In this document: one piece after another, positions 1 through 43,901 of the stretch
Layout of the letters: the number at the start of each line of letters is the position of its first letter
Numbering within the stretch: position 1 is the first letter of the stretch
From: a virus
Direction: 5' to 3' (one strand)
Virus record (IMG/VR): IMGVR_UViG_3300017987_000153
Location: 1 to 43,901 of that record
Length of the DNA stretch: 43,901 bases
Program-made: the position numbers and the translations under genes
Notes under the pieces: model-generated
What the model was told of the DNA's origin: nothing
Databases searched by the model: none
The model's input: only the letters and a program-made list of their open reading frames with translations

Positions 1-51
1 CGTATACAGTCTATTCCCAGGGAGGACCCATAAACAGTACATCCACAAACC

Positions 52-120
52 CACTAACCATGAGGGTTTGCGGTGAATTTTTTAGAGCTTTTTACCGCCA
101 CAAACAAAACAGTTGGTTAA
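52..120 (-). repeat. attC-like imperfect palindrome downstream of the nuclease gene
   Basis: Read on the minus strand, it begins TTAACCAACTG just after the nuclease stop codon and ends with GTTAGTGG. TAAC and GTTA pair at the ends, the next about five positions do not pair, and then GTTTG..CGGT pairs with CCGCAAAC with extra bases on the 5' arm. This is the weakest member of the attC-like family in this window. On the minus strand, bases 1-51 hold only the start of a possible short ORF running off the window edge, and I recognise nothing there. Confidence 0.35.
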
Positions 121-123
121 GAT

Positions 124-591
124 TTATTTTATATCGTCCCACTTCACGCTTTTTCTCGGTCCGAATCCAAACACCGGCCACTCCATTGCTTTTATTTCAA
201 TCGGAGACCTGACCCATACCAACAGACACAGCGCTCCCGCTTTGTGTTTATCGTTTAGTGCCTCAATTTGATGCGGCTCAAGGTTTGACCACATTATTTT
301 ATCATGCATTGATTTTACTTCAATATGAACATATCTCCCGGTTCCTGGTTCGATAGCAGTGAAGTCACCTGACACTTTCTTTTTAGGAACAGCGCCCGTA
401 ATTCTGCTTTTTTTACGCTTCGGATCATACTTACGGATAATAATCCAAGCACGTTCAATTGGTTCGACAAATAAGAATCCGAGTGATTTTAAATACCTAC
501 CGGCGATTTCCTCGGTTTTGTTACCTCTTTTGGCATTTCGCCTTGACGTTTCAGACCGTTGTAATTTTTTGTATTCTTCCTGGATTTCCAT
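124..591 (-). CDS. PD-(D/E)XK nuclease, VRR-NUC/Holliday-resolvase-like
   Basis: A 155-residue protein. It shows the core of the PD-(D/E)XK nuclease fold: an early glutamate (NKTEEIAGRYL), an aspartate after a beta strand (SGDFTAIEP) and the ExK pair (YVHIEVKSMHDK). It is last in the leftward replication operon, where phages often encode a structure-specific nuclease for recombination or replication intermediates. I place the start at the ATG at 591 because it overlaps the upstream stop as TGATG; the frame could also open at the TTG one codon earlier. Family membership is inferred from motif spacing. The exact substrate, whether Holliday junction, flap or duplex, cannot be read from the sequence. 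Confidence 0.72.
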   Translation of the reverse strand: MEIQEEYKKLQRSETSRRNAKRGNKTEEIAGRYLKSLGFLFVEPIERAWIIIRKYDPKRKKSRITGAVPKKKVSGDFTAIEPGTGRYVHIEVKSMHDKIMWSNLEPHQIEALNDKHKAGALCLLVWVRSPIEIKAMEWPVFGFGPRKSVKWDDIK

Positions 592-821
592 CAAAACACC
601 ACATCTTCTTTTTTAATCGGTTGTGGGTGTTTGGTGCATATAATATCTGGCCCTGGTTCCACCGCTTCCACCCTGCTTTTTTCCCGCCATTGACAGCACC
701 AGTCATCCGGGTATTTATCCAGCACATCCGGGCCGAAATAACATAAAATCGTATCAGCCATCTTTCCGGGCTCTCCGAACCGGCAGGTGTCACAGCGCCG
801 GCATGATCGTGAGACAATCAC
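591..821 (-). CDS. small Cys-rich hypothetical protein
   Basis: A 76-residue protein with a GTG start; an in-frame stop lies a few codons upstream, so no earlier start is possible. The N-terminus has a cysteine cluster (CRRCDTC) followed by further cysteines (ILCYFG, DWCCQW), which suggests a small metal-binding module. The stop overlaps the ATG of the downstream nuclease gene as TGATG, so the two are probably translationally coupled. I do not recognise the family. A longer frame from 817 on the same strand covers the same bases but has weaker composition and was discarded. Confidence 0.5.
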   Translation of the reverse strand: MIVSRSCRRCDTCRFGEPGKMADTILCYFGPDVLDKYPDDWCCQWREKSRVEAVEPGPDIICTKHPQPIKKEDVVF

Positions 822-847
822 CGTGGTAGAGGCGTCCTAATTTCGTT

Positions 848-982
848 TCATAATATGGTTTCAAGTCTTACTCCGTCTTTGCAGGCTAACAAGTGATTAA
901 CTGGTTTCTTTTTATCCCGCATAATTACAGGATAAACACTTATGGTTTCTAACCCCTTTATTTTAAAAGGGAATATCATCAT
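848..982 (-). CDS. small hypothetical protein overlapping the end of the upstream gene
   Basis: A possible 44-residue protein beginning MMIFPFKIKG. It starts inside the last codons of the SSB-tailed gene, so termination and initiation would be coupled. The longer version of the frame begins with an arginine-rich stretch that is just the other frame of the upstream gene's low-complexity tail, so I do not use it. The sequence is protein-like but has no recognisable domain. It fills what would otherwise be a 115-base gap in a compact operon, which is the main argument for it. Confidence 0.35.
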   Translation of the reverse strand: MMIFPFKIKGLETISVYPVIMRDKKKPVNHLLACKDGVRLETIL

Positions 983-1331
983 TAAAGCCACCCGCTTGCG
1001 GTTCATGTTGCGCCGGTGGTGACGGTTCCGGCGCACCCTGTTCCGGCTGCTTCGGGTAAACGCCCGTGTCCTTACTATCCGCGCCCAAATCTGCCATGAG
1101 TCGCTTTAAATTGCTAATCGCTTCTTGATAACTGTTGCCGATCACCACCTTGACCGGGATTGCTTTCGGCCCCGGTTCTTTATTTCTGGTTTGCGGGAAT
1201 GCCCACTTCAACCATACCTTACCGTTGTCACCCTCGTTTCCGGTCACAATAGAAATCTGTCCGTTGTATTCATCGAGTTTGATTCCTTGGTGGTGTTTGG
1301 GATCTGTTTCAATAAATGTAAAATCTGACAT
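963..1331 (-). CDS. small protein with SSB-type acidic C-terminal tip (DDIPF)
   Basis: A 122-residue protein in three parts: a beta-rich N-terminal domain of about 85 residues (VWLKWAFPQ, IPVKVVIGN, then a helix YQEAISNLKRLMADLG), a Pro/Gln/Glu-rich linker and the terminus FNDDIPF. In bacterial SSB this tip recruits DNA-processing enzymes. The N-terminal part does not show an obvious OB-fold SSB signature, so I call it an SSB-like or SSB-mimicking protein, not an SSB. It sits directly downstream of the helicase loader and has a clear ribosome site (AAAGGAG). A second, unrelated protein with the same tip is encoded at 8824-9837. Confidence 0.6.
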   Translation of the reverse strand: MSDFTFIETDPKHHQGIKLDEYNGQISIVTGNEGDNGKVWLKWAFPQTRNKEPGPKAIPVKVVIGNSYQEAISNLKRLMADLGADSKDTGVYPKQPEQGAPEPSPPAQHEPQAGGFNDDIPF

Positions 1332-1378
1332 TTTAGCTCCTTTCGTCGTTTATTTTTCTAATGATTCCGTTTAATTGC

Positions 1379-2002
1379 CTATTTTAACCGTTTGTCTTTG
1401 CCAACAATTTCAACAACCTCACACATGCCAGCTATCCTTGACGCAATCCGGTCATCTAACTGAGAAGCAATTTTATCTAAGGCAAGATTGCTTGAAATAA
1501 ACGTCTGTTTCATTTCTGAATATCGCCGGTCTATAATTAAATACAACAACGAAACAGACCAATCTGTTGACCGTTCCGCACCGATGTCATCTAAAAATAA
1601 GATTTTTGCCTTTGTGTATTTTTTTAACACCTCGTCCTCTGTTATCTTTGATGTTTTTGAATATGATTTCTTAAACAGGAATAATAACTCAGGAGTTGAT
1701 ATAAACGCAGGTATATATTTCGGCTCGATATCGTTGAAGGTTTTTAAATGTTCAATTATTTTAAATTTACAAATAGCTGATAATAAATGAGTTTTTCCCA
1801 CTCCACGCTCCCCATGAATATATAAGCCGTGATCATCGCTGGTAATGTTATATTTTTGTGCAAAATCCTTCAATTCTGCATTTAAAAACCGCTTCGGGAT
1901 GCCTGACATCTCAAACAACTTATCAATCCACATTGACGACTCTTGTTTTGATGTTTGCATATTTTGTACCTGTTGGGCTTTGGTTGTTTTTTGGTTTTTC
2001 AT
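1379..2002 (-). CDS. DnaC-like helicase loader, AAA+ ATPase
   Basis: Up to 207 residues. It shows Walker A (GERGVGKTH), Walker B (ILFLDDIGAE), a sensor-1-like ISSN and a C-terminal RIASRI arginine finger. This is the motif set of the DnaC/IstB family that loads replicative helicase onto an origin. The gene overlaps the 3' end of the O-like initiator by 80 bases, the usual initiator-loader pairing in lambdoid and Gram-negative phages. The start is uncertain: the first ATG at 2002 has no ribosome site. Internal ATGs at 1960 (AGG about 11 bases upstream) and 1933 (overlapping the initiator stop) are realistic alternatives that leave the ATPase core intact. Confidence 0.85.
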   Translation of the reverse strand: MKNQKTTKAQQVQNMQTSKQESSMWIDKLFEMSGIPKRFLNAELKDFAQKYNITSDDHGLYIHGERGVGKTHLLSAICKFKIIEHLKTFNDIEPKYIPAFISTPELLFLFKKSYSKTSKITEDEVLKKYTKAKILFLDDIGAERSTDWSVSLLYLIIDRRYSEMKQTFISSNLALDKIASQLDDRIASRIAGMCEVVEIVGKDKRLK

Positions 2003-2669
2003 TTAAATATTTTTCGAAATTTTTTGGCCTAAAAAGCGTTTCCGGATTATAATATTTCGGATTTTCAATAAAATATTGATCTTTTAATTTTAATTGTAAA
2101 ACCTTCTCACAATCATCAATTGTAAAATTTTCATCTAATCTGGCTTTTATATTTTTTAAATTCGTATCGTTTACCCTGAAATTTTTACCACTCAATTTAT
2201 TTAAAATCCCTAAAACTTTTTCAGCCTCAGCTTTATTTTTAATAGTTTCTTTACTATTTTTTTTATATATAGGTGGGATTATCTTTTTTGATAACGCTCC
2301 ATTATCTTTTTTGATAACGGTCATTATCTTTTTTGATAACGTTATCTTTTTTGATAACGGTTTCCATGTTTTGTATTTTTTATTAATTCCATAAGTTGTA
2401 TTAATTCTGTTATCTTTTTTGATAACGGTTATTACATTTTTATCTTTTAATGATTTTAATGCTCTTGAAACAGCTTGTTTATTAATTCCAGTGCCTTCAA
2501 CAAAATCAGATAACGGAATTTCATCTTCTTTTTTCCCCCATCCGTATGTTTTTCTTATGATAAAAAAAAGACACTGCATCTGCTCTCCAGGAATACGATA
2601 TTTTGATAGAGCTTCAAGTATTTCATTGGCTATTTTTGTATAACCGTTTTCAAGTTGAGGTGAATCCAT
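1923..2669 (-). CDS. replication initiator, lambda O-like N-terminus with Phg_2220_C-type C-terminus
   Basis: A 248-residue protein. Residues 1-85 form a winged-helix domain like phage replication protein O (NGYTKIANEILEALSKYRI, then GTGINKQAVSRALKSLKDKNVI). Residues about 155-225 match the conserved C-terminal module of many phage replisome organisers (VLGILNKLSGKNFR, ARLDENFTIDDCEKV, KYYNPETLFRPKNFEKYLN). The lysine-rich middle, residues 86-140, is encoded by the iterons listed separately. Expected roles are binding the origin iterons inside its own gene and recruiting helicase through the DnaC-like loader. The gene follows the HNH gene directly. I do not assign a symbol because homology to lambda O is only at domain level. 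Confidence 0.85.
   Translation of the reverse strand: MDSPQLENGYTKIANEILEALSKYRIPGEQMQCLFFIIRKTYGWGKKEDEIPLSDFVEGTGINKQAVSRALKSLKDKNVITVIKKDNRINTTYGINKKYKTWKPLSKKITLSKKIMTVIKKDNGALSKKIIPPIYKKNSKETIKNKAEAEKVLGILNKLSGKNFRVNDTNLKNIKARLDENFTIDDCEKVLQLKLKDQYFIENPKYYNPETLFRPKNFEKYLNEKPKNNQSPTGTKYANIKTRVVNVD
2279..2426. repeat. iterons; probable origin of replication inside the initiator gene
   Basis: Five exact copies of the 17-mer TTATCTTTTTTGATAAC, at 2279-2295, 2302-2318, 2324-2340, 2342-2358 and 2410-2426. Each contains the inverted repeat TTATC-N6-GATAA. Spacings are 23, 22, 18 and 68 bases, the first three near two helical turns. Copies 1, 3 and 4 (2279, 2324, 2342) read LSKKI in the initiator frame while copies 2 and 5 (2302, 2410) read VIKKDN, so the repeat is conserved as DNA and not as protein. 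The flanking bases from about 2030 to 2280 are extremely AT-rich and could be the unwinding region. The arrangement matches the lambda-type ori within gene O. Confidence 0.8.
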
Positions 2670-3125
2670 TTATTTTTTCGTTTTACTGGACAAATATTCA
2701 AAATATTTATTATGGAGGTCTTGTATAAGGTTTTCATTTGATATGGCCCAACTAATAACGGCTGCGTCAATCTCAGATGAATGAAAAATTTTAAAATTTA
2801 TAAATCCACCAGCTATAGAAGCAATTTCTCCAGCAAAAAAAGTTTCTTTTAAAATTTCCATTAAATCATGGCTTACGTTTTCCATTCTTTCTTTTTCTAC
2901 TTCATGGCATTCTTCACATAATGTGACTAATAAATGATTTGGATAATCCCAAGGGTCTTTGTTTGATAAATATCGTCTATGGTGTACGTTAAGAGTTGAT
3001 TTTTTATCATAACAAAGTTGACACATCCATTTATCGCGCTCTAAAATTTCAAGACGTTTTTTTTGCCACCGTGGATCTTTTAATTTTTCAAGATATGACT
3101 TGCTCTTTTCAACCCCCTTAAAAAC
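2670..3125 (-). CDS. HNH endonuclease, open frame without a normal start codon
   Basis: The HNH core is clear: paired cysteines (MCQLC), VHHRRYLSN with the two catalytic-region histidines, PWDYPNHLL and the second Cys pair LCEECHE. The first ATG at 3026 would remove the helix that normally precedes the first Cys pair. That helix is still encoded upstream in frame (SYLEKLKDPRWQKKR, then LEILERDKW), yet between 3027 and 3125 there is no ATG, GTG or TTG. The frame is closed upstream by a single TGA at 3126-3128, beyond which it continues into a small ORF. Possible readings are a rare start codon, recoding of the TGA, or a mutated start. The gene abuts the initiator gene. Confidence 0.65.
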   Translation of the reverse strand, partial: VFKGVEKSKSYLEKLKDPRWQKKRLEILERDKWMCQLCYDKKSTLNVHHRRYLSNKDPWDYPNHLLVTLCEECHEVEKERMENVSHDLMEILKETFFAGEIASIAGGFINFKIFHSSEIDAAVISWAISNENLIQDLHNKYFEYLSSKTKK

Positions 3126-3236
3126 TCAAATCCGGCATACAAACGGGAGGTAGCAGCTCCACACATCACCAGGGCGACGATGGTTTATATACCGGATTTC
3201 AATTTTTAATTTGATTGTCGAGCCTGCTACACTCAT
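3126..3236 (-). CDS. 36-residue leader ORF in frame with the HNH gene
   Basis: It begins MSVAGSTIKLKIEI and ends VCRI then TGA. A ribosome site (TAGGAG) lies nine bases before the ATG. The stop codon is the only barrier between this ORF and the HNH reading frame, which continues in phase. It lies on the leader transcript from the promoter at 3256-3283 and overlaps a long RNA stem. It may be a leader peptide, a small regulatory protein, or the real N-terminus of the HNH protein if the TGA is read through. No family recognised. Confidence 0.4.
   Translation of the reverse strand: MSVAGSTIKLKIEIRYINHRRPGDVWSCYLPFVCRI
3128..3199 (-). promoter_or_regulatory. long RNA hairpin just upstream of the HNH coding region
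   Basis: On the minus-strand RNA, 3199-3183 (AAATCCGGTATATAAAC) pairs with 3144-3128 (GTTTGTATGCCGGATTT) over 17 positions with two G-U wobbles and no mismatch. The enclosed segment also contains GAGCTGCTAC, which can pair with GTAGCAGGCTC further 5'. The stem closes on the leader-ORF stop codon and is followed by AAGGGGG, an anti-SD-like stretch. A role in controlling HNH translation is inference. Confidence 0.5.
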
Positions 3237-3255
3237 AAGAGTAGCTCCTACCCCC

Positions 3256-3283
3256 ACCATACCACGCCAAAACCTAATGTCAA
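3256..3283 (-). promoter_or_regulatory. probable sigma70-type promoter for the leader/HNH/replication genes
   Basis: On the minus strand, TTGACA (3283-3278), 16 bases, then TATGGT (3261-3256). The -35 is perfect and the -10 matches four of six. It points into the leader ORF, the HNH gene and the replication genes, so these may be transcribed independently of the upstream small genes. On the minus strand, bases 3284-3395 carry a perfect SD stretch (AAAGGAGGTGAT) but only a low-quality ORF after it. Confidence 0.5.
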
Positions 3284-3395
3284 GCAATTTCCCCGACGAG
3301 CCAATCCCGCCGGGAAGCTGAATTCCTTAATATAAAAGATAAATACTGTTGATAACCCGTTTATTTTTATTGGCATCACCTCCTTTGGTTGGCCG

Positions 3396-3542
3396 TTAAT
3401 CTGCGGCACATGATTCCAAGATCAACGTAATCGTTACCCAGTCATACGTCATTTCCAGAAACCATCGGATGCTGGCGTATTCGTAAAAATCAAGGTATTC
3501 CGACATATCACCGATTTCGTTCATGAAGAGGCGGTAATTCAT
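3396..3542 (-). CDS. 48-residue hypothetical protein
   Basis: It begins MNYRLFMNEIGDM and ends ILESCAAD. It has a good ribosome site (AAAAGGAC) and lies between an attC-like palindrome on its 5' side and the HNH-leader promoter region on its 3' side. It is rich in aromatic residues (EYLDFYEYASIRWF) and contains one hydrophobic segment (WVTITLILE) too short for a confident membrane helix. No family recognised. Composition and ribosome site make it more likely real than not. Confidence 0.5.
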   Translation of the reverse strand: MNYRLFMNEIGDMSEYLDFYEYASIRWFLEMTYDWVTITLILESCAAD

Positions 3543-3551
3543 TTTGAGTCC

Positions 3552-3634
3552 TTTTAACACAGAACTGTGCTGCCAGCCCCGCTTTAAATTTTAGCCGACC
3601 GCTGTTCCTGGTCAGCACCAGTGACAGGTTAGAC
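3552..3634 (-). repeat. attC-like recombination-site candidate
   Basis: Minus strand: GTCTAAC at the 5' end (a perfect RYYYAAC) overlaps the stop codon of the upstream gene, and GTTAAAA is at the 3' end. Between them, TAAC pairs with GTTA, the next five bases (CTGTC against TCTGT) do not pair, and then ACTGGTGCTGACCAG pairs with CTGGCAGCACAGT, leaving one extra G and one extra A on the 5' arm. Paired R boxes, an unpaired central spacer and an L-box stem with extrahelical bases are the structural hallmarks of integron attC sites. It separates two ORFan genes. Confidence 0.55.
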
Positions 3635-3949
3635 CACCACCCCGATAACTTCTTTACCTGCAAGTGGGTTCGGCATAGCGGCAAACCGTTCAAAAAATAT
3701 CTGCCGTTCTTCACTTGTCGTTTCAGGAAGATCAAATTCCCCGGTATGTGTGGTGTCAAATTCGCCATCCCAAAATCTTTGATCTGTGACTTTTTCACGG
3801 AGCCACGGTTCAACGGCTTTCATTGCACGAGGGAGCATATGTGTCATTAAACCATCTTCACCTGTAAGCATTCCAAGGTCTTTATAAATATCTTCCATCT
3901 TGGTGTGTAGTCTCCCGGTGGTTAAGTTTCTTAATCTTTGGATATCCAT
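3629..3949 (-). CDS. phage DUF7736-like protein
   Basis: A 106-residue protein (MDIQRLRNLTTGRLHTKM, then GLMTHMLPRAMKAVEPWL, REKVTDQRFWDGEFD and ending PNPLAGKEVIGVVV). I recognise this as a conserved small phage protein type usually found among early genes; the DUF number is from memory and should be checked. Function is unknown. It has its own ribosome site (AAAGGAG) and its stop codon falls within the 5' arm of an attC-like palindrome. Confidence 0.65.
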   Translation of the reverse strand: MDIQRLRNLTTGRLHTKMEDIYKDLGMLTGEDGLMTHMLPRAMKAVEPWLREKVTDQRFWDGEFDTTHTGEFDLPETTSEERQIFFERFAAMPNPLAGKEVIGVVV

Positions 3950-3989
3950 ATTATTTACTCCTTTGTGAGGGGTGGTCTAACGCTTAAAA

Positions 3990-4286
3990 TCAACTGCCCA
4001 AAACGACTAACTCCTTTGGGCAGATATACATAACTTCCTGTTTTGGTTCTGGTACTGTTGCCATGCCGCCGGACGGTTTCGGGTCAGATTGCATTGACTT
4101 GTTATCTGTTTTTTTAAGATTCAACTCAATAGGATCAAGGCAAAATACAGGACCACGAAAACCACAAGCGCACCAGATGCCGTATGTATTTTCATATCCT
4201 TCGGGGCCATGTAATTCATGACCACACTCTTTTTCAATGTGCGAGTATGGGCATTTGTATAATGAGTAATCCGCTTGGTTTTTCAT
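3990..4286 (-). CDS. zinc-finger protein, Lar (restriction-alleviation)-like
   Basis: A 98-residue protein from the ATG at 4286, chosen because AGGAGG lies just upstream; the longer frame from 4313 runs into the attC-like element. The N-terminal half has CPYSHIEKECGHE and IWCACGFRGP, the Cys/His pattern and following Gly-x-Gly-Pro of Lar-family phage proteins. The C-terminal half is a low-complexity Lys/Pro stretch ending CPKELVVLGS. Lar proteins reduce host type I restriction, but the similarity here is only to the zinc-binding part. Downstream is TTTTAAGCGTTAGAC, a half site resembling the 3' end of attC. Confidence 0.5.
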   Translation of the reverse strand: MKNQADYSLYKCPYSHIEKECGHELHGPEGYENTYGIWCACGFRGPVFCLDPIELNLKKTDNKSMQSDPKPSGGMATVPEPKQEVMYICPKELVVLGS

Positions 4287-4299
4287 ACTTCCTCCTGAC

Positions 4300-4360
4300 A
4301 GACAACGCCCCAAATCAGCGAGCCGCTGTAAGCGGTCCGCCTGGATTTGGTTGGTTATAC
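4300..4360 (-). repeat. attC-like recombination-site candidate
   Basis: Minus strand: begins ATAACCAACC, with its TAA serving as the stop of the upstream gene, and ends GGGCGTTGTCT. AAC pairs with GTT, five bases are mostly unpaired (CAACC/GGGGC), then AAATCCAG pairs with CTGATTT leaving one extra C. The apex is the hairpin CCGCT-TAC-AGCGG. The L-box sequence AAATCCAGGCGGA is almost the same as in the plus-strand element at 13872-13920. The AGGAGG of the next gene follows immediately, as in integron cassettes. Confidence 0.55.
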
Positions 4361-4558
4361 ATCTTTTATAATTTTTAAAAGTTTCTTCGCTGTTTTTCCC
4401 CCTATAAAGTTAAAAATACACCTTACTTTTTCGTCTCTGCATACACCTATCTGTGCTATAATCATCCCTTTATCGCCGCTTTCCGCTGCTATATCCGCAG
4501 CGTTAAGAGATGTGAAAGCTATAGCCTCTTGTTCCGGTGTTAATTCGAATTCAGGCAT
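4355..4558 (-). CDS. 67-residue hypothetical protein
   Basis: It begins MPEFELTPEQEAIAFTS, with a helical N-terminal half (LNAADIAAESGDKGMI) and a basic C-terminus (KTAKKLLKIIKDV). The pattern of a beta strand with a Cys pair (IGVCRDEKVRCIFNF) in the middle suggests a compact alpha/beta fold. Ribosome site GGAAAGGA precedes the ATG. Its stop codon is the first base triplet of an attC-like palindrome. No family recognised. Confidence 0.55.
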   Translation of the reverse strand: MPEFELTPEQEAIAFTSLNAADIAAESGDKGMIIAQIGVCRDEKVRCIFNFIGGKTAKKLLKIIKDV

Positions 4559-4647
4559 TATTCATTCCTTTCCGTCTCGTTGTATAACGAGTAATAGGCT
4601 GCACAATCGCTTCTGTTGACATTTGTTAAAAGATTTAATACCATTTA

Positions 4648-4773
4648 TTATATTAAGCGTTTGCCCGGATTTTGGGACCGAAGCACCACGGTCAAACACC
4701 GCTTATGTAATTTCATTTTGAGCCCCTCGCTTCTTTCAATAACATCACCAGCCGTCCAACCGCAATCGATCAT
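4648..4773 (-). CDS. 41-residue basic hypothetical protein
   Basis: It begins MIDCGWTAGDVIERSEG and ends RSQNPGKRLI. The ATG overlaps the stop of the preceding 183-residue gene as ATGA, so translation is likely coupled. An internal ATG at 4716 with GAGGGG upstream could give a 22-residue form. No family recognised. The following 89 bases (4559-4647) contain TTTTAACAAATG and CTCGTTATACAACGAG, a short hairpin, but no convincing gene. Confidence 0.4.
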   Translation of the reverse strand: MIDCGWTAGDVIERSEGLKMKLHKRCLTVVLRSQNPGKRLI

Positions 4774-5321
4774 AATTCGGCCTTCCCGACAGAAAGTACA
4801 CGGTCAATAATCGCCAAAATTTCAAACTCCGGCGTTCTAAAGTCGATTTTTGCCAGCCGGGTTATTTCGGACAATAATTCAGGATAATCAGAAAAGTTTA
4901 TTGTGATTATGGCGGGCTTTAAAGGGAGTTGTTTAACAGGTTCCGCGTCGGACTCCTGTTTTACGGTTTCCCGTACAGTTGGTTTTTTATTGGCTTTTTT
5001 GTTGATATAATTTTGATTGTATATTTTTTGCCTTTCGTTTTTACAGGCCCGGCATAAGTAATCTTTACCGTCTTTCGTTTTTTTACTGTTTGGAAAATCT
5101 TCCAAAGGTTTAATTTCGTTACAAGCGCTACACTTCTTTACCACGAGTTTCACATTTGATTTCATGTCTTTCACTTGCCTTGACGGGGTTAAATTTTGGC
5201 TTGGTAAATTTGGGTGTCCCATACTGTCAACATACTCAAATCGCTTTTCGCAATTCTCACAAATCGGATTATTTAATTTCGACTCATTTTTATGAGAGCA
5301 TGTCGCGCAAGGATTATTCAT
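4770..5321 (-). CDS. double zinc-finger protein of unknown function
   Basis: A 183-residue protein. Two Cys clusters are visible: CATCSHKNESKLNNPICENC at residues about 4-23, and KKCSACNEIKPLEDFPNSKK followed by YLCRACKNERQ at about 63-97. The second resembles the short Zn-finger (CxxC, EIKPLEDF, CxxC) found next to HNH domains in phage proteins. The C-terminal third (ITINFSDYPELLSEITRLAK) is mixed alpha/beta and could bind nucleic acid or protein. I start at the ATG at 5321 because GGGGG sits seven bases upstream; it overlaps the preceding gene by eight bases. Specific function unknown. Confidence 0.6.
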   Translation of the reverse strand: MNNPCATCSHKNESKLNNPICENCEKRFEYVDSMGHPNLPSQNLTPSRQVKDMKSNVKLVVKKCSACNEIKPLEDFPNSKKTKDGKDYLCRACKNERQKIYNQNYINKKANKKPTVRETVKQESDAEPVKQLPLKPAIITINFSDYPELLSEITRLAKIDFRTPEFEILAIIDRVLSVGKAEL

Positions 5322-5544
5322 TTTCAACCCCCTTGTCTTTCAATAGTTTTATCAAATGTCCAACCGCTACCCGAATATCTGCCCTTGCCTCGCTGATTTC
5401 TGCGTCGAAATCGCGTTTTATTATACCCCAAGCATCGCATTCATCCTTCTTGCACTTGAAATTACGGTTACTGGTTTCATCGCTCCAGTAGATACAGGTT
5501 CCGTCTGGACGGAGACAGTTGATTGTGCAGGTTTTTTTTGGCAT
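5314..5544 (-). CDS. small Cys-rich protein
   Basis: A 76-residue protein (MPKKTCTINCLRPDGTCIYW, then FKCKKDECDAWGIIKRDF) with six or more cysteines in the first half and an amphipathic helical C-terminus (EISEARADIRVAVGHLIKLL). Probably a zinc-binding early protein. It overlaps the downstream Zn-finger gene and is the second gene after the XRE regulator. No family recognised. Confidence 0.55.
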   Translation of the reverse strand: MPKKTCTINCLRPDGTCIYWSDETSNRNFKCKKDECDAWGIIKRDFDAEISEARADIRVAVGHLIKLLKDKGVENE

Positions 5545-5599
5545 TGTTTATAATGTATATATCTGCTCTTTTGTTAATTCAACAAGCACAATAATTCCC

Positions 5600-5794
5600 C
5601 TATTTAATTAAATCCTTCGCATCTATGTTCAATGCCTGTCCAATTTTATGTGCCTGAGTAATCGGCTTTTTAATTAAAATTTGACTGATCCGTGACCGTG
5701 AGATTCCCATCTTTTTGGCGAGCCAGGATTGAGTAACATTGAGCCTGCCAAGTTCTTTTTTTATTTTATCTGTGTTTAGGTATAATTTTTTCAT
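5600..5794 (-). CDS. XRE/Cro-family DNA-binding regulator
   Basis: A 64-residue protein that is almost entirely one helix-turn-helix domain: VTQSWLAKKMGISRSRISQIL is the HTH, followed by KPITQAHKIGQALNIDAKDL. The size is that of Cro-type regulators with no dimerisation or cleavage domain, so it is not a LexA-cleavable CI. It is first in the leftward operon and faces the divergent control region. It probably binds there to set the leftward/rightward switch. A candidate operator is the dyad AAGTGTTTGAAATGTTTATACTT upstream (see the control region). Confidence 0.8.
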   Translation of the reverse strand: MKKLYLNTDKIKKELGRLNVTQSWLAKKMGISRSRISQILIKKPITQAHKIGQALNIDAKDLIK

Positions 5795-5905
5795 AGCTAT
5801 TCTTTATCAATTAATTATTTGTCTGTCAATAAAAATGTTTAAGCCTGTAAGTGTTTGAAATGTTTATACTTGATTAATTAACCCAAAAAAATGTAATTAA
5901 AAGTG
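5795..5905. promoter_or_regulatory. control region between leftward and rightward early genes
   Basis: AT-rich sequence containing, on the minus strand, TTGACA-N17-TAAAGA whose start point would fall at or next to the XRE ATG, so the transcript could be nearly leaderless. The dyad AAGTGT...ATACTT around 5848-5870 and the related GTTTAAGC/GTTTATAC/GTTTAATAC elements are possible XRE operators. These are suggestions from sequence pattern only. Confidence 0.4.
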
Positions 5906-5934
5906 TTGACAGCCCTTTTAAAAAAGTTTAATAC
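5906..5934 (+). promoter_or_regulatory. probable rightward early promoter
   Basis: A perfect TTGACA at 5906-5911, a 17-base spacer and TAATAC at 5929-5934. The -10 is weak, but the -35 and spacing are ideal. It is the only good plus-strand promoter before the genes at 6452 onward. It lies within reach of the XRE regulator and would transcribe the long folded leader that follows. Confidence 0.5.
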
Positions 5935-5949
5935 TGAATCAAACACCAA

Positions 5950-6371
5950 ATCACCCTCACCGACCAGTAATGGAAGTGAGTGTGATTGAAACCCATCAAA
6001 CGTCACACAGGCTCCACGGATGCCGTCACTGACTGAAGGATGGGGATGGTAGCTCTTTTAAAAGTTAAAATTAATCTTGTGCGGGGTGCTGACGAGCTGT
6101 TACACCGCATAGAGGCGACTGTAGGTGGATAAATGGGCCTCTTGCCCCGCACAACCAATTTTGTGCCCGTCAGTGAATGATCGCCAGTCCGAACTGGCTG
6201 AAAATGAGAAACGGGGCGCAAAACTCTTGCCGGTGGCATTTTCCCTACGCTTTGCGTATCACCGGCAAGGTTTGTGGGGTAGGCGGTAACGCCTGATTGG
6301 TAGGCCGCCTGCTCCATTAGCAACCATGCGGCATCGCCGCCAACCGATACGGGCGAAAGTCCGTCAACCCG
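5950..6371 (+). ncRNA. strongly structured, probably non-coding leader
   Basis: No convincing gene on either strand. The sequence is much richer in G and C than its flanks and full of strong pairings. CTTGCCGGTG (6227-6236) pairs with CACCGGCAAG (6261-6270). GTGCGGGG (about 6078) pairs with CCCCGCAC (about 6143). GCCAGT-CCGA-ACTGGC forms a hairpin near 6183. GGCGGTAACGCC and GCGGCATCGCCGC are further stems. It lies between a promoter and a terminator-like hairpin, so it could be a stand-alone RNA or a 5' regulatory leader. I cannot match it to a known RNA family. Confidence 0.45.
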
Positions 6372-6400
6372 AAAAGTGCTGATTAAGTGCCAGCATTTTT
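6372..6400. terminator. intrinsic-terminator-like hairpin
   Basis: AAAAGTGCTG and CAGCATTTTT form a ten-pair stem (one G-U) around a nine-base loop, ending in five Ts, with A-rich sequence on the other side, so it could work in both directions. A second, very stable stem (CCGGGGG at 6408-6414 with CCCCCGG at 6425-6431) follows just before the ribosome site of the next gene. Together they could stop or attenuate transcription from the upstream promoter. Confidence 0.55.
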
Positions 6401-6451
6401 CCTCCAGCCGGGGGTCGGGTGCGGCCCCCGGTTACAAAAAAGGAGAACACT

Positions 6452-6586
6452 ATGACACCCCAACAAATTGCAACCGATTTATGCAAAATAGAAAAATTAA
6501 AAGAGCAGGTGAACGTTGCTCAGATGACCGAGATTGTTGCAACCGCGATGAAAATATTTAAAAGGAGGCAAGATGGAAACAACTAA
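6452..6586 (+). CDS. 44-residue hypothetical protein, first rightward gene
   Basis: It begins MTPQQIATDLCKIEKLKEQ with a strong ribosome site (AAGGAG) and ends KRRQDGNN, overlapping the next gene by 14 bases. The ribosome site of that next gene (AGGAGG) is read here as Arg-Arg. It is predicted to be almost all helix. Position and overlap suggest a real gene coupled to the next; no family recognised. Confidence 0.55.
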   Translation: MTPQQIATDLCKIEKLKEQVNVAQMTEIVATAMKIFKRRQDGNN

Positions 6587-6935
6587 AAAGCTATCATTAA
6601 TAACCGTTTGTGACGGTTGCGCTCAAGAGCGCTTTGATCATGAACTTCAAAAAGTGTTGAACAACATTCTTGATGTCAACACCGAGGCGACCGCAGTCAG
6701 AAAAATCACCCTGACCGTTAAAATCAAACCGGATGAAGAACGGGAATCTTTACGGTCAGAATTAATCGTAAAACCGGAACTCGCACCATTAAGCCCGGTT
6801 TCTTCACTTTCTCTGATCGGGAAAGACGTTCAGGGCAACGCCGAAGCGCACGAAGTCAAACCGCCGAAACAGTTAAAATTCGGCATTGACGCAGACAACA
6901 AAATCCAACCCATTAAAAAAGGAGATGTAAAATAA
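6573..6935 (+). CDS. conserved phage early protein of the type often annotated 'replication terminator protein'
   Basis: A 120-residue protein. After a helical N-terminus (CAQERFDHELQKVLNNILD) comes the characteristic stretch AVRKITLTVKIKPDEERESL and the beta strand ELIVKPELAPLSPVSSLSL. In my recollection of phage genomes this small protein sits directly before a DUF2303 gene, as it does here. The 'replication terminator' label in databases is not experimentally supported to my knowledge. Stop and downstream ATG overlap (TAATG), so the pair is coupled. Confidence 0.6.
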   Translation: METTKKLSLITVCDGCAQERFDHELQKVLNNILDVNTEATAVRKITLTVKIKPDEERESLRSELIVKPELAPLSPVSSLSLIGKDVQGNAEAHEVKPPKQLKFGIDADNKIQPIKKGDVK

Positions 6936-7672
6936 TGATTGCGACTGCCCTTAAGTTTTTAAAAAACAATTTAAGATCCACCGAAATTGTTGAACGGCAC
7001 GACCGCCATTTCTCGTTTGAAGACCTGAAATTGATCCCGAACAAGTTTGACGAACCGGTTCCCGCTGAATTAACGGTCAATACCCTGACCGGTTTCAGCG
7101 ACTATATTCATTTAAACATCGATCAACTCGAAAACGCATTCGTTCACGTTGAAAATTATAACAGCGTCCGTCTGCTTTCGGCGCTTTTCGGTGACAACCA
7201 TCAACGAAAAAACTGGTTACAAGCCACAACCATGGGGACGCTGAACGATGGCTTTACGTTTGGCCGGTTGATGGAAATCCCGGACTTTATCATTGCTATG
7301 CAATCCTATTTCGCTGGCACTGATGACGCTCAAAAAATCTTGGAACTGGTGAGCAATGTAAAAGCGGAGCAAGGCCAATCCTATTCAGACACCGGATTTT
7401 CTCAAAAGGTTACTGCTAAACGGTCAGTCGAATCTTCAATGTTTGATAATGTTCCCGTGCCAAATCCGGTTACACTCAAGCCATACCGGACTTTTCTTGA
7501 AATTGAACAACCGGAATCATCTTTTGTTTTCAGGCTTTCTTCAGGTGGCGAAGGAAACCCGCCGAAATGTGCGTTGTTTGAAGCGTCTGGCGGGGCATGG
7601 AAGCTGGACGCGATTGAAAAAATATCAGCATGGCTGGCTGATCAGCACTTTTCAATCCCGATGATTGCGTAA
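6935..7672 (+). CDS. DUF2303/YfdQ-like phage protein
   Basis: A 245-residue protein. It shows the order seen in DUF2303 proteins: a short N-terminal domain ending in a beta strand (ELTVNTLTGFSDYIHLNI), a middle with NAFVHVENYNSVRLLSALFG, a helical part (GRLMEIPDFIIAMQSYF), then FSQKVTAKRSVESSM and a final domain (NPVTLKPYRTFLEIEQP). These proteins are common next to recombination genes of phages; their biochemical role is not established. It follows its usual small partner with overlap. Confidence 0.65.
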   Translation: MIATALKFLKNNLRSTEIVERHDRHFSFEDLKLIPNKFDEPVPAELTVNTLTGFSDYIHLNIDQLENAFVHVENYNSVRLLSALFGDNHQRKNWLQATTMGTLNDGFTFGRLMEIPDFIIAMQSYFAGTDDAQKILELVSNVKAEQGQSYSDTGFSQKVTAKRSVESSMFDNVPVPNPVTLKPYRTFLEIEQPESSFVFRLSSGGEGNPPKCALFEASGGAWKLDAIEKISAWLADQHFSIPMIA

Positions 7673-7694
7673 TTAGCAATGACAAGGAGGAACC

Positions 7695-7781
7695 ATGAAA
7701 ACACTCACAAATTGGTTTTTACAGACGTTAATTGTCCTATTTTTAATGCTGGTGATGTCGATTCAGGACATTAATTTTTAA
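7695..7781 (+). CDS. 28-residue single-span membrane peptide
   Basis: Begins MKTLTNWF then a hydrophobic run LQTLIVLFLMLVMSI and ends QDINF. A strong ribosome site (AAGGAGG) lies six bases before the ATG. The hydrophobic segment is long enough to cross a membrane. The stop codon runs straight into a TAACC-type palindrome. Function unknown; small membrane peptides among early genes often act on the host. Confidence 0.5.
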   Translation: MKTLTNWFLQTLIVLFLMLVMSIQDINF

Positions 7782-7866
7782 CCACTTGCCGCCAGGGGCG
7801 ATAGGCTGACCCTTTCCCTGCTTCGGGCAGATACAGTACGGCCTCAACGGCGGCAAGACTAATTAA
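7779..7866 (+). repeat. palindrome resembling a decayed attC-like element
   Basis: It starts TTAACCA at the stop codon of the membrane peptide and closes with the perfect nine-pair stem CTTGCCGCC/GGCGGCAAG. The 3' end reads GACTAATTAAGG, where the related elements read CTAATCGTTATAGG or CAATCGTTAGG, as if CGT were deleted and the GTT core lost. An inner hairpin (CCCTGCTTCGGGCAG) is present. It could be a decayed site or an unrelated structured spacer. Confidence 0.35.
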
Positions 7867-7877
7867 GGGGGAAAATA

Positions 7878-8084
7878 ATGTGCGTAAAGTTGAAAGATTT
7901 AAACATAAATTATACCAAAATCTTGTTTTTTGAAGGCAAAATCAATCTGTTCAGAAAATGCCTCGACCCGGATGACATTCTTATCGAAATGTTTAACAGC
8001 GAAGAACAAGCATTATTGAAAACTGCGATTGCCGAATCAGAAACACAGATAATGGATGAAATTTCAAGCAACCCACCATTTTAA
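7878..8084 (+). CDS. 68-residue hypothetical protein
   Basis: Begins MCVKLKDLNINYTKILFF and ends AESETQIMDEISSNPPF, with ribosome site AAGGGGG. The sequence looks like a small alpha/beta protein with an acidic C-terminal helix (NSEEQALLKTAIAESETQIM). It lies just before the exonuclease gene and could be co-transcribed with it. No family recognised. Confidence 0.5.
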   Translation: MCVKLKDLNINYTKILFFEGKINLFRKCLDPDDILIEMFNSEEQALLKTAIAESETQIMDEISSNPPF

Positions 8085-8104
8085 ATAAAAGAAAAAATTA
8101 AATA

Positions 8105-8821
8105 ATGAAAATCTTAGCCATAGACACAGAAACCATCCCGAACCAATCTTTACCCGAAAACTTTGGCTTTGATCCTGATACGGTAAAAGTCGGAAATATG
8201 AAAGATCCTGCAAAAATTCAGGTCAAACTTGATGAAGCCAAGGAAAAACACAGCAAGACAATGAGCCTTGACCCGGCCATGTGTCAATTGTGTACTTTCT
8301 GCGGTATCACCTATGACACGGAAACCCATAAAATTATCAACGAAGTCACACTTCAGGTTGTGGAAGCCGACAAACACGATGATCTTGAACTTGTCAGCAC
8401 TGGCTGGAACACTATTTTAATGGCCCACCAAGAGCGTATGCCGATTATATCATTTAACGGTATTCAATTTGATTTGCCGGTAATGCTATTCCGAGCCATT
8501 GCCCAGGATGTACCGGTCAGTCCAATTACATATAAATACCTGACTCAAAAATACAACAACAAACATCATTATGATGTCATGCAGATATTGGCTGGATGGG
8601 ATCGGCAAAAATGGCACAAACAAGATTTTTACCTGAATATTTTTAAGCTCGGTAGCAAGGACGGTTTTGACGGTTCAATGGTATATCCGACTTATCAATC
8701 AGGTGAATATGAAACCATTAAACAATATTGCCGAAACGATGTTTTAACGCTGTGTAAATTATTCACGCGGGTTGAGCCGTGGTTTAAAGTTGAAATAGAA
8801 GAAAATATAGGGGGTAAATAA
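8105..8821 (+). CDS. DEDDy-type 3'-5' exonuclease, PolB-proofreading-like (PF10108 type)
   Basis: A 238-residue protein carrying the three exonuclease motifs of the DEDD superfamily: Exo I LAIDTETIP (residues 4-12), Exo II ISFNGIQFDLPVM (about 115-127) and Exo III YCRNDVLTLCKLF (about 210-222), where the tyrosine makes it a DEDDy enzyme. There is no polymerase domain, so it is the stand-alone exonuclease found in many phages. It would trim 3' ends during recombination or repair and may work with the DDIPF-tailed protein encoded three bases downstream. Confidence 0.85.
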   Translation: MKILAIDTETIPNQSLPENFGFDPDTVKVGNMKDPAKIQVKLDEAKEKHSKTMSLDPAMCQLCTFCGITYDTETHKIINEVTLQVVEADKHDDLELVSTGWNTILMAHQERMPIISFNGIQFDLPVMLFRAIAQDVPVSPITYKYLTQKYNNKHHYDVMQILAGWDRQKWHKQDFYLNIFKLGSKDGFDGSMVYPTYQSGEYETIKQYCRNDVLTLCKLFTRVEPWFKVEIEENIGGK

Positions 8822-8823
8822 AC

Positions 8824-9837
8824 ATGGAAACATTACCAGTTGCAAGGCAAAATCACGAAATAGTTAACCTTGAAGATAGTGCAATGTCGGTTGAAACATT
8901 AACCCGACAAGTCAACTTAATCCAAGGGGTTATGAAAAACGTAATGAAGGAAAACGAACATTATGGCGTAATTCCAAGCACAGACAAACCGACATTATTA
9001 AAACCCGGTGCGGAAAAATTATGTCTCACATTTCGACTTGACCCTGATTATGAAATAATCCGGGAAGTTCGGGAAAAAGATTTTATTGCCTACACTGTAA
9101 AATGTTCTTTAAAGCACATTCCAACAGGACAGGCAATTGCGTCCGGGATTGGGGCTTGCAACTCGAGGGAAACAAAATATCGTTACCGATCGCAAAACAC
9201 CGGAAAACCCGTACCTAAAGAATATTGGGATACTAGAGACTCAGCTATTCTCGGTGGATCTCAATACAAACCGCGAAAGAAAGATAAGCAATGGTTTATT
9301 TTTGAACAGGTTGAACATGACAACCCTTGGGATTTTGATAACACACTTATTAAAATGGCCTGTAAGCGTGCGCTAGTTGCCGCTACACTAAATGCAACCG
9401 CAGCAAGCGACATATTCACCCAGGACGTTGAAGATATGCCAAAAGAAATTATTTCAGGTGGTCAAGCTCAACCCAAACCAGACACCACGCCACCACCTGC
9501 CAAACCAGAAAGGGCAGCCTCTAATGACACGCTCACGGAAAAGCAATATAATTTCATTGCCGGAAAAGCTACAAAAGCAGGCTTAACAGAGTCAGAATTA
9601 AAAAACTTTATCATCTGGTACAAAAAAACTTACCCATCGGCTGAGACAAAGCATGGTGAAAAGCCTACATCAACAGAAAAAGGCAATTTGTCTAAATCCG
9701 GGGCGTCCGCCATCATAGATGGGTTTGATGATCTGTTGAGCAATTACCAAGAAGCTCAAATGTCGGAATTTGAAGGACTGAATGAAGGTACGCCCGAAGG
9801 CGGGCCACCCACCCAAGAAGACGATATTCCTTTTTAG
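8824..9837 (+). CDS. conserved phage recombination-locus protein with SSB-like DDIPF tip
   Basis: A 337-residue protein. The N-terminal two thirds contain ENEHYGVIPSTDKPTLLKPG, GAEKLCLTFRLDP and the late motif NTLIKMACKRALVAATL, a pattern I know from uncharacterised phage proteins in recombination gene clusters. The C-terminal third is a proline-rich linker, a helical domain (NFIAGKATKAGLTESELKNF) and an acidic tail EDDIPF. The tail imitates the protein-binding tip of SSB. A single-strand annealing or SSB-partner role is plausible from context, but I cannot prove a Rad52/Erf-type fold by eye. Confidence 0.6.
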   Translation: METLPVARQNHEIVNLEDSAMSVETLTRQVNLIQGVMKNVMKENEHYGVIPSTDKPTLLKPGAEKLCLTFRLDPDYEIIREVREKDFIAYTVKCSLKHIPTGQAIASGIGACNSRETKYRYRSQNTGKPVPKEYWDTRDSAILGGSQYKPRKKDKQWFIFEQVEHDNPWDFDNTLIKMACKRALVAATLNATAASDIFTQDVEDMPKEIISGGQAQPKPDTTPPPAKPERAASNDTLTEKQYNFIAGKATKAGLTESELKNFIIWYKKTYPSAETKHGEKPTSTEKGNLSKSGASAIIDGFDDLLSNYQEAQMSEFEGLNEGTPEGGPPTQEDDIPF

Positions 9838-9846
9838 GGGGTTTAT

Positions 9847-10113
9847 ATGAAAATTAAACTTGGCGACTTCGTACTCACATCAACCAAGAGTTGTTTTACG
9901 CTCAATGAATGGAAAACCCGAAAAAATAAAGATACTGGAAAGCCTGAGCGATTTTTAGACCCGTTTGCGCATTATTCCCATTTGGACGCACTCTTAGACC
10001 AATATCCACAAAGAATGCTCATGCGGTCGGATGCGGAATCGATACAGGCATTAATTAAAGAGTTTCGAGGTTATACAAAAGAAATTAAAAAAGCGCTGGA
10101 GATAAAAGAGTGA
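9847..10113 (+). CDS. 88-residue hypothetical protein
   Basis: Begins MKIKLGDFVLTSTKSCFTLN with a ribosome site GGGGG six bases away and ends IKEFRGYTKEIKKALEIKE. It looks like a compact alpha/beta protein with a helical C-terminus (AESIQALIKEFRGYTKEI). It overlaps the next gene by four bases (GTGA), whose start is GTG. It sits between the DDIPF-tailed protein and the NinB-like gene. No family assigned with confidence. Confidence 0.55.
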   Translation: MKIKLGDFVLTSTKSCFTLNEWKTRKNKDTGKPERFLDPFAHYSHLDALLDQYPQRMLMRSDAESIQALIKEFRGYTKEIKKALEIKE

Positions 10114-10526
10114 AAGAAGGAATATTCCAGCGCCAAAACAATCAATTGATTCCATTTGACCCAGAAACGCTTGAGAATATCAAGGGATATTACGAAAACC
10201 AGCCAATCCGGGTTAAAATGTATGGCATTAAACGACCCCGGAGCTATCAGCAGCTAAAGGCATACTGGAAGCTGTGCGAAGTTGTTGCCGACCACCTTGA
10301 CCAATTCAGCGACAAGTATGACGTTGATTGGGAGCTGCGTGTTAAGCTAAAGCACATCGGCAGAATGACGGTATCCGGTAATAAGGTAATTGTGGAGTGT
10401 AAGTCAATATCGTTTTCTCAGTTGGAGCATATCGAAGCAAATCGGTATTTTGATAGAGCTTTTGAGTTAATGGCAAAGTGGCTGAACGTGCCGGTTGAGG
10501 ACTTGATGGGAATGGAGGGAATATGA
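10110..10526 (+). CDS. NinB/DUF1367-like recombination protein
   Basis: A 138-residue protein with a GTG start overlapping the previous stop. The stretch RPRSYQQLKAYWKLCEVVAD recalls the 'RSLDQN..LW' segment of lambda NinB (Orf), and the C-terminal YFDRAFELMAKWLNVPVEDL matches the end of DUF1367-type proteins. NinB assists phage recombination by interacting with SSB and DNA. Assignment is by motif resemblance and gene position and should be treated as tentative. Confidence 0.5.
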   Translation: MKEGIFQRQNNQLIPFDPETLENIKGYYENQPIRVKMYGIKRPRSYQQLKAYWKLCEVVADHLDQFSDKYDVDWELRVKLKHIGRMTVSGNKVIVECKSISFSQLEHIEANRYFDRAFELMAKWLNVPVEDLMGMEGI

Positions 10527-10696
10527 AAATAATCGCCCGCCCAAACGAACATGACCTGTCAATGATTGAGCTGTACTCTGAGGATATGAGATACATGCTC
10601 GGTGCTGTTCACGTAGACAATTTTATTGTGGACGAAAGCATATACGCCACACTTAGATTTATTTTCAGGGATAGGCGGTTTTTTTACTTGCATTGA
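10523..10696 (+). CDS. 57-residue hypothetical protein
   Basis: Begins MKIIARPNEHDLSMIELYS and ends RFIFRDRRFFYLH. The ATG overlaps the stop of the previous gene as ATGA, and GGAGGG lies just upstream, both supporting the start. The C-terminus is rich in Phe and Arg. No family recognised. Confidence 0.5.
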   Translation: MKIIARPNEHDLSMIELYSEDMRYMLGAVHVDNFIVDESIYATLRFIFRDRRFFYLH

Positions 10697-10722
10697 ATGT
10701 CTAATTCTGGTAAATAAAAAGC

Positions 10723-11175
10723 ATGGCTAATAAATATACGAAATTAAAAATCGACATTAATAGGGTGGTGAGTCTTTATAGGTCGGGAATGACTCAAGCC
10801 GAAATTGCAAACGAGATGGGTGTGTCTCAAAAAGTTATCTTTTCAAGATTAAAAGAGATTGGTTTTAAGTGCAGGGCGTCAGCCCCACGAAACCAAAAAA
10901 GAGAATTAAACAACAACTGGAAAGGTGATGATGTTACATATTCAGCTTTTCATCTTAGGTTGAAATCTCTACATGGAAGCCCTAAAAAGTGTGAAGTTTG
11001 TGGAACAACTGACAAAACCAAGTCATATGATTGGGCGAACCTTACGGGGGCATATGAAGACCCGAAAGACTATAAAAGAATGTGCCGATCTTGCCATTGG
11101 AAATATGATAAAAAACATTTAAATTTTAAAGGTGCTGTTGGTGGCAGAAAGGGGGTGCAAGATGCCAAAAAGTAA
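10723..11175 (+). CDS. HTH plus HNH-like zinc nuclease
   Basis: A 150-residue protein. Residues about 13-50 form a resolvase/sigma-like HTH (VVSLYRSGMTQAEIANEMGV, then SQKVIFSRLKEIG). Residues about 85-130 hold a treble-clef HNH: KKCEVCGTTDKTKSYDWANL and MCRSCHWKYDKKHLNF. The usual catalytic His pair is not obvious: the first position reads DWANL where many relatives have a His-containing 'DWHH' type motif, so activity is uncertain. It lies directly before, and overlaps, the methyltransferase, an arrangement also seen for homing-type or restriction-like HNH proteins. Confidence 0.6.
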   Translation: MANKYTKLKIDINRVVSLYRSGMTQAEIANEMGVSQKVIFSRLKEIGFKCRASAPRNQKRELNNNWKGDDVTYSAFHLRLKSLHGSPKKCEVCGTTDKTKSYDWANLTGAYEDPKDYKRMCRSCHWKYDKKHLNFKGAVGGRKGVQDAKK

Positions 11176-12231
11176 ATGCAGACATTTAGATTTGTTTTCT
11201 GGCATTTGACCGGTGGCTTTGCCCTTGCAGCATCGTGGGTGTGGGGTGCGGATCATGAGATTGTTTCGTTCTGCGAAATTGAACCGTTTGCCCAAAAAGT
11301 CTTAAAAAAACATTGGCCTGATGTGCCGTGTATACCGGATATCAGAGACATAAAAGGAACCGATTATGCAGGAACAATTGACCTTATTTCCGGCGGGTTC
11401 CCGTGCCAACCGTACAGTGTTGCCGGGAAGCGAAAAGGCGCGGAAGATGACCGTGCGCTCTGGCCTGAAATGTTGCGCGTTATTAAAGAAGCAAAGCCCA
11501 ATTGGATTATTGGCGAGAACGTTGCTGGGATCGAAAGTGTTTTCCAGTGGGACGGTTTTTCTGAATTGGAAGGCAAGGAATATCCTACAAAAAAGGCGGC
11601 AAAAGCTGACTTTAAAGGCATTTCAGAACGAACAGGGGAAGGAATGTTATGGGTGGTTTTGGGCAACCTTGAAAAACTCGGATACGAGGTCCAACCAGTT
11701 ATTATTCCAGCTTGCGCCGTCAACGCCCCGCACAGGCGGGATAGAGTCTGGATTGTGGCGAACTCCAAACGGCCAAGAACCGGGGATAAATCCAGAGCGG
11801 TTGCAATGCAAGGACGGATCACCGCCGAAACCGGGCCAGCGGCTTTACGACAAGGAAACGGGGAGACTTTGCCAGATAGGGTTAACACAACAGGCCAAGA
11901 TGTGGCCCACCCCATCAGCAAGCATGATGACATCTCAGGACATGGAGCAAGCGAAGTATGCCGGGAACGATCCGAAAAGGCCAAAATACAAGGATGCTCT
12001 TTGGCCGACGATAACCGCAACCGATGCGATAAAAGGCGGAAAAGTATCTCCACGACCGGGGGCAATGGGACTTTCAGAGAAAACGGGTGGCTCCCTGAAC
12101 CCGCAGTGGGTCGAGTGGCTAATGGGGTATCCGGTCGGGTGGACAGACTTAAAGGACTCGGAAACGCCATAGTTCCGCAAGTGGTGGTTCCGATCATGCA
12201 AGCGATTAAGGAAATTAACGAAACATCCTAA
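11162..12231 (+). pseudogene. C5-cytosine DNA methyltransferase, broken by a 5-base insertion in motif I
   Basis: The natural start is the ATG at 11162 (MPKSKCRHLDLFSGI), giving the AdoMet motif I up to FSGI. There TGA at 11207 stops the frame. The sequence resumes as GGFALAASWVWG in another frame from 11212, so five bases (TGACC, 11207-11211) interrupt the expected LDLFSGIGGFALAA. Downstream the open frame has motif IV GGFPCQPYSVAGKRKG with the catalytic Cys, motif VI ENVAG, motif VIII HRRDRVWIVA and motif X GLGNAIVPQ. Without the insertion it would be 354 residues. As it stands the protein lacks part of the AdoMet site and is probably inactive. The locus also carries a second conserved-looking frame. 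Confidence 0.75.
11366..12172 (+). CDS. alternative-frame ORF overlapping the methyltransferase; C-terminal half looks conserved
   Basis: A 268-codon open frame, +1 relative to the main methyltransferase frame. Its first 130 residues look like an out-of-frame shadow. From about 11756 it reads LWRTPNGQEPGINPERLQCK, RLYDKETGRLCQIGLTQQ, MWPTPSASMM, LWPTITATD and ends GGSLNPQWVEWLMGYPVGWT. This is the region I know from the target-recognition/C-terminal part of many phage cytosine methyltransferases. The same bases in the main frame encode RVDRLKGLGNAIVPQ. Either frame use switches here (frameshift product) or both proteins exist. No good separate start is visible. Confidence 0.4.
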   Translation: MQEQLTLFPAGSRANRTVLPGSEKARKMTVRSGLKCCALLKKQSPIGLLARTLLGSKVFSSGTVFLNWKARNILQKRRQKLTLKAFQNEQGKECYGWFWATLKNSDTRSNQLLFQLAPSTPRTGGIESGLWRTPNGQEPGINPERLQCKDGSPPKPGQRLYDKETGRLCQIGLTQQAKMWPTPSASMMTSQDMEQAKYAGNDPKRPKYKDALWPTITATDAIKGGKVSPRPGAMGLSEKTGGSLNPQWVEWLMGYPVGWTDLKDSETP

Positions 12232-12323
12232 AAAATACATGACAATCATAAATAGTTTATGACACAGTAAACATTTTAGATAAAATACTTGACAAGAAAT
12301 TAAAAGCACGATAGGGGTAAATT

Positions 12324-12494
12324 ATGAAAACAGATATCAGTTCAAGATTAACGAAAGAACAGTTTAAATTTATAAAAGAAGAGGCTGAAAGACAAAGACG
12401 GCCTATTGCTGCTGTTGTTCGCAATCTTATTGATGACCTGTATCAGAGCCACAAGACAACTCATAGTGGCGAAAAGAAACCGCAAGGCGACTGA
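12324..12494 (+). CDS. ribbon-helix-helix (Arc/CopG-like) DNA-binding protein
   Basis: A 56-residue protein: MKTDISSRLTKEQFKFIKEE, then AERQRRPIAAVVRNLIDDLY. A short beta strand followed by two helices with a small-residue turn is the RHH pattern. It probably represses its own promoter. The upstream 90 bases contain the direct repeats AAATACATGACAA and AAATACTTGACAA, the second including a TTGACA box, which are candidate operator/promoter elements. Ribosome site AGGGG. Confidence 0.6.
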   Translation: MKTDISSRLTKEQFKFIKEEAERQRRPIAAVVRNLIDDLYQSHKTTHSGEKKPQGD

Positions 12495-12728
12495 TACCCG
12501 GTCGCGAATCGAGCCTGTTGGCGGGTCTAATCGATAAACAACGGGAAGCCTGACAAACTTCCCCGAAACACGATAAATCTTGCGATATAAGCCACTAAAT
12601 CCATCAACGGGTTAATTGTTATTGTCACAAGCGTCCCCTCTGTTTTTGCCGCACATTTTTGCAGGGGGGGCGTGGAAGCAATGCGTTAGCGTGTCGGTGG
12701 ACACCCATCAACGAAAGGATACAACAGC
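12495..12728 (+). other. gene-free structured spacer
   Basis: No convincing gene. Several pairings are present (CCCCTCTG with CAGGGGGG across 12637-12668; GTGTC-GGT-GGACAC near 12692). A GCGTTAGCG at 12684-12692 resembles the 3' core of the attC-like elements, but I find no matching 5' arm, so it is not listed as one. Transcription presumably continues through from the RHH gene. Confidence 0.35.
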
Positions 12729-12914
12729 GTGACGCCGAAATTTATAGCAACAATTCACGGCGGCATCCCTGATTTTGATAATGTCCGCAACGTCAAACCG
12801 GAATATGGCAGGGATACACCTGTGATATCCGCTTCGCAAGCAAACTTGCGTCATATGCGTTGTTATGCCATTGGTAATACCGCAACCAATGGCATATTAA
12901 AAACAATGCGGTAA
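12729..12914 (+). CDS. possible 61-residue hypothetical protein
   Basis: GTG start with GAAAGGA upstream; begins MTPKFIATIHGGIPDFDN. Its second half coincides with a strong palindrome (TATGCCATTGG...CCAATGGCATA around 12862-12894), which argues that at least the 3' part is conserved for DNA or RNA structure. No family recognised, and it may not be translated. Confidence 0.3.
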   Translation: MTPKFIATIHGGIPDFDNVRNVKPEYGRDTPVISASQANLRHMRCYAIGNTATNGILKTMR

Positions 12915-12933
12915 CTATATGAGGTAAAACCAT

Positions 12934-13092
12934 ATGTCAGAAAAAGCGAAAGAGAAATTGACAAAAGCGATTGAAGTCCTTGCGGACAAAATCACAGGCA
13001 ACATCAAATCAGGTGATGCCCTTAAATTCACACAAGCTGCTAATAATGCAGCGAACACAATGGCTTGCTTGAGTAATATCAAAAAAGCATAA
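12934..13092 (+). CDS. 52-residue helical hypothetical protein
   Basis: Begins MSEKAKEKLTKAIEVLADKI and ends MACLSNIKKA, with GAGG before the ATG. It is predicted to be two amphipathic helices rich in Lys, Ala and Asn, typical of a small phage early protein. The stop codon TAA is the first part of an attC-like palindrome, the cassette-like arrangement seen repeatedly in this segment. Confidence 0.5.
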   Translation: MSEKAKEKLTKAIEVLADKITGNIKSGDALKFTQAANNAANTMACLSNIKKA

Positions 13093-13212
13093 CCAAATCA
13101 TTCGTGCTGACCGGGAGGGCATTGACCATCAAGCAGGGAACGGACGGATACAATGTGACAGACCCGCCCTGCATCTGTCACACTCCCGGTCAGCACAATT
13201 CAATCGTTAGGT
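13087..13212 (+). repeat. attC-like recombination-site candidate (long form)
   Basis: Begins GCATAAC (overlapping the stop codon of the preceding gene) and ends GTTAGGT, a perfect GTTRRRY core. TAAC pairs with GTTA. The next five bases (CAAAT/CAATC) do not pair. ATT pairs, one C bulges out on the 5' arm, then GTGCTGACCGGGAG and CTCCCGGTCAGCAC form a perfect 14-pair stem. The arm GTGCTGACC is shared with the element at 3552-3634. The inner part holds a further hairpin (TGTGACAGA/TCTGTCACA). Total 126 bases, within the known attC size range. Confidence 0.6.
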
Positions 13213-13222
13213 GGACATAGAT

Positions 13223-13411
13223 ATGGGAGAATCAAGAAAAATAGATTTTGGGTATCAATGCCCTGTCCGGGGATGCAAGCAAAAAAATAATCGAAGATTT
13301 AATTCCTTATCTGGGCTTCTTCAACATATGGAGTTGTTTCATCCTGGTGAAGCGGAAAAGCGTTTAAGGGCCAAAAAATCAAAACGGACAACAGGTAAAA
13401 ATTTGTGGTGA
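13223..13411 (+). CDS. C2H2-type zinc-finger protein
   Basis: A 62-residue protein. The finger YQCPVRGCKQKNNRRFNS, LSGLLQHMELFHPGE has the C-x4-C and H-x4-H spacing of C2H2 fingers, followed by a basic tail (KRLRAKKSKRTTGK). I start at the ATG at 13223 because AGGTGG lies upstream; the GTG at 13211 is part of that ribosome site. A single C2H2 finger plus a basic tail suggests nucleic-acid binding. The ribosome site itself is the R' core of the preceding attC-like element, as in integron cassettes. Confidence 0.6.
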   Translation: MGESRKIDFGYQCPVRGCKQKNNRRFNSLSGLLQHMELFHPGEAEKRLRAKKSKRTTGKNLW

Positions 13412-13417
13412 TAGCAG

Positions 13418-13469
13418 TTCCAGGAAGGTGGGTTTTACTCCTACCGTAATAGCTTCCAGGAAGGTGGGT
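13418..13469 (+). repeat. direct 16-base repeat
   Basis: TTCCAGGAAGGTGGGT occurs at 13418-13433 and again at 13454-13469. The second copy can fold with the following ACCCACC-type sequence (GGTGGGTGAAACGCCCACC). It lies between the zinc-finger gene and an attC-like element and has no gene. It may be part of the cassette spacer. Confidence 0.6.
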
Positions 13470-13487
13470 GAAACGCCCACCATCACC

Positions 13488-13572
13488 ACCTAACCAGCCG
13501 CTTGTCGCTGACCCGGCGAAGGATTTTCCGGGAAAGGACAACCGGGGCGGGCAGGACAGCTAATCGTTATAG
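13488..13572 (+). repeat. attC-like recombination-site candidate
   Basis: Begins ACCTAAC (a perfect RYYYAAC) and ends TCGTTATAG. TAAC pairs with GTTA, five bases do not pair (CAGCC/TAATC), then GCTTGTC pairs with GACAGC leaving one extra T on the 5' arm, and CCGG pairs inside. The arm includes GCTGACC, as in two other elements. The R' core is imperfect (GTTATAG). The ribosome site AGGAGG of the next gene follows at once. Confidence 0.55.
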
Positions 13573-13583
13573 GAGGGAACAAA

Positions 13584-13877
13584 ATGAATGATTATGAAAT
13601 CGGGTATAAAGGTTGCTACATCCAAGACCACAACTTTTCCTATGTTTGCACAATCCCAATTGAAACTGCGATTGCATGGGTAAAAACATCCTGCCCAGGG
13701 CATGACATGGGGTGCGGTATGGTTACAGGCCAACTAACTATTGACAAAAACACTGACACCGACGCTGATAAAAACGGGTGGCTCAATAAAATGTTTATTG
13801 TTGTATCGGAAAGTAATGGAAAATGGATTGCGCTTGCAAAATGGGATGACCGTTTTTTTGTCTATAAAGAAAGATAA
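13584..13877 (+). CDS. 97-residue hypothetical protein
   Basis: Begins MNDYEIGYKGCYIQDHNFSY and ends KWDDRFFVYKER. It has beta-rich ends (FIVVSESNGKWIALAKWDDR) and a central segment with cysteines (SCPGHDMGCGMV). Strong ribosome site AGGAGG. It lies between two attC-like elements, so gene plus downstream element would form one 'cassette'. No family recognised. Confidence 0.55.
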   Translation: MNDYEIGYKGCYIQDHNFSYVCTIPIETAIAWVKTSCPGHDMGCGMVTGQLTIDKNTDTDADKNGWLNKMFIVVSESNGKWIALAKWDDRFFVYKER

Positions 13878-13920
13878 CAAATAAATCCAGCGGATAAACC
13901 GCCGATTTAGGGCGTTCAAT
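13872..13920 (+). repeat. attC-like recombination-site candidate (short form)
   Basis: Begins GATAACAAAT, its TAA being the stop of the preceding gene, and ends GGGCGTTCAAT. AAC pairs with GTT, about four bases do not pair, then AAATCCAGCGG pairs with CCGCCGATTT leaving an extra C. The overall look (TAACAAAT...CCAGCGG...CCGCC...GGCGTT) is that of the compact attC sites of resistance cassettes. The L-box is nearly identical to the minus-strand element at 4300-4360. Confidence 0.6.
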
Positions 13921-13926
13921 TTTCAC

Positions 13927-14112
13927 ATGACCAAAAAACCAAAATGCAACTGCCATCAATGGGCTGAAATCGGGACATATTTTTGTCCGGTGCATGGATA
14001 TGAGAACCAATTTAGGAGAGGGGCTGTAAATAACCCCGCAACCCTGCACCCCACTAAGCACCACAAACAGGCTCGCTCAGAGGCCGAAAACGGGGTTATA
14101 ATTGAAAAGTAA
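13927..14112 (+). CDS. 61-residue zinc-binding hypothetical protein
   Basis: Begins MTKKPKCNCHQWAEIGTYFC and ends SEAENGVIIEK. CNCH followed by FCPVHGYE gives a plausible Cys/His metal site. The C-terminal half is basic and His-rich (LHPTKHHKQARSEAEN). It sits directly after an attC-like element with no classical ribosome site. Unknown function. Confidence 0.45.
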   Translation: MTKKPKCNCHQWAEIGTYFCPVHGYENQFRRGAVNNPATLHPTKHHKQARSEAENGVIIEK

Positions 14113-14142
14113 TGCTGTGACATGGGGAAAGGAGAAGGAATT

Positions 14143-14199
14143 ATGACCGACAAAGAAAAACAAACCCAAATAGAAAAATCCATGAAGGATTATTTTTAA
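14143..14199 (+). CDS. 18-residue peptide
   Basis: MTDKEKQTQIEKSMKDYF with an excellent ribosome site (AAAGGAGAAGGA). It is too short to judge by composition, but the ribosome site is among the best in this segment. The 89 bases after it contain no gene and a weakly folded GC-rich patch. Confidence 0.3.
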   Translation: MTDKEKQTQIEKSMKDYF

Positions 14200-14288
14200 A
14201 TCGGGGGGAATCGGGAAATAAAAACAAGCGGCCACACGAAAGCGTCTTGCGATGCAACCTTGCAGCTTACTTTTTCTTAGGAGTTAAT

Positions 14289-14669
14289 ATGGATACTAAA
14301 AAATATGCAGATTGGATTGACCAGAATGTTACAAAAACATACGGGAAGTGCGAGGAGTATACAGAGTTGATGGCGAAAGCATTCCCTGAGTTGACCCGTG
14401 TGAGAGGGCATTATCATTGCTTTGATTGGGGTAAACGTGAACATTGGTGGTTAGTAACTAAAGAAGGTCAAATCATTGATCCAACATCTGCTCAATTTCC
14501 GAGTAAAGGGCTTGGAAATTATGAACCGTGGATTGAAGGGACAAAAGAACCAACAGGAAAATGTATATATTGCGGTGGATACGCATATGATGGAAATATT
14601 TGGTGTTCTGATGAGTGTAAACAAAAACTTATCGCTTATCACAATTTCCAAGGTAAAATAAAATCATAG
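14289..14669 (+). CDS. conserved phage protein with C-terminal zinc ribbon
   Basis: A 126-residue protein from the ATG at 14289, preceded by TTAGGAG. The N-terminal domain has KCEEYTELMAKAFPELTRVR, HYHCFDWGKREHWWLVTKEG and IIDPTSAQFPSKGLGNYEP, a set of motifs I know from uncharacterised phage proteins; the Cys, His and Asp layout recalls a papain/transglutaminase-like fold, which is speculative. The last 35 residues contain CIYCGGYAYDGNIWCSDEC, a zinc finger. Confidence 0.6.
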   Translation: MDTKKYADWIDQNVTKTYGKCEEYTELMAKAFPELTRVRGHYHCFDWGKREHWWLVTKEGQIIDPTSAQFPSKGLGNYEPWIEGTKEPTGKCIYCGGYAYDGNIWCSDECKQKLIAYHNFQGKIKS

Positions 14670-14709
14670 TGCGCCTGATCGTGGGCGTTATCTGTCAGGG
14701 GGGAGTAAG

Positions 14710-14892
14710 ATGGAAAGATGTATTTTTTGCGGTAGCAAAAACTTGGGACCGATTGAACATGACGTTGTGTCCGAGGGTGAAGACCCACAATATTACACAC
14801 TTGAAGACATTTACTATAGAAAGTGCCTTGATTGTGGCGAACTAACAGATAGCAATGCTACTCCAAGGGATGCAAAAAGGCCGCACCCCTGA
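14710..14892 (+). CDS. 60-residue zinc-ribbon protein
   Basis: MERCIFCGSKNLGPIEHD, then YYRKCLDCGELTDSN: two CxxC knuckles about 35 residues apart, a small zinc ribbon. It is the last rightward gene before the convergent late operon. The stop lies in CCCC-TGATGC-GGGG, a short hairpin followed by CGTTAAG. The preceding gap has the motif GGGCGTTATCTGTCAGG, nearly identical to one at 4291-4310 on the other strand. Confidence 0.55.
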   Translation: MERCIFCGSKNLGPIEHDVVSEGEDPQYYTLEDIYYRKCLDCGELTDSNATPRDAKRPHP

Positions 14893-14947
14893 TGCGGGGC
14901 GTTAAGAACTCGTCTTAAAAATTCCCTTTGTGTTAAAAAACTTAACG

Positions 14948-15217
14948 CTAATCCCACCCCTCGCCCTCTTTAATCACCCAGGCGTTCTGCACAGCGGACA
15001 TAGCAGCACCAATCGCCGCTTTTGGTGCCTGGCGCTTAACTTGATCGACCGCAAAGTCAAATTTTTCCTTCCCGGTCCCGCCATTTTTTTCAGCCGCTAC
15101 AACAGCGTTAAGCGCAATTGGCAATAATACATCAACGCTCATTTTAAGGATGGCTTTGATTAGCCGGATAATATCAGGTTTAATTTTTGTGAAAATCATT
15201 TTGATTTTTTGCCACAT
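14948..15217 (-). CDS. LLH-type (superfamily 6) holin-like protein
   Basis: An 89-residue protein. A basic N-terminus (KIKMIFTKIKPDIIRLIK) is followed by one hydrophobic segment (MSVDVLLPIALNAVVAAEK) and the pattern NGGTGKEKFDFAVDQV typical of LL-H holins. It is the last gene of the late operon. Holins permeabilise the inner membrane to trigger lysis. Ribosome site AAAAAGGAG. A second possible holin-like protein is at 18464-18763, so which one sets lysis timing cannot be decided. Confidence 0.6.
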   Translation of the reverse strand: MWQKIKMIFTKIKPDIIRLIKAILKMSVDVLLPIALNAVVAAEKNGGTGKEKFDFAVDQVKRQAPKAAIGAAMSAVQNAWVIKEGEGWD

Positions 15218-15329
15218 TATCAGTCTCCTTTTTTCTTTTTCTGCGTTTAATTTTCTTAATCCAGTTATAAATAATATCAGTTGTACCCGATATTTTAAAG
15301 CACCAATTGTCTTTACTTGGCAGTTGCAT
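15180..15329 (-). CDS. possible 49-residue basic protein overlapping the holin start
   Basis: Begins MQLPSKDNWCFKISGTTD and continues IIYNWIKKIKRRKRKK. It starts inside the last codons of the upstream gene and ends inside the holin gene. It would fill the 95-base gap, but it overlaps the holin ribosome site and has no ribosome site of its own, so it may be a chance frame. Confidence 0.25.
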   Translation of the reverse strand: MQLPSKDNWCFKISGTTDIIYNWIKKIKRRKRKKETDNVAKNQNDFHKN

Positions 15330-15495
15330 TACACCGAGCTTCTTGCGTTATTTCAACAGCTGTTTTATTATTTTTAATTCTTTCTTTTTTGTCCGCACGC
15401 TTTTTTTTACATTCAGAGCACATACACATAGAGCCGCCACCGATATAACCTTTTTTGCCTGTCTCATTAAAATGCTGATAATTAATCCAGACCAT
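15313..15495 (-). CDS. 60-residue Cys-rich hypothetical protein
   Basis: MVWINYQHFNETGKKGYIGG, then MCMCSECKKKRADKKERIKN. The CxCxxC knuckle followed by a Lys/Arg-rich helix suggests a small metal- or nucleic-acid-binding protein. An internal ATG at the MCMC segment is possible. Lies between the HNH/AP2 gene and the holin. No family recognised. Confidence 0.45.
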   Translation of the reverse strand: MVWINYQHFNETGKKGYIGGGSMCMCSECKKKRADKKERIKNNKTAVEITQEARCNATAK

Positions 15496-15518
15496 TTTTT
15501 AAGCTCCCGATAAAAAAT

Positions 15519-16061
15519 TTATAAAGCATTATGCTCTTTCAAATATTGATAAGCAGATGAAGTTGTATTACAATTTGGGAATCCATGTTCAACTTCTGCT
15601 CTCCACCGGGCTTTTACGGCATTGATAAATTTTTTATAATAGCCTAGGTTAATTCCTTTATAATAGACTGTTATTTTAGAATGCCATTTTTTTTGATTTT
15701 TACACCAACATATTCCAGTAACCCCGGTTATATTTGTCTTTATTATCGGTTTATTTCTATTATTGCATTGATTTGTTACATGTCTTAAATTAGAAAACTT
15801 ATTGTTGTAACGAATACCATCTATGTGATCAATTTGATGCTCTGGAAAATAACCTTCCATATACAACCATGCAAGTCGGTGTCCATAATAATATTTGCGA
15901 TTAATTCCGATTAAAAGGTATCCCTGTGGAGAAATATATCCTGCGGCACTCCCTTTTTTTATTCTCCAACCGTATGGATTTTTCCAGATAAAAACACCAG
16001 TTTCTGGGTCATAATGTAATAATTTTTTTAATTGTTCTTGGGTGAGTTTTTCTTTTGGCAT
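15519..16061 (-). CDS. HNH homing endonuclease with AP2-type DNA-binding domain
   Basis: A 180-residue protein from the ATG at 16061, chosen for its AGGAGA site; the frame open to 16172 has no support. The N-terminal NUMOD-like segment is LLHYDPETGVFIWKNPYG. The HNH core is YYGHRLAWLYMEGYFPEHQI, DHIDGIRYNNKFSNLRHVT with QCNNRNK. A C-terminal AP2-like fold (GVTGICWCKNQKKWHSKITV, LGYYKKFINAVKARWRAEVE) completes a free-standing homing endonuclease. Such genes insert between phage genes without benefit to lysis. It splits the distal lysis genes from the holin. Confidence 0.8.
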   Translation of the reverse strand: MPKEKLTQEQLKKLLHYDPETGVFIWKNPYGWRIKKGSAAGYISPQGYLLIGINRKYYYGHRLAWLYMEGYFPEHQIDHIDGIRYNNKFSNLRHVTNQCNNRNKPIIKTNITGVTGICWCKNQKKWHSKITVYYKGINLGYYKKFINAVKARWRAEVEHGFPNCNTTSSAYQYLKEHNAL

Positions 16062-16175
16062 GATAAAATCTCCTGTAATTTTATCCTGATGGTTTATATG
16101 CGGAAGCCGATCAGGAAGTCGGTTTTCGGGGGCGACCCTATCCGCATTTATGATTAGATTTGATAATAACATTAT

Positions 16176-16691
16176 TTATTTTATTGTGTCAATAAAACAA
16201 TACTTATCCGTTTCCAGTTCCGTATCCCCGCAATCCGGGCAAGGTACCGGCTCAGGACAGTCACCGGCAACCTCAACGATTTTTTCAATTTCGACTTTCT
16301 GAATCACCGGCACTTCGACAATTTTTTCAACTTCCTGAATCACCGGGATCTCAACAACCACCTCTTTTTCAATGATTTCCGGCAGGCAGTCCGGGCAACA
16401 GGAATCGCAAGCGGGGCATTCAATGGATTCCGACAACGCCGTAACTGTTACTTTTTTACCAACATATCCCTCAAGCGACAGTGTTGTCGGATTTTTAAAT
16501 ATGTTTTTATCTTCAATCCCTTTTACTTGTTCATCCCCTTCAACAATCCAACCTGTGAAAATATGTCCAGGCTTAAGGAAAACTCCTAATCGATATTCAA
16601 TGTATTTTTTACAGGAATCTTCCCACGGAAAATGATAAATTGTTTCTGTGATTGGCTTGGTGCCGTCAGGATCTTCTTTCCAAATTTGCAA
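16176..16691 (-). CDS. Cys-rich protein with repeated EKIVEVP-type segments
   Basis: A 171-residue protein. Residues 1-95 are globular and beta-rich. Then a cluster CPACDSCCPDCLP, a charged valine-rich stretch with repeats (EKEVVVEIPVIQEVEKIVEV, PVIQKVEIEKIVEVAGDCP) and a second Cys cluster (CPEPVPCPDCGDTELETDKY). The EK-VE-VP repeats resemble stalk or spacer regions of surface-linked proteins. There is no signal peptide. Role unknown; it might be virion- or envelope-associated. Confidence 0.5.
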   Translation of the reverse strand: MQIWKEDPDGTKPITETIYHFPWEDSCKKYIEYRLGVFLKPGHIFTGWIVEGDEQVKGIEDKNIFKNPTTLSLEGYVGKKVTVTALSESIECPACDSCCPDCLPEIIEKEVVVEIPVIQEVEKIVEVPVIQKVEIEKIVEVAGDCPEPVPCPDCGDTELETDKYCFIDTIK

Positions 16692-16739
16692 AGCACTAAT
16701 TCCCTCAGTTGCCTCTACACGAAAGGCGGGGTCAGACGG

Positions 16740-16844
16740 TCACTTAGACCACGCAGAATCAATATTCCACATCGACCAGAACATATAACCAACAACCACG
16801 GCAATTAATAATAAGATTATTTTTTCAGGTTTTGTGAGTTTCAT
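16740..16844 (-). CDS. 34-residue single-span membrane protein
   Basis: MKLTKPEKIILLLIAVVVGY, then MFWSMWNIDSAWSK. One clear membrane helix with a short basic cytoplasmic end. The ATG overlaps the stop of the upstream gene as TAATG. It belongs to a chain of tiny coupled membrane genes that may include spanin or antiholin functions, but none has diagnostic features. Confidence 0.55.
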   Translation of the reverse strand: MKLTKPEKIILLLIAVVVGYMFWSMWNIDSAWSK

Positions 16845-17131
16845 TAAAAATCCTCCTTTGACCCCAAAAGGCACAACCCGTTTCTTCCGCCGGCAATAAA
16901 CTGAAATTTGATCGCAGTATATCCATGTCGTTTCAATGCTCGATACCAATGATTCCGGGCTTGTATTATTTTCTTCCCGGTATTGTACCCCAGGCAAACG
17001 CCGATAATGCCATACGGAAAATCAATTAATTCCCATGCTATCGGAAGGTCATCGGCAACGCTGGATTTGACACGTTTTTTATTTAAAATCACGACTCTTG
17101 GATAGCCCATTTCCGGCCAGCTATCTTTCAT
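16844..17131 (-). CDS. 95-residue protein, possibly transglutaminase/C39-like
   Basis: MKDSWPEMGYPRVVILNKKR, then DLPIAWELIDFPYGIIGVCL and NHWYRALKRHGYTAIKFQFI. The H-W pair and Cys give a weak similarity to small phage proteins in lysis modules. No definite family. Starts one base after the previous stop and runs into the next gene with a TAATG overlap, so it is part of the coupled lysis-region chain. Confidence 0.5.
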   Translation of the reverse strand: MKDSWPEMGYPRVVILNKKRVKSSVADDLPIAWELIDFPYGIIGVCLGYNTGKKIIQARNHWYRALKRHGYTAIKFQFIAGGRNGLCLLGSKEDF

Positions 17132-17132
17132 T

Positions 17133-17363
17133 TCATCCCCTTATCGGCGGATATATTTTATTAACTTTCTGTTCTTCTTCTGTATTAATTGCCGACTTCA
17201 AATCTTTATCGAACCCCGAAACATATTGATCCCCCTTCTTTTCCTTCTCACGCAATTTTTTTATTGCGTGCTTCTGGATTCGCTTTATCTTTTGCTTTTT
17301 CAATAGCCGGTCAATCCAGCCGCCGTATGATATTGTTATCTTCTTTTCAAAAAGCGCCATCAT
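17133..17363 (-). CDS. 76-residue basic hypothetical protein
   Basis: MMALFEKKITISYGGWIDRL followed by a very basic helix (LKKQKIKRIQKHAIKKLREK) and a polar tail ending NKIYPPIRG. There is no membrane segment. The ATG overlaps the upstream stop (ATGA). It could be a cytoplasmic partner of the small membrane proteins around it. No family recognised. Confidence 0.5.
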   Translation of the reverse strand: MMALFEKKITISYGGWIDRLLKKQKIKRIQKHAIKKLREKEKKGDQYVSGFDKDLKSAINTEEEQKVNKIYPPIRG

Positions 17364-17473
17364 TTCTTCCCCAAAAATTTATTGATAAAATATAATGCTG
17401 TCGCCGCTGTGATTGCTACGCCCAGATGAAAGAAAAAAACAGTTGTATCTTTTATGTATAAACAAAATTTCAT
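17360..17473 (-). CDS. 37-residue membrane protein
   Basis: MKFCLYIKDTTVFFFHLGVA, then ITAATALYFINKFLGKK. One membrane helix. Its start overlaps the upstream gene's stop and its stop overlaps the downstream start, both as ATGA. Part of the tiny-gene chain near lysis genes. Confidence 0.5.
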   Translation of the reverse strand: MKFCLYIKDTTVFFFHLGVAITAATALYFINKFLGKK

Positions 17474-17562
17474 ATCACCATCACCGCAAGCATGGTCACC
17501 GGCACCCAAAAGGCGGCGGCGTATAAAATTTTCCAGAGCGTGTCTTTTGTTTTGTCGTTCAC
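17470..17562 (-). CDS. 30-residue membrane protein, GTG start
   Basis: MNDKTKDTLWKILYAAAFWV, then PVTMLAVMVI. A GTG start at 17562 lies right at the previous stop and uses its GGGGGG as ribosome site. The C-terminal half is a membrane segment. Ends in an ATGA overlap with the next gene. Confidence 0.5.
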   Translation of the reverse strand: MNDKTKDTLWKILYAAAFWVPVTMLAVMVI

Positions 17563-17667
17563 TTATTGCCCCCCAATCCGTTTGTTGCTCACTTTTTTGA
17601 AAATCTGATCCACAATGGCCCTGTAATAATGATATTTAAAAAGCAAGTATCTGTAATATTTTTTCAC
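17563..17667 (-). CDS. 34-residue basic peptide, GTG start
   Basis: MKKYYRYLLFKYHYYRAIVD, then QIFKKVSNKRIGGQ. Very rich in Tyr and Lys, without a membrane segment. GGAG lies nine bases before the GTG. Its stop abuts the next GTG start. Real existence is supported mainly by the tight chain of starts and stops. Confidence 0.4.
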   Translation of the reverse strand: MKKYYRYLLFKYHYYRAIVDQIFKKVSNKRIGGQ

Positions 17668-17668
17668 C

Positions 17669-17869
17669 TCACGCTCCCAACAAAAACTTAATTCCATCCT
17701 TTGCATAACATATCATAGACAGAATAATTAGGATGAAGACTATGTTTGAAAATCCAAATAGCATCCACATCAACACCGGATGTTTTGGACATCTTTTTTT
17801 GGTCTCGTCATACGTCCAGAGGATGAAATTAAAAGGCGCTTTGAATATAGCGATTATTTTTTTCATCAT
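17669..17869 (-). CDS. 66-residue membrane protein
   Basis: MMKKIIAIFKAPFNFILWTY, then a loop KKRCPKHP and a strong membrane helix VLMWMLFGFSNIVFILIILS. I start at the ATG at 17869 because it overlaps the upstream stop (ATGA); the frame is open to 17899 but that part lies inside the previous gene. A holin- or pinholin-like role is possible given the neighbours. No diagnostic motif. Confidence 0.55.
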   Translation of the reverse strand: MMKKIIAIFKAPFNFILWTYDETKKRCPKHPVLMWMLFGFSNIVFILIILSMICYAKDGIKFLLGA

Positions 17870-18027
17870 GGAAGTCTCCGGCGAATCATGTCTTTCCATG
17901 AAAATCGAATTTTACCATACCTGTGATACATTTCAATCTGTTCCAATCCGCATCTTGAACAAAATCTACGGCCCCACTCAATTTTTCCCCATTTATGACC
18001 GACAAAAGCGCAGAAACGTATTTTCAT
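17866..18027 (-). CDS. 53-residue zinc-finger-like protein
   Basis: MKIRFCAFVGHKWGKIEWGR, then RFCSRCGLEQIEMYHRYGKI. A C..H..C..C pattern (FCAFVGHKW and FCSRCG) matches a small zinc knuckle seen in phage proteins. The ATG overlaps the stop of the endolysin gene (ATGA) and its own stop overlaps the next start. Confidence 0.55.
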   Translation of the reverse strand: MKIRFCAFVGHKWGKIEWGRRFCSRCGLEQIEMYHRYGKIRFSWKDMIRRRLP

Positions 18028-18467
18028 ATCACCCGTATCCCTTCCAGTTTCTTATTATGATTCCCAACTGAATAATGAAACCATGGCACATCTTCTTCGA
18101 TAACCGTAATATATTTATACGGTGTTTCGTGCGGGTGCTGTAAACAATCCCATCGTATTGCGTCTGCCGTTGTGTCAATGGGCATCGGGTCAAAAGCTCT
18201 AAAAAATTTATGGTCTGATAACTTCGCACCAACATGGCAATAAAACGGTCGATACCCACGATATTGATTTGCGTCCGGGTCACCCTTTCGCCAATACCAA
18301 TCATTTCCAATCATCCGGCCATGCTTTGCCCTTAATTCATCAGCCGTCCAGAGCAGTTCATAGGGAAATAATCGCCATAATTTTTCACCATGCACCGGAT
18401 ACCATTGTTCATAGAAAGACTTTGGTAAAAACTCGTATAACTCAAAATGTTGGGGCTTGAAGGTCAT
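18024..18467 (-). CDS. M15-like peptidase, probable endolysin
   Basis: A 147-residue protein. It resembles phage D-Ala-D-Ala/L-Ala-D-Glu peptidases of family M15: LSDHKFFRAFDPMP aligns with the SxHxxGxAxD motif (His and Asp metal ligands present, the usual Gly replaced by Phe), and PWFHYSVGN aligns with the final WxH motif carrying the third ligand. LKSFYEQW-like N-terminal features and DELRAKHGRMI are also typical. It lies between a membrane protein gene (overlap ATGA) and the small lysis-region genes. It probably cuts peptidoglycan cross-links during lysis. Catalytic competence needs testing. Confidence 0.6.
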   Translation of the reverse strand: MTFKPQHFELYEFLPKSFYEQWYPVHGEKLWRLFPYELLWTADELRAKHGRMIGNDWYWRKGDPDANQYRGYRPFYCHVGAKLSDHKFFRAFDPMPIDTTADAIRWDCLQHPHETPYKYITVIEEDVPWFHYSVGNHNKKLEGIRVI

Positions 18468-18763
18468 TTGTAATCAACCCTTATTTTATCCTCACATCCA
18501 ACATGATTGGCGATAATTTCGATATTCTTATCAATCCTGTGAAACAATCGACTATTTTCAAGCGTGTTGGCCCTGACATTAGATATCTGAGTTGTTGCCA
18601 CCATGAACAAAATCAAACCCATTGCAGCCAAGCCACCAATTACAAAAACAAAAACGGGCCAGCCGATTTTCTTTTTAAGCTCATCTGAATTTGTGATTGA
18701 GATGGTTTTCGCTGCTTTAGCACATTGTTCAACTGCTTCGTGGTGCTTACAAACTTCATTCAT
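18464..18763 (-). CDS. XhlA/holin-like single-span membrane protein
   Basis: A 99-residue protein from the ATG at 18763 (the GTG nine bases upstream is part of the ribosome site). The order is a cytoplasmic helix with Cys/His (EVCKHHEAVEQCAKAAKTIS), a membrane helix (GWPVFVFVIGGLAAMGLILF) and an outer coiled-coil-like part (NSRLFHRIDKNIEIIANHVG). Coupled by ATGA to the M15-like peptidase gene. The neighbour and topology support a lysis-accessory role. Confidence 0.55.
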   Translation of the reverse strand: MNEVCKHHEAVEQCAKAAKTISITNSDELKKKIGWPVFVFVIGGLAAMGLILFMVATTQISNVRANTLENSRLFHRIDKNIEIIANHVGCEDKIRVDYK

Positions 18764-18857
18764 GCTTACCACCCTGTCAAGTCAGCTATAAATTGTTCCT
18801 GCTTGGAAGTCATCTTCAAGGCCCTTTTCTATGCGTATCTACCGCCATGTTTGTTGA

Positions 18858-19088
18858 TTACTTTTCATCGTATTCCCCGTCAAACATACCTGCATCCTGA
18901 CATAAAACATACAGCATATAGTCTTTTTCAGAAGTTGAAAGCTGCTTGAACGTTTTTTCCTTATGCTTTTCTTTTTCTATTTTCACCTTAACTTTAACCT
19001 GATCAACTGCCGGGGTTATCTTTTTCGCAATCACAGGCATTGAAGCAAGCAAAAAACCACAGACAAACGCTATTATTATTTTTCTCAT
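18858..19088 (-). CDS. 76-residue secreted or membrane-anchored charged protein
   Basis: MRKIIIAFVCGFLLASMPVI is a signal peptide or membrane anchor, followed by KKITPAVDQVKVKVKIEKEK and a mixed C-terminus. The gene starts in an ATGA overlap with the upstream secreted protein gene. The charged periplasmic segment would suit an inner-membrane spanin, but the sequence does not prove it. On the minus strand, bases 18764-18857 hold nothing recognisable. Confidence 0.5.
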   Translation of the reverse strand: MRKIIIAFVCGFLLASMPVIAKKITPAVDQVKVKVKIEKEKHKEKTFKQLSTSEKDYMLYVLCQDAGMFDGEYDEK

Positions 19089-19435
19089 TCTGGAACCTCC
19101 TGTACCCATCCATCACGTTCATATAGTTCTGCCGGATCGCCTGATATGTAATACTTATTGTCACCGTTGCTGTCCACAAGCCAGACCTTACCGTGTTTTA
19201 CTAAATCTTTGCACAGCGCCTTGTTATTAGGGTCAACCTCGTCGATACTGTATATCAACAGCACCCGATCATTGAAATTGTCTGCTGGATCATACGCAAA
19301 CGAATCCCGGTAATATACACAATCAAAAATCCGCCCGTCGTTAGGGTTGTAATAAACCGAAAACGTATCTTTCTCGATTGCAAACGCAGGAGTAGCAATT
19401 AATAATATCGTTAAAATTAAGATTAGTTTTTTCAT
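19085..19435 (-). CDS. 116-residue protein with Sec signal peptide
   Basis: Signal peptide MKKLILILTILLIATPAFA with a typical AFA cleavage site, then a small globular domain (FSVYYNPNDGRIFDCVYYRD, KALCKDLVKHGKVWLVDSNG) with two cysteines that could form a disulfide in the periplasm. Unknown family. It follows the fibre-like gene closely with its own AGGAG site. Exported proteins in a late operon may alter the host surface (superinfection exclusion) or aid lysis. Confidence 0.55.
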   Translation of the reverse strand: MKKLILILTILLIATPAFAIEKDTFSVYYNPNDGRIFDCVYYRDSFAYDPADNFNDRVLLIYSIDEVDPNNKALCKDLVKHGKVWLVDSNGDNKYYISGDPAELYERDGWVQEVPE

Positions 19436-19444
19436 TTTTCCTCC

Positions 19445-21010
19445 TTAAAATATTGTTCCAGCCGGAGCAGGCGATTCGTTAGCCGTTGATCCGTCAGGCT
19501 GAGTGCTACCGGTAAAAATAATACCATAACTCGTTTTGAGTCCATATTCCGGATCAGTGCCGAACTCATCATTGTCGATGCTGACAACTTCTGCACCAAG
19601 TGCCGAGGTAATTCCAAATTTTATGTTGCTCACCCAGCTATCACGCACTTCCCCGCATGAGTTATCAAACCGAAAGCCAGAACCATCGCCGGTGCCATCT
19701 CCATCAGCGACACAACGATAAACGTATACATACCCGCTTGACGCTACTTGTATAGCACTTTTACTTGATGCAGAATCAAATTCAATTTCTACGTTGTAAA
19801 TGTCTACCTGTTTACACCTAAAAATATTAATACCATCACATCCAGCAAAATCAAGAAGCACAGACGGATCTGTAGTGCCAGGATTTGGGGCTGAATCCCC
19901 TGTATTCCCGTAAAAATTCACTCTACGATCAAAATCACTAAACTGCAAATTTGATGTCATGCTTGAATTATATGTTCCATCTCCAAATTGAAACGTAACG
20001 GCCTCCCCATATTTTGGTTGCCGATCAATCAATGCGTTAATTTCTGCTGCTGTATTAGCGGACGTTAGACTAATTGTTACTGCCTCGCATGCCCGAAATC
20101 CACCGCATTCAACTAGTTCAAAATTGGTACCGTCTTTGCAGACGAGTAACGCACCACCATCGGGGATCTGGTAGTCCATTGACTGAGGAGTTGCAATATT
20201 CCCCTGAGCTGTAATAAAAATATCCCGGTCGGTGTGTTCGTAAGTTAAAAATAACTGATCCCCGGCATCCAGATTAGTTGCCGTGATTGTGTCAAGATAA
20301 TCGTCTGCATCAGACTCACCATCAACGCTGTGATGCTGCCCGGTCGGCGTGATTGCATTGCTTGAGATAGTGAGTTCGGATGATGCGCCGACGTTTACGT
20401 CAATACTTGTCAACTGGCTTCCGTCCACCGGCGGAAGCTTTGCAGATCCGTCAAGCTGTACCGCCTGATTTGCGCCGGTGCCGAAGCCGTAGGTGATTAG
20501 GGTTGAAACGCTGGCCGGAACAGATGACAAAATACCCCATGCCACGTCCGATAGAGCGTCACCCCCACCCGTGTCGTGTTCTGAAGCGTGGGTTTCTGAT
20601 TCATAACCAGCACCGCTATGATCCCCCCACCCATAAGCCGTATCCCAATTTGATTCTTGCGTAAGCGTTGGGGCAGCATTGGTTGACCCATCCGTCATGT
20701 CATCCATATTTACATTTGTGTAATCAATTTCATTATCACTGACTGAGCCAGTGATTAATGCGCCGTTTTCGTCCAGATCGTTTGCAGCCGCCCACCCTTC
20801 AAATGTTGTTTTGGCTGTGTTTAAATCAATGGCTGTCCGGTTTTCCTGTAAAGCTGTTTCAACTTCCGTTGCTGTTATTTTATCTTCGGCATCAACAATT
20901 TGAATATCAACCGCCGACCCGCCCCCATAAACCGTGAACGAAGCTGCCGTTTGAAGTGGCCATAAAAAAAGTATGACAAAGAAAGATAAAATATATAATC
21001 GAAATTTCAT
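19445..21010 (-). CDS. fibre-like beta-helix protein with N-terminal signal peptide
   Basis: A 521-residue protein. The first 23 residues (MKFRLYILSFFVILFLWPLQ, then TAAS) form a signal peptide. Residues 30-230 carry phage-fibre-type shaft sequences (ATEVETALQENRTAIDLNTA, HASEHDTGGGDALSDVAWG). The second half (TFQFGDGTYNSSMTSNLQFS, IFRCKQVDIYNVEIEFDSAS, GYVYVYRCVADG) looks like a right-handed parallel beta-helix as in tailspikes and pectin-lyase-like folds. A tail fibre exported through Sec is unusual. Either it is displayed by the host or the hydrophobic N-terminus is a particle anchor. Confidence 0.55.
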   Translation of the reverse strand: MKFRLYILSFFVILFLWPLQTAASFTVYGGGSAVDIQIVDAEDKITATEVETALQENRTAIDLNTAKTTFEGWAAANDLDENGALITGSVSDNEIDYTNVNMDDMTDGSTNAAPTLTQESNWDTAYGWGDHSGAGYESETHASEHDTGGGDALSDVAWGILSSVPASVSTLITYGFGTGANQAVQLDGSAKLPPVDGSQLTSIDVNVGASSELTISSNAITPTGQHHSVDGESDADDYLDTITATNLDAGDQLFLTYEHTDRDIFITAQGNIATPQSMDYQIPDGGALLVCKDGTNFELVECGGFRACEAVTISLTSANTAAEINALIDRQPKYGEAVTFQFGDGTYNSSMTSNLQFSDFDRRVNFYGNTGDSAPNPGTTDPSVLLDFAGCDGINIFRCKQVDIYNVEIEFDSASSKSAIQVASSGYVYVYRCVADGDGTGDGSGFRFDNSCGEVRDSWVSNIKFGITSALGAEVVSIDNDEFGTDPEYGLKTSYGIIFTGSTQPDGSTANESPAPAGTIF

Positions 21011-21019
21011 GCCCCCTCC

Positions 21020-21475
21020 TTATTGAACCTCAAAATATAATACACAAGTTCCGGTTGCGCTGTTGACGGAGTTGTTGTCAAGGTTAAACGTCCACACCCC
21101 GCCGTAGAGACGAGAAGCATAAACTGTATCAATTTTCGGAACCACCTGCTCCGACGTTGCCTCATCCCTATCAATCATTTGGCCGCCTGCAACATCTACA
21201 CTATATTCATCAATGATGGTTATATCATAATCATCAGTTGGTGCTGTTGAACCAGGATCAGTTATACATAACACTAGGTAACTACCGATTAACAAAGTGT
21301 CATCAATTTCTGCATCAGGAACCGTTGCATCTGACGCATCAGCGATCCATTCTATAACCGTTTTTTTTAAATTTTGCGACTCGTGCGAAACCGTGACCGT
21401 TACAGACCCGTCAGCAAAAGCCGAAGAACAAAAAACCATTAAAAATAAGATCGTTAAAAAAATTATACGTTTCAT
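21020..21475 (-). CDS. 151-residue protein with Sec signal peptide, virion-operon context
   Basis: Signal peptide MKRIIFLTILFLMVFCSSAFA, cleavage after AFA, then a beta-rich domain (GSVTVTVSHESQNLKKTVIE, YLVLCITDPGSTAPTDDYDI, ASRLYGGVWTFNLDNNSVNS). The beta-rich part resembles small phage head- or fibre-associated proteins that are normally not exported. Lies between two fibre/tail proteins. Function unknown. Confidence 0.5.
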   Translation of the reverse strand: MKRIIFLTILFLMVFCSSAFADGSVTVTVSHESQNLKKTVIEWIADASDATVPDAEIDDTLLIGSYLVLCITDPGSTAPTDDYDITIIDEYSVDVAGGQMIDRDEATSEQVVPKIDTVYASRLYGGVWTFNLDNNSVNSATGTCVLYFEVQ

Positions 21476-21499
21476 TATTGTTAACTCCTTTTTGAATAT

Positions 21500-23023
21500 T
21501 TATGCCGCTTCTTGTATTTCCATGTGGTGGTATTCTTCCGAATTGATCCATGTAATCCGCGATGCTGTATATGTGTCCTCTCCGTCATCTACCGTATCAC
21601 CGGGCCTGAGAAAAATATGCGGTTTCACAAGCCTTGCCGTTATTAATCCGCCAACTGTCCGTTTATAGTTAAGCCAGCCAAGATCAATAGTTACTGTTTT
21701 TTGATAGCTCTGCTTTGCCGCTGCCTGTGCTGTGGTTTCGTATCCAGAAACGGTTATACTTTTATTTACCGACCCTTCGTCAACGTTTACCGTTAATAGT
21801 GGGACTGTAACTATCGGTTCTGATTGCAAAACATTACCAGTCACCCGATCACAATAAGCCATAGAGAAAACAAGATTGCCGCCGGATCTGTCAGAAATCT
21901 GGTCAGCGTAATCAACCCCGGGAATCGTGGCACCAAAACAAGTCGGATTGTCCGAATACATTCGAATTTCAAATTGTTTAATCGGCATAGTGATATTTGG
22001 CGAGCCGGTCAGCGACAAAAAAAACTTAATATAATCTTTTGTGATTCGGGTTGTTGAAATCGATGGAACGGCAAAGGTGCCGCCTGCCGAAATATTAGAA
22101 ACGAGCGCATGAACAGACCCGGTTATTGCGGCAAAAGTGCCACCAGCCGCAATATCCGGAATGAGCGCATGGATAGATCCGGTTATTGCAGAAAAAGTGC
22201 CACCTGCCGCAATATCCGGAATCGTTAAAAACCATCCCTTGTAAACATTCGGAACAGAGAATGCCCCGCCAGCCGAAATATCCGGAATCGGCGTATTGAT
22301 AGACCCGGTTATTGCAGAAAAAGTGCCACCTGCCGCAATATCCGGAATCGTTACTCCATAGGCAAAATTGGTATAGGCAAGACCTGATCCACTATTAAAC
22401 AAATCAGATACCTGCGACGGAGTTAATACCTCTGACCAAATACCGACTTCATCAATTAATCCACTAAATTTGTTTGAAGCATAAACAGAGCCTCCATCGG
22501 TCAACGCGCCAATACAGGGTTTAATCGTTGAAGTATAAAGACTGCCGATGGTATATTGATCTAAAATCGTTGGAGTCTCTTCCGATCCATTTACGTATAA
22601 TTTGAGATCATTGCTTTCAAACGTAAAGCCAACATGATACCAAGTGCTAACACTTATAGAAGTTGCGCTTTGATATCTTTTGAGTTGGGTATTTCCTCCG
22701 TCGTTTGAGAGAAGAGCTTCAAGCTTGCCTGACGAGTTTAAATACAGCAACCATGATCTTTTACTTGAGATATCATAGTAAGATAAAATATACCTATTTG
22801 TCACATCAGACGCATTAATCCATGCAAAGGCTGAAACCGCAGAATTATTAAAGTCGGCGTGAGCTGGAACTAAAATGGAATCGCTTGTAAAATTACCACA
22901 ATTATTGATCTTTCCAGCAGTCCCCCACGCAACGCCAACTGCCGATCCGTCGTGAGATTGGTGAAAATCAGTCGCGTCTGAATCCAAACCATAATACGAT
23001 ATTAACGAATTTAAAAAAGACAT
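21500..23023 (-). CDS. LamG-domain tail/adhesin protein with short repeats
   Basis: A 507-residue protein. Residues 1-215 are a concanavalin/LamG-type jelly roll (LISYYGLDSDATDFHQSHDG, FAWINASDVTNRYILSYYD, TWYHVGFTFESNDLKLYVNG, FSGLIDEVGIWSEVLTP), a fold that binds carbohydrate. Then five or six copies of IPDIAAGGTFSAITGSI-type units (about 20 residues each). The C-terminal domain (LSLTGSPNITMPIKQFEIRM) is a phage-tail-type module also seen in 'non-contractile tail sheath/tip' proteins. Probably a receptor-binding tail component. Confidence 0.6.
   Translation of the reverse strand: MSFLNSLISYYGLDSDATDFHQSHDGSAVGVAWGTAGKINNCGNFTSDSILVPAHADFNNSAVSAFAWINASDVTNRYILSYYDISSKRSWLLYLNSSGKLEALLSNDGGNTQLKRYQSATSISVSTWYHVGFTFESNDLKLYVNGSEETPTILDQYTIGSLYTSTIKPCIGALTDGGSVYASNKFSGLIDEVGIWSEVLTPSQVSDLFNSGSGLAYTNFAYGVTIPDIAAGGTFSAITGSINTPIPDISAGGAFSVPNVYKGWFLTIPDIAAGGTFSAITGSIHALIPDIAAGGTFAAITGSVHALVSNISAGGTFAVPSISTTRITKDYIKFFLSLTGSPNITMPIKQFEIRMYSDNPTCFGATIPGVDYADQISDRSGGNLVFSMAYCDRVTGNVLQSEPIVTVPLLTVNVDEGSVNKSITVSGYETTAQAAAKQSYQKTVTIDLGWLNYKRTVGGLITARLVKPHIFLRPGDTVDDGEDTYTASRITWINSEEYHHMEIQEAA
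22063..22350 (-). repeat. tandem coding repeat of about 60 bases
   Basis: The stretch CCGCAATATCCGGAAT-type sequence recurs five or six times with units of about 60 bases (for example AAAGTGCCACC.GCCGCAATA at 22134, 22194 and 22320). The encoded unit is (I/V)(P/S)(D/N)I(A/S)AGG(T/A)F(S/A). Copies differ mainly at the ends of the unit, and one copy is extended (VYKGWFL). Probable recombination-prone region. Confidence 0.65.
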
Positions 23024-23029
23024 AATTTA

Positions 23030-23461
23030 TTATTCTTCGTCGTAACTAAATGCATCCATAATGAAACTTAACGTGTCTGGAATTGAAAACGTTGTCCCGA
23101 AATCGATATGACAAACCACCGTATCGTCTGCCGATGTGTCATTTATGATAATTGCACAATCAAAATCCGCGATTGCACCGCCTGACGCTGTGATAGTAAC
23201 CGCGTCCAGCGTAACCCTTGACCGATCATTGGCATCATCTTCAGTGACCGCCGAAATATTAATTGCATGGGTTTTTTGGGTGTATCCGTTTCCGGCCGCA
23301 ATTTCACTGGCTGATACGTCTGCGTATGTGGCATGGGCGTCTTTATCGAACGTAAACGCCGGAACCATAAGAATCACAAGATAAGTATCAGTATCCCAGT
23401 GATTATCCCCCTGATTTACAAGTTGTTTAAAATGATTTGATTTTGTTACTGTTACTGCCAT
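23030..23461 (-). CDS. beta-rich tail-region protein
   Basis: A 143-residue protein: MAVTVTKSNHFKQLVNQGDN, WDTDTYLVILMVPAFTFD, VTLDAVTITASGGAIADFDC, FSIPDTLSFIMDAFSYDEE. The pattern is like small phage proteins of the distal tail or capsid decoration type that are common in siphophages. It is positioned between the tail-tip gene and the LamG protein. Function not defined. Confidence 0.55.
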   Translation of the reverse strand: MAVTVTKSNHFKQLVNQGDNHWDTDTYLVILMVPAFTFDKDAHATYADVSASEIAAGNGYTQKTHAINISAVTEDDANDRSRVTLDAVTITASGGAIADFDCAIIINDTSADDTVVCHIDFGTTFSIPDTLSFIMDAFSYDEE

Positions 23462-23479
23462 AGTGTCTCCTTATATATG

Positions 23480-25285
23480 CTAACCTCTTGAATAAATATT
23501 AATTTCAAGCCCACCGTCAACGCCATTATCTGTAATATCCTGCAAAAATGTTTTTGAAAAATAACTATACAATAATTCCATGTTAGTTTCTTCCACACCT
23601 GACCAGAAATGAATATAATCTTCATCTTCCATGGTGCTAGACACGGAGATGTAGACTTTAGATATGCCGAAAATAGTTGGAGTATCGGCGCATGTTGAAA
23701 GAATCGGCTGCTCAAGAATAACTGCATACTGCTCATGAACATGATATTTCACAGGCTCATCATTGATGCGCACGTCCAGGCCATCCCAAACATTCGATCC
23801 GAGAGATGCTTGGAACCGCTGATATGTCACATAGTCTTCTATATCCGGGCCGGGCGGATTTGGTTCATCTTCTCCCCACATTTCTTGCAAGCAATAATCA
23901 TCACAAAAATATGATGCAGGGGCTGCCAAGTTTGAAAAAACATGGGTTTTATTTTTTTCAATTTCGGTGTCAGTTGTTATTTTTGACCCGGAAATGGTTG
24001 AAACATAATCAAATGCTTTTGTTTTTGTATGCGTTGCCTCAACTAAATCGCCAGGATACTGCGTCCATTCTCCTGTAATTTCCCCTGTAAATGTGTAGCA
24101 AGCAACCCGTTTTTCTTCGTCTGAATTTTCGTCTCTGAGCGTTACACCTGAAAGCGGTGAAATTAGTTTGTTTGAAACGGTATGAGCGAACGTATATTCA
24201 TAATCCGGATTTTTGAACGTTTGCGTTATTTCAAGGGCCTCAGACACAGTAATAATTTCTCCGGTATCCCCCAGATAATGGTCTCCCAAATAAGAATCAA
24301 CAGTAGGATAGCCCCCGCCCCAATATATGTTATTCATCATGCTGTCACTCACGGCATCATGAGAGAGTCCCGACTCTAAAGAAAAATCAAACTCAGTTAA
24401 ATAAACGTTCAGTTCTGCCTCGGTTAACGGCTGATCAACCCCGGCAATATCATAAAGTGCGTTTGTTACTGGGTTCCATAAAATATATTCGGTATCAAGC
24501 CGTATCGCCAAAATTACCCTTGCGCACGAAAACGGACGCTCTTCAAAGCCGATAATTTTGGGATTTGAAAAATCGTTGTCTGCAAAACCGATTATCACCC
24601 GATCGCTAACAATAAATGCCTCGTGGTGACAATTCATGTACTCAAATTCAGCAACCACAGAGATTTCTTGCAATATGTCAAGTGCCTGCTGAGAACTGGT
24701 TGTAGCATCAAGATTGACGGTGCCCGTATTATTTGCCCGGTCGATAGTTGAAAGTGTCCCGTATAAATAAGTCGGTTTCCATTTCTGAGCGCCAGGCAAT
24801 ATAGCCAGGTTAAAAAAATTAGCCTCTGGAATTTGAGCCATTAACGGAACGAGCTGGCCGTCTCTCTCTTCATCATAAACTGCGTTGCTGTCATATCCGG
24901 GCTGAACATTAACGCCATTTTCTCGTTCCCTGCCTATTTCAACAGTCCCAATATCGCCAGTTAGATCGGTTGTCAGGTCAGCACACCAAGCGTTTATCTC
25001 TACGCTGGCCGGAACAAAATTTGTATCTTCAAGATACTCTTTTTGTTTTTGCGCTGATATCAGTTTGATTTTTGCTACGTTTAACCGGGTCTCTGCCTGT
25101 TCGACTTCTTTAGATGTTGATTCAGGATTGTCAACAATGGCCTCTTGTTCTTCGATAAATGCCTGGATATTGGTTATTTTAGTCGTTAAAACAGCGACAC
25201 GTTCAACAACGGCAGTGGTGTCATAAACCAACTCTATAAGGTATTGACCGTCTGCAATATGCGATTTTATAAGGCCTTTTCCCAT
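23480..25285 (-). CDS. tail-tip/baseplate protein
   Basis: A 601-residue protein. Residues about 25-85 form a coiled coil (AVLTTKITNIQAFIEEQEAI, EVEQAETRLNVAKIKLISAQ). Next comes a long beta-rich region with YGTLSTIDRANNTGTVNLDA and VVAEFEYMNCHHEAFIVSDR, typical of OB-fold/hub-type tail proteins. A distal part follows with a Cys pair (CDDYCLQEM) and RFQASLGSNVWDGLDVRIND. Position directly after the tape measure and a small tail protein supports a tail-tip role. Confidence 0.55.
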   Translation of the reverse strand: MGKGLIKSHIADGQYLIELVYDTTAVVERVAVLTTKITNIQAFIEEQEAIVDNPESTSKEVEQAETRLNVAKIKLISAQKQKEYLEDTNFVPASVEINAWCADLTTDLTGDIGTVEIGRERENGVNVQPGYDSNAVYDEERDGQLVPLMAQIPEANFFNLAILPGAQKWKPTYLYGTLSTIDRANNTGTVNLDATTSSQQALDILQEISVVAEFEYMNCHHEAFIVSDRVIIGFADNDFSNPKIIGFEERPFSCARVILAIRLDTEYILWNPVTNALYDIAGVDQPLTEAELNVYLTEFDFSLESGLSHDAVSDSMMNNIYWGGGYPTVDSYLGDHYLGDTGEIITVSEALEITQTFKNPDYEYTFAHTVSNKLISPLSGVTLRDENSDEEKRVACYTFTGEITGEWTQYPGDLVEATHTKTKAFDYVSTISGSKITTDTEIEKNKTHVFSNLAAPASYFCDDYCLQEMWGEDEPNPPGPDIEDYVTYQRFQASLGSNVWDGLDVRINDEPVKYHVHEQYAVILEQPILSTCADTPTIFGISKVYISVSSTMEDEDYIHFWSGVEETNMELLYSYFSKTFLQDITDNGVDGGLEINIYSRG

Positions 25286-25287
25286 TA

Positions 25288-25638
25288 TTATTCATCCAAT
25301 CGCTCAGAAACCATTATTCGTATATAACACGTTCCGCCAGACACATACGGTTGTTCAATCGCTCCTGAAAATACACCCTCACAGCAGGCAACCGTAACAG
25401 TAGCATAATTCTTGTGCAGATATTTTACAGTTGAATATTGAGGTTCGGAAATATTTGGAATTATCAAAGATAAAGATCGGTCCCCTTCAACTACCCCGGA
25501 ATGTTCAACATGAGAAGTCGCATCAAGGCATTTTGAGCGAGACAGTCTGGCTGTCGGTGGATAAAGGCGTGACCGCTTTTTATCATCTAAAACAATACAC
25601 CCTGCCGTGTCTGATGTCGGAGCGGACAATCCAATCAT
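25288..25638 (-). CDS. 116-residue tail-region protein
   Basis: MIGLSAPTSDTAGCIVLDDK, CLDATSHVEHSGVVEGDRSL, VACCEGVFSGAIEQPYVSGG. A beta-rich protein with four cysteines, in the position of a small distal-tail protein between tape measure and tail tip. No family recognised; role inferred only from gene order. Confidence 0.5.
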   Translation of the reverse strand: MIGLSAPTSDTAGCIVLDDKKRSRLYPPTARLSRSKCLDATSHVEHSGVVEGDRSLSLIIPNISEPQYSTVKYLHKNYATVTVACCEGVFSGAIEQPYVSGGTCYIRIMVSERLDE

Positions 25639-25640
25639 TT

Positions 25641-28292
25641 TTAACCTGCCGCCAATAGATATTCTTGAGCGTATTCGTTCATTTCAACCTGCATTAATGC
25701 TAAAATTTCGTGAAGAACCATTTTAATCGCAGGCGTTACGGAGTCATCAATGTTTATAGTTAGGAGGCCATTGCCTGATTCCAGCGCCATGCGTTTTGCT
25801 TCCATCATTTCAAGGTTCGCAGCGGTTAATTTTTTTTGCAAATCAAACGCTTTTTTTCTCATTTCCATTTCATCTTCGAGCATAGACTCAATGGCCCACT
25901 TCTGATGAAATGACGTGTTCGCACCCGTCCAAACGTCAAGCAAGTCGCCGATCAATCCGGTTGTGTTTGAAATCGTATTGTCAACTGACACAAAAGCCGT
26001 CTTCATTACCTCTGCATCCGCCTCAACCTGGGCGATATCAACCTTTGCTTTCCACTCCATCGCCGTCTGAATGGTTTCTGCTTTGACCTTGATTTCCTCA
26101 ATATAGGTCTTTGTTTTATCGACGGCTTCCTCAGCCTTTTCATCGTTAATCGTTGGAGAAATATCAACCGGGATATGTTTAAATTCCGCACCTGTCGGCG
26201 TGTCTGTAAAATAAATGTTTCCATCTTTATCCACGCCTGAATAAATGGTGGGAACATCCGACGTGTCAACGTTTAGATTAATTTCTATCGGAGGCAAATC
26301 AATAACGTCAGACAACGGCTCAAGCCCTTGTTTTAAGCTTTTCTCAATATCCTGACCAACATCGAAAAAGTTTGCCGCTAAATCATCCCCGGCACTTTGA
26401 ACTGCCAGCAATTTTTCAATAGAGTCTTTTGTATTTATATTTAATTTTAATTCGCCGGTGTTCCAGTCGCGTTTCCCGGTAACAATATCCCAAATATTTC
26501 CTAATGATTCGCCAAGGCCTTTTAAGTTGTCCCAAACTGAACGATAATCAAGCCCGATAACAGACAACGATTTTTTATATAATTCATCAATCGCAACAAC
26601 CAGCCCCATCACTCCCACGCCAACTGCTCCGATAGACCCGGTTGCGGCTGCTCCGATAGCTGCAATCGGTCCAGCGATCAAGTTGCCTCCAAGCACTCCA
26701 GCAACAGCCCAAAGCGCATTCTTAATGCTGTCTAATGAGCCGAAAAGAACATTTATGTTTGTAGCCCAACCAGAAACGTTGCCAGCCATCGCCTGACCAG
26801 CCTCATCCATTTCACCGAATTTTTCAGCGACTTCGCCGATCACAACAAACATCGGCCTCAACCCCTCAATAAAACCGGCTGTGAAATTGGTCAGACCTGT
26901 GAATAAATCAATTATTTTTTGAACGGCTTTTTCTAAGCCATCAACGGTTGATAAGTCCAGTTCGCCGCCGAAAAGCGCATCTAATGCATCCCCGATCTCG
27001 CCGCCCAGATTCTTGAAAGATTGAATCAGTTTGGAAAAGTCAACGCCTTCCAGCGCTTCCGGCAAATTCTCAGCTACGTTTTTTAACAGTCCGTCAATAT
27101 CACCAAAAAAAGCATTAAAGGCGTCAAAGATGTCGTCAAACGTCCCTTTGTCAACTTCTCCGGCAAGGGTTTTAAAAATCCCTGAAAAAGATTCGATGAT
27201 CCCCGCCGCGCCTGCTTCAATTTTTGTGCCTGACCCAATTAAGAGTAGGTCAAAATTGTTACTAAGGTTTTGGAGTTGAAGTTTGATGTCCTCTTGCATT
27301 TTTTCAAATGCAACCGCAACGGCCCCCGTTGAATTCCCCATGGCTTCAAGGGATTCTTTGAATTTATCCGAACCCTTACCAGTCAACGTCAGCGCCGCGT
27401 TTAAACCCCTGACGTTACCGAATAGTTCGGCCATGGCCTCAGTATTGCCGCCGGTGGCTGTTTTGACCTCATCTAAAACACCAGCAAGACCCTTACTTGC
27501 TAAAGCTTGTGCAGAAAAATTAATCCCTAATTCTTTGGCATACGTTGCCGCTTCCGAGGAGGGCTTAAGAATGCTAGTGATCGCCCCTTTGATGTATGTA
27601 ATTGCTTCCGCTGTTGGCGCACCGGTAGCGGTTATGGCAGCAATCGCCGCCGATACTTCATCAAACCCAACTCCAGCCGCCGCCGCAATATTGGTGACTT
27701 GCGCCAGGCTTTGATTCAGTTCCGGAAGGGTTGTCTGTCCAAGTTTTACAGTGGTGAATAGGTAGTCTGAATATTGCGCCGCTTCTTCTGCGCTGGCCCC
27801 GTATGCGTTCATTGTTGAGGCAACAGAAATCAGGGAGTCTTTTAAATCCGCTTTACCGGCAACGGACAGCTTCTCTGCCGCCCCAAGAACATCAAGACTG
27901 TCTTTGTAATCAATCCCCGCTGATATGGCTGAATAAACCGCCCCGTTGATATCATCGATGGATTTAACACTATCCCCGGCATAATCCAAAATCTGACCCC
28001 GGAACTGATCAACGCTTTCCCCGGTATCATCAATCAACGTGGTGATTTCAAGGAATTCGGCCTGAAAGTCAGATGATGCCTGAACCGCTTTGACAAGGCC
28101 ATAGGCAACCATGGAAACAAGCGCCGCTTCAGTCAAGGCGACCTTTTTCCCAAAATCAGCTAAAGGTGCAGTGGCATTCTGTATGTTTGATGAAAACTTG
28201 TCAAAGTCCTTGCCCGAATTAAGCAAAACCTTGTTTAAGTCGCCGCTATCACCAGACAGCAAAACTTTTATGGTACGTTCAAGATCAGCCAC
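25641..28292 (-). CDS. tape measure protein
   Basis: An 883-residue protein with a GTG start. The N-terminal TP901-type core contains AYGLVKAVQASSDFQAEFLE, SISAGIDYKDSLDVLGAAEK, YLFTTVKLGQTTLPELNQSL and AIAAITATGAPTAEAITYIK. A hydrophobic central region follows (WAVAGVLGGNLIAGPIAAIG, GVGVMGLVVAIDELY), then helical repeats at the C-terminus. It spans the tail lumen and sets tail length; at about 1.5 angstrom per residue this predicts a tail on the order of 130 nm. The small gene before it overlaps by eight bases. Confidence 0.85.
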   Translation of the reverse strand: MADLERTIKVLLSGDSGDLNKVLLNSGKDFDKFSSNIQNATAPLADFGKKVALTEAALVSMVAYGLVKAVQASSDFQAEFLEITTLIDDTGESVDQFRGQILDYAGDSVKSIDDINGAVYSAISAGIDYKDSLDVLGAAEKLSVAGKADLKDSLISVASTMNAYGASAEEAAQYSDYLFTTVKLGQTTLPELNQSLAQVTNIAAAAGVGFDEVSAAIAAITATGAPTAEAITYIKGAITSILKPSSEAATYAKELGINFSAQALASKGLAGVLDEVKTATGGNTEAMAELFGNVRGLNAALTLTGKGSDKFKESLEAMGNSTGAVAVAFEKMQEDIKLQLQNLSNNFDLLLIGSGTKIEAGAAGIIESFSGIFKTLAGEVDKGTFDDIFDAFNAFFGDIDGLLKNVAENLPEALEGVDFSKLIQSFKNLGGEIGDALDALFGGELDLSTVDGLEKAVQKIIDLFTGLTNFTAGFIEGLRPMFVVIGEVAEKFGEMDEAGQAMAGNVSGWATNINVLFGSLDSIKNALWAVAGVLGGNLIAGPIAAIGAAATGSIGAVGVGVMGLVVAIDELYKKSLSVIGLDYRSVWDNLKGLGESLGNIWDIVTGKRDWNTGELKLNINTKDSIEKLLAVQSAGDDLAANFFDVGQDIEKSLKQGLEPLSDVIDLPPIEINLNVDTSDVPTIYSGVDKDGNIYFTDTPTGAEFKHIPVDISPTINDEKAEEAVDKTKTYIEEIKVKAETIQTAMEWKAKVDIAQVEADAEVMKTAFVSVDNTISNTTGLIGDLLDVWTGANTSFHQKWAIESMLEDEMEMRKKAFDLQKKLTAANLEMMEAKRMALESGNGLLTINIDDSVTPAIKMVLHEILALMQVEMNEYAQEYLLAAG

Positions 28293-28434
28293 GTTTTATT
28301 TGCTCTCTAATTTCTTCACGTTCTTTTTCCAGAAATCCCCACAACATGATCTCGTCACGGCATAGGTGGTCATACGGAAAGACATCCGGCCTGACGTCAA
28401 AAAGAAACCGCCCTCTGGCTTCAGCCATGATCAT
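28285..28434 (-). CDS. 49-residue gene in the position of the chaperone frameshift extension
   Basis: MIMAEARGRFLFDVRPDVFP, YDHLCRDEIMLWGFLEKERE. Starts within ATGA at the end of the tail chaperone gene and ends eight bases into the tape measure gene. Relative to the chaperone it is in the -1 frame, as is the T part of lambda gpG-gpGT, but I find no clean X-XXY-YYZ slippery heptamer near the junction (closest are TTG-GGG-GAA and ACA-AAG-AAA). It may be a separate coupled gene. Confidence 0.6.
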   Translation of the reverse strand: MIMAEARGRFLFDVRPDVFPYDHLCRDEIMLWGFLEKEREEIREQIKRG

Positions 28435-28904
28435 GCTGGCCCGGATTTCTTTGTCTTCCCAGAGGGCTTGGATTCCCCCAAGCTTTTACCCTGGCCGGTC
28501 AGTCGGTTGATGGTATTGGTCACCATGTAACCCTCAATCGGGAAAACCTCAAAAAATTTAGCGGCTTGAATATCATTAAATTCAGGCGTAACCGATCCGA
28601 TTTTTAATTGCTCGACCCTTCGGGCAATGTCATCCGGAACTTTCCCATCAATCCCAAAAGACGCTTTGACCGCATCAATTTTTTCCTTCACATCCGTTGA
28701 AGCAATCCCTTCCAGTAACCCGGCCAGATTCTTGTTTTTAGCCGCCGCCTCGTTTACCCTCGCAATTTCAGCTCCGGTAAGGCCCCTGACAATAATTTCA
28801 GGAGCCTCGCCTTCGTCAAACCATTCAGCCAGATCCGGAACCTCTACGGCTTCCGTCCGGTCGGTAAACTTGGCATTTTCAAACTTATTTGCATCAAAAG
28901 GCAT
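28431..28904 (-). CDS. tail assembly chaperone
   Basis: A 157-residue mostly helical protein: EVPDLAEWFDEGEAPEIIVR, LTGAEIARVNEAAAKNKNLA, NDIQAAKFFEVFPIEGYMVT. Length, composition and position between the tail tube and tape measure genes match gpG-type chaperones, which coat the tape measure during tail assembly. The short downstream gene in the -1 frame supports this. Ribosome site AGGGGAT. Confidence 0.65.
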   Translation of the reverse strand: MPFDANKFENAKFTDRTEAVEVPDLAEWFDEGEAPEIIVRGLTGAEIARVNEAAAKNKNLAGLLEGIASTDVKEKIDAVKASFGIDGKVPDDIARRVEQLKIGSVTPEFNDIQAAKFFEVFPIEGYMVTNTINRLTGQGKSLGESKPSGKTKKSGPA

Positions 28905-28925
28905 TTTGTTTAATCCCCTATGAAA

Positions 28926-30182
28926 TTAAGAATACTGGTCGTCACCCACCTCAGATGCGGCAATGGTAACATCAGCCGTCATTGAGTTACCCGCCGGGAA
29001 CCCTCGCTTGACTCCGACTTTCCCCTGGCAAGAAATATATTTGGTTGTAACCAGTCGGTCGGGATAAAAAACGAACCATCGGATATCATCTTTCATGAGA
29101 AGGATCGTATCATTGACCCCATTGCTCAATCGGGATTTAAAACTGCCAGCTCCCAGAGATGAAGATTCGGTCCCGACCGTTGCCCCGTAAACCTGCTCCG
29201 AGTTCACGGAATAAGAATTTTCAGGCGGGACAAAATCAGATGACAGTTCGACTTCGGCCAGCGAGGGCGTGTAATATTCGGCATATACGGCCTTTGGTAT
29301 ATCTCCTGTATGAATGTCGGGAAGTGCTGAAAGGAACGTAACCCCGGCATATCCGGCCACGCCATCAGTAACCCGACTGTATTTTACGTCCCAATTCGGA
29401 TAATCGTAACGCTCGCAATGCGTGTTTACTACCTGTTTGATTTCATCAGCATCAACCGCCGCCGAAGTGGTGGACGTATAACGCACCTGTGCAATTTCAA
29501 TGGAAGTCGCCAGAACATAAGGCGCACCGCCAGGAACGCCTCTGGTCGTCGTAAAGCTCGTTCCTTCATCACCTTCCACAACAGATATGGCCCCTGCGCT
29601 GGTCACCTGAATTGAGCAGATTTTATGGGTTGCTTCCGCACCGACTGCGCTTAAATCACCCGCCCCGGTTCCGTCAGCAACAATGGTCAGGGCTTCATCA
29701 TCATCATCGAAAGTGTCAGCCTCCTCGGTTGGATCAATCAACCATTCGCGGGTTGTGTTGTTATAAGCAATCAATTCGCCGGTATCACCTGTCACGCCGC
29801 CGGTTACGGTCTTGCCAATATCCCCTGCCACACATGACGTGTACCCGCTTGCAGCAAGCGTTAACAGCAGATAACTTGAATCGCCCCGTGTAATGGATTC
29901 GTCCGTACTGGCTGAAACCTCTGTTTCGACCCCGGCCAGGTAGCAGGTCAAGGCGGTTATATCGACAACATCATTTGACCCTGAATCGGCAATCGAAACC
30001 ACGCCCCCGGTCGCAAGCCCGTTCGGTTTTACATCCGGGGTTTTACCCGAAGCATCAGACCACCGGGCCGCCGCCGAGTTAAATTTTGTGTTATCGCCGG
30101 AATCAGACAGTGCAACCATTTCAACCAAATCCTGCCCGGCCTCTCCGTAAAGTATCGCATTTGAAGCAGTTTTCGCTTTCAT
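28926..30182 (-). CDS. major tail tube protein
   Basis: A 418-residue beta-rich protein. I begin at the ATG at 30182 because GGGAG lies nine bases upstream; the ATG at 30191 overlaps the previous stop. It has an inserted domain of acidic, Ig-like character (DTGELIAYNNTTREWLIDPT, EEADTFDDDDEALTIVADG) and a tube-like C-terminal part (YISCQGKVGVKRGFPAGNSM). Position between the tail terminator and chaperone genes makes tail tube the best call; the extra length suggests a decorated tube. Confidence 0.6.
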   Translation of the reverse strand: MKAKTASNAILYGEAGQDLVEMVALSDSGDNTKFNSAAARWSDASGKTPDVKPNGLATGGVVSIADSGSNDVVDITALTCYLAGVETEVSASTDESITRGDSSYLLLTLAASGYTSCVAGDIGKTVTGGVTGDTGELIAYNNTTREWLIDPTEEADTFDDDDEALTIVADGTGAGDLSAVGAEATHKICSIQVTSAGAISVVEGDEGTSFTTTRGVPGGAPYVLATSIEIAQVRYTSTTSAAVDADEIKQVVNTHCERYDYPNWDVKYSRVTDGVAGYAGVTFLSALPDIHTGDIPKAVYAEYYTPSLAEVELSSDFVPPENSYSVNSEQVYGATVGTESSSLGAGSFKSRLSNGVNDTILLMKDDIRWFVFYPDRLVTTKYISCQGKVGVKRGFPAGNSMTADVTIAASEVGDDQYS

Positions 30183-30183
30183 T

Positions 30184-30636
30184 TTATTCATCTCCCTGTA
30201 AATATGGGTTTAAAATTAACGTTCTATAAAAAATTTCAAATAATACAGAAACCTTGAAAGTTTCGTTCTCAATCGTTGGATATTCAACCGACCCTCCGAC
30301 ATAAGTCGAACTTTCAGCCAGCCCGTCAAGATCGAAATTAATAATTGAATTAATCATTTTACCCCTGATGTCTTCAATCACATCAAAGGCGGTCCCTTCG
30401 TGATTACTCAATAAATCGATGTAATGAAATTCAACCTGAGTAAGACAGTCCTGCATCCCACCGACAGTTTCTTCGCCCTGTTCGTCACCGGCAAACATGG
30501 ATATGCCCGGCATATCGGCTGGTTTGTAGTTCGTTTTCCCAGGATTAATATCAACCCCGCCGGAAACGATCCATGTTTCAGCTTTAAAATCCGTTTCTGC
30601 CGAATCAAGTATTTTTTTTCTGATCGTATCGGCCAT
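30184..30636 (-). CDS. tail terminator-like protein
   Basis: A 150-residue protein: MADTIRKKILDSAETDFKAE, GGMQDCLTQVEFHYIDLLSN, HEGTAFDVIEDIRGKMINSI, FEIFYRTLILNPYLQGDE. The alpha/beta pattern with a late beta strand (VSVLFEIFYRT) is that of gpU-type terminators which cap the tail tube and join it to the head. It lies just before the tube gene. Confidence 0.6.
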   Translation of the reverse strand: MADTIRKKILDSAETDFKAETWIVSGGVDINPGKTNYKPADMPGISMFAGDEQGEETVGGMQDCLTQVEFHYIDLLSNHEGTAFDVIEDIRGKMINSIINFDLDGLAESSTYVGGSVEYPTIENETFKVSVLFEIFYRTLILNPYLQGDE

Positions 30637-30638
30637 TA

Positions 30639-31283
30639 TCAGAGCAATCCGTTTCGTTGTTTAAAAAGATAATCGGCCTGCCGTTTAAGCTCGGCGGTCA
30701 GCCTCTTGTCAGCCCCGTCCTGTAATTTTTTCTGATTTTCAGGCTTTGCATACAAATCTTCGGTCCGGGGGCCGGAAAGCTCATGCATAGGTAAGCGGCC
30801 TGCTCGCCCACTATTTCCGGTTTTCGTCCAAGGTGTTCCGCTTCCGCCGGGTTGGCTCCACTTACCCTTCGGCCTTTTAAAGACTGCCTTATGGCCTGAC
30901 GGCATCACCGCCACAAAACCATGAGCCAATGGTTTCGGCTTGCCCTTGATCACTTCGACCGTGATTGACGCTTTTCGTTTCGGATTCACCGTTGACGGCC
31001 TGACTGTAAAATTAATCAAGCCAATCGGCTCGCCCTTTGACTGCGTATAAGCGACTATGCGCCCGGTGCTGGCCTTTGCAACGGTGATATTTTTACGAGC
31101 CGCCGTTGCTTTGGCCGTGTACGTTGACCGGGCAATCGCCACCATGTCCGTCTTAACACCATCCACCGCCCGATTGATTGACCTGACAACAGCAGTAGGC
31201 ATCCCGTTATTAATATGCCTCAGATCCGCTTTTATAAGCTCAATATCAGCCTGGTTCGGTCGTATGGTTATTTCCCCGGTCAT
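30639..31283 (-). CDS. minor tail protein Z-like
   Basis: A 214-residue protein: LRHINNGMPTAVVRSINRAV, DGVKTDMVAIARSTYTAKAT, ARKNITVAKASTGRIVAYTQ and the basic C-terminal GRLPMHELSGPRTEDLYAKP. This is the usual layout of lambda gpZ-type proteins (PF06763), needed for infective tails and DNA delivery. Its ATG overlaps the previous stop (TAATG). Confidence 0.7.
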   Translation of the reverse strand: MTGEITIRPNQADIELIKADLRHINNGMPTAVVRSINRAVDGVKTDMVAIARSTYTAKATAARKNITVAKASTGRIVAYTQSKGEPIGLINFTVRPSTVNPKRKASITVEVIKGKPKPLAHGFVAVMPSGHKAVFKRPKGKWSQPGGSGTPWTKTGNSGRAGRLPMHELSGPRTEDLYAKPENQKKLQDGADKRLTAELKRQADYLFKQRNGLL

Positions 31284-31627
31284 TACGCCTCAACGCTTAA
31301 AAGTTCTTTTCGGGTCACGTGGATTTTATAGCCAACAGTCCCGCCGATTGGTTTCCATGCGTCAGTTTCCCATGCAACACCGTCAAAAGTTGCAATATCG
31401 CCATCCACATTCGGGGCCGCCGCCAAATCTGAAGCCAGCACATACAGATTCGCCGATTTTGTCAGGTAGTTTTCCTCTCCGGGGGCTTTGATATAATCCT
31501 CACGAACCACAACCGCATCGACAGTCACCGCATCAACGCCATAGCATTTATAAGAAATGGCTTCGGCAAATTCATCTGTATTGATGAAAGCGGCAAAATC
31601 AGATGTTAATTGATCCGTGAATGACAT
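31283..31627 (-). CDS. head-tail attachment protein, gpFII-like
   Basis: A 114-residue protein: MSFTDQLTSDFAAFINTDEF, VDAVVVREDYIKAPGEENYL, IHVTRKELLSVEA. Size, beta-rich composition and position between the head genes and tail Z-like gene suit the head-tail joining family. It would connect the gpW-type ring to the tail terminator. Family call is by size and position, with limited motif evidence. Confidence 0.5.
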   Translation of the reverse strand: MSFTDQLTSDFAAFINTDEFAEAISYKCYGVDAVTVDAVVVREDYIKAPGEENYLTKSANLYVLASDLAAAPNVDGDIATFDGVAWETDAWKPIGGTVGYKIHVTRKELLSVEA

Positions 31628-31643
31628 TTCTAAGCCCTAAAAA

Positions 31644-32840
31644 TTAACGGTTGATTTCATACCAGTCTGTACCATCGCAAACGAGCGTAACGCCCTCATA
31701 AACATTCAACGTCACATCACCCTCGCCATCCAAAAGAAGATCTTGATTCCCAGCGCCTTCGTTATGTTCAAGGGTAACGGTTTCAGCGGCATTTTTGACA
31801 GTGATATAAAGAACTTGACCGCTAACGCCATTCGTAAAACCACCGATTGTTTGCCCGAATGAAGTCGCGTCGATAAATGCGACATTGACATTGTCCACGT
31901 CAACCGCATCCTGCCCGGCACTTGTGCCATAAGAAAAAACAGCCGTTCCAAAAGCAAAACTACCATCAAGCACTGGATCATCACTCATGGCCTCGACACT
32001 CGCCACACCGCTTGACCAGCTTACGTCGCCATGGTCTGCGTTGGCCATCTCATCCGCTGACACAACATCAGCATCCAGCGTCACCGTCCCATCGGCACCC
32101 ACTGACACATCGCCATAATCAGCCGCCGCAATATCGGTCATGCCTAACGAGTTGTCATCAACCGAATAAACGCCGGATGTAATACTGACATCGCCTAAAT
32201 CTTCGTCAGGTAAATCGCTGGCTGAAAAATCATCCGTTCCGGTCCCGAACTGGAACGCATCTTCGTCAATGGTATCGTCTTGGATGTTTTCGCCATTAAG
32301 AGCGGTTAAAGCCGTCCCAACGCCTGATGTGATTGTGCCGAGAATTGGAGTTACTAAAGAGGGAGATGTCGAAAAAACAGCCACCCCGGATCCGGTTTCG
32401 TCATCCAGCGCCGCCAATAATCCAGCAGAATCATCAAGCTCTGCCTCATATAAAGCATCAAGTTCACCTGCGGTATCATGAGTAATTGCAAGGCCGAAGT
32501 CCAATAAGGTTACATCGGTGAAATCAATTGAATCATCGTCAATCGTATCATCGGCAATATCTTCACCATTTAATGTTATCGAATAAACCGACCCGCCGGT
32601 AATCGTCGGACTGGTCAAGGCCTTATTCGTCAGGGTTTGAGTCGCATCTTCGGTCACAACCTGATCATTTGCGGTCAGGGTCGGATGTTCTAGATAATAG
32701 GTTGACTTTGCCCCAGATGAATACCCGTACCATTTCGGAAACGCAATGCCGTAGGGCTTTTCAGATACCGTTCCGGCCCAGGCAAGGGTCACACCTAAAA
32801 CCAGCGCCAGGCCGACAAATAAAAAATTTTTATATTTCAT
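31644..32840 (-). CDS. repetitive virion-operon protein with Sec signal peptide
   Basis: A 398-residue protein. Residues 1-22 form a signal peptide (MKYKNFLFVGLALVLGVTLA, then WAG). The mature part is acidic and built from fibre-shaft-like repeats (DATQTLTNKALTSPTITGGS, LNGEDIADDTIDDDSIDFTD, LNGENIQDDTIDEDAFQFGT) ending in a beta domain (TLEHNEGAGNQDLLLDGEGD, TLVCDGTDWYEINR). Similar shaft motifs occur in phage head fibres and tail fibres. Placed directly after the capsid gene, it might be a head fibre, but a cleavable Sec signal is unexpected for that. Confidence 0.55.
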   Translation of the reverse strand: MKYKNFLFVGLALVLGVTLAWAGTVSEKPYGIAFPKWYGYSSGAKSTYYLEHPTLTANDQVVTEDATQTLTNKALTSPTITGGSVYSITLNGEDIADDTIDDDSIDFTDVTLLDFGLAITHDTAGELDALYEAELDDSAGLLAALDDETGSGVAVFSTSPSLVTPILGTITSGVGTALTALNGENIQDDTIDEDAFQFGTGTDDFSASDLPDEDLGDVSITSGVYSVDDNSLGMTDIAAADYGDVSVGADGTVTLDADVVSADEMANADHGDVSWSSGVASVEAMSDDPVLDGSFAFGTAVFSYGTSAGQDAVDVDNVNVAFIDATSFGQTIGGFTNGVSGQVLYITVKNAAETVTLEHNEGAGNQDLLLDGEGDVTLNVYEGVTLVCDGTDWYEINR

Positions 32841-32910
32841 TTTTTTGCCTCATGAAATCCGGGGGTATTTCACCCCGGATTTTATCAATTTGATTGATTG
32901 TTAATTCAGA

Positions 32911-34137
32911 TTACTCGTCAGCAGGTGCAGTTGTCGCCGCCAAAGACTGAACTACCCATACATAATCCGTAGCCCCGACCTCACAATCCCATGAAATCCG
33001 GGCCTGGAAAGCGATATCCCGGTCAAGATATGCCTGCGTGTTCTGCCCCAGGGTCACATAAGTGAACCGAATCTTCCATTTTCGCATAAACTGACGCTTG
33101 AAAGCGCCGTAATACCAGGCAGACGTTGACAGATCATCGAGTTTCGGGCTGGAAAGCAATCTTTCAGGCGGAATATTCCACCGGCCTTTTGGCCCCCAGT
33201 TGGATACCTCGTTTTCAACGCCGGGTACATATTCGGAGTTCAAGACTTTGGAAACCGCTCCGATTAGTGCATCCGGAACCAGCAAAATCCTTTCAGACTG
33301 AGGAATACCAATTCGTTTACCCCGGCTGTTTTTCATGGCCGCCAAAACCGTCCTGACATTTTCCAGGTCGGTTTCATCGACAAACGGGTTGGAGTTGACC
33401 CTGGTGCCACTCGGTGCTCTGGTTCCGGGATAGTTCTCCGTTGCATTATAAAGCTGAGTCCCGGTTCCTTCAGGTCGGTAAGCATACGGTTCAGCCGGTG
33501 CCGCCGCAGATCCGTGGTGATCCGTGACCCGTTTCAGGGTCAGTTCTTCGACATAATCATTGGCAATTTCGGCCAGCGCATTAACCCGCATCAAGAAATT
33601 AGGCGCATCGTTTTCTTTGATCATTTCGGTGGTAAGCGTCAGCTTGCGCCCGTTTTTCCGATGCCTGATTTCAACGGTTTCTTCGCTTGCGCCGATTTCC
33701 GGGAACTCTTCGGTTTCCTTAACTTCATCAACATTTTTATCCTCGTTGAGAATCGCCGCAATGGTCGTAATTTTTTTGTTATCATCGAATTCCTGAACCA
33801 ACTCCTGCCCGATTGTGGGAATTTCCTGATACCGGTCATTGATCATTTTTACCACCGCCGTTCCGGTCAAGACCGGCATGGCGCTCGTGGTAATGGCTCT
33901 CTGCCCACCATCGGCCAGTTCATCGGCAATGGTGATCGGGACCTCAATATCTGAAAACGCCCGGAAAAAGGATTTGCTGTCTGCCAGCATATCGCCCAGG
34001 GTCAACTTGCCGTCATTGATCAGTTCATCGGCTTTTCGCATGAATTCAACCGGGTGCTTTTTTGCGATTTCCCGCAGATCACCCATGTTGAATCCATCGC
34101 CGTAAGAAATGCCGCTTGATATTAATTTTCTCGCCAT
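32911..34137 (-). CDS. major capsid protein
   Basis: A 408-residue protein from the ATG at 34137 (GGAGG seven bases upstream; the longer frame runs into that site). The helical N-terminus (GDLREIAKKHPVEFMRKADE) precedes HK97-like features: RAFSDIEVPITIADELADGG, EIRHRKNGRKLTLTTEMIKE, ENVRTVLAAMKNSRGKRIGI, KWRIRFTYVTLG-type P-domain and the final AFQARISWDCEVGATDYVW. Order protease, decoration, capsid supports the assignment. It is one of the most abundant virion proteins. Confidence 0.8.
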   Translation of the reverse strand: MARKLISSGISYGDGFNMGDLREIAKKHPVEFMRKADELINDGKLTLGDMLADSKSFFRAFSDIEVPITIADELADGGQRAITTSAMPVLTGTAVVKMINDRYQEIPTIGQELVQEFDDNKKITTIAAILNEDKNVDEVKETEEFPEIGASEETVEIRHRKNGRKLTLTTEMIKENDAPNFLMRVNALAEIANDYVEELTLKRVTDHHGSAAAPAEPYAYRPEGTGTQLYNATENYPGTRAPSGTRVNSNPFVDETDLENVRTVLAAMKNSRGKRIGIPQSERILLVPDALIGAVSKVLNSEYVPGVENEVSNWGPKGRWNIPPERLLSSPKLDDLSTSAWYYGAFKRQFMRKWKIRFTYVTLGQNTQAYLDRDIAFQARISWDCEVGATDYVWVVQSLAATTAPADE

Positions 34138-34200
34138 TTTTTTTTCCTCCGTAAAAGGCGGCAAGTCTCCCCGCCGCCAGATTATTTAATTTTTTAGCCG

Positions 34201-35040
34201 TTATCCCTCAACGCTGATATCGCCATCAGCTCCGGAAATAGATGCAGTACCAAGCCAGTCAGTTCCGTCCCATTCCCAGTCAATCCAGTCGCCAATGTCG
34301 GTTATCGAAACATACTTACCGGCAGCCTGAGCACCGCCCTTAATGTAACATTTGGCCGTGTCCGGTTTCGGATCAAACACGAACACTTCATCAGCCATAG
34401 CCGACTGTCTGAAATTAAAACCTACCGGAACAACCGCATCGGGGGCGGTTAGAGTTACTGATCCGCTTGCGCCTTTATTGGTAATGGTTGCCCCGCAATC
34501 TTCAAGAGTCACAGTGTAGGCTGCTGTTTTCGCCATGTTCTTTTTCAGGTTCTTTTGCAGAATGTTCTTATACAGATAAGAAAACTCTTTATTGAAAATC
34601 GCCTGAACGTAAGACTTGCTCATGATGGTCGTACCGACCTGAGGCACGTTATCGGTGCCAATAGAATGCGCCACACACACCCCGTCAACATCAACGGTCA
34701 ACTGTTGGCTTTGCGAAGCGGTCAACGTTAACCCCTCGCCATATTCAATGGCGTCTGCGGCAGCCAGGGCAAACTCGAAAACATCGCCCTCTCGCAACAT
34801 AAAACATGGAATATAACGGGCCGGATCATCGGCTTTCTGTTCCTCTGCGGCAATTACCAAGCTATAAACCGCATCCGCAACCGCATCAACGGCGGTCACA
34901 ACGCCGGAGTTCTCGTTAAAGGTTAAAATTTCACCGGCTTTAAACGTCCGGGTGCTTCCCGCCGCACACTTCATGGGCATAATCAGCGGATCGCCAGCGC
35001 CTAAAAGGTTTTTTACGAACGGATATTTATTGTCTGCCAT
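34201..35040 (-). CDS. capsid decoration-like protein with extra domain
   Basis: A 279-residue protein. The N-terminal about 125 residues (MADNKYPFVKNLLGAGDPLI, GSTRTFKAGEILTFNENSGV, YGEGLTLTASQSQQLTVDVD) resemble phage decoration/head-stabilising proteins of the lambda gpD position. A linker helix (FSYLYKNILQKNLKKNMAKT) leads to a second beta domain (TLEDCGATITNKGASGSVTL, DEVFVFDPKPDTAKCYIKGG). It may both decorate the capsid and display the extra domain outside. Confidence 0.6.
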   Translation of the reverse strand: MADNKYPFVKNLLGAGDPLIMPMKCAAGSTRTFKAGEILTFNENSGVVTAVDAVADAVYSLVIAAEEQKADDPARYIPCFMLREGDVFEFALAAADAIEYGEGLTLTASQSQQLTVDVDGVCVAHSIGTDNVPQVGTTIMSKSYVQAIFNKEFSYLYKNILQKNLKKNMAKTAAYTVTLEDCGATITNKGASGSVTLTAPDAVVPVGFNFRQSAMADEVFVFDPKPDTAKCYIKGGAQAAGKYVSITDIGDWIDWEWDGTDWLGTASISGADGDISVEG

Positions 35041-35084
35041 TTTTGGTGTCCTCCAAAAAAAATTAAACGTTAAAAATTAATTAC

Positions 35085-36071
35085 CTACCGCCGGAAAGCC
35101 CCGGCAAACATTTCGTCCGGAATTTCATCCACTTTCCGGTATTTCTGATCACCGGGTCCATCTTCGTGATGTTCGTCGCCGGCACTTTTTTTGCGTCTTG
35201 CATCCGGGTCTTTAACAGCTTCGTCACTGATAAAGTTCAGCATTTCAACGTGAGACCGGCCCTCAAGGGCCAAGTCGAACACCTTTGATTTGCATCCATC
35301 CGACACAGCCATTGCCCGGCTTGACAGATCGGCCAGGGTGTCCCGGTCAACCTGAATTTTCGGGGTTGATTCTTCTTTTACAATGCTTCTTACCGTGTTC
35401 GCCAGTTCTTCGGCTGTCAACGGTTTCGGTAAGCTCCCGATTGCTTCCGTAACGGTGTCTTTTACAAGTTTTCTGATTTCCTTATCTTCCATTTCAATTA
35501 CCTCCATTTGTTTTCGTTGTTGGTTTTCAAACTGAATATTTTCAACCATTGACCGGTTAAATCCGACTGTATGATCAGCCGGGATTGGTGTTAATGTGAT
35601 TTCATGAGGCCGCCACTCAATACCAATGACAGCCGGGCCGCTATACTCCCGCTTAGTTTCAGGGTCTACCCATGCGTCAGATTCTTCATCAAGCCGAATG
35701 CCTTTGCTAATCTGATACCCAAAAGAAATACCCCTGAGGCTTCCCGCCTTGATTTTCTGCATGGCTGTATTGCCGTTTTCATCTTCATCAAACCCGATAA
35801 CCGCCATGCCTCGCCGGTCTTGCAACCATACCTTTTTGACAGGCCCAATAATGTCAACCAGATCGCCATTGTGCCGCCGAAGCACTGAACCGACTGAGTT
35901 TAAATATTCAAGATCAACGTTCTTTTCACCATGTAGCAGAATTTCATCGCCATAATATCGGCGGGCAACCGGGTTCTCTGACGAAAAAGAAACCGTTAAT
36001 TCTCTGGCCTTTTCATCCACTTCAACCCCGTCAATCGCCATGGACCTGAAAAACAATTCGCTTTTATTCAT
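35085..36071 (-). CDS. prohead protease, HK97/S78 type, with C-terminal scaffold-like part
   Basis: A 328-residue protein. Residues 15-170 match the S78-type protease (YLNSVGSVLRRHNGDLVDII with the catalytic His region, GSLRGISFGYQISKGIRLDE containing the GISFGY Ser motif, GPAVIGIEWRPHEITLTPIP). The remaining part is helical and charged (EDKEIRKLVKDTVTEAIGSL, LSSRAMAVSDGCKSKVFDLA), typical of a fused scaffold segment. It matures the capsid shell. The ATG overlaps the portal gene end. Confidence 0.75.
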   Translation of the reverse strand: MNKSELFFRSMAIDGVEVDEKARELTVSFSSENPVARRYYGDEILLHGEKNVDLEYLNSVGSVLRRHNGDLVDIIGPVKKVWLQDRRGMAVIGFDEDENGNTAMQKIKAGSLRGISFGYQISKGIRLDEESDAWVDPETKREYSGPAVIGIEWRPHEITLTPIPADHTVGFNRSMVENIQFENQQRKQMEVIEMEDKEIRKLVKDTVTEAIGSLPKPLTAEELANTVRSIVKEESTPKIQVDRDTLADLSSRAMAVSDGCKSKVFDLALEGRSHVEMLNFISDEAVKDPDARRKKSAGDEHHEDGPGDQKYRKVDEIPDEMFAGAFRR

Positions 36072-37659
36072 CTTCTTTATCCTCGCTTTCTGGCTCTACC
36101 GGGCCAGCTTCTGCCCGTTTCTCCGGGAAAAGCTCAACGTCATATTTCGCCTCAAGGTCTTTAATCCATTTCTTTTCCCTGGCCCGCCGCTCAAGTTTAA
36201 TTTTTGGATCTTCGCCTTGAGAAAGTATGATATCTGAAATATTCTCAGTTCCGAGCTCAACCTCTGTTTCCTTGCCCTTCGCCTCTTTTGCCGGGTCAAC
36301 CCATTGCCAGCCGGGGGCAATCCATGAATGTTCAAGCCAGTCATATTGATTGCTAAAAAAAGAAGGTGCCTTGACCAGCCCTTTCGTTACGAACGCCCGG
36401 AATACATTTTCATAAACAGGAATGTTTAGATTATTAATTAAAAATCGTTGACGTTCCCGGCAAGTAGTATAGAATTGAAGCAAAACCGTCCGGGCATTTG
36501 AATAGTTCATGCCGTTCCATTTCTGTAAAAACACTTCAGGCGGGATATCTAAAGAGTTGGCAGGCCCACGCCATACCTGATCAAGAAATGAGTCAAACTG
36601 GTTGCCGGGCCTGACCGGTCGGTGAACATCCATTGTTTCGCCGGGTTGAAGATAGCTGACTGTATTAGGCGAAAACTCATGGATTCGGTCGTATTCCTTA
36701 TCTTCGGTCGTCACGTTTTCGCCGTCCCATCCGTCAGGATCATCGGTGGTCACCGTCCCGAACATGCAAGCATCTTCCAGCGCCGCCAACTTTTCAGCTT
36801 CCATGTATCTGTCAACGTCCTGAACATCTTTTAACGCTGATGCCATCAACGAAAACGCCCTTGTCTGCTCCGGCCTGATCGGGTTAAACAGGAACATGAC
36901 TTTTTTCGTGCCGTTGTCGTTGTAAGCCGGTATTTCTTCAAAATCATCATCACGCAAACCGGAAATGGTGCTGCCGGGATGTTGCCTTAAAACAAAATAG
37001 GACTTCGGGGCTCCTTCATAATCGAATAAAATCCCGTTTTCGATATTCGGATTTTTGAACTCGCCCGGTGGCGTTTGCAATCGATCAGCTTCTAAAACCT
37101 CAAGGCAATACGGAATAAGCCTGTCAACCCTGGCCGAAGTCCTGCCGACCACAAGGCACTCATTGTCACGGATCAGGGCGTGTTCTACAATTCCCTGAAT
37201 GCCGTCAGCCCCGTAAAAAGGAAGCATTAACCGCTTGTCTGCCTGCTTGTTCCACGCTTTATTGAAATACTTTTCAGCAGCGTTGTTTGCAGCCTCAGCC
37301 TGAATGTCAGAAATTTTTAAAAATGATTTGCCGCCGTCCGGATCTGCCGTAATTTCAGAATTCAACCGAATACCATGGCCAACCACGTTTTTTTTTAGCC
37401 GCCGAAAAGCCCCGGCAACATTCCCATTTTCCAACTCATACCGCCGGATCTGCTCACGCAAGCCAACAATATTGTCGGCAACCTCTGAATTGATATTCAT
37501 TGAAGTAGAAGGGAAGGAATACCGGGAACGCCCACCGCCCACCGCATCAAGTGACCGGAATTTTTCCAGCCGTTCAAAACGAGCCCGAGCGATATTTCTT
37601 TTAAGCGCCCACATCGGAAACATCCGGGCCAGTAATCCGGCCTTTTTTTTCTTCGCCAT
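36064..37659 (-). CDS. portal protein, lambda gpB type
   Basis: A 531-residue protein. It has conserved blocks of PF05136-type portals: GNVAGAFRRLKKNVVGHGIR, DNECLVVGRTSARVDRLIPY, GILFDYEGAPKSYFVLRQHP, FLFNPIRPEQTRAFSLMASA and NSLDIPPEVFLQKWNGMNYS, followed by an acidic lysine-rich C-terminus. It forms the dodecameric channel for DNA packaging and tail attachment. Coupled at both ends by short overlaps with gpW-like and protease genes. Confidence 0.88.
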   Translation of the reverse strand: MAKKKKAGLLARMFPMWALKRNIARARFERLEKFRSLDAVGGGRSRYSFPSTSMNINSEVADNIVGLREQIRRYELENGNVAGAFRRLKKNVVGHGIRLNSEITADPDGGKSFLKISDIQAEAANNAAEKYFNKAWNKQADKRLMLPFYGADGIQGIVEHALIRDNECLVVGRTSARVDRLIPYCLEVLEADRLQTPPGEFKNPNIENGILFDYEGAPKSYFVLRQHPGSTISGLRDDDFEEIPAYNDNGTKKVMFLFNPIRPEQTRAFSLMASALKDVQDVDRYMEAEKLAALEDACMFGTVTTDDPDGWDGENVTTEDKEYDRIHEFSPNTVSYLQPGETMDVHRPVRPGNQFDSFLDQVWRGPANSLDIPPEVFLQKWNGMNYSNARTVLLQFYTTCRERQRFLINNLNIPVYENVFRAFVTKGLVKAPSFFSNQYDWLEHSWIAPGWQWVDPAKEAKGKETEVELGTENISDIILSQGEDPKIKLERRAREKKWIKDLEAKYDVELFPEKRAEAGPVEPESEDKEDE

Positions 37660-37880
37660 TACTGGAACCTCCGAAACCGTCCGAATGATCGCCGGGTGCG
37701 TGACGCCTTGGCCGCCTGTTTACAGGCAAAATCATAAAGCCGTTCCAATTCATCAAACGACCGGTATTTCATCCGTTGCCCATCAACCTCATATTCCCCG
37801 GTGCAAGGCGTGCCCGCTACATGATTTGCAATGGCGTCAAGAATGGCCGTTTTCAGCGCCGCCCACGTTGTAAAAGCCAT
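37659..37880 (-). CDS. head-tail joining protein, gpW-like
   Basis: A 73-residue protein: MAFTTWAALKTAILDAIANH, EYEVDGQRMKYRSFDELERL, YDFACKQAAKASRTRRSFGR. The helix-hairpin-helix shape and the YRSF-[DE]-L motif are characteristic of gpW-type adaptors. It sits directly before the portal gene and overlaps it (TAATG). Confidence 0.78.
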   Translation of the reverse strand: MAFTTWAALKTAILDAIANHVAGTPCTGEYEVDGQRMKYRSFDELERLYDFACKQAAKASRTRRSFGRFRRFQ

Positions 37881-37885
37881 GGTTT

Positions 37886-38170
37886 TTAACCCTCTATTCG
37901 GATTTCAAACCGGTGGCCACACTCCCGACATCGCCGCAATTCATACCCAGGCCGCCTGATTTTGGTTATGGTCGGAAACGCCCCGCATTTCGGACAAACC
38001 GCATTTTTCCCCGAATTCCCTGACCTGAAAATCCGGTCAAATCCCGGTTCAGCCTTGGTATTTTCACTTTCCGCTGGTTCGGGAATCACGGACTTTAACA
38101 CAGGCTTTTCAATAGGCTTTTTTCTGGTGGTTTTTTTCTTGGTGGGTTTTGTTTTCTTTTTTGTTACCAC
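37886..38170 (-). CDS. zinc-ribbon protein with Lys-rich N-terminus, first gene of the capsid operon
   Basis: A 94-residue protein with a GTG start. Residues 1-22 are almost all Lys, Thr, Arg and Pro (TKKKTKPTKKKTTRKKPIEK). Residues 55-94 form a zinc ribbon (AVCPKCGAFPTITKIRRPGY, then RRCRECGHRFEIRIEG). Such small zinc-ribbon proteins can act as late-gene activators or translation regulators. Its upstream region contains the 38195-38230 hairpin and the tandem 21-base repeats, compatible with autoregulation. Confidence 0.6.
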   Translation of the reverse strand: MVTKKKTKPTKKKTTRKKPIEKPVLKSVIPEPAESENTKAEPGFDRIFRSGNSGKNAVCPKCGAFPTITKIRRPGYELRRCRECGHRFEIRIEG

Positions 38171-38194
38171 GACATAGTTTCCCCCATGCTACAG

Positions 38195-38230
38195 GTTCAG
38201 GCCATAAAACGTCTTACGTATGGCCTGAAC
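38195..38230 (-). promoter_or_regulatory. perfect hairpin in the 5' region of the capsid operon
   Basis: GTTCAGGCCAT (38195-38205) and ATGGCCTGAAC (38220-38230) form an 11-pair perfect stem around a 14-base loop that itself contains ACGT dyads. No T-run follows on either strand, so it is not a classical terminator. It lies between the tandem repeats and the GTG start at 38170, so it could be an operator, an RNA regulatory hairpin, or an mRNA-stabilising 5' structure. Confidence 0.6.
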
Positions 38231-38265
38231 TTAACACGAGGTTTTGGCCGTTTTGACTATTTGAT

Positions 38266-38307
38266 GGTATTTCAGGTCAGAATGGGGGTATTTCAGGTCA
38301 GAATGGG
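38266..38307. promoter_or_regulatory. two tandem perfect 21-base repeats, probable activator binding sites
   Basis: The 21-base unit starting GGTATTTCAGGTCAG and ending AATGGG occurs at 38266-38286 and again immediately at 38287-38307, with the G-run shared in phase. A period of 21 bases places the copies on the same face of the helix. They lie between the divergent capsid operon (minus) and the 38438 promoter (plus), where a late-gene activator would bind. The activator is unknown. Confidence 0.65.
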
Positions 38308-38437
38308 GTTATTTTCGGTTGACAGGCTTTTTTAAAGATTTTTTTAGCTGTTGTTTTGTGGTTACAATTCCACTGGACACAATATGTTGTATTTATAAAA
38401 AAAAACCAAAAAAAATCACTTTTTTTGAAAATAATGC

Positions 38438-38466
38438 TTGACATCAAGATTATCATTATATATAGT
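38438..38466 (+). promoter_or_regulatory. strong sigma70-type promoter for the plus-strand island
   Basis: TTGACA at 38438-38443, a spacer of exactly 17 bases and TATAGT at 38461-38466 (five of six). It is the best sigma70-like promoter in the window. The following RNA leader of about 45 bases contains AACAGGAG before the first gene at 38522. The preceding 90 bases are A/T-tract rich and may act as an UP element. Confidence 0.75.
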
Positions 38467-38521
38467 GTAATCAGAGCGAGGGAAAAACAACAAACGCTAA
38501 CAATTTAACAGGAGAAAAAAA

Positions 38522-38728
38522 ATGAAAAAAATCGAAGACAAAATCAGTCAAAAAATTAAAAACATCAAAATTGGCGACTCTCTTAAATCTGGTGACATAA
38601 TCGCCAAGGTTGTTTCAGTCGATCACGGAAACTCCATGGTGACGGTTGAGGGACAGCCGGAAATCAGTATGTTGCATCTGCAAGACCTGATTATCGACCG
38701 TAAAGTCATCGAGTTAATTATCGGCTAA
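38522..38728 (+). CDS. 68-residue hypothetical protein
   Basis: MKKIEDKISQKIKNIKIGDS, LKSGDIIAKVVSVDHGNSMV, TVEGQPEISMLHLQDLIIDR. The central strand-rich part resembles a small beta-barrel (GDIIAKVVSVDHG). First gene after the strong promoter, with a good ribosome site (AACAGGAG). No family recognised; such genes expressed from a strong separate promoter in a prophage or phage are candidates for host take-over or immunity functions. Confidence 0.55.
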   Translation: MKKIEDKISQKIKNIKIGDSLKSGDIIAKVVSVDHGNSMVTVEGQPEISMLHLQDLIIDRKVIELIIG

Positions 38729-38833
38729 CCAAGTCAACAGTTTTACCAAAAAAAAATGGATCAAGGTTGGACGCTGGAAGACCTTAAAAAAGCCATAAAA
38801 ATTAACAAATTGTAAAAAAAGGGGTGGGAAGTT

Positions 38834-39016
38834 ATGAAAGCAAAGATTAAAAACATTATGACTGGCGATATCCTTGATGTGCAAAGCACTACGGATTCTC
38901 CTGACTCAAGCTATGGGCTTGAGTGTTGGGTTGATAACGATGGTAATAGTTATGGCCAATGCCAGTTTGGTGCGCCTTTTGGATTTGAACTCGTTGAAAT
39001 AACAGAGGCTGATTAA
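38834..39016 (+). CDS. 60-residue hypothetical protein
   Basis: MKAKIKNIMTGDILDVQSTT, YGLECWVDNDGNSYGQCQFG, FGFELVEITEAD. It looks like a small beta-sheet protein (NIMTGDILDV...YGLECWVD...FELVEI) with two cysteines, and its first residues resemble the gene before it (KIKNIKIGDSL versus KIKNIMTGDIL), suggesting distant duplication. Ribosome site GGGGTGGG. Its TAA overlaps the ATG of the next small ORF. Confidence 0.55.
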   Translation: MKAKIKNIMTGDILDVQSTTDSPDSSYGLECWVDNDGNSYGQCQFGAPFGFELVEITEAD

Positions 39017-39078
39017 TGACTATGGGCGGAAAAAGAAAAGGGGCGAACATCAACCTTGAAAAACGGAGGAAAAAATGA
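39016..39078 (+). CDS. 20-residue basic peptide in a start/stop chain
   Basis: MTMGGKRKGANINLEKRRKK. It starts in a TAATG overlap with the gene before it and ends in an ATGA overlap with the RHH gene after it. Both overlaps, plus an internal AGGAGG-like ribosome site (CGGAGGA) for the next gene, suggest it serves to couple translation or is a basic nucleic-acid-binding peptide. Too short to assign. Confidence 0.4.
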   Translation: MTMGGKRKGANINLEKRRKK

Positions 39079-39218
39079 AACAAAAAAATTACATACTCAG
39101 GAACCTGCCCCAGGAATGGAAAGAATTTAAATTCATTGCGGATAAAGAGGGAATTTCTGCCGCTGAAAAACTGAGGCGGTTTATTGTTGAAACGGTGAAA
39201 AAGGTGAAACGGTGTTGA
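39075..39218 (+). CDS. ribbon-helix-helix DNA-binding protein
   Basis: A 47-residue protein: MKQKNYILRNLPQEWKEFKF, IADKEGISAAEKLRRFIVET. A strand (YILRNLP) followed by two helices is the Arc/CopG-type RHH fold. It probably controls the promoter at 38438 or the divergent capsid operon. Its ATG overlaps the stop of the 20-residue peptide (ATGA). Confidence 0.6.
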   Translation: MKQKNYILRNLPQEWKEFKFIADKEGISAAEKLRRFIVETVKKVKRC

Positions 39219-39250
39219 AAACGAGGATCGATCAAAAAAGATTTCAACCC

Positions 39251-40570
39251 TCAAATATGCCTCATAATCTTTTCATTGGATATGTATCCGTGAAGATAAT
39301 TAACCGGATACGTATCCAATGAAAACTCCCCCATTAAAAAATCAACATCGAAATATTGCCTCAATGTCGCTTCTTTATTTTTTGCTGAAGCCGTCCAAAA
39401 TTTTTTAGTTCTGGATATTTTACCAACATTTTCAATATCTTTCTCACTACCACGCAAAGCAATCGCATCCAAAATAACACCAGATAAAGAATCCGTGCCC
39501 ATCCATTCCACCGCCCATATTGATTCGCCTTGGAAAAACACATTGCCAGGCATTGTATGTTTTTTAAGTTGATGAGAAATTGATTGTCGTCGAAAATCAC
39601 GCTGAGGCATAGGCCACAACGCCGCCGGGGTTGCAGGCATGGCCCGAAAAGGTGTAAACCCAAAAAGGCAAGACATTTTTCCCTCTCCATTAACCTTATC
39701 ATCCGCTAACCGCAATGACTCCAATAACTCTGAATAATCATCAGCAGCCTCGAATGGATACCCCACAACATTAAAAAACTTAACCTGTTCGCCATTCCCG
39801 AATTTTGATTTTTTGTAAATAAATTCAATTAACAATTCTTTTGATATCGGCTTATTAACCATCTTCCGCAGCCGTTCAGAAACCCCGTCAAGACCGATGT
39901 TTCTTATGCTTTTTTTGCACCAGTCGGTACTATCTATATCCAGGTCAAGCATCGTGAATTCAACGTCAAGCCCGTCATTTGAATAACTTTGCCCTGTAAT
40001 AATGTTTTTACGGTGCCAGGTATATGCACAGAACTTGCATTTCCGCTTACATCCAATACCGGTTTCCTGCCAAACCTGCTCTTTTTTGGTATGGTTTCCG
40101 ATTTTTATTTTGTGAAGATAAACCCCGCCTGCTTGGTGAATGTTATAGCTTTTAGACGCCTTAAATTTTTGACTTTCAGCAACGCACCCCTGCAACCCGT
40201 GGCACGAATCAATATTATCAACCACATTGCAAATAATATCTTCGCCACGACCCCACACGCAAACATCGAACCATTTTAAAAACGGACGAATATTAAGACA
40301 CCCAGCGCCACCAACAATAACTTTATAACTTCCACCCGGCCACCGCTCGCGTTCTGAAATATATGAAAACCAATCACATTGAGCGGTAATTGAGATTAAA
40401 ATAATATCGAATTTGTTAACGTTATACTCCGAACAATATCTTATATCATGCCCACCGCGCCGCAAAGCATCTGCCACGACCTCAACCCCCGCAAACAATC
40501 GGATATTAAAAGATTCCTGTTTATAATTTGCTTTCGCATAATGAGATTGTACATAAATTCCAATTTTCAT
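39251..40570 (-). CDS. radical SAM protein with cobalamin-binding-type N-terminal domain
   Basis: A 439-residue protein. Residues 1-130 form a Rossmann domain of the B12-binding type (NIRLFAGVEVVADALRRGGH, DIILISITAQCDWFSYISER, YKVIVGGAGCLNIRPFLKWF) without the DxHxxG cobalamin motif. Residues about 170-190 contain GIGCKRKCKFCAYTW, the C-x3-C-x2-C motif for the 4Fe-4S cluster that cleaves SAM, followed by a TIM-barrel-like part (KISKELLIEFIYKKSKFGN-type segment, FFNVVGYPFEAADDYSELLE). Reaction unknown. It overlaps the ParB-like gene (ATGA) and is last in the terminase operon. Radical SAM enzymes in phages can act in nucleotide or peptide modification. Confidence 0.8.
   Translation of the reverse strand: MKIGIYVQSHYAKANYKQESFNIRLFAGVEVVADALRRGGHDIRYCSEYNVNKFDIILISITAQCDWFSYISERERWPGGSYKVIVGGAGCLNIRPFLKWFDVCVWGRGEDIICNVVDNIDSCHGLQGCVAESQKFKASKSYNIHQAGGVYLHKIKIGNHTKKEQVWQETGIGCKRKCKFCAYTWHRKNIITGQSYSNDGLDVEFTMLDLDIDSTDWCKKSIRNIGLDGVSERLRKMVNKPISKELLIEFIYKKSKFGNGEQVKFFNVVGYPFEAADDYSELLESLRLADDKVNGEGKMSCLFGFTPFRAMPATPAALWPMPQRDFRRQSISHQLKKHTMPGNVFFQGESIWAVEWMGTDSLSGVILDAIALRGSEKDIENVGKISRTKKFWTASAKNKEATLRQYFDVDFLMGEFSLDTYPVNYLHGYISNEKIMRHI
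39270..39325. repeat. 21-base inverted repeat in the 3' end of the radical SAM gene
   Basis: 39270-39290 and 39305-39325 are reverse complements at 20 of 21 positions around a 14-base spacer. Both arms contain GGATAYGTATCC, and the right arm holds TTGGATACGTATCC-like self-palindromes. In plus-strand RNA the odd position is a U-G pair, so the hairpin would be continuous; in minus-strand RNA it is an A-C mismatch. It could be a terminator for plus-strand transcripts from the RHH island or a protein-binding site. It encodes EFSLDTYPVNYLHGYISNEK in the gene. Confidence 0.65.
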
Positions 40571-41112
40571 ATTTTCACCTCAAAACCGCACTTCGGGCAG
40601 GTCACAAAGCCTGTATCCTGAGAATTATTTTCCTGTTGCTGATCATCTGTTAAAGTTATTGGCTTGCCATCCTCAACCCATCCATCCAAAAACCGATCCA
40701 TATCAATATCCGGCAACGTCAGATCATCCACCAACCCTGAAATATCAACCGACATTTCGTTTAAAAACTCATACAACCCATCTTCGGTTATTTTCGCATG
40801 ATGGCTGTTTAGCCTCAACAGCTTTTCAGCCGCTTCTGCCTTGTCCTGTGCCTGTACTTCAACAATTGGAATGTCGGCTATGGTGTAACCCTGTTTTAAT
40901 AATTCCCGCACCGTAAAAAGCCTCTGGTGTCCGTCCAATAAAAAATTCTTCCAGACAAAAACCGGAAAGCTGAATCCGTGTTTTAGGATTGACCGTTTGA
41001 GCTTTTCAAACTCATCACGCTCAAGCGTTTTTAAATTGCCCTGAAAGTCTTTCAACTTGTCAATCGGGATTACCCCGGAACCCTTGCATGTTATTTTGAT
41101 TATTTTTTTCAT
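40567..41112 (-). CDS. ParB/Srx-like protein with C-terminal zinc knuckle
   Basis: A 181-residue protein from the ATG at 41112, which overlaps the previous stop as ATGA. Residues about 5-95 are a ParB-type domain (VIPIDKLKDFQGNLKTLERD, KRSILKHGFSFPVFVWKNFL, LDGHQRLFTVRELLKQGY). The LDGHQR motif corresponds to the GxHR-type nucleotide-binding box. The C-terminus has CPKCGFEV. ParB/Srx-domain proteins in phages sometimes accompany DNA-modifying enzymes or methyltransferases. Here the partner, encoded with overlap, is the radical SAM protein, so a joint modification function is plausible but unproven. Confidence 0.75.
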   Translation of the reverse strand: MKKIIKITCKGSGVIPIDKLKDFQGNLKTLERDEFEKLKRSILKHGFSFPVFVWKNFLLDGHQRLFTVRELLKQGYTIADIPIVEVQAQDKAEAAEKLLRLNSHHAKITEDGLYEFLNEMSVDISGLVDDLTLPDIDMDRFLDGWVEDGKPITLTDDQQQENNSQDTGFVTCPKCGFEVKI

Positions 41113-41324
41113 TTTTTCACTATTTTTTTTAATTTTTTTGAATAACAACTATCAAACATCCATTGTTCAATCGCATCCGTGCTAGAATACCAAGTGCCAT
41201 TAAGTTTTCTTGCCGGGAAACCCACTTGATCAACCATTCTCTTGATTGTCTCGCTTGAAATGCCGGTGAAATCTTCAATGTCCTGCATCTGAACCAATAG
41301 TTTTTTTGACTTTTCAACCGCCAT
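41109..41324 (-). CDS. small HTH DNA-binding protein between terminase and ParB-like gene
   Basis: A 71-residue protein from the ATG at 41324 (GGGG eight bases upstream; an ATG at 41339 is possible). The segment VQMQDIEDFTGISSETIKRM, VDQVGFPARKLNGTWYSSTD, AIEQWMFDSC is a MerR/AlpA-type winged helix as found in excisionases and terminase small subunits. It may bind DNA for the ParB/radical SAM pair or act in packaging. The long frame reaching 41552 overlaps the terminase gene and is not used. Confidence 0.6.
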   Translation of the reverse strand: MAVEKSKKLLVQMQDIEDFTGISSETIKRMVDQVGFPARKLNGTWYSSTDAIEQWMFDSCYSKKLKKIVKK

Positions 41325-41397
41325 CAAAACATTCCCCATAAAACAAACGTAATAATCTCTATAATTATTGCGATTATGGTTAACGGTACAAGGATTT

Positions 41398-43359
41398 TCA
41401 TTTAAACCAGCCTTTTTTTTGAGGTAGCGCATTACTCTTTTGCGCCCGGCCAGCCTTCTTTTTGGCCTGTGGTCTGCTTTCCTGCGCCTGCCTCTGCGTT
41501 TTTGGAATACCCAGGGTTTCAGCACTATTATCATCACTGACGCGCCTTTCAATACGCATCTTGATTTTCCCTAAATTCGGATTTAAAAATTCAAACGCCG
41601 CCAAAGCATACACCCTGACATCAAGCTGTTCATTCGGCCCTTTTTTTCGCCACTCGTACCCAACCAAAACGCCTTTTTTTCTGACTTCTATTTTTTCCTC
41701 ATTGGTCAACTGCTTGTAGTGCTTGTCTGTGTAATGTTCCGGAAAATGACAATACCCTGGGCCTGGGTCTTGAATTCTTAACCGGTTAAAAACAATCGTT
41801 TTACCGTCATCGACATTACAGGAGCGAAGGATCGCCCGGCCCCCCTTCTTTTTATCGCCCTGCCAATGCCCTTTATTGCAAAGGGTTCCTTGTAAAACGC
41901 CCTTTGTTGCATAAATATTCCTACGCCTCCGAGGGCCAGTGAACTTGTAAACCTCGTTTGCCAGATATCCAGAATCAACAAAAGCCGCCGCCACTCTCAA
42001 GACAACTCCATCAACCCGAACAAATGTTTTTCTCAACAGGTCGTCAATATGATCCCAAACCTCCGGCCTTTCCGCATCACCCGGAACAACCTCATAACCG
42101 AGCGACCATGTTTCAGACTCAAGGCCATGGCCGACAAACTCAATCTCAATCCTGGAATTTGCCCCACCTTGAACGTCAGCGCCTACAGTGACCACCAAAA
42201 CCTCATTCGGAATCGTACCCTCAATCAAATAATCTTCACCCCTCTGCCCCAAAGCAGACGCATTGACGGTTTCGCCCTTATCCTCAAAGGTTTCGCCCAA
42301 AAGCGTATTGATAACCGATTTTAAAACGGTGATATTTCCGTTTTTCTTTTCCCGGTTTGCCGCAAGCCACCGATCCACAAAATAAGACCATGGTCTTAAA
42401 TACGAATACGCCGCCCAAAGACAAGCCCCGATTCTCCGGGGTTTCTGTCTCGGCTTGTCATCGGGGCCGAAAAACTTGTCAAGCGCGTCCTCGTAATAAA
42501 CGCCGTCCATGGTTTGCCATCTACCGGCTTCGTCCATTTCCGGGTAATCACGATAATATAATTTGCACCCATTTTTGCATTGATAATACACGGTTTCCGG
42601 CTGGTCTTTTTCCCATTTGAAGTTTTTAAACTCAAGCCGTTGCAGCACCAAACAGTGAGGACATTCCACAAAACGGTAAAAGATCATATCAGCCGCATTA
42701 ACCGCCATTTCGATCTGACACAATCCCTTGATTTTTGGAGTTGACCCCCGAACCGACTTTGGGAACGGGGCCTGATCAAGCCGACCGTCACCGAGTTCAA
42801 CCGCCGAGCCCTCGCCGTCAATGTCCGCATCAAATGCTGACAACTCATCATAAATCGCCACGTCTTTTGTCATCCGGCGAAAGTTTCGGGCAGACTTACC
42901 GCCCTTAATGTCCAGCGTGGCGCCATGGAAAACTTTTTTCTCAACCGTATTCCACTTGGATTTATACCCGACTTTACACTTCAGCCGATCACCCAAAACC
43001 GGCACATCTCGAAGCATGGGTTCTATTTCATCGGTCGTGAAATCCTTTGCATCCCCGTCAGTCGGTTGCCAGATCGCCACGTTTCTGTTTTTCTGTTCAA
43101 TAAAATATGCTGTTGAGGCCATTAAACATTTAGTGTAGCCTATTCTGCGACTTTTCATCCAGTTGATTTCCTCAATATCATCCGATGTCATCCAGTTGAT
43201 GATGGCCACCTGGTACGGATAGCACTTCCAGCGCCCTTCGGTTCCAGATGATTCAGGGGACAGGTAAAAATTCTGATCCGCCCACTCAGCGCCAATCATT
43301 GGAGTTTTAATTTTAAAATAAGAACTTTCATATCTTGTATTATTTGCTATTAAAATCAT
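41398..43359 (-). CDS. terminase large subunit, GpA family
   Basis: A 653-residue protein. ATPase domain: WMKSRRIGYTKCLMASTAYF (Walker A-like with the adjacent signature), VAIYDELSAFDADIDGEGSA (Walker B, DE) and NFRRMTKDVAI. Nuclease domain: VVTVGADVQGGANSRIEIEF (first Asp), VAAAFVDSGYLANEVYKF (second Asp region) and the C-terminal DVRVYALAAFEFLNPNLGKI. The C-terminus is lysine-rich. It powers packaging and cuts DNA, as lambda gpA does. The ATG overlaps the stop of the small subunit as TAATG. Confidence 0.9.
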   Translation of the reverse strand: MILIANNTRYESSYFKIKTPMIGAEWADQNFYLSPESSGTEGRWKCYPYQVAIINWMTSDDIEEINWMKSRRIGYTKCLMASTAYFIEQKNRNVAIWQPTDGDAKDFTTDEIEPMLRDVPVLGDRLKCKVGYKSKWNTVEKKVFHGATLDIKGGKSARNFRRMTKDVAIYDELSAFDADIDGEGSAVELGDGRLDQAPFPKSVRGSTPKIKGLCQIEMAVNAADMIFYRFVECPHCLVLQRLEFKNFKWEKDQPETVYYQCKNGCKLYYRDYPEMDEAGRWQTMDGVYYEDALDKFFGPDDKPRQKPRRIGACLWAAYSYLRPWSYFVDRWLAANREKKNGNITVLKSVINTLLGETFEDKGETVNASALGQRGEDYLIEGTIPNEVLVVTVGADVQGGANSRIEIEFVGHGLESETWSLGYEVVPGDAERPEVWDHIDDLLRKTFVRVDGVVLRVAAAFVDSGYLANEVYKFTGPRRRRNIYATKGVLQGTLCNKGHWQGDKKKGGRAILRSCNVDDGKTIVFNRLRIQDPGPGYCHFPEHYTDKHYKQLTNEEKIEVRKKGVLVGYEWRKKGPNEQLDVRVYALAAFEFLNPNLGKIKMRIERRVSDDNSAETLGIPKTQRQAQESRPQAKKKAGRAQKSNALPQKKGWFK

Positions 43360-43823
43360 TAATCTATTTTAACCTGAATGTTGTCTATTATATTCAAGCA
43401 CTCAGCGATTGATTTTTTGGTTAAAAGAATTTCGTCCCCGGATATTTCAGGCCGATTCCGTTTCATAATCAGGGGCAGGCTTTCAAGTATCGGGACCATT
43501 TGCGCCGCCAATTTTTCAGGAACCTCAAGCGCTGCATTAACCGAGATTAACAACTTTTCTTCAATATCGTTTTCTCTTTTTTTCCTTCTGATATCTTCGC
43601 GCTTTTCGTATGCATTTAACAACTGTATTTTTGTCGACGGATCTGTATTATCGGGTTGATTTACTTGATACAATATCGGTAAGGCAATTTTACTATCACA
43701 CACCTTAGCGGAATTTCGATACCCTCCTGTTTTAAAAACAACTCCTGCTTCAGATAGCCTTTTTCTGATTGTTCGGGTGTCGAACCCGGTAAAATTTTGA
43801 AGATCAGTAATTGATGAATCCAT
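43359..43823 (-). CDS. terminase small subunit, DUF1441/Nu1-like
   Basis: A 154-residue protein: SSITDLQNFTGFDTRTIRKR is an N-terminal winged helix, SKIALPILYQVNQPD a linker, YEKREDIRRKKRENDIEEKL a long helix, and the rest (LEVPEKLAAQMVPILESLPL) a helical C-terminus. This is the layout of the phage DNA-recognition subunit that guides GpA-type terminases. Position immediately before the large subunit confirms the call. Confidence 0.75.
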   Translation of the reverse strand: MDSSITDLQNFTGFDTRTIRKRLSEAGVVFKTGGYRNSAKVCDSKIALPILYQVNQPDNTDPSTKIQLLNAYEKREDIRRKKRENDIEEKLLISVNAALEVPEKLAAQMVPILESLPLIMKRNRPEISGDEILLTKKSIAECLNIIDNIQVKID

Positions 43824-43901
43824 GTCTTATTGTAATTACATTGTTACTACAAGATGAACATTGTTTTTCAACCTTGTAAATAGCGAACTCTCGAGATTTT
43901 C
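43824..43901 (-). promoter_or_regulatory. upstream region of the terminase operon
   Basis: No gene. On the minus strand, TTGAAA is followed 16 bases later by TAGTAA, a weak promoter-like pair. The dyads TTGTAATTACATTG and TTGTTACTACAA overlap it and could be an operator. If the genome is circular, this segment would join the left window edge. Confidence 0.35.

Follow-up and report, generated by a model that had tools for sequence, protein, structure and literature searches.

The locus

The window was an IMG/VR virus record of 43,901 bases, read at full length; genes of the large terminase, the portal and the tape-measure protein are present in it. Features of the region studied are collected in Table 1. 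In the 248-aa product of the O-like gene, residues 4–101 match the Phage_rep_O winged helix (Pfam PF04492, 3.4e-25; 88.8 bits against a curated cut-off of 28.7, which places the protein in this family) and residues 151–222 match Phg_2220_C (PF09524, 3.5e-16); PHROG matches were to replication initiation, O-like and DnaD-like loader proteins. The gene of a DnaC-like protein comes after the O gene and overlaps its end; a helicase loader thus adjoins the initiator gene, as in an origin of the lambda type.

Table 1: Features of the O-like gene region (window numbering; strand given where assigned).
Feature	Coordinates	Strand	Basis
O-like replication initiator gene, 248 aa	1923–2669	−	Pfam and PHROG matches
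DnaC-like helicase loader gene	1379–2002	−	phrog_50 DnaC-like helicase loader, 3.4e-44
Codons of predicted recognition helix, residues 64–76	2442–2480	−	AlphaFold2, local pLDDT about 97–98
A66 codon, residue covarying with arm base −5	2472–2474	−	covariation
Putative iteron 1, GTTATC-T6-GATAAC, codes V82–N87 (VIKKDN), wing of winged helix	2409–2426		sequence match, translation, AlphaFold2 model
Putative iteron 2, GTTATC-T6-GATAAC, codes LSKKI(T)	2341–2358		sequence match, translation
Putative iteron 3, ATTATC-T6-GATAAC, codes LSKKI	2323–2340		sequence match, translation
Putative iteron 4, ATTATC-T6-GATAAC, codes VIKKDN	2301–2318		sequence match, translation
Putative iteron 5, ATTATC-T6-GATAAC, codes LSKKI	2278–2295		sequence match, translation
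Candidate duplex-unwinding region, 80 bp past the array in gene direction, 76% AT	2198–2277		AT content

Other features of the window: an 88-nt direct repeat in three copies (22080–22353; 80–92% similarity to the reference copy) in the gene region of a virion structural protein; a perfect 21-bp tandem duplication, GGTATTTCAGGTCAGAATGGG, at 38266–38307; a DNA methyltransferase gene at 11176–12231 (+ strand), with an open frame of 277 aa on the opposite strand at 11364–12197.

The five repeats

Exact copies of TTATCTTTTTTGATAAC (n = 5) start on the + strand at 2279, 2302, 2324, 2342 and 2410; start-to-start distances are 23, 22, 18 and 68, in gene order 68, 18, 22 and 23. When up to three mismatches to TTATCTTTTTTGATAAC were allowed, 7 matches were found in the window against 0.53 expected, a number reached by no shuffle; a chance origin of the cluster is excluded. 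No other cluster of the TTATC-T6-GATAAC type was found elsewhere within the 43,901-base window. The original prediction of five exact copies inside an O-like gene, three of their spacings being 18–23 bases, was borne out by these copies (spacings 18, 22 and 23) and by the Phage_rep_O match. The repeat had been described as a 17-base palindrome; it is a palindromic repeat, and the length has to be corrected: the strict palindrome is 18 bp (GTTATC-N6-GATAAC) at 2341 and 2409 and 16 bp in the other three copies, and the T6 core is not symmetric in itself.

In gene order the repeats code for VIKKDN, LSKKI, LSKKI, VIKKDN and LSKKI. The predicted frame independence therefore holds for two frames (VIKKDN twice, LSKKI three times) and not for all three, the third carrying the stop codon TAA. 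The array lies ~240–390 bp into the O gene, away from its promoter; several dyad repeats in the middle of an O-family gene, a mark of lambda-type origins, are thus present in the window. The copy at 2409–2426 lies outside the linker and codes for the wing in the AlphaFold2 model; a binding site would here constrain the wing of its expected reader.

The five repeats are very probably initiator-binding iterons of a phage replication origin that lies, by the logic of lambda, inside the gene of its own initiator. DNA-only scans, an excess of palindromic codons and persistent geometry in relatives, given below, support the expectation that selection acts on the DNA.

Evidence for selection on the DNA

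When 2.9 million viral contigs were scanned by DNA alone for two copies of GTTATC-N6-GATAAC within 30 nt, 16 loci came up; an O-like gene is present at 14. A relaxed form of the paired motif hit 115 loci, against 46 for a control palindrome with the same base composition in scrambled order. Of the ORFs (100 aa or longer) that cover the pair, 40/92 matched Phage_rep_O for the relaxed motif and 0/19 for the scrambled control. The scrambled palindrome, TATTC-N6-GAATA, was itself located partly within Cro-, YdaS- and S24-repressor-type genes (L121–L166) and may be an operator family in its own right.

A search with the whole 248-aa protein gave three relatives only. Eighty O genes were obtained by homology to the N-terminal 70 residues only, the repeat region being left out. 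When every 5-mer arm was ranked with all spacers of 0–12, the commonest repeated palindrome in these genes was TTATC-N6-GATAA (17 genes), followed by TTACC-N6-GGTAA (11 genes); below these came mainly the two words in shifted register, or other arms with an identical spacer.

For peptides selected at the protein level, in the genes chosen by homology and in the held-out ones, palindromic coding was compared with the synonymous expectation from the codon use of the gene concerned: VIxxDN, 11 observed vs 0.9 expected; LSxxI, 5 vs 0.3; VTxxGN, 11 vs 0.8; LPxxV, 35 vs 2.9. Palindromic codon choice is thus ~12- to 17-fold above expectation. Codon bias within repeats selected by their DNA pattern is circular, and the peptide-selected test was used in its place.

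These values bear on the reading of the repeats as a protein-level feature, in which slippage would have multiplied a linker rich in lysine (LSKKIT/VIKKDN). In its favour are the identity of the copies and the basic character of the linker; similarity of the 6-nt core is also higher among copies within a gene than between genes (0.85 vs 0.61), which fits local copying. Against it stand the two frames with their differing peptides, the excess of palindromic codons, and spacings of 18, 22, 23 and 68, which are no multiples of one unit; we regard slippage as very improbable. The likeness of cores within a gene suggests local copying or gene conversion between iterons.

In bacterial genomes matches to the strict pattern were mostly outside O genes, many of them being pairs that flank promoter-like DNA beside small HTH genes. 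In several Bacteroidales loci (L171, L187, L193, L194, L195 and similar ones) GTTATC-N6-GATAAC pairs ~46 bp apart flank promoter-like DNA beside small genes (~72 aa), and four of the neighbour genes scanned encode Cro/C1-type HTH proteins. These pairs are probably operators of the adjoining regulators, independent of the phage O genes.

Such palindromes can accordingly be operators, and the winged helix of the O-like protein is MarR-like in sequence and fold. Both points would suit an array of operators, with the O protein or a different winged-helix regulator of the phage repressing or timing its own operon from them and no origin at the locus. The array is, however, well inside the gene and off its promoter, and five copies beside a mildly AT-enriched stretch resemble the origins that are annotated, for lambda and P22, within homologues of this gene; we consider operators alone unlikely. 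Autoregulation could exist alongside the origin role.

Geometry of the array in related O genes

Of 104 non-identical O genes, 93 have a repeated dyad (6-nt arm, 6-bp spacer) that scores above every one of 10 codon shuffles, and the array was clear (score at least 6) in 81 of the 104; by spacer the best dyad was even in 107 of 110 O genes. Arm words include GTTATC, GTTACC, GTTGCC, GTTCCC, GTCATC and AGTGTC, or, in shorter form between phages, TTATC, TTACC, TTGCC and TCATC. The commonest successive spacings in relatives are 22, 68, 23, 24, 21 and 18. Arrays with different arm words share the runs 68-18, 18-22 and 22-23, which together make up the 68-18-22-23 of the window. Reading frames of the copies across 81 relatives were counted as 218, 162 and 6; the coding strand is rich in A at the core, and the first copy often comes where the winged-helix coding region ends.

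According to the original prediction the repeats should persist in relatives. Dyad geometry and copy positions do persist, and arms and coded residues change together (VIxxDN/LSxxI with TTATC, VTxxGN/LPxxV with TTACC), which is the opposite of conserved residues with a lost palindrome. The helicase-loader neighbour was searched for in relatives by single queries, of low sensitivity.

Palindromes could alternatively act as mRNA hairpins that tune translation or decay of the O–DnaC message. The 176-nt mRNA segment does fold better than shuffles (z = −5.98); this is to be expected, however, of any set of palindromes. Hairpins predict neither a dyad and copy spacing fixed over different arm words nor covariation of an arm base with a residue of the recognition helix (below), and we give them very little credence.

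Recognition helix and arm base −5

Across 68 non-redundant genes no helix–arm association was stronger than the one linking arm base −5 to residue 66, in window numbering (z = 14.3); in the AlphaFold2 model A66 is near the start of the recognition helix. Base T goes with Asn, Ala or Thr at this residue, C with His, Arg or Lys. Fixed beforehand, the rule gave the right base for 21 of 22 held-out genes, all of them new and <80% identical to the training genes (Fisher p = 5e-5); it holds as well (p = 1e-4) when only those training genes are taken that had been chosen by homology. Each gene was also paired with its closest relative of the other base, closeness being judged outside the helix; of the switched pairs 34 agreed with the rule, none went against it and 7 carried no information. 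L244 (Asn, T) and L270 (His, C), 86% identical, are an example of such a switch. The rule fails in L061 and L247, where His goes with T, in L217, where Ala goes with C, and in a small number of cases with Thr or Lys. A tree-aware test on the 53 remaining columns was underpowered: independent pairs on supported branches numbered just 3, and they were concordant nearly every time. Recognition helix and array are less than ~200 bp apart, so that linked inheritance or cassette exchange could move both jointly. Another rule, helix K/R with arm base −10, reached z = 9.1 in training and only 15/26 in held-out genes, and is not claimed.

The helix–arm covariation points strongly to O proteins that each read the repeats of the gene encoding them; together with the 21/22 held-out predictions it is strong indirect evidence for binding of the O protein to the repeats.

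DnaA boxes have the consensus TTATNCACA. Since TTATC shares letters with it and is like half a box, the repeats might bind a host factor such as DnaA. The repeat sequence TTATCTTTT is nevertheless far from TTATNCACA, DnaA-box-like sites in the window are at chance level (46 seen, 47 expected) with no TTATNCACA cluster at the repeats, and the arm word tracks the phage protein's own helix; binding of a host factor is the least probable of the alternatives and highly improbable.

We lean towards a specificity code of the O family, in which arm base −5 would be set by a residue early in the recognition helix, A66 in the window (T for Asn, Ala or Thr; C for His, Arg or Lys; possibly G for Val or Ser), initiator and origin changing together in one gene. 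The window would then belong to a widespread even-dyad class, with one iteron coding for its reader's wing, and origin position and specificity would be predictable from the protein sequence alone. Among the open-licence papers searched, which cover lambda and Shiga-phage origin work, none was found on the GTTATC-N6-GATAAC motif or on the helix code; this is not proof of novelty.

AT-rich flank and proposed mechanism

The 80 bp past the array are 76% AT against 71–73% elsewhere in the O gene; of the "extremely AT-rich" flank that had been predicted, the AT excess stands, as a mild one, and "extremely" does not. In 64 of 79 relatives the matching interval has a higher AT content than the remainder of the gene. 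GC skew in the window gave no origin signal at the locus.

By analogy with lambda, we infer how the protein would bind, and in what stoichiometry, and how unwinding, loading of the helicase and activity as an origin would follow. Each palindrome would take a dimer of the O-like protein, with a recognition helix on either arm; the two arms are separated by one helical turn. The filled four-copy cluster and the wing copy would form a nucleoprotein complex that opens the adjoining AT-rich DNA just downstream, and the DnaC-like protein of the next gene would then deliver the host helicase.

An origin inside its initiator gene is best known from lambdoid phages. The same logic would span many uncultivated phages in which the sites vary, the geometry is fixed and change tracks one initiator residue. 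If true, the code lets phage origins and compatibility groups be predicted from sequence; an old question, how one stretch of DNA evolves both as coding sequence and as binding site, is made testable. Lambda O had no sequence match among solved structures in the PDB copy searched, so that the code also predicts contacts for a structure still to come.

Comparison with known systems

MarR/SlyA-type winged-helix regulators are the nearest solved folds and sequence profiles to the DNA-binding domain of the O-like protein, the similarity being weak (best sequence E = 0.008, Foldseek E = 0.002). They have palindromic operators; unlike the window protein, they are transcription regulators without a Phg_2220_C domain.

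Among phages, Pseudoalteromonas phage vB_Pun_Y3 fits an even dyad, as does the window; so does Caldibacillus CBP1, which yet breaks the base rule. Providencia and Yersinia phages fit an odd dyad (N7); phiEt88 and Klebsiella GZ7 approximately fit the odd dyad and 20-24-23 spacing of lambda and P22. The O-like gene of Brevibacillus phage Jimmer1 (L443) carries an internal array of another type. Steps of 20 bp occur several times in this array, its best description is GTAACT with a 1-bp spacer, and it can be assigned neither to the even-dyad class nor to that of lambda.

P22 gene 18 is an O-like gene with an annotated internal origin (spacing 20-24-23, best array TTTACC-N5); unlike the window, its dyad is odd and the next gene is that of a DnaB-like helicase, where the window has a DnaC-like loader. 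In Shiga-phage O genes with six iterons, extra iterons add O residues while serving as DNA sites (PMC7466680); compared by description, their repeats are, as proposed for the window, both coding and DNA site, and differ in being of the lambda type and not even dyads.

In lambda, binding of O to the iterons and unwinding of an AT-rich region are established (PMC7466680). The initiator family is homologous, the iterons lie mid-gene just past the winged-helix coding region, and their core is rich in A on the coding strand, as in the window; they are beside an AT-rich stretch, where the window has its mildly AT-enriched flank; four iterons are annotated in the middle of O (spacing 20-24-23 vs 18-22-23 in the window). 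In contrast, lambda has arms TCCCTC in an odd dyad with a 5-bp spacer (window: GTTATC, even, 6 bp), no wing copy was seen in it (window: a fifth copy 68 bp upstream, coding for the wing), and its next gene is P (window: DnaC-like). The lambda iteron sequence and odd dyad, which define the specificity class of lambda and not its logic, are absent from the window. The original prediction of lambda logic with an unrelated sequence keeps the layout; unrelatedness applies to letters and dyad spacing, and not to protein family and array layout. The best reading of the sequence is that the window holds a putative origin of the known lambda-type kind in a variant form, of the even-dyad class and with an extra copy in the wing.
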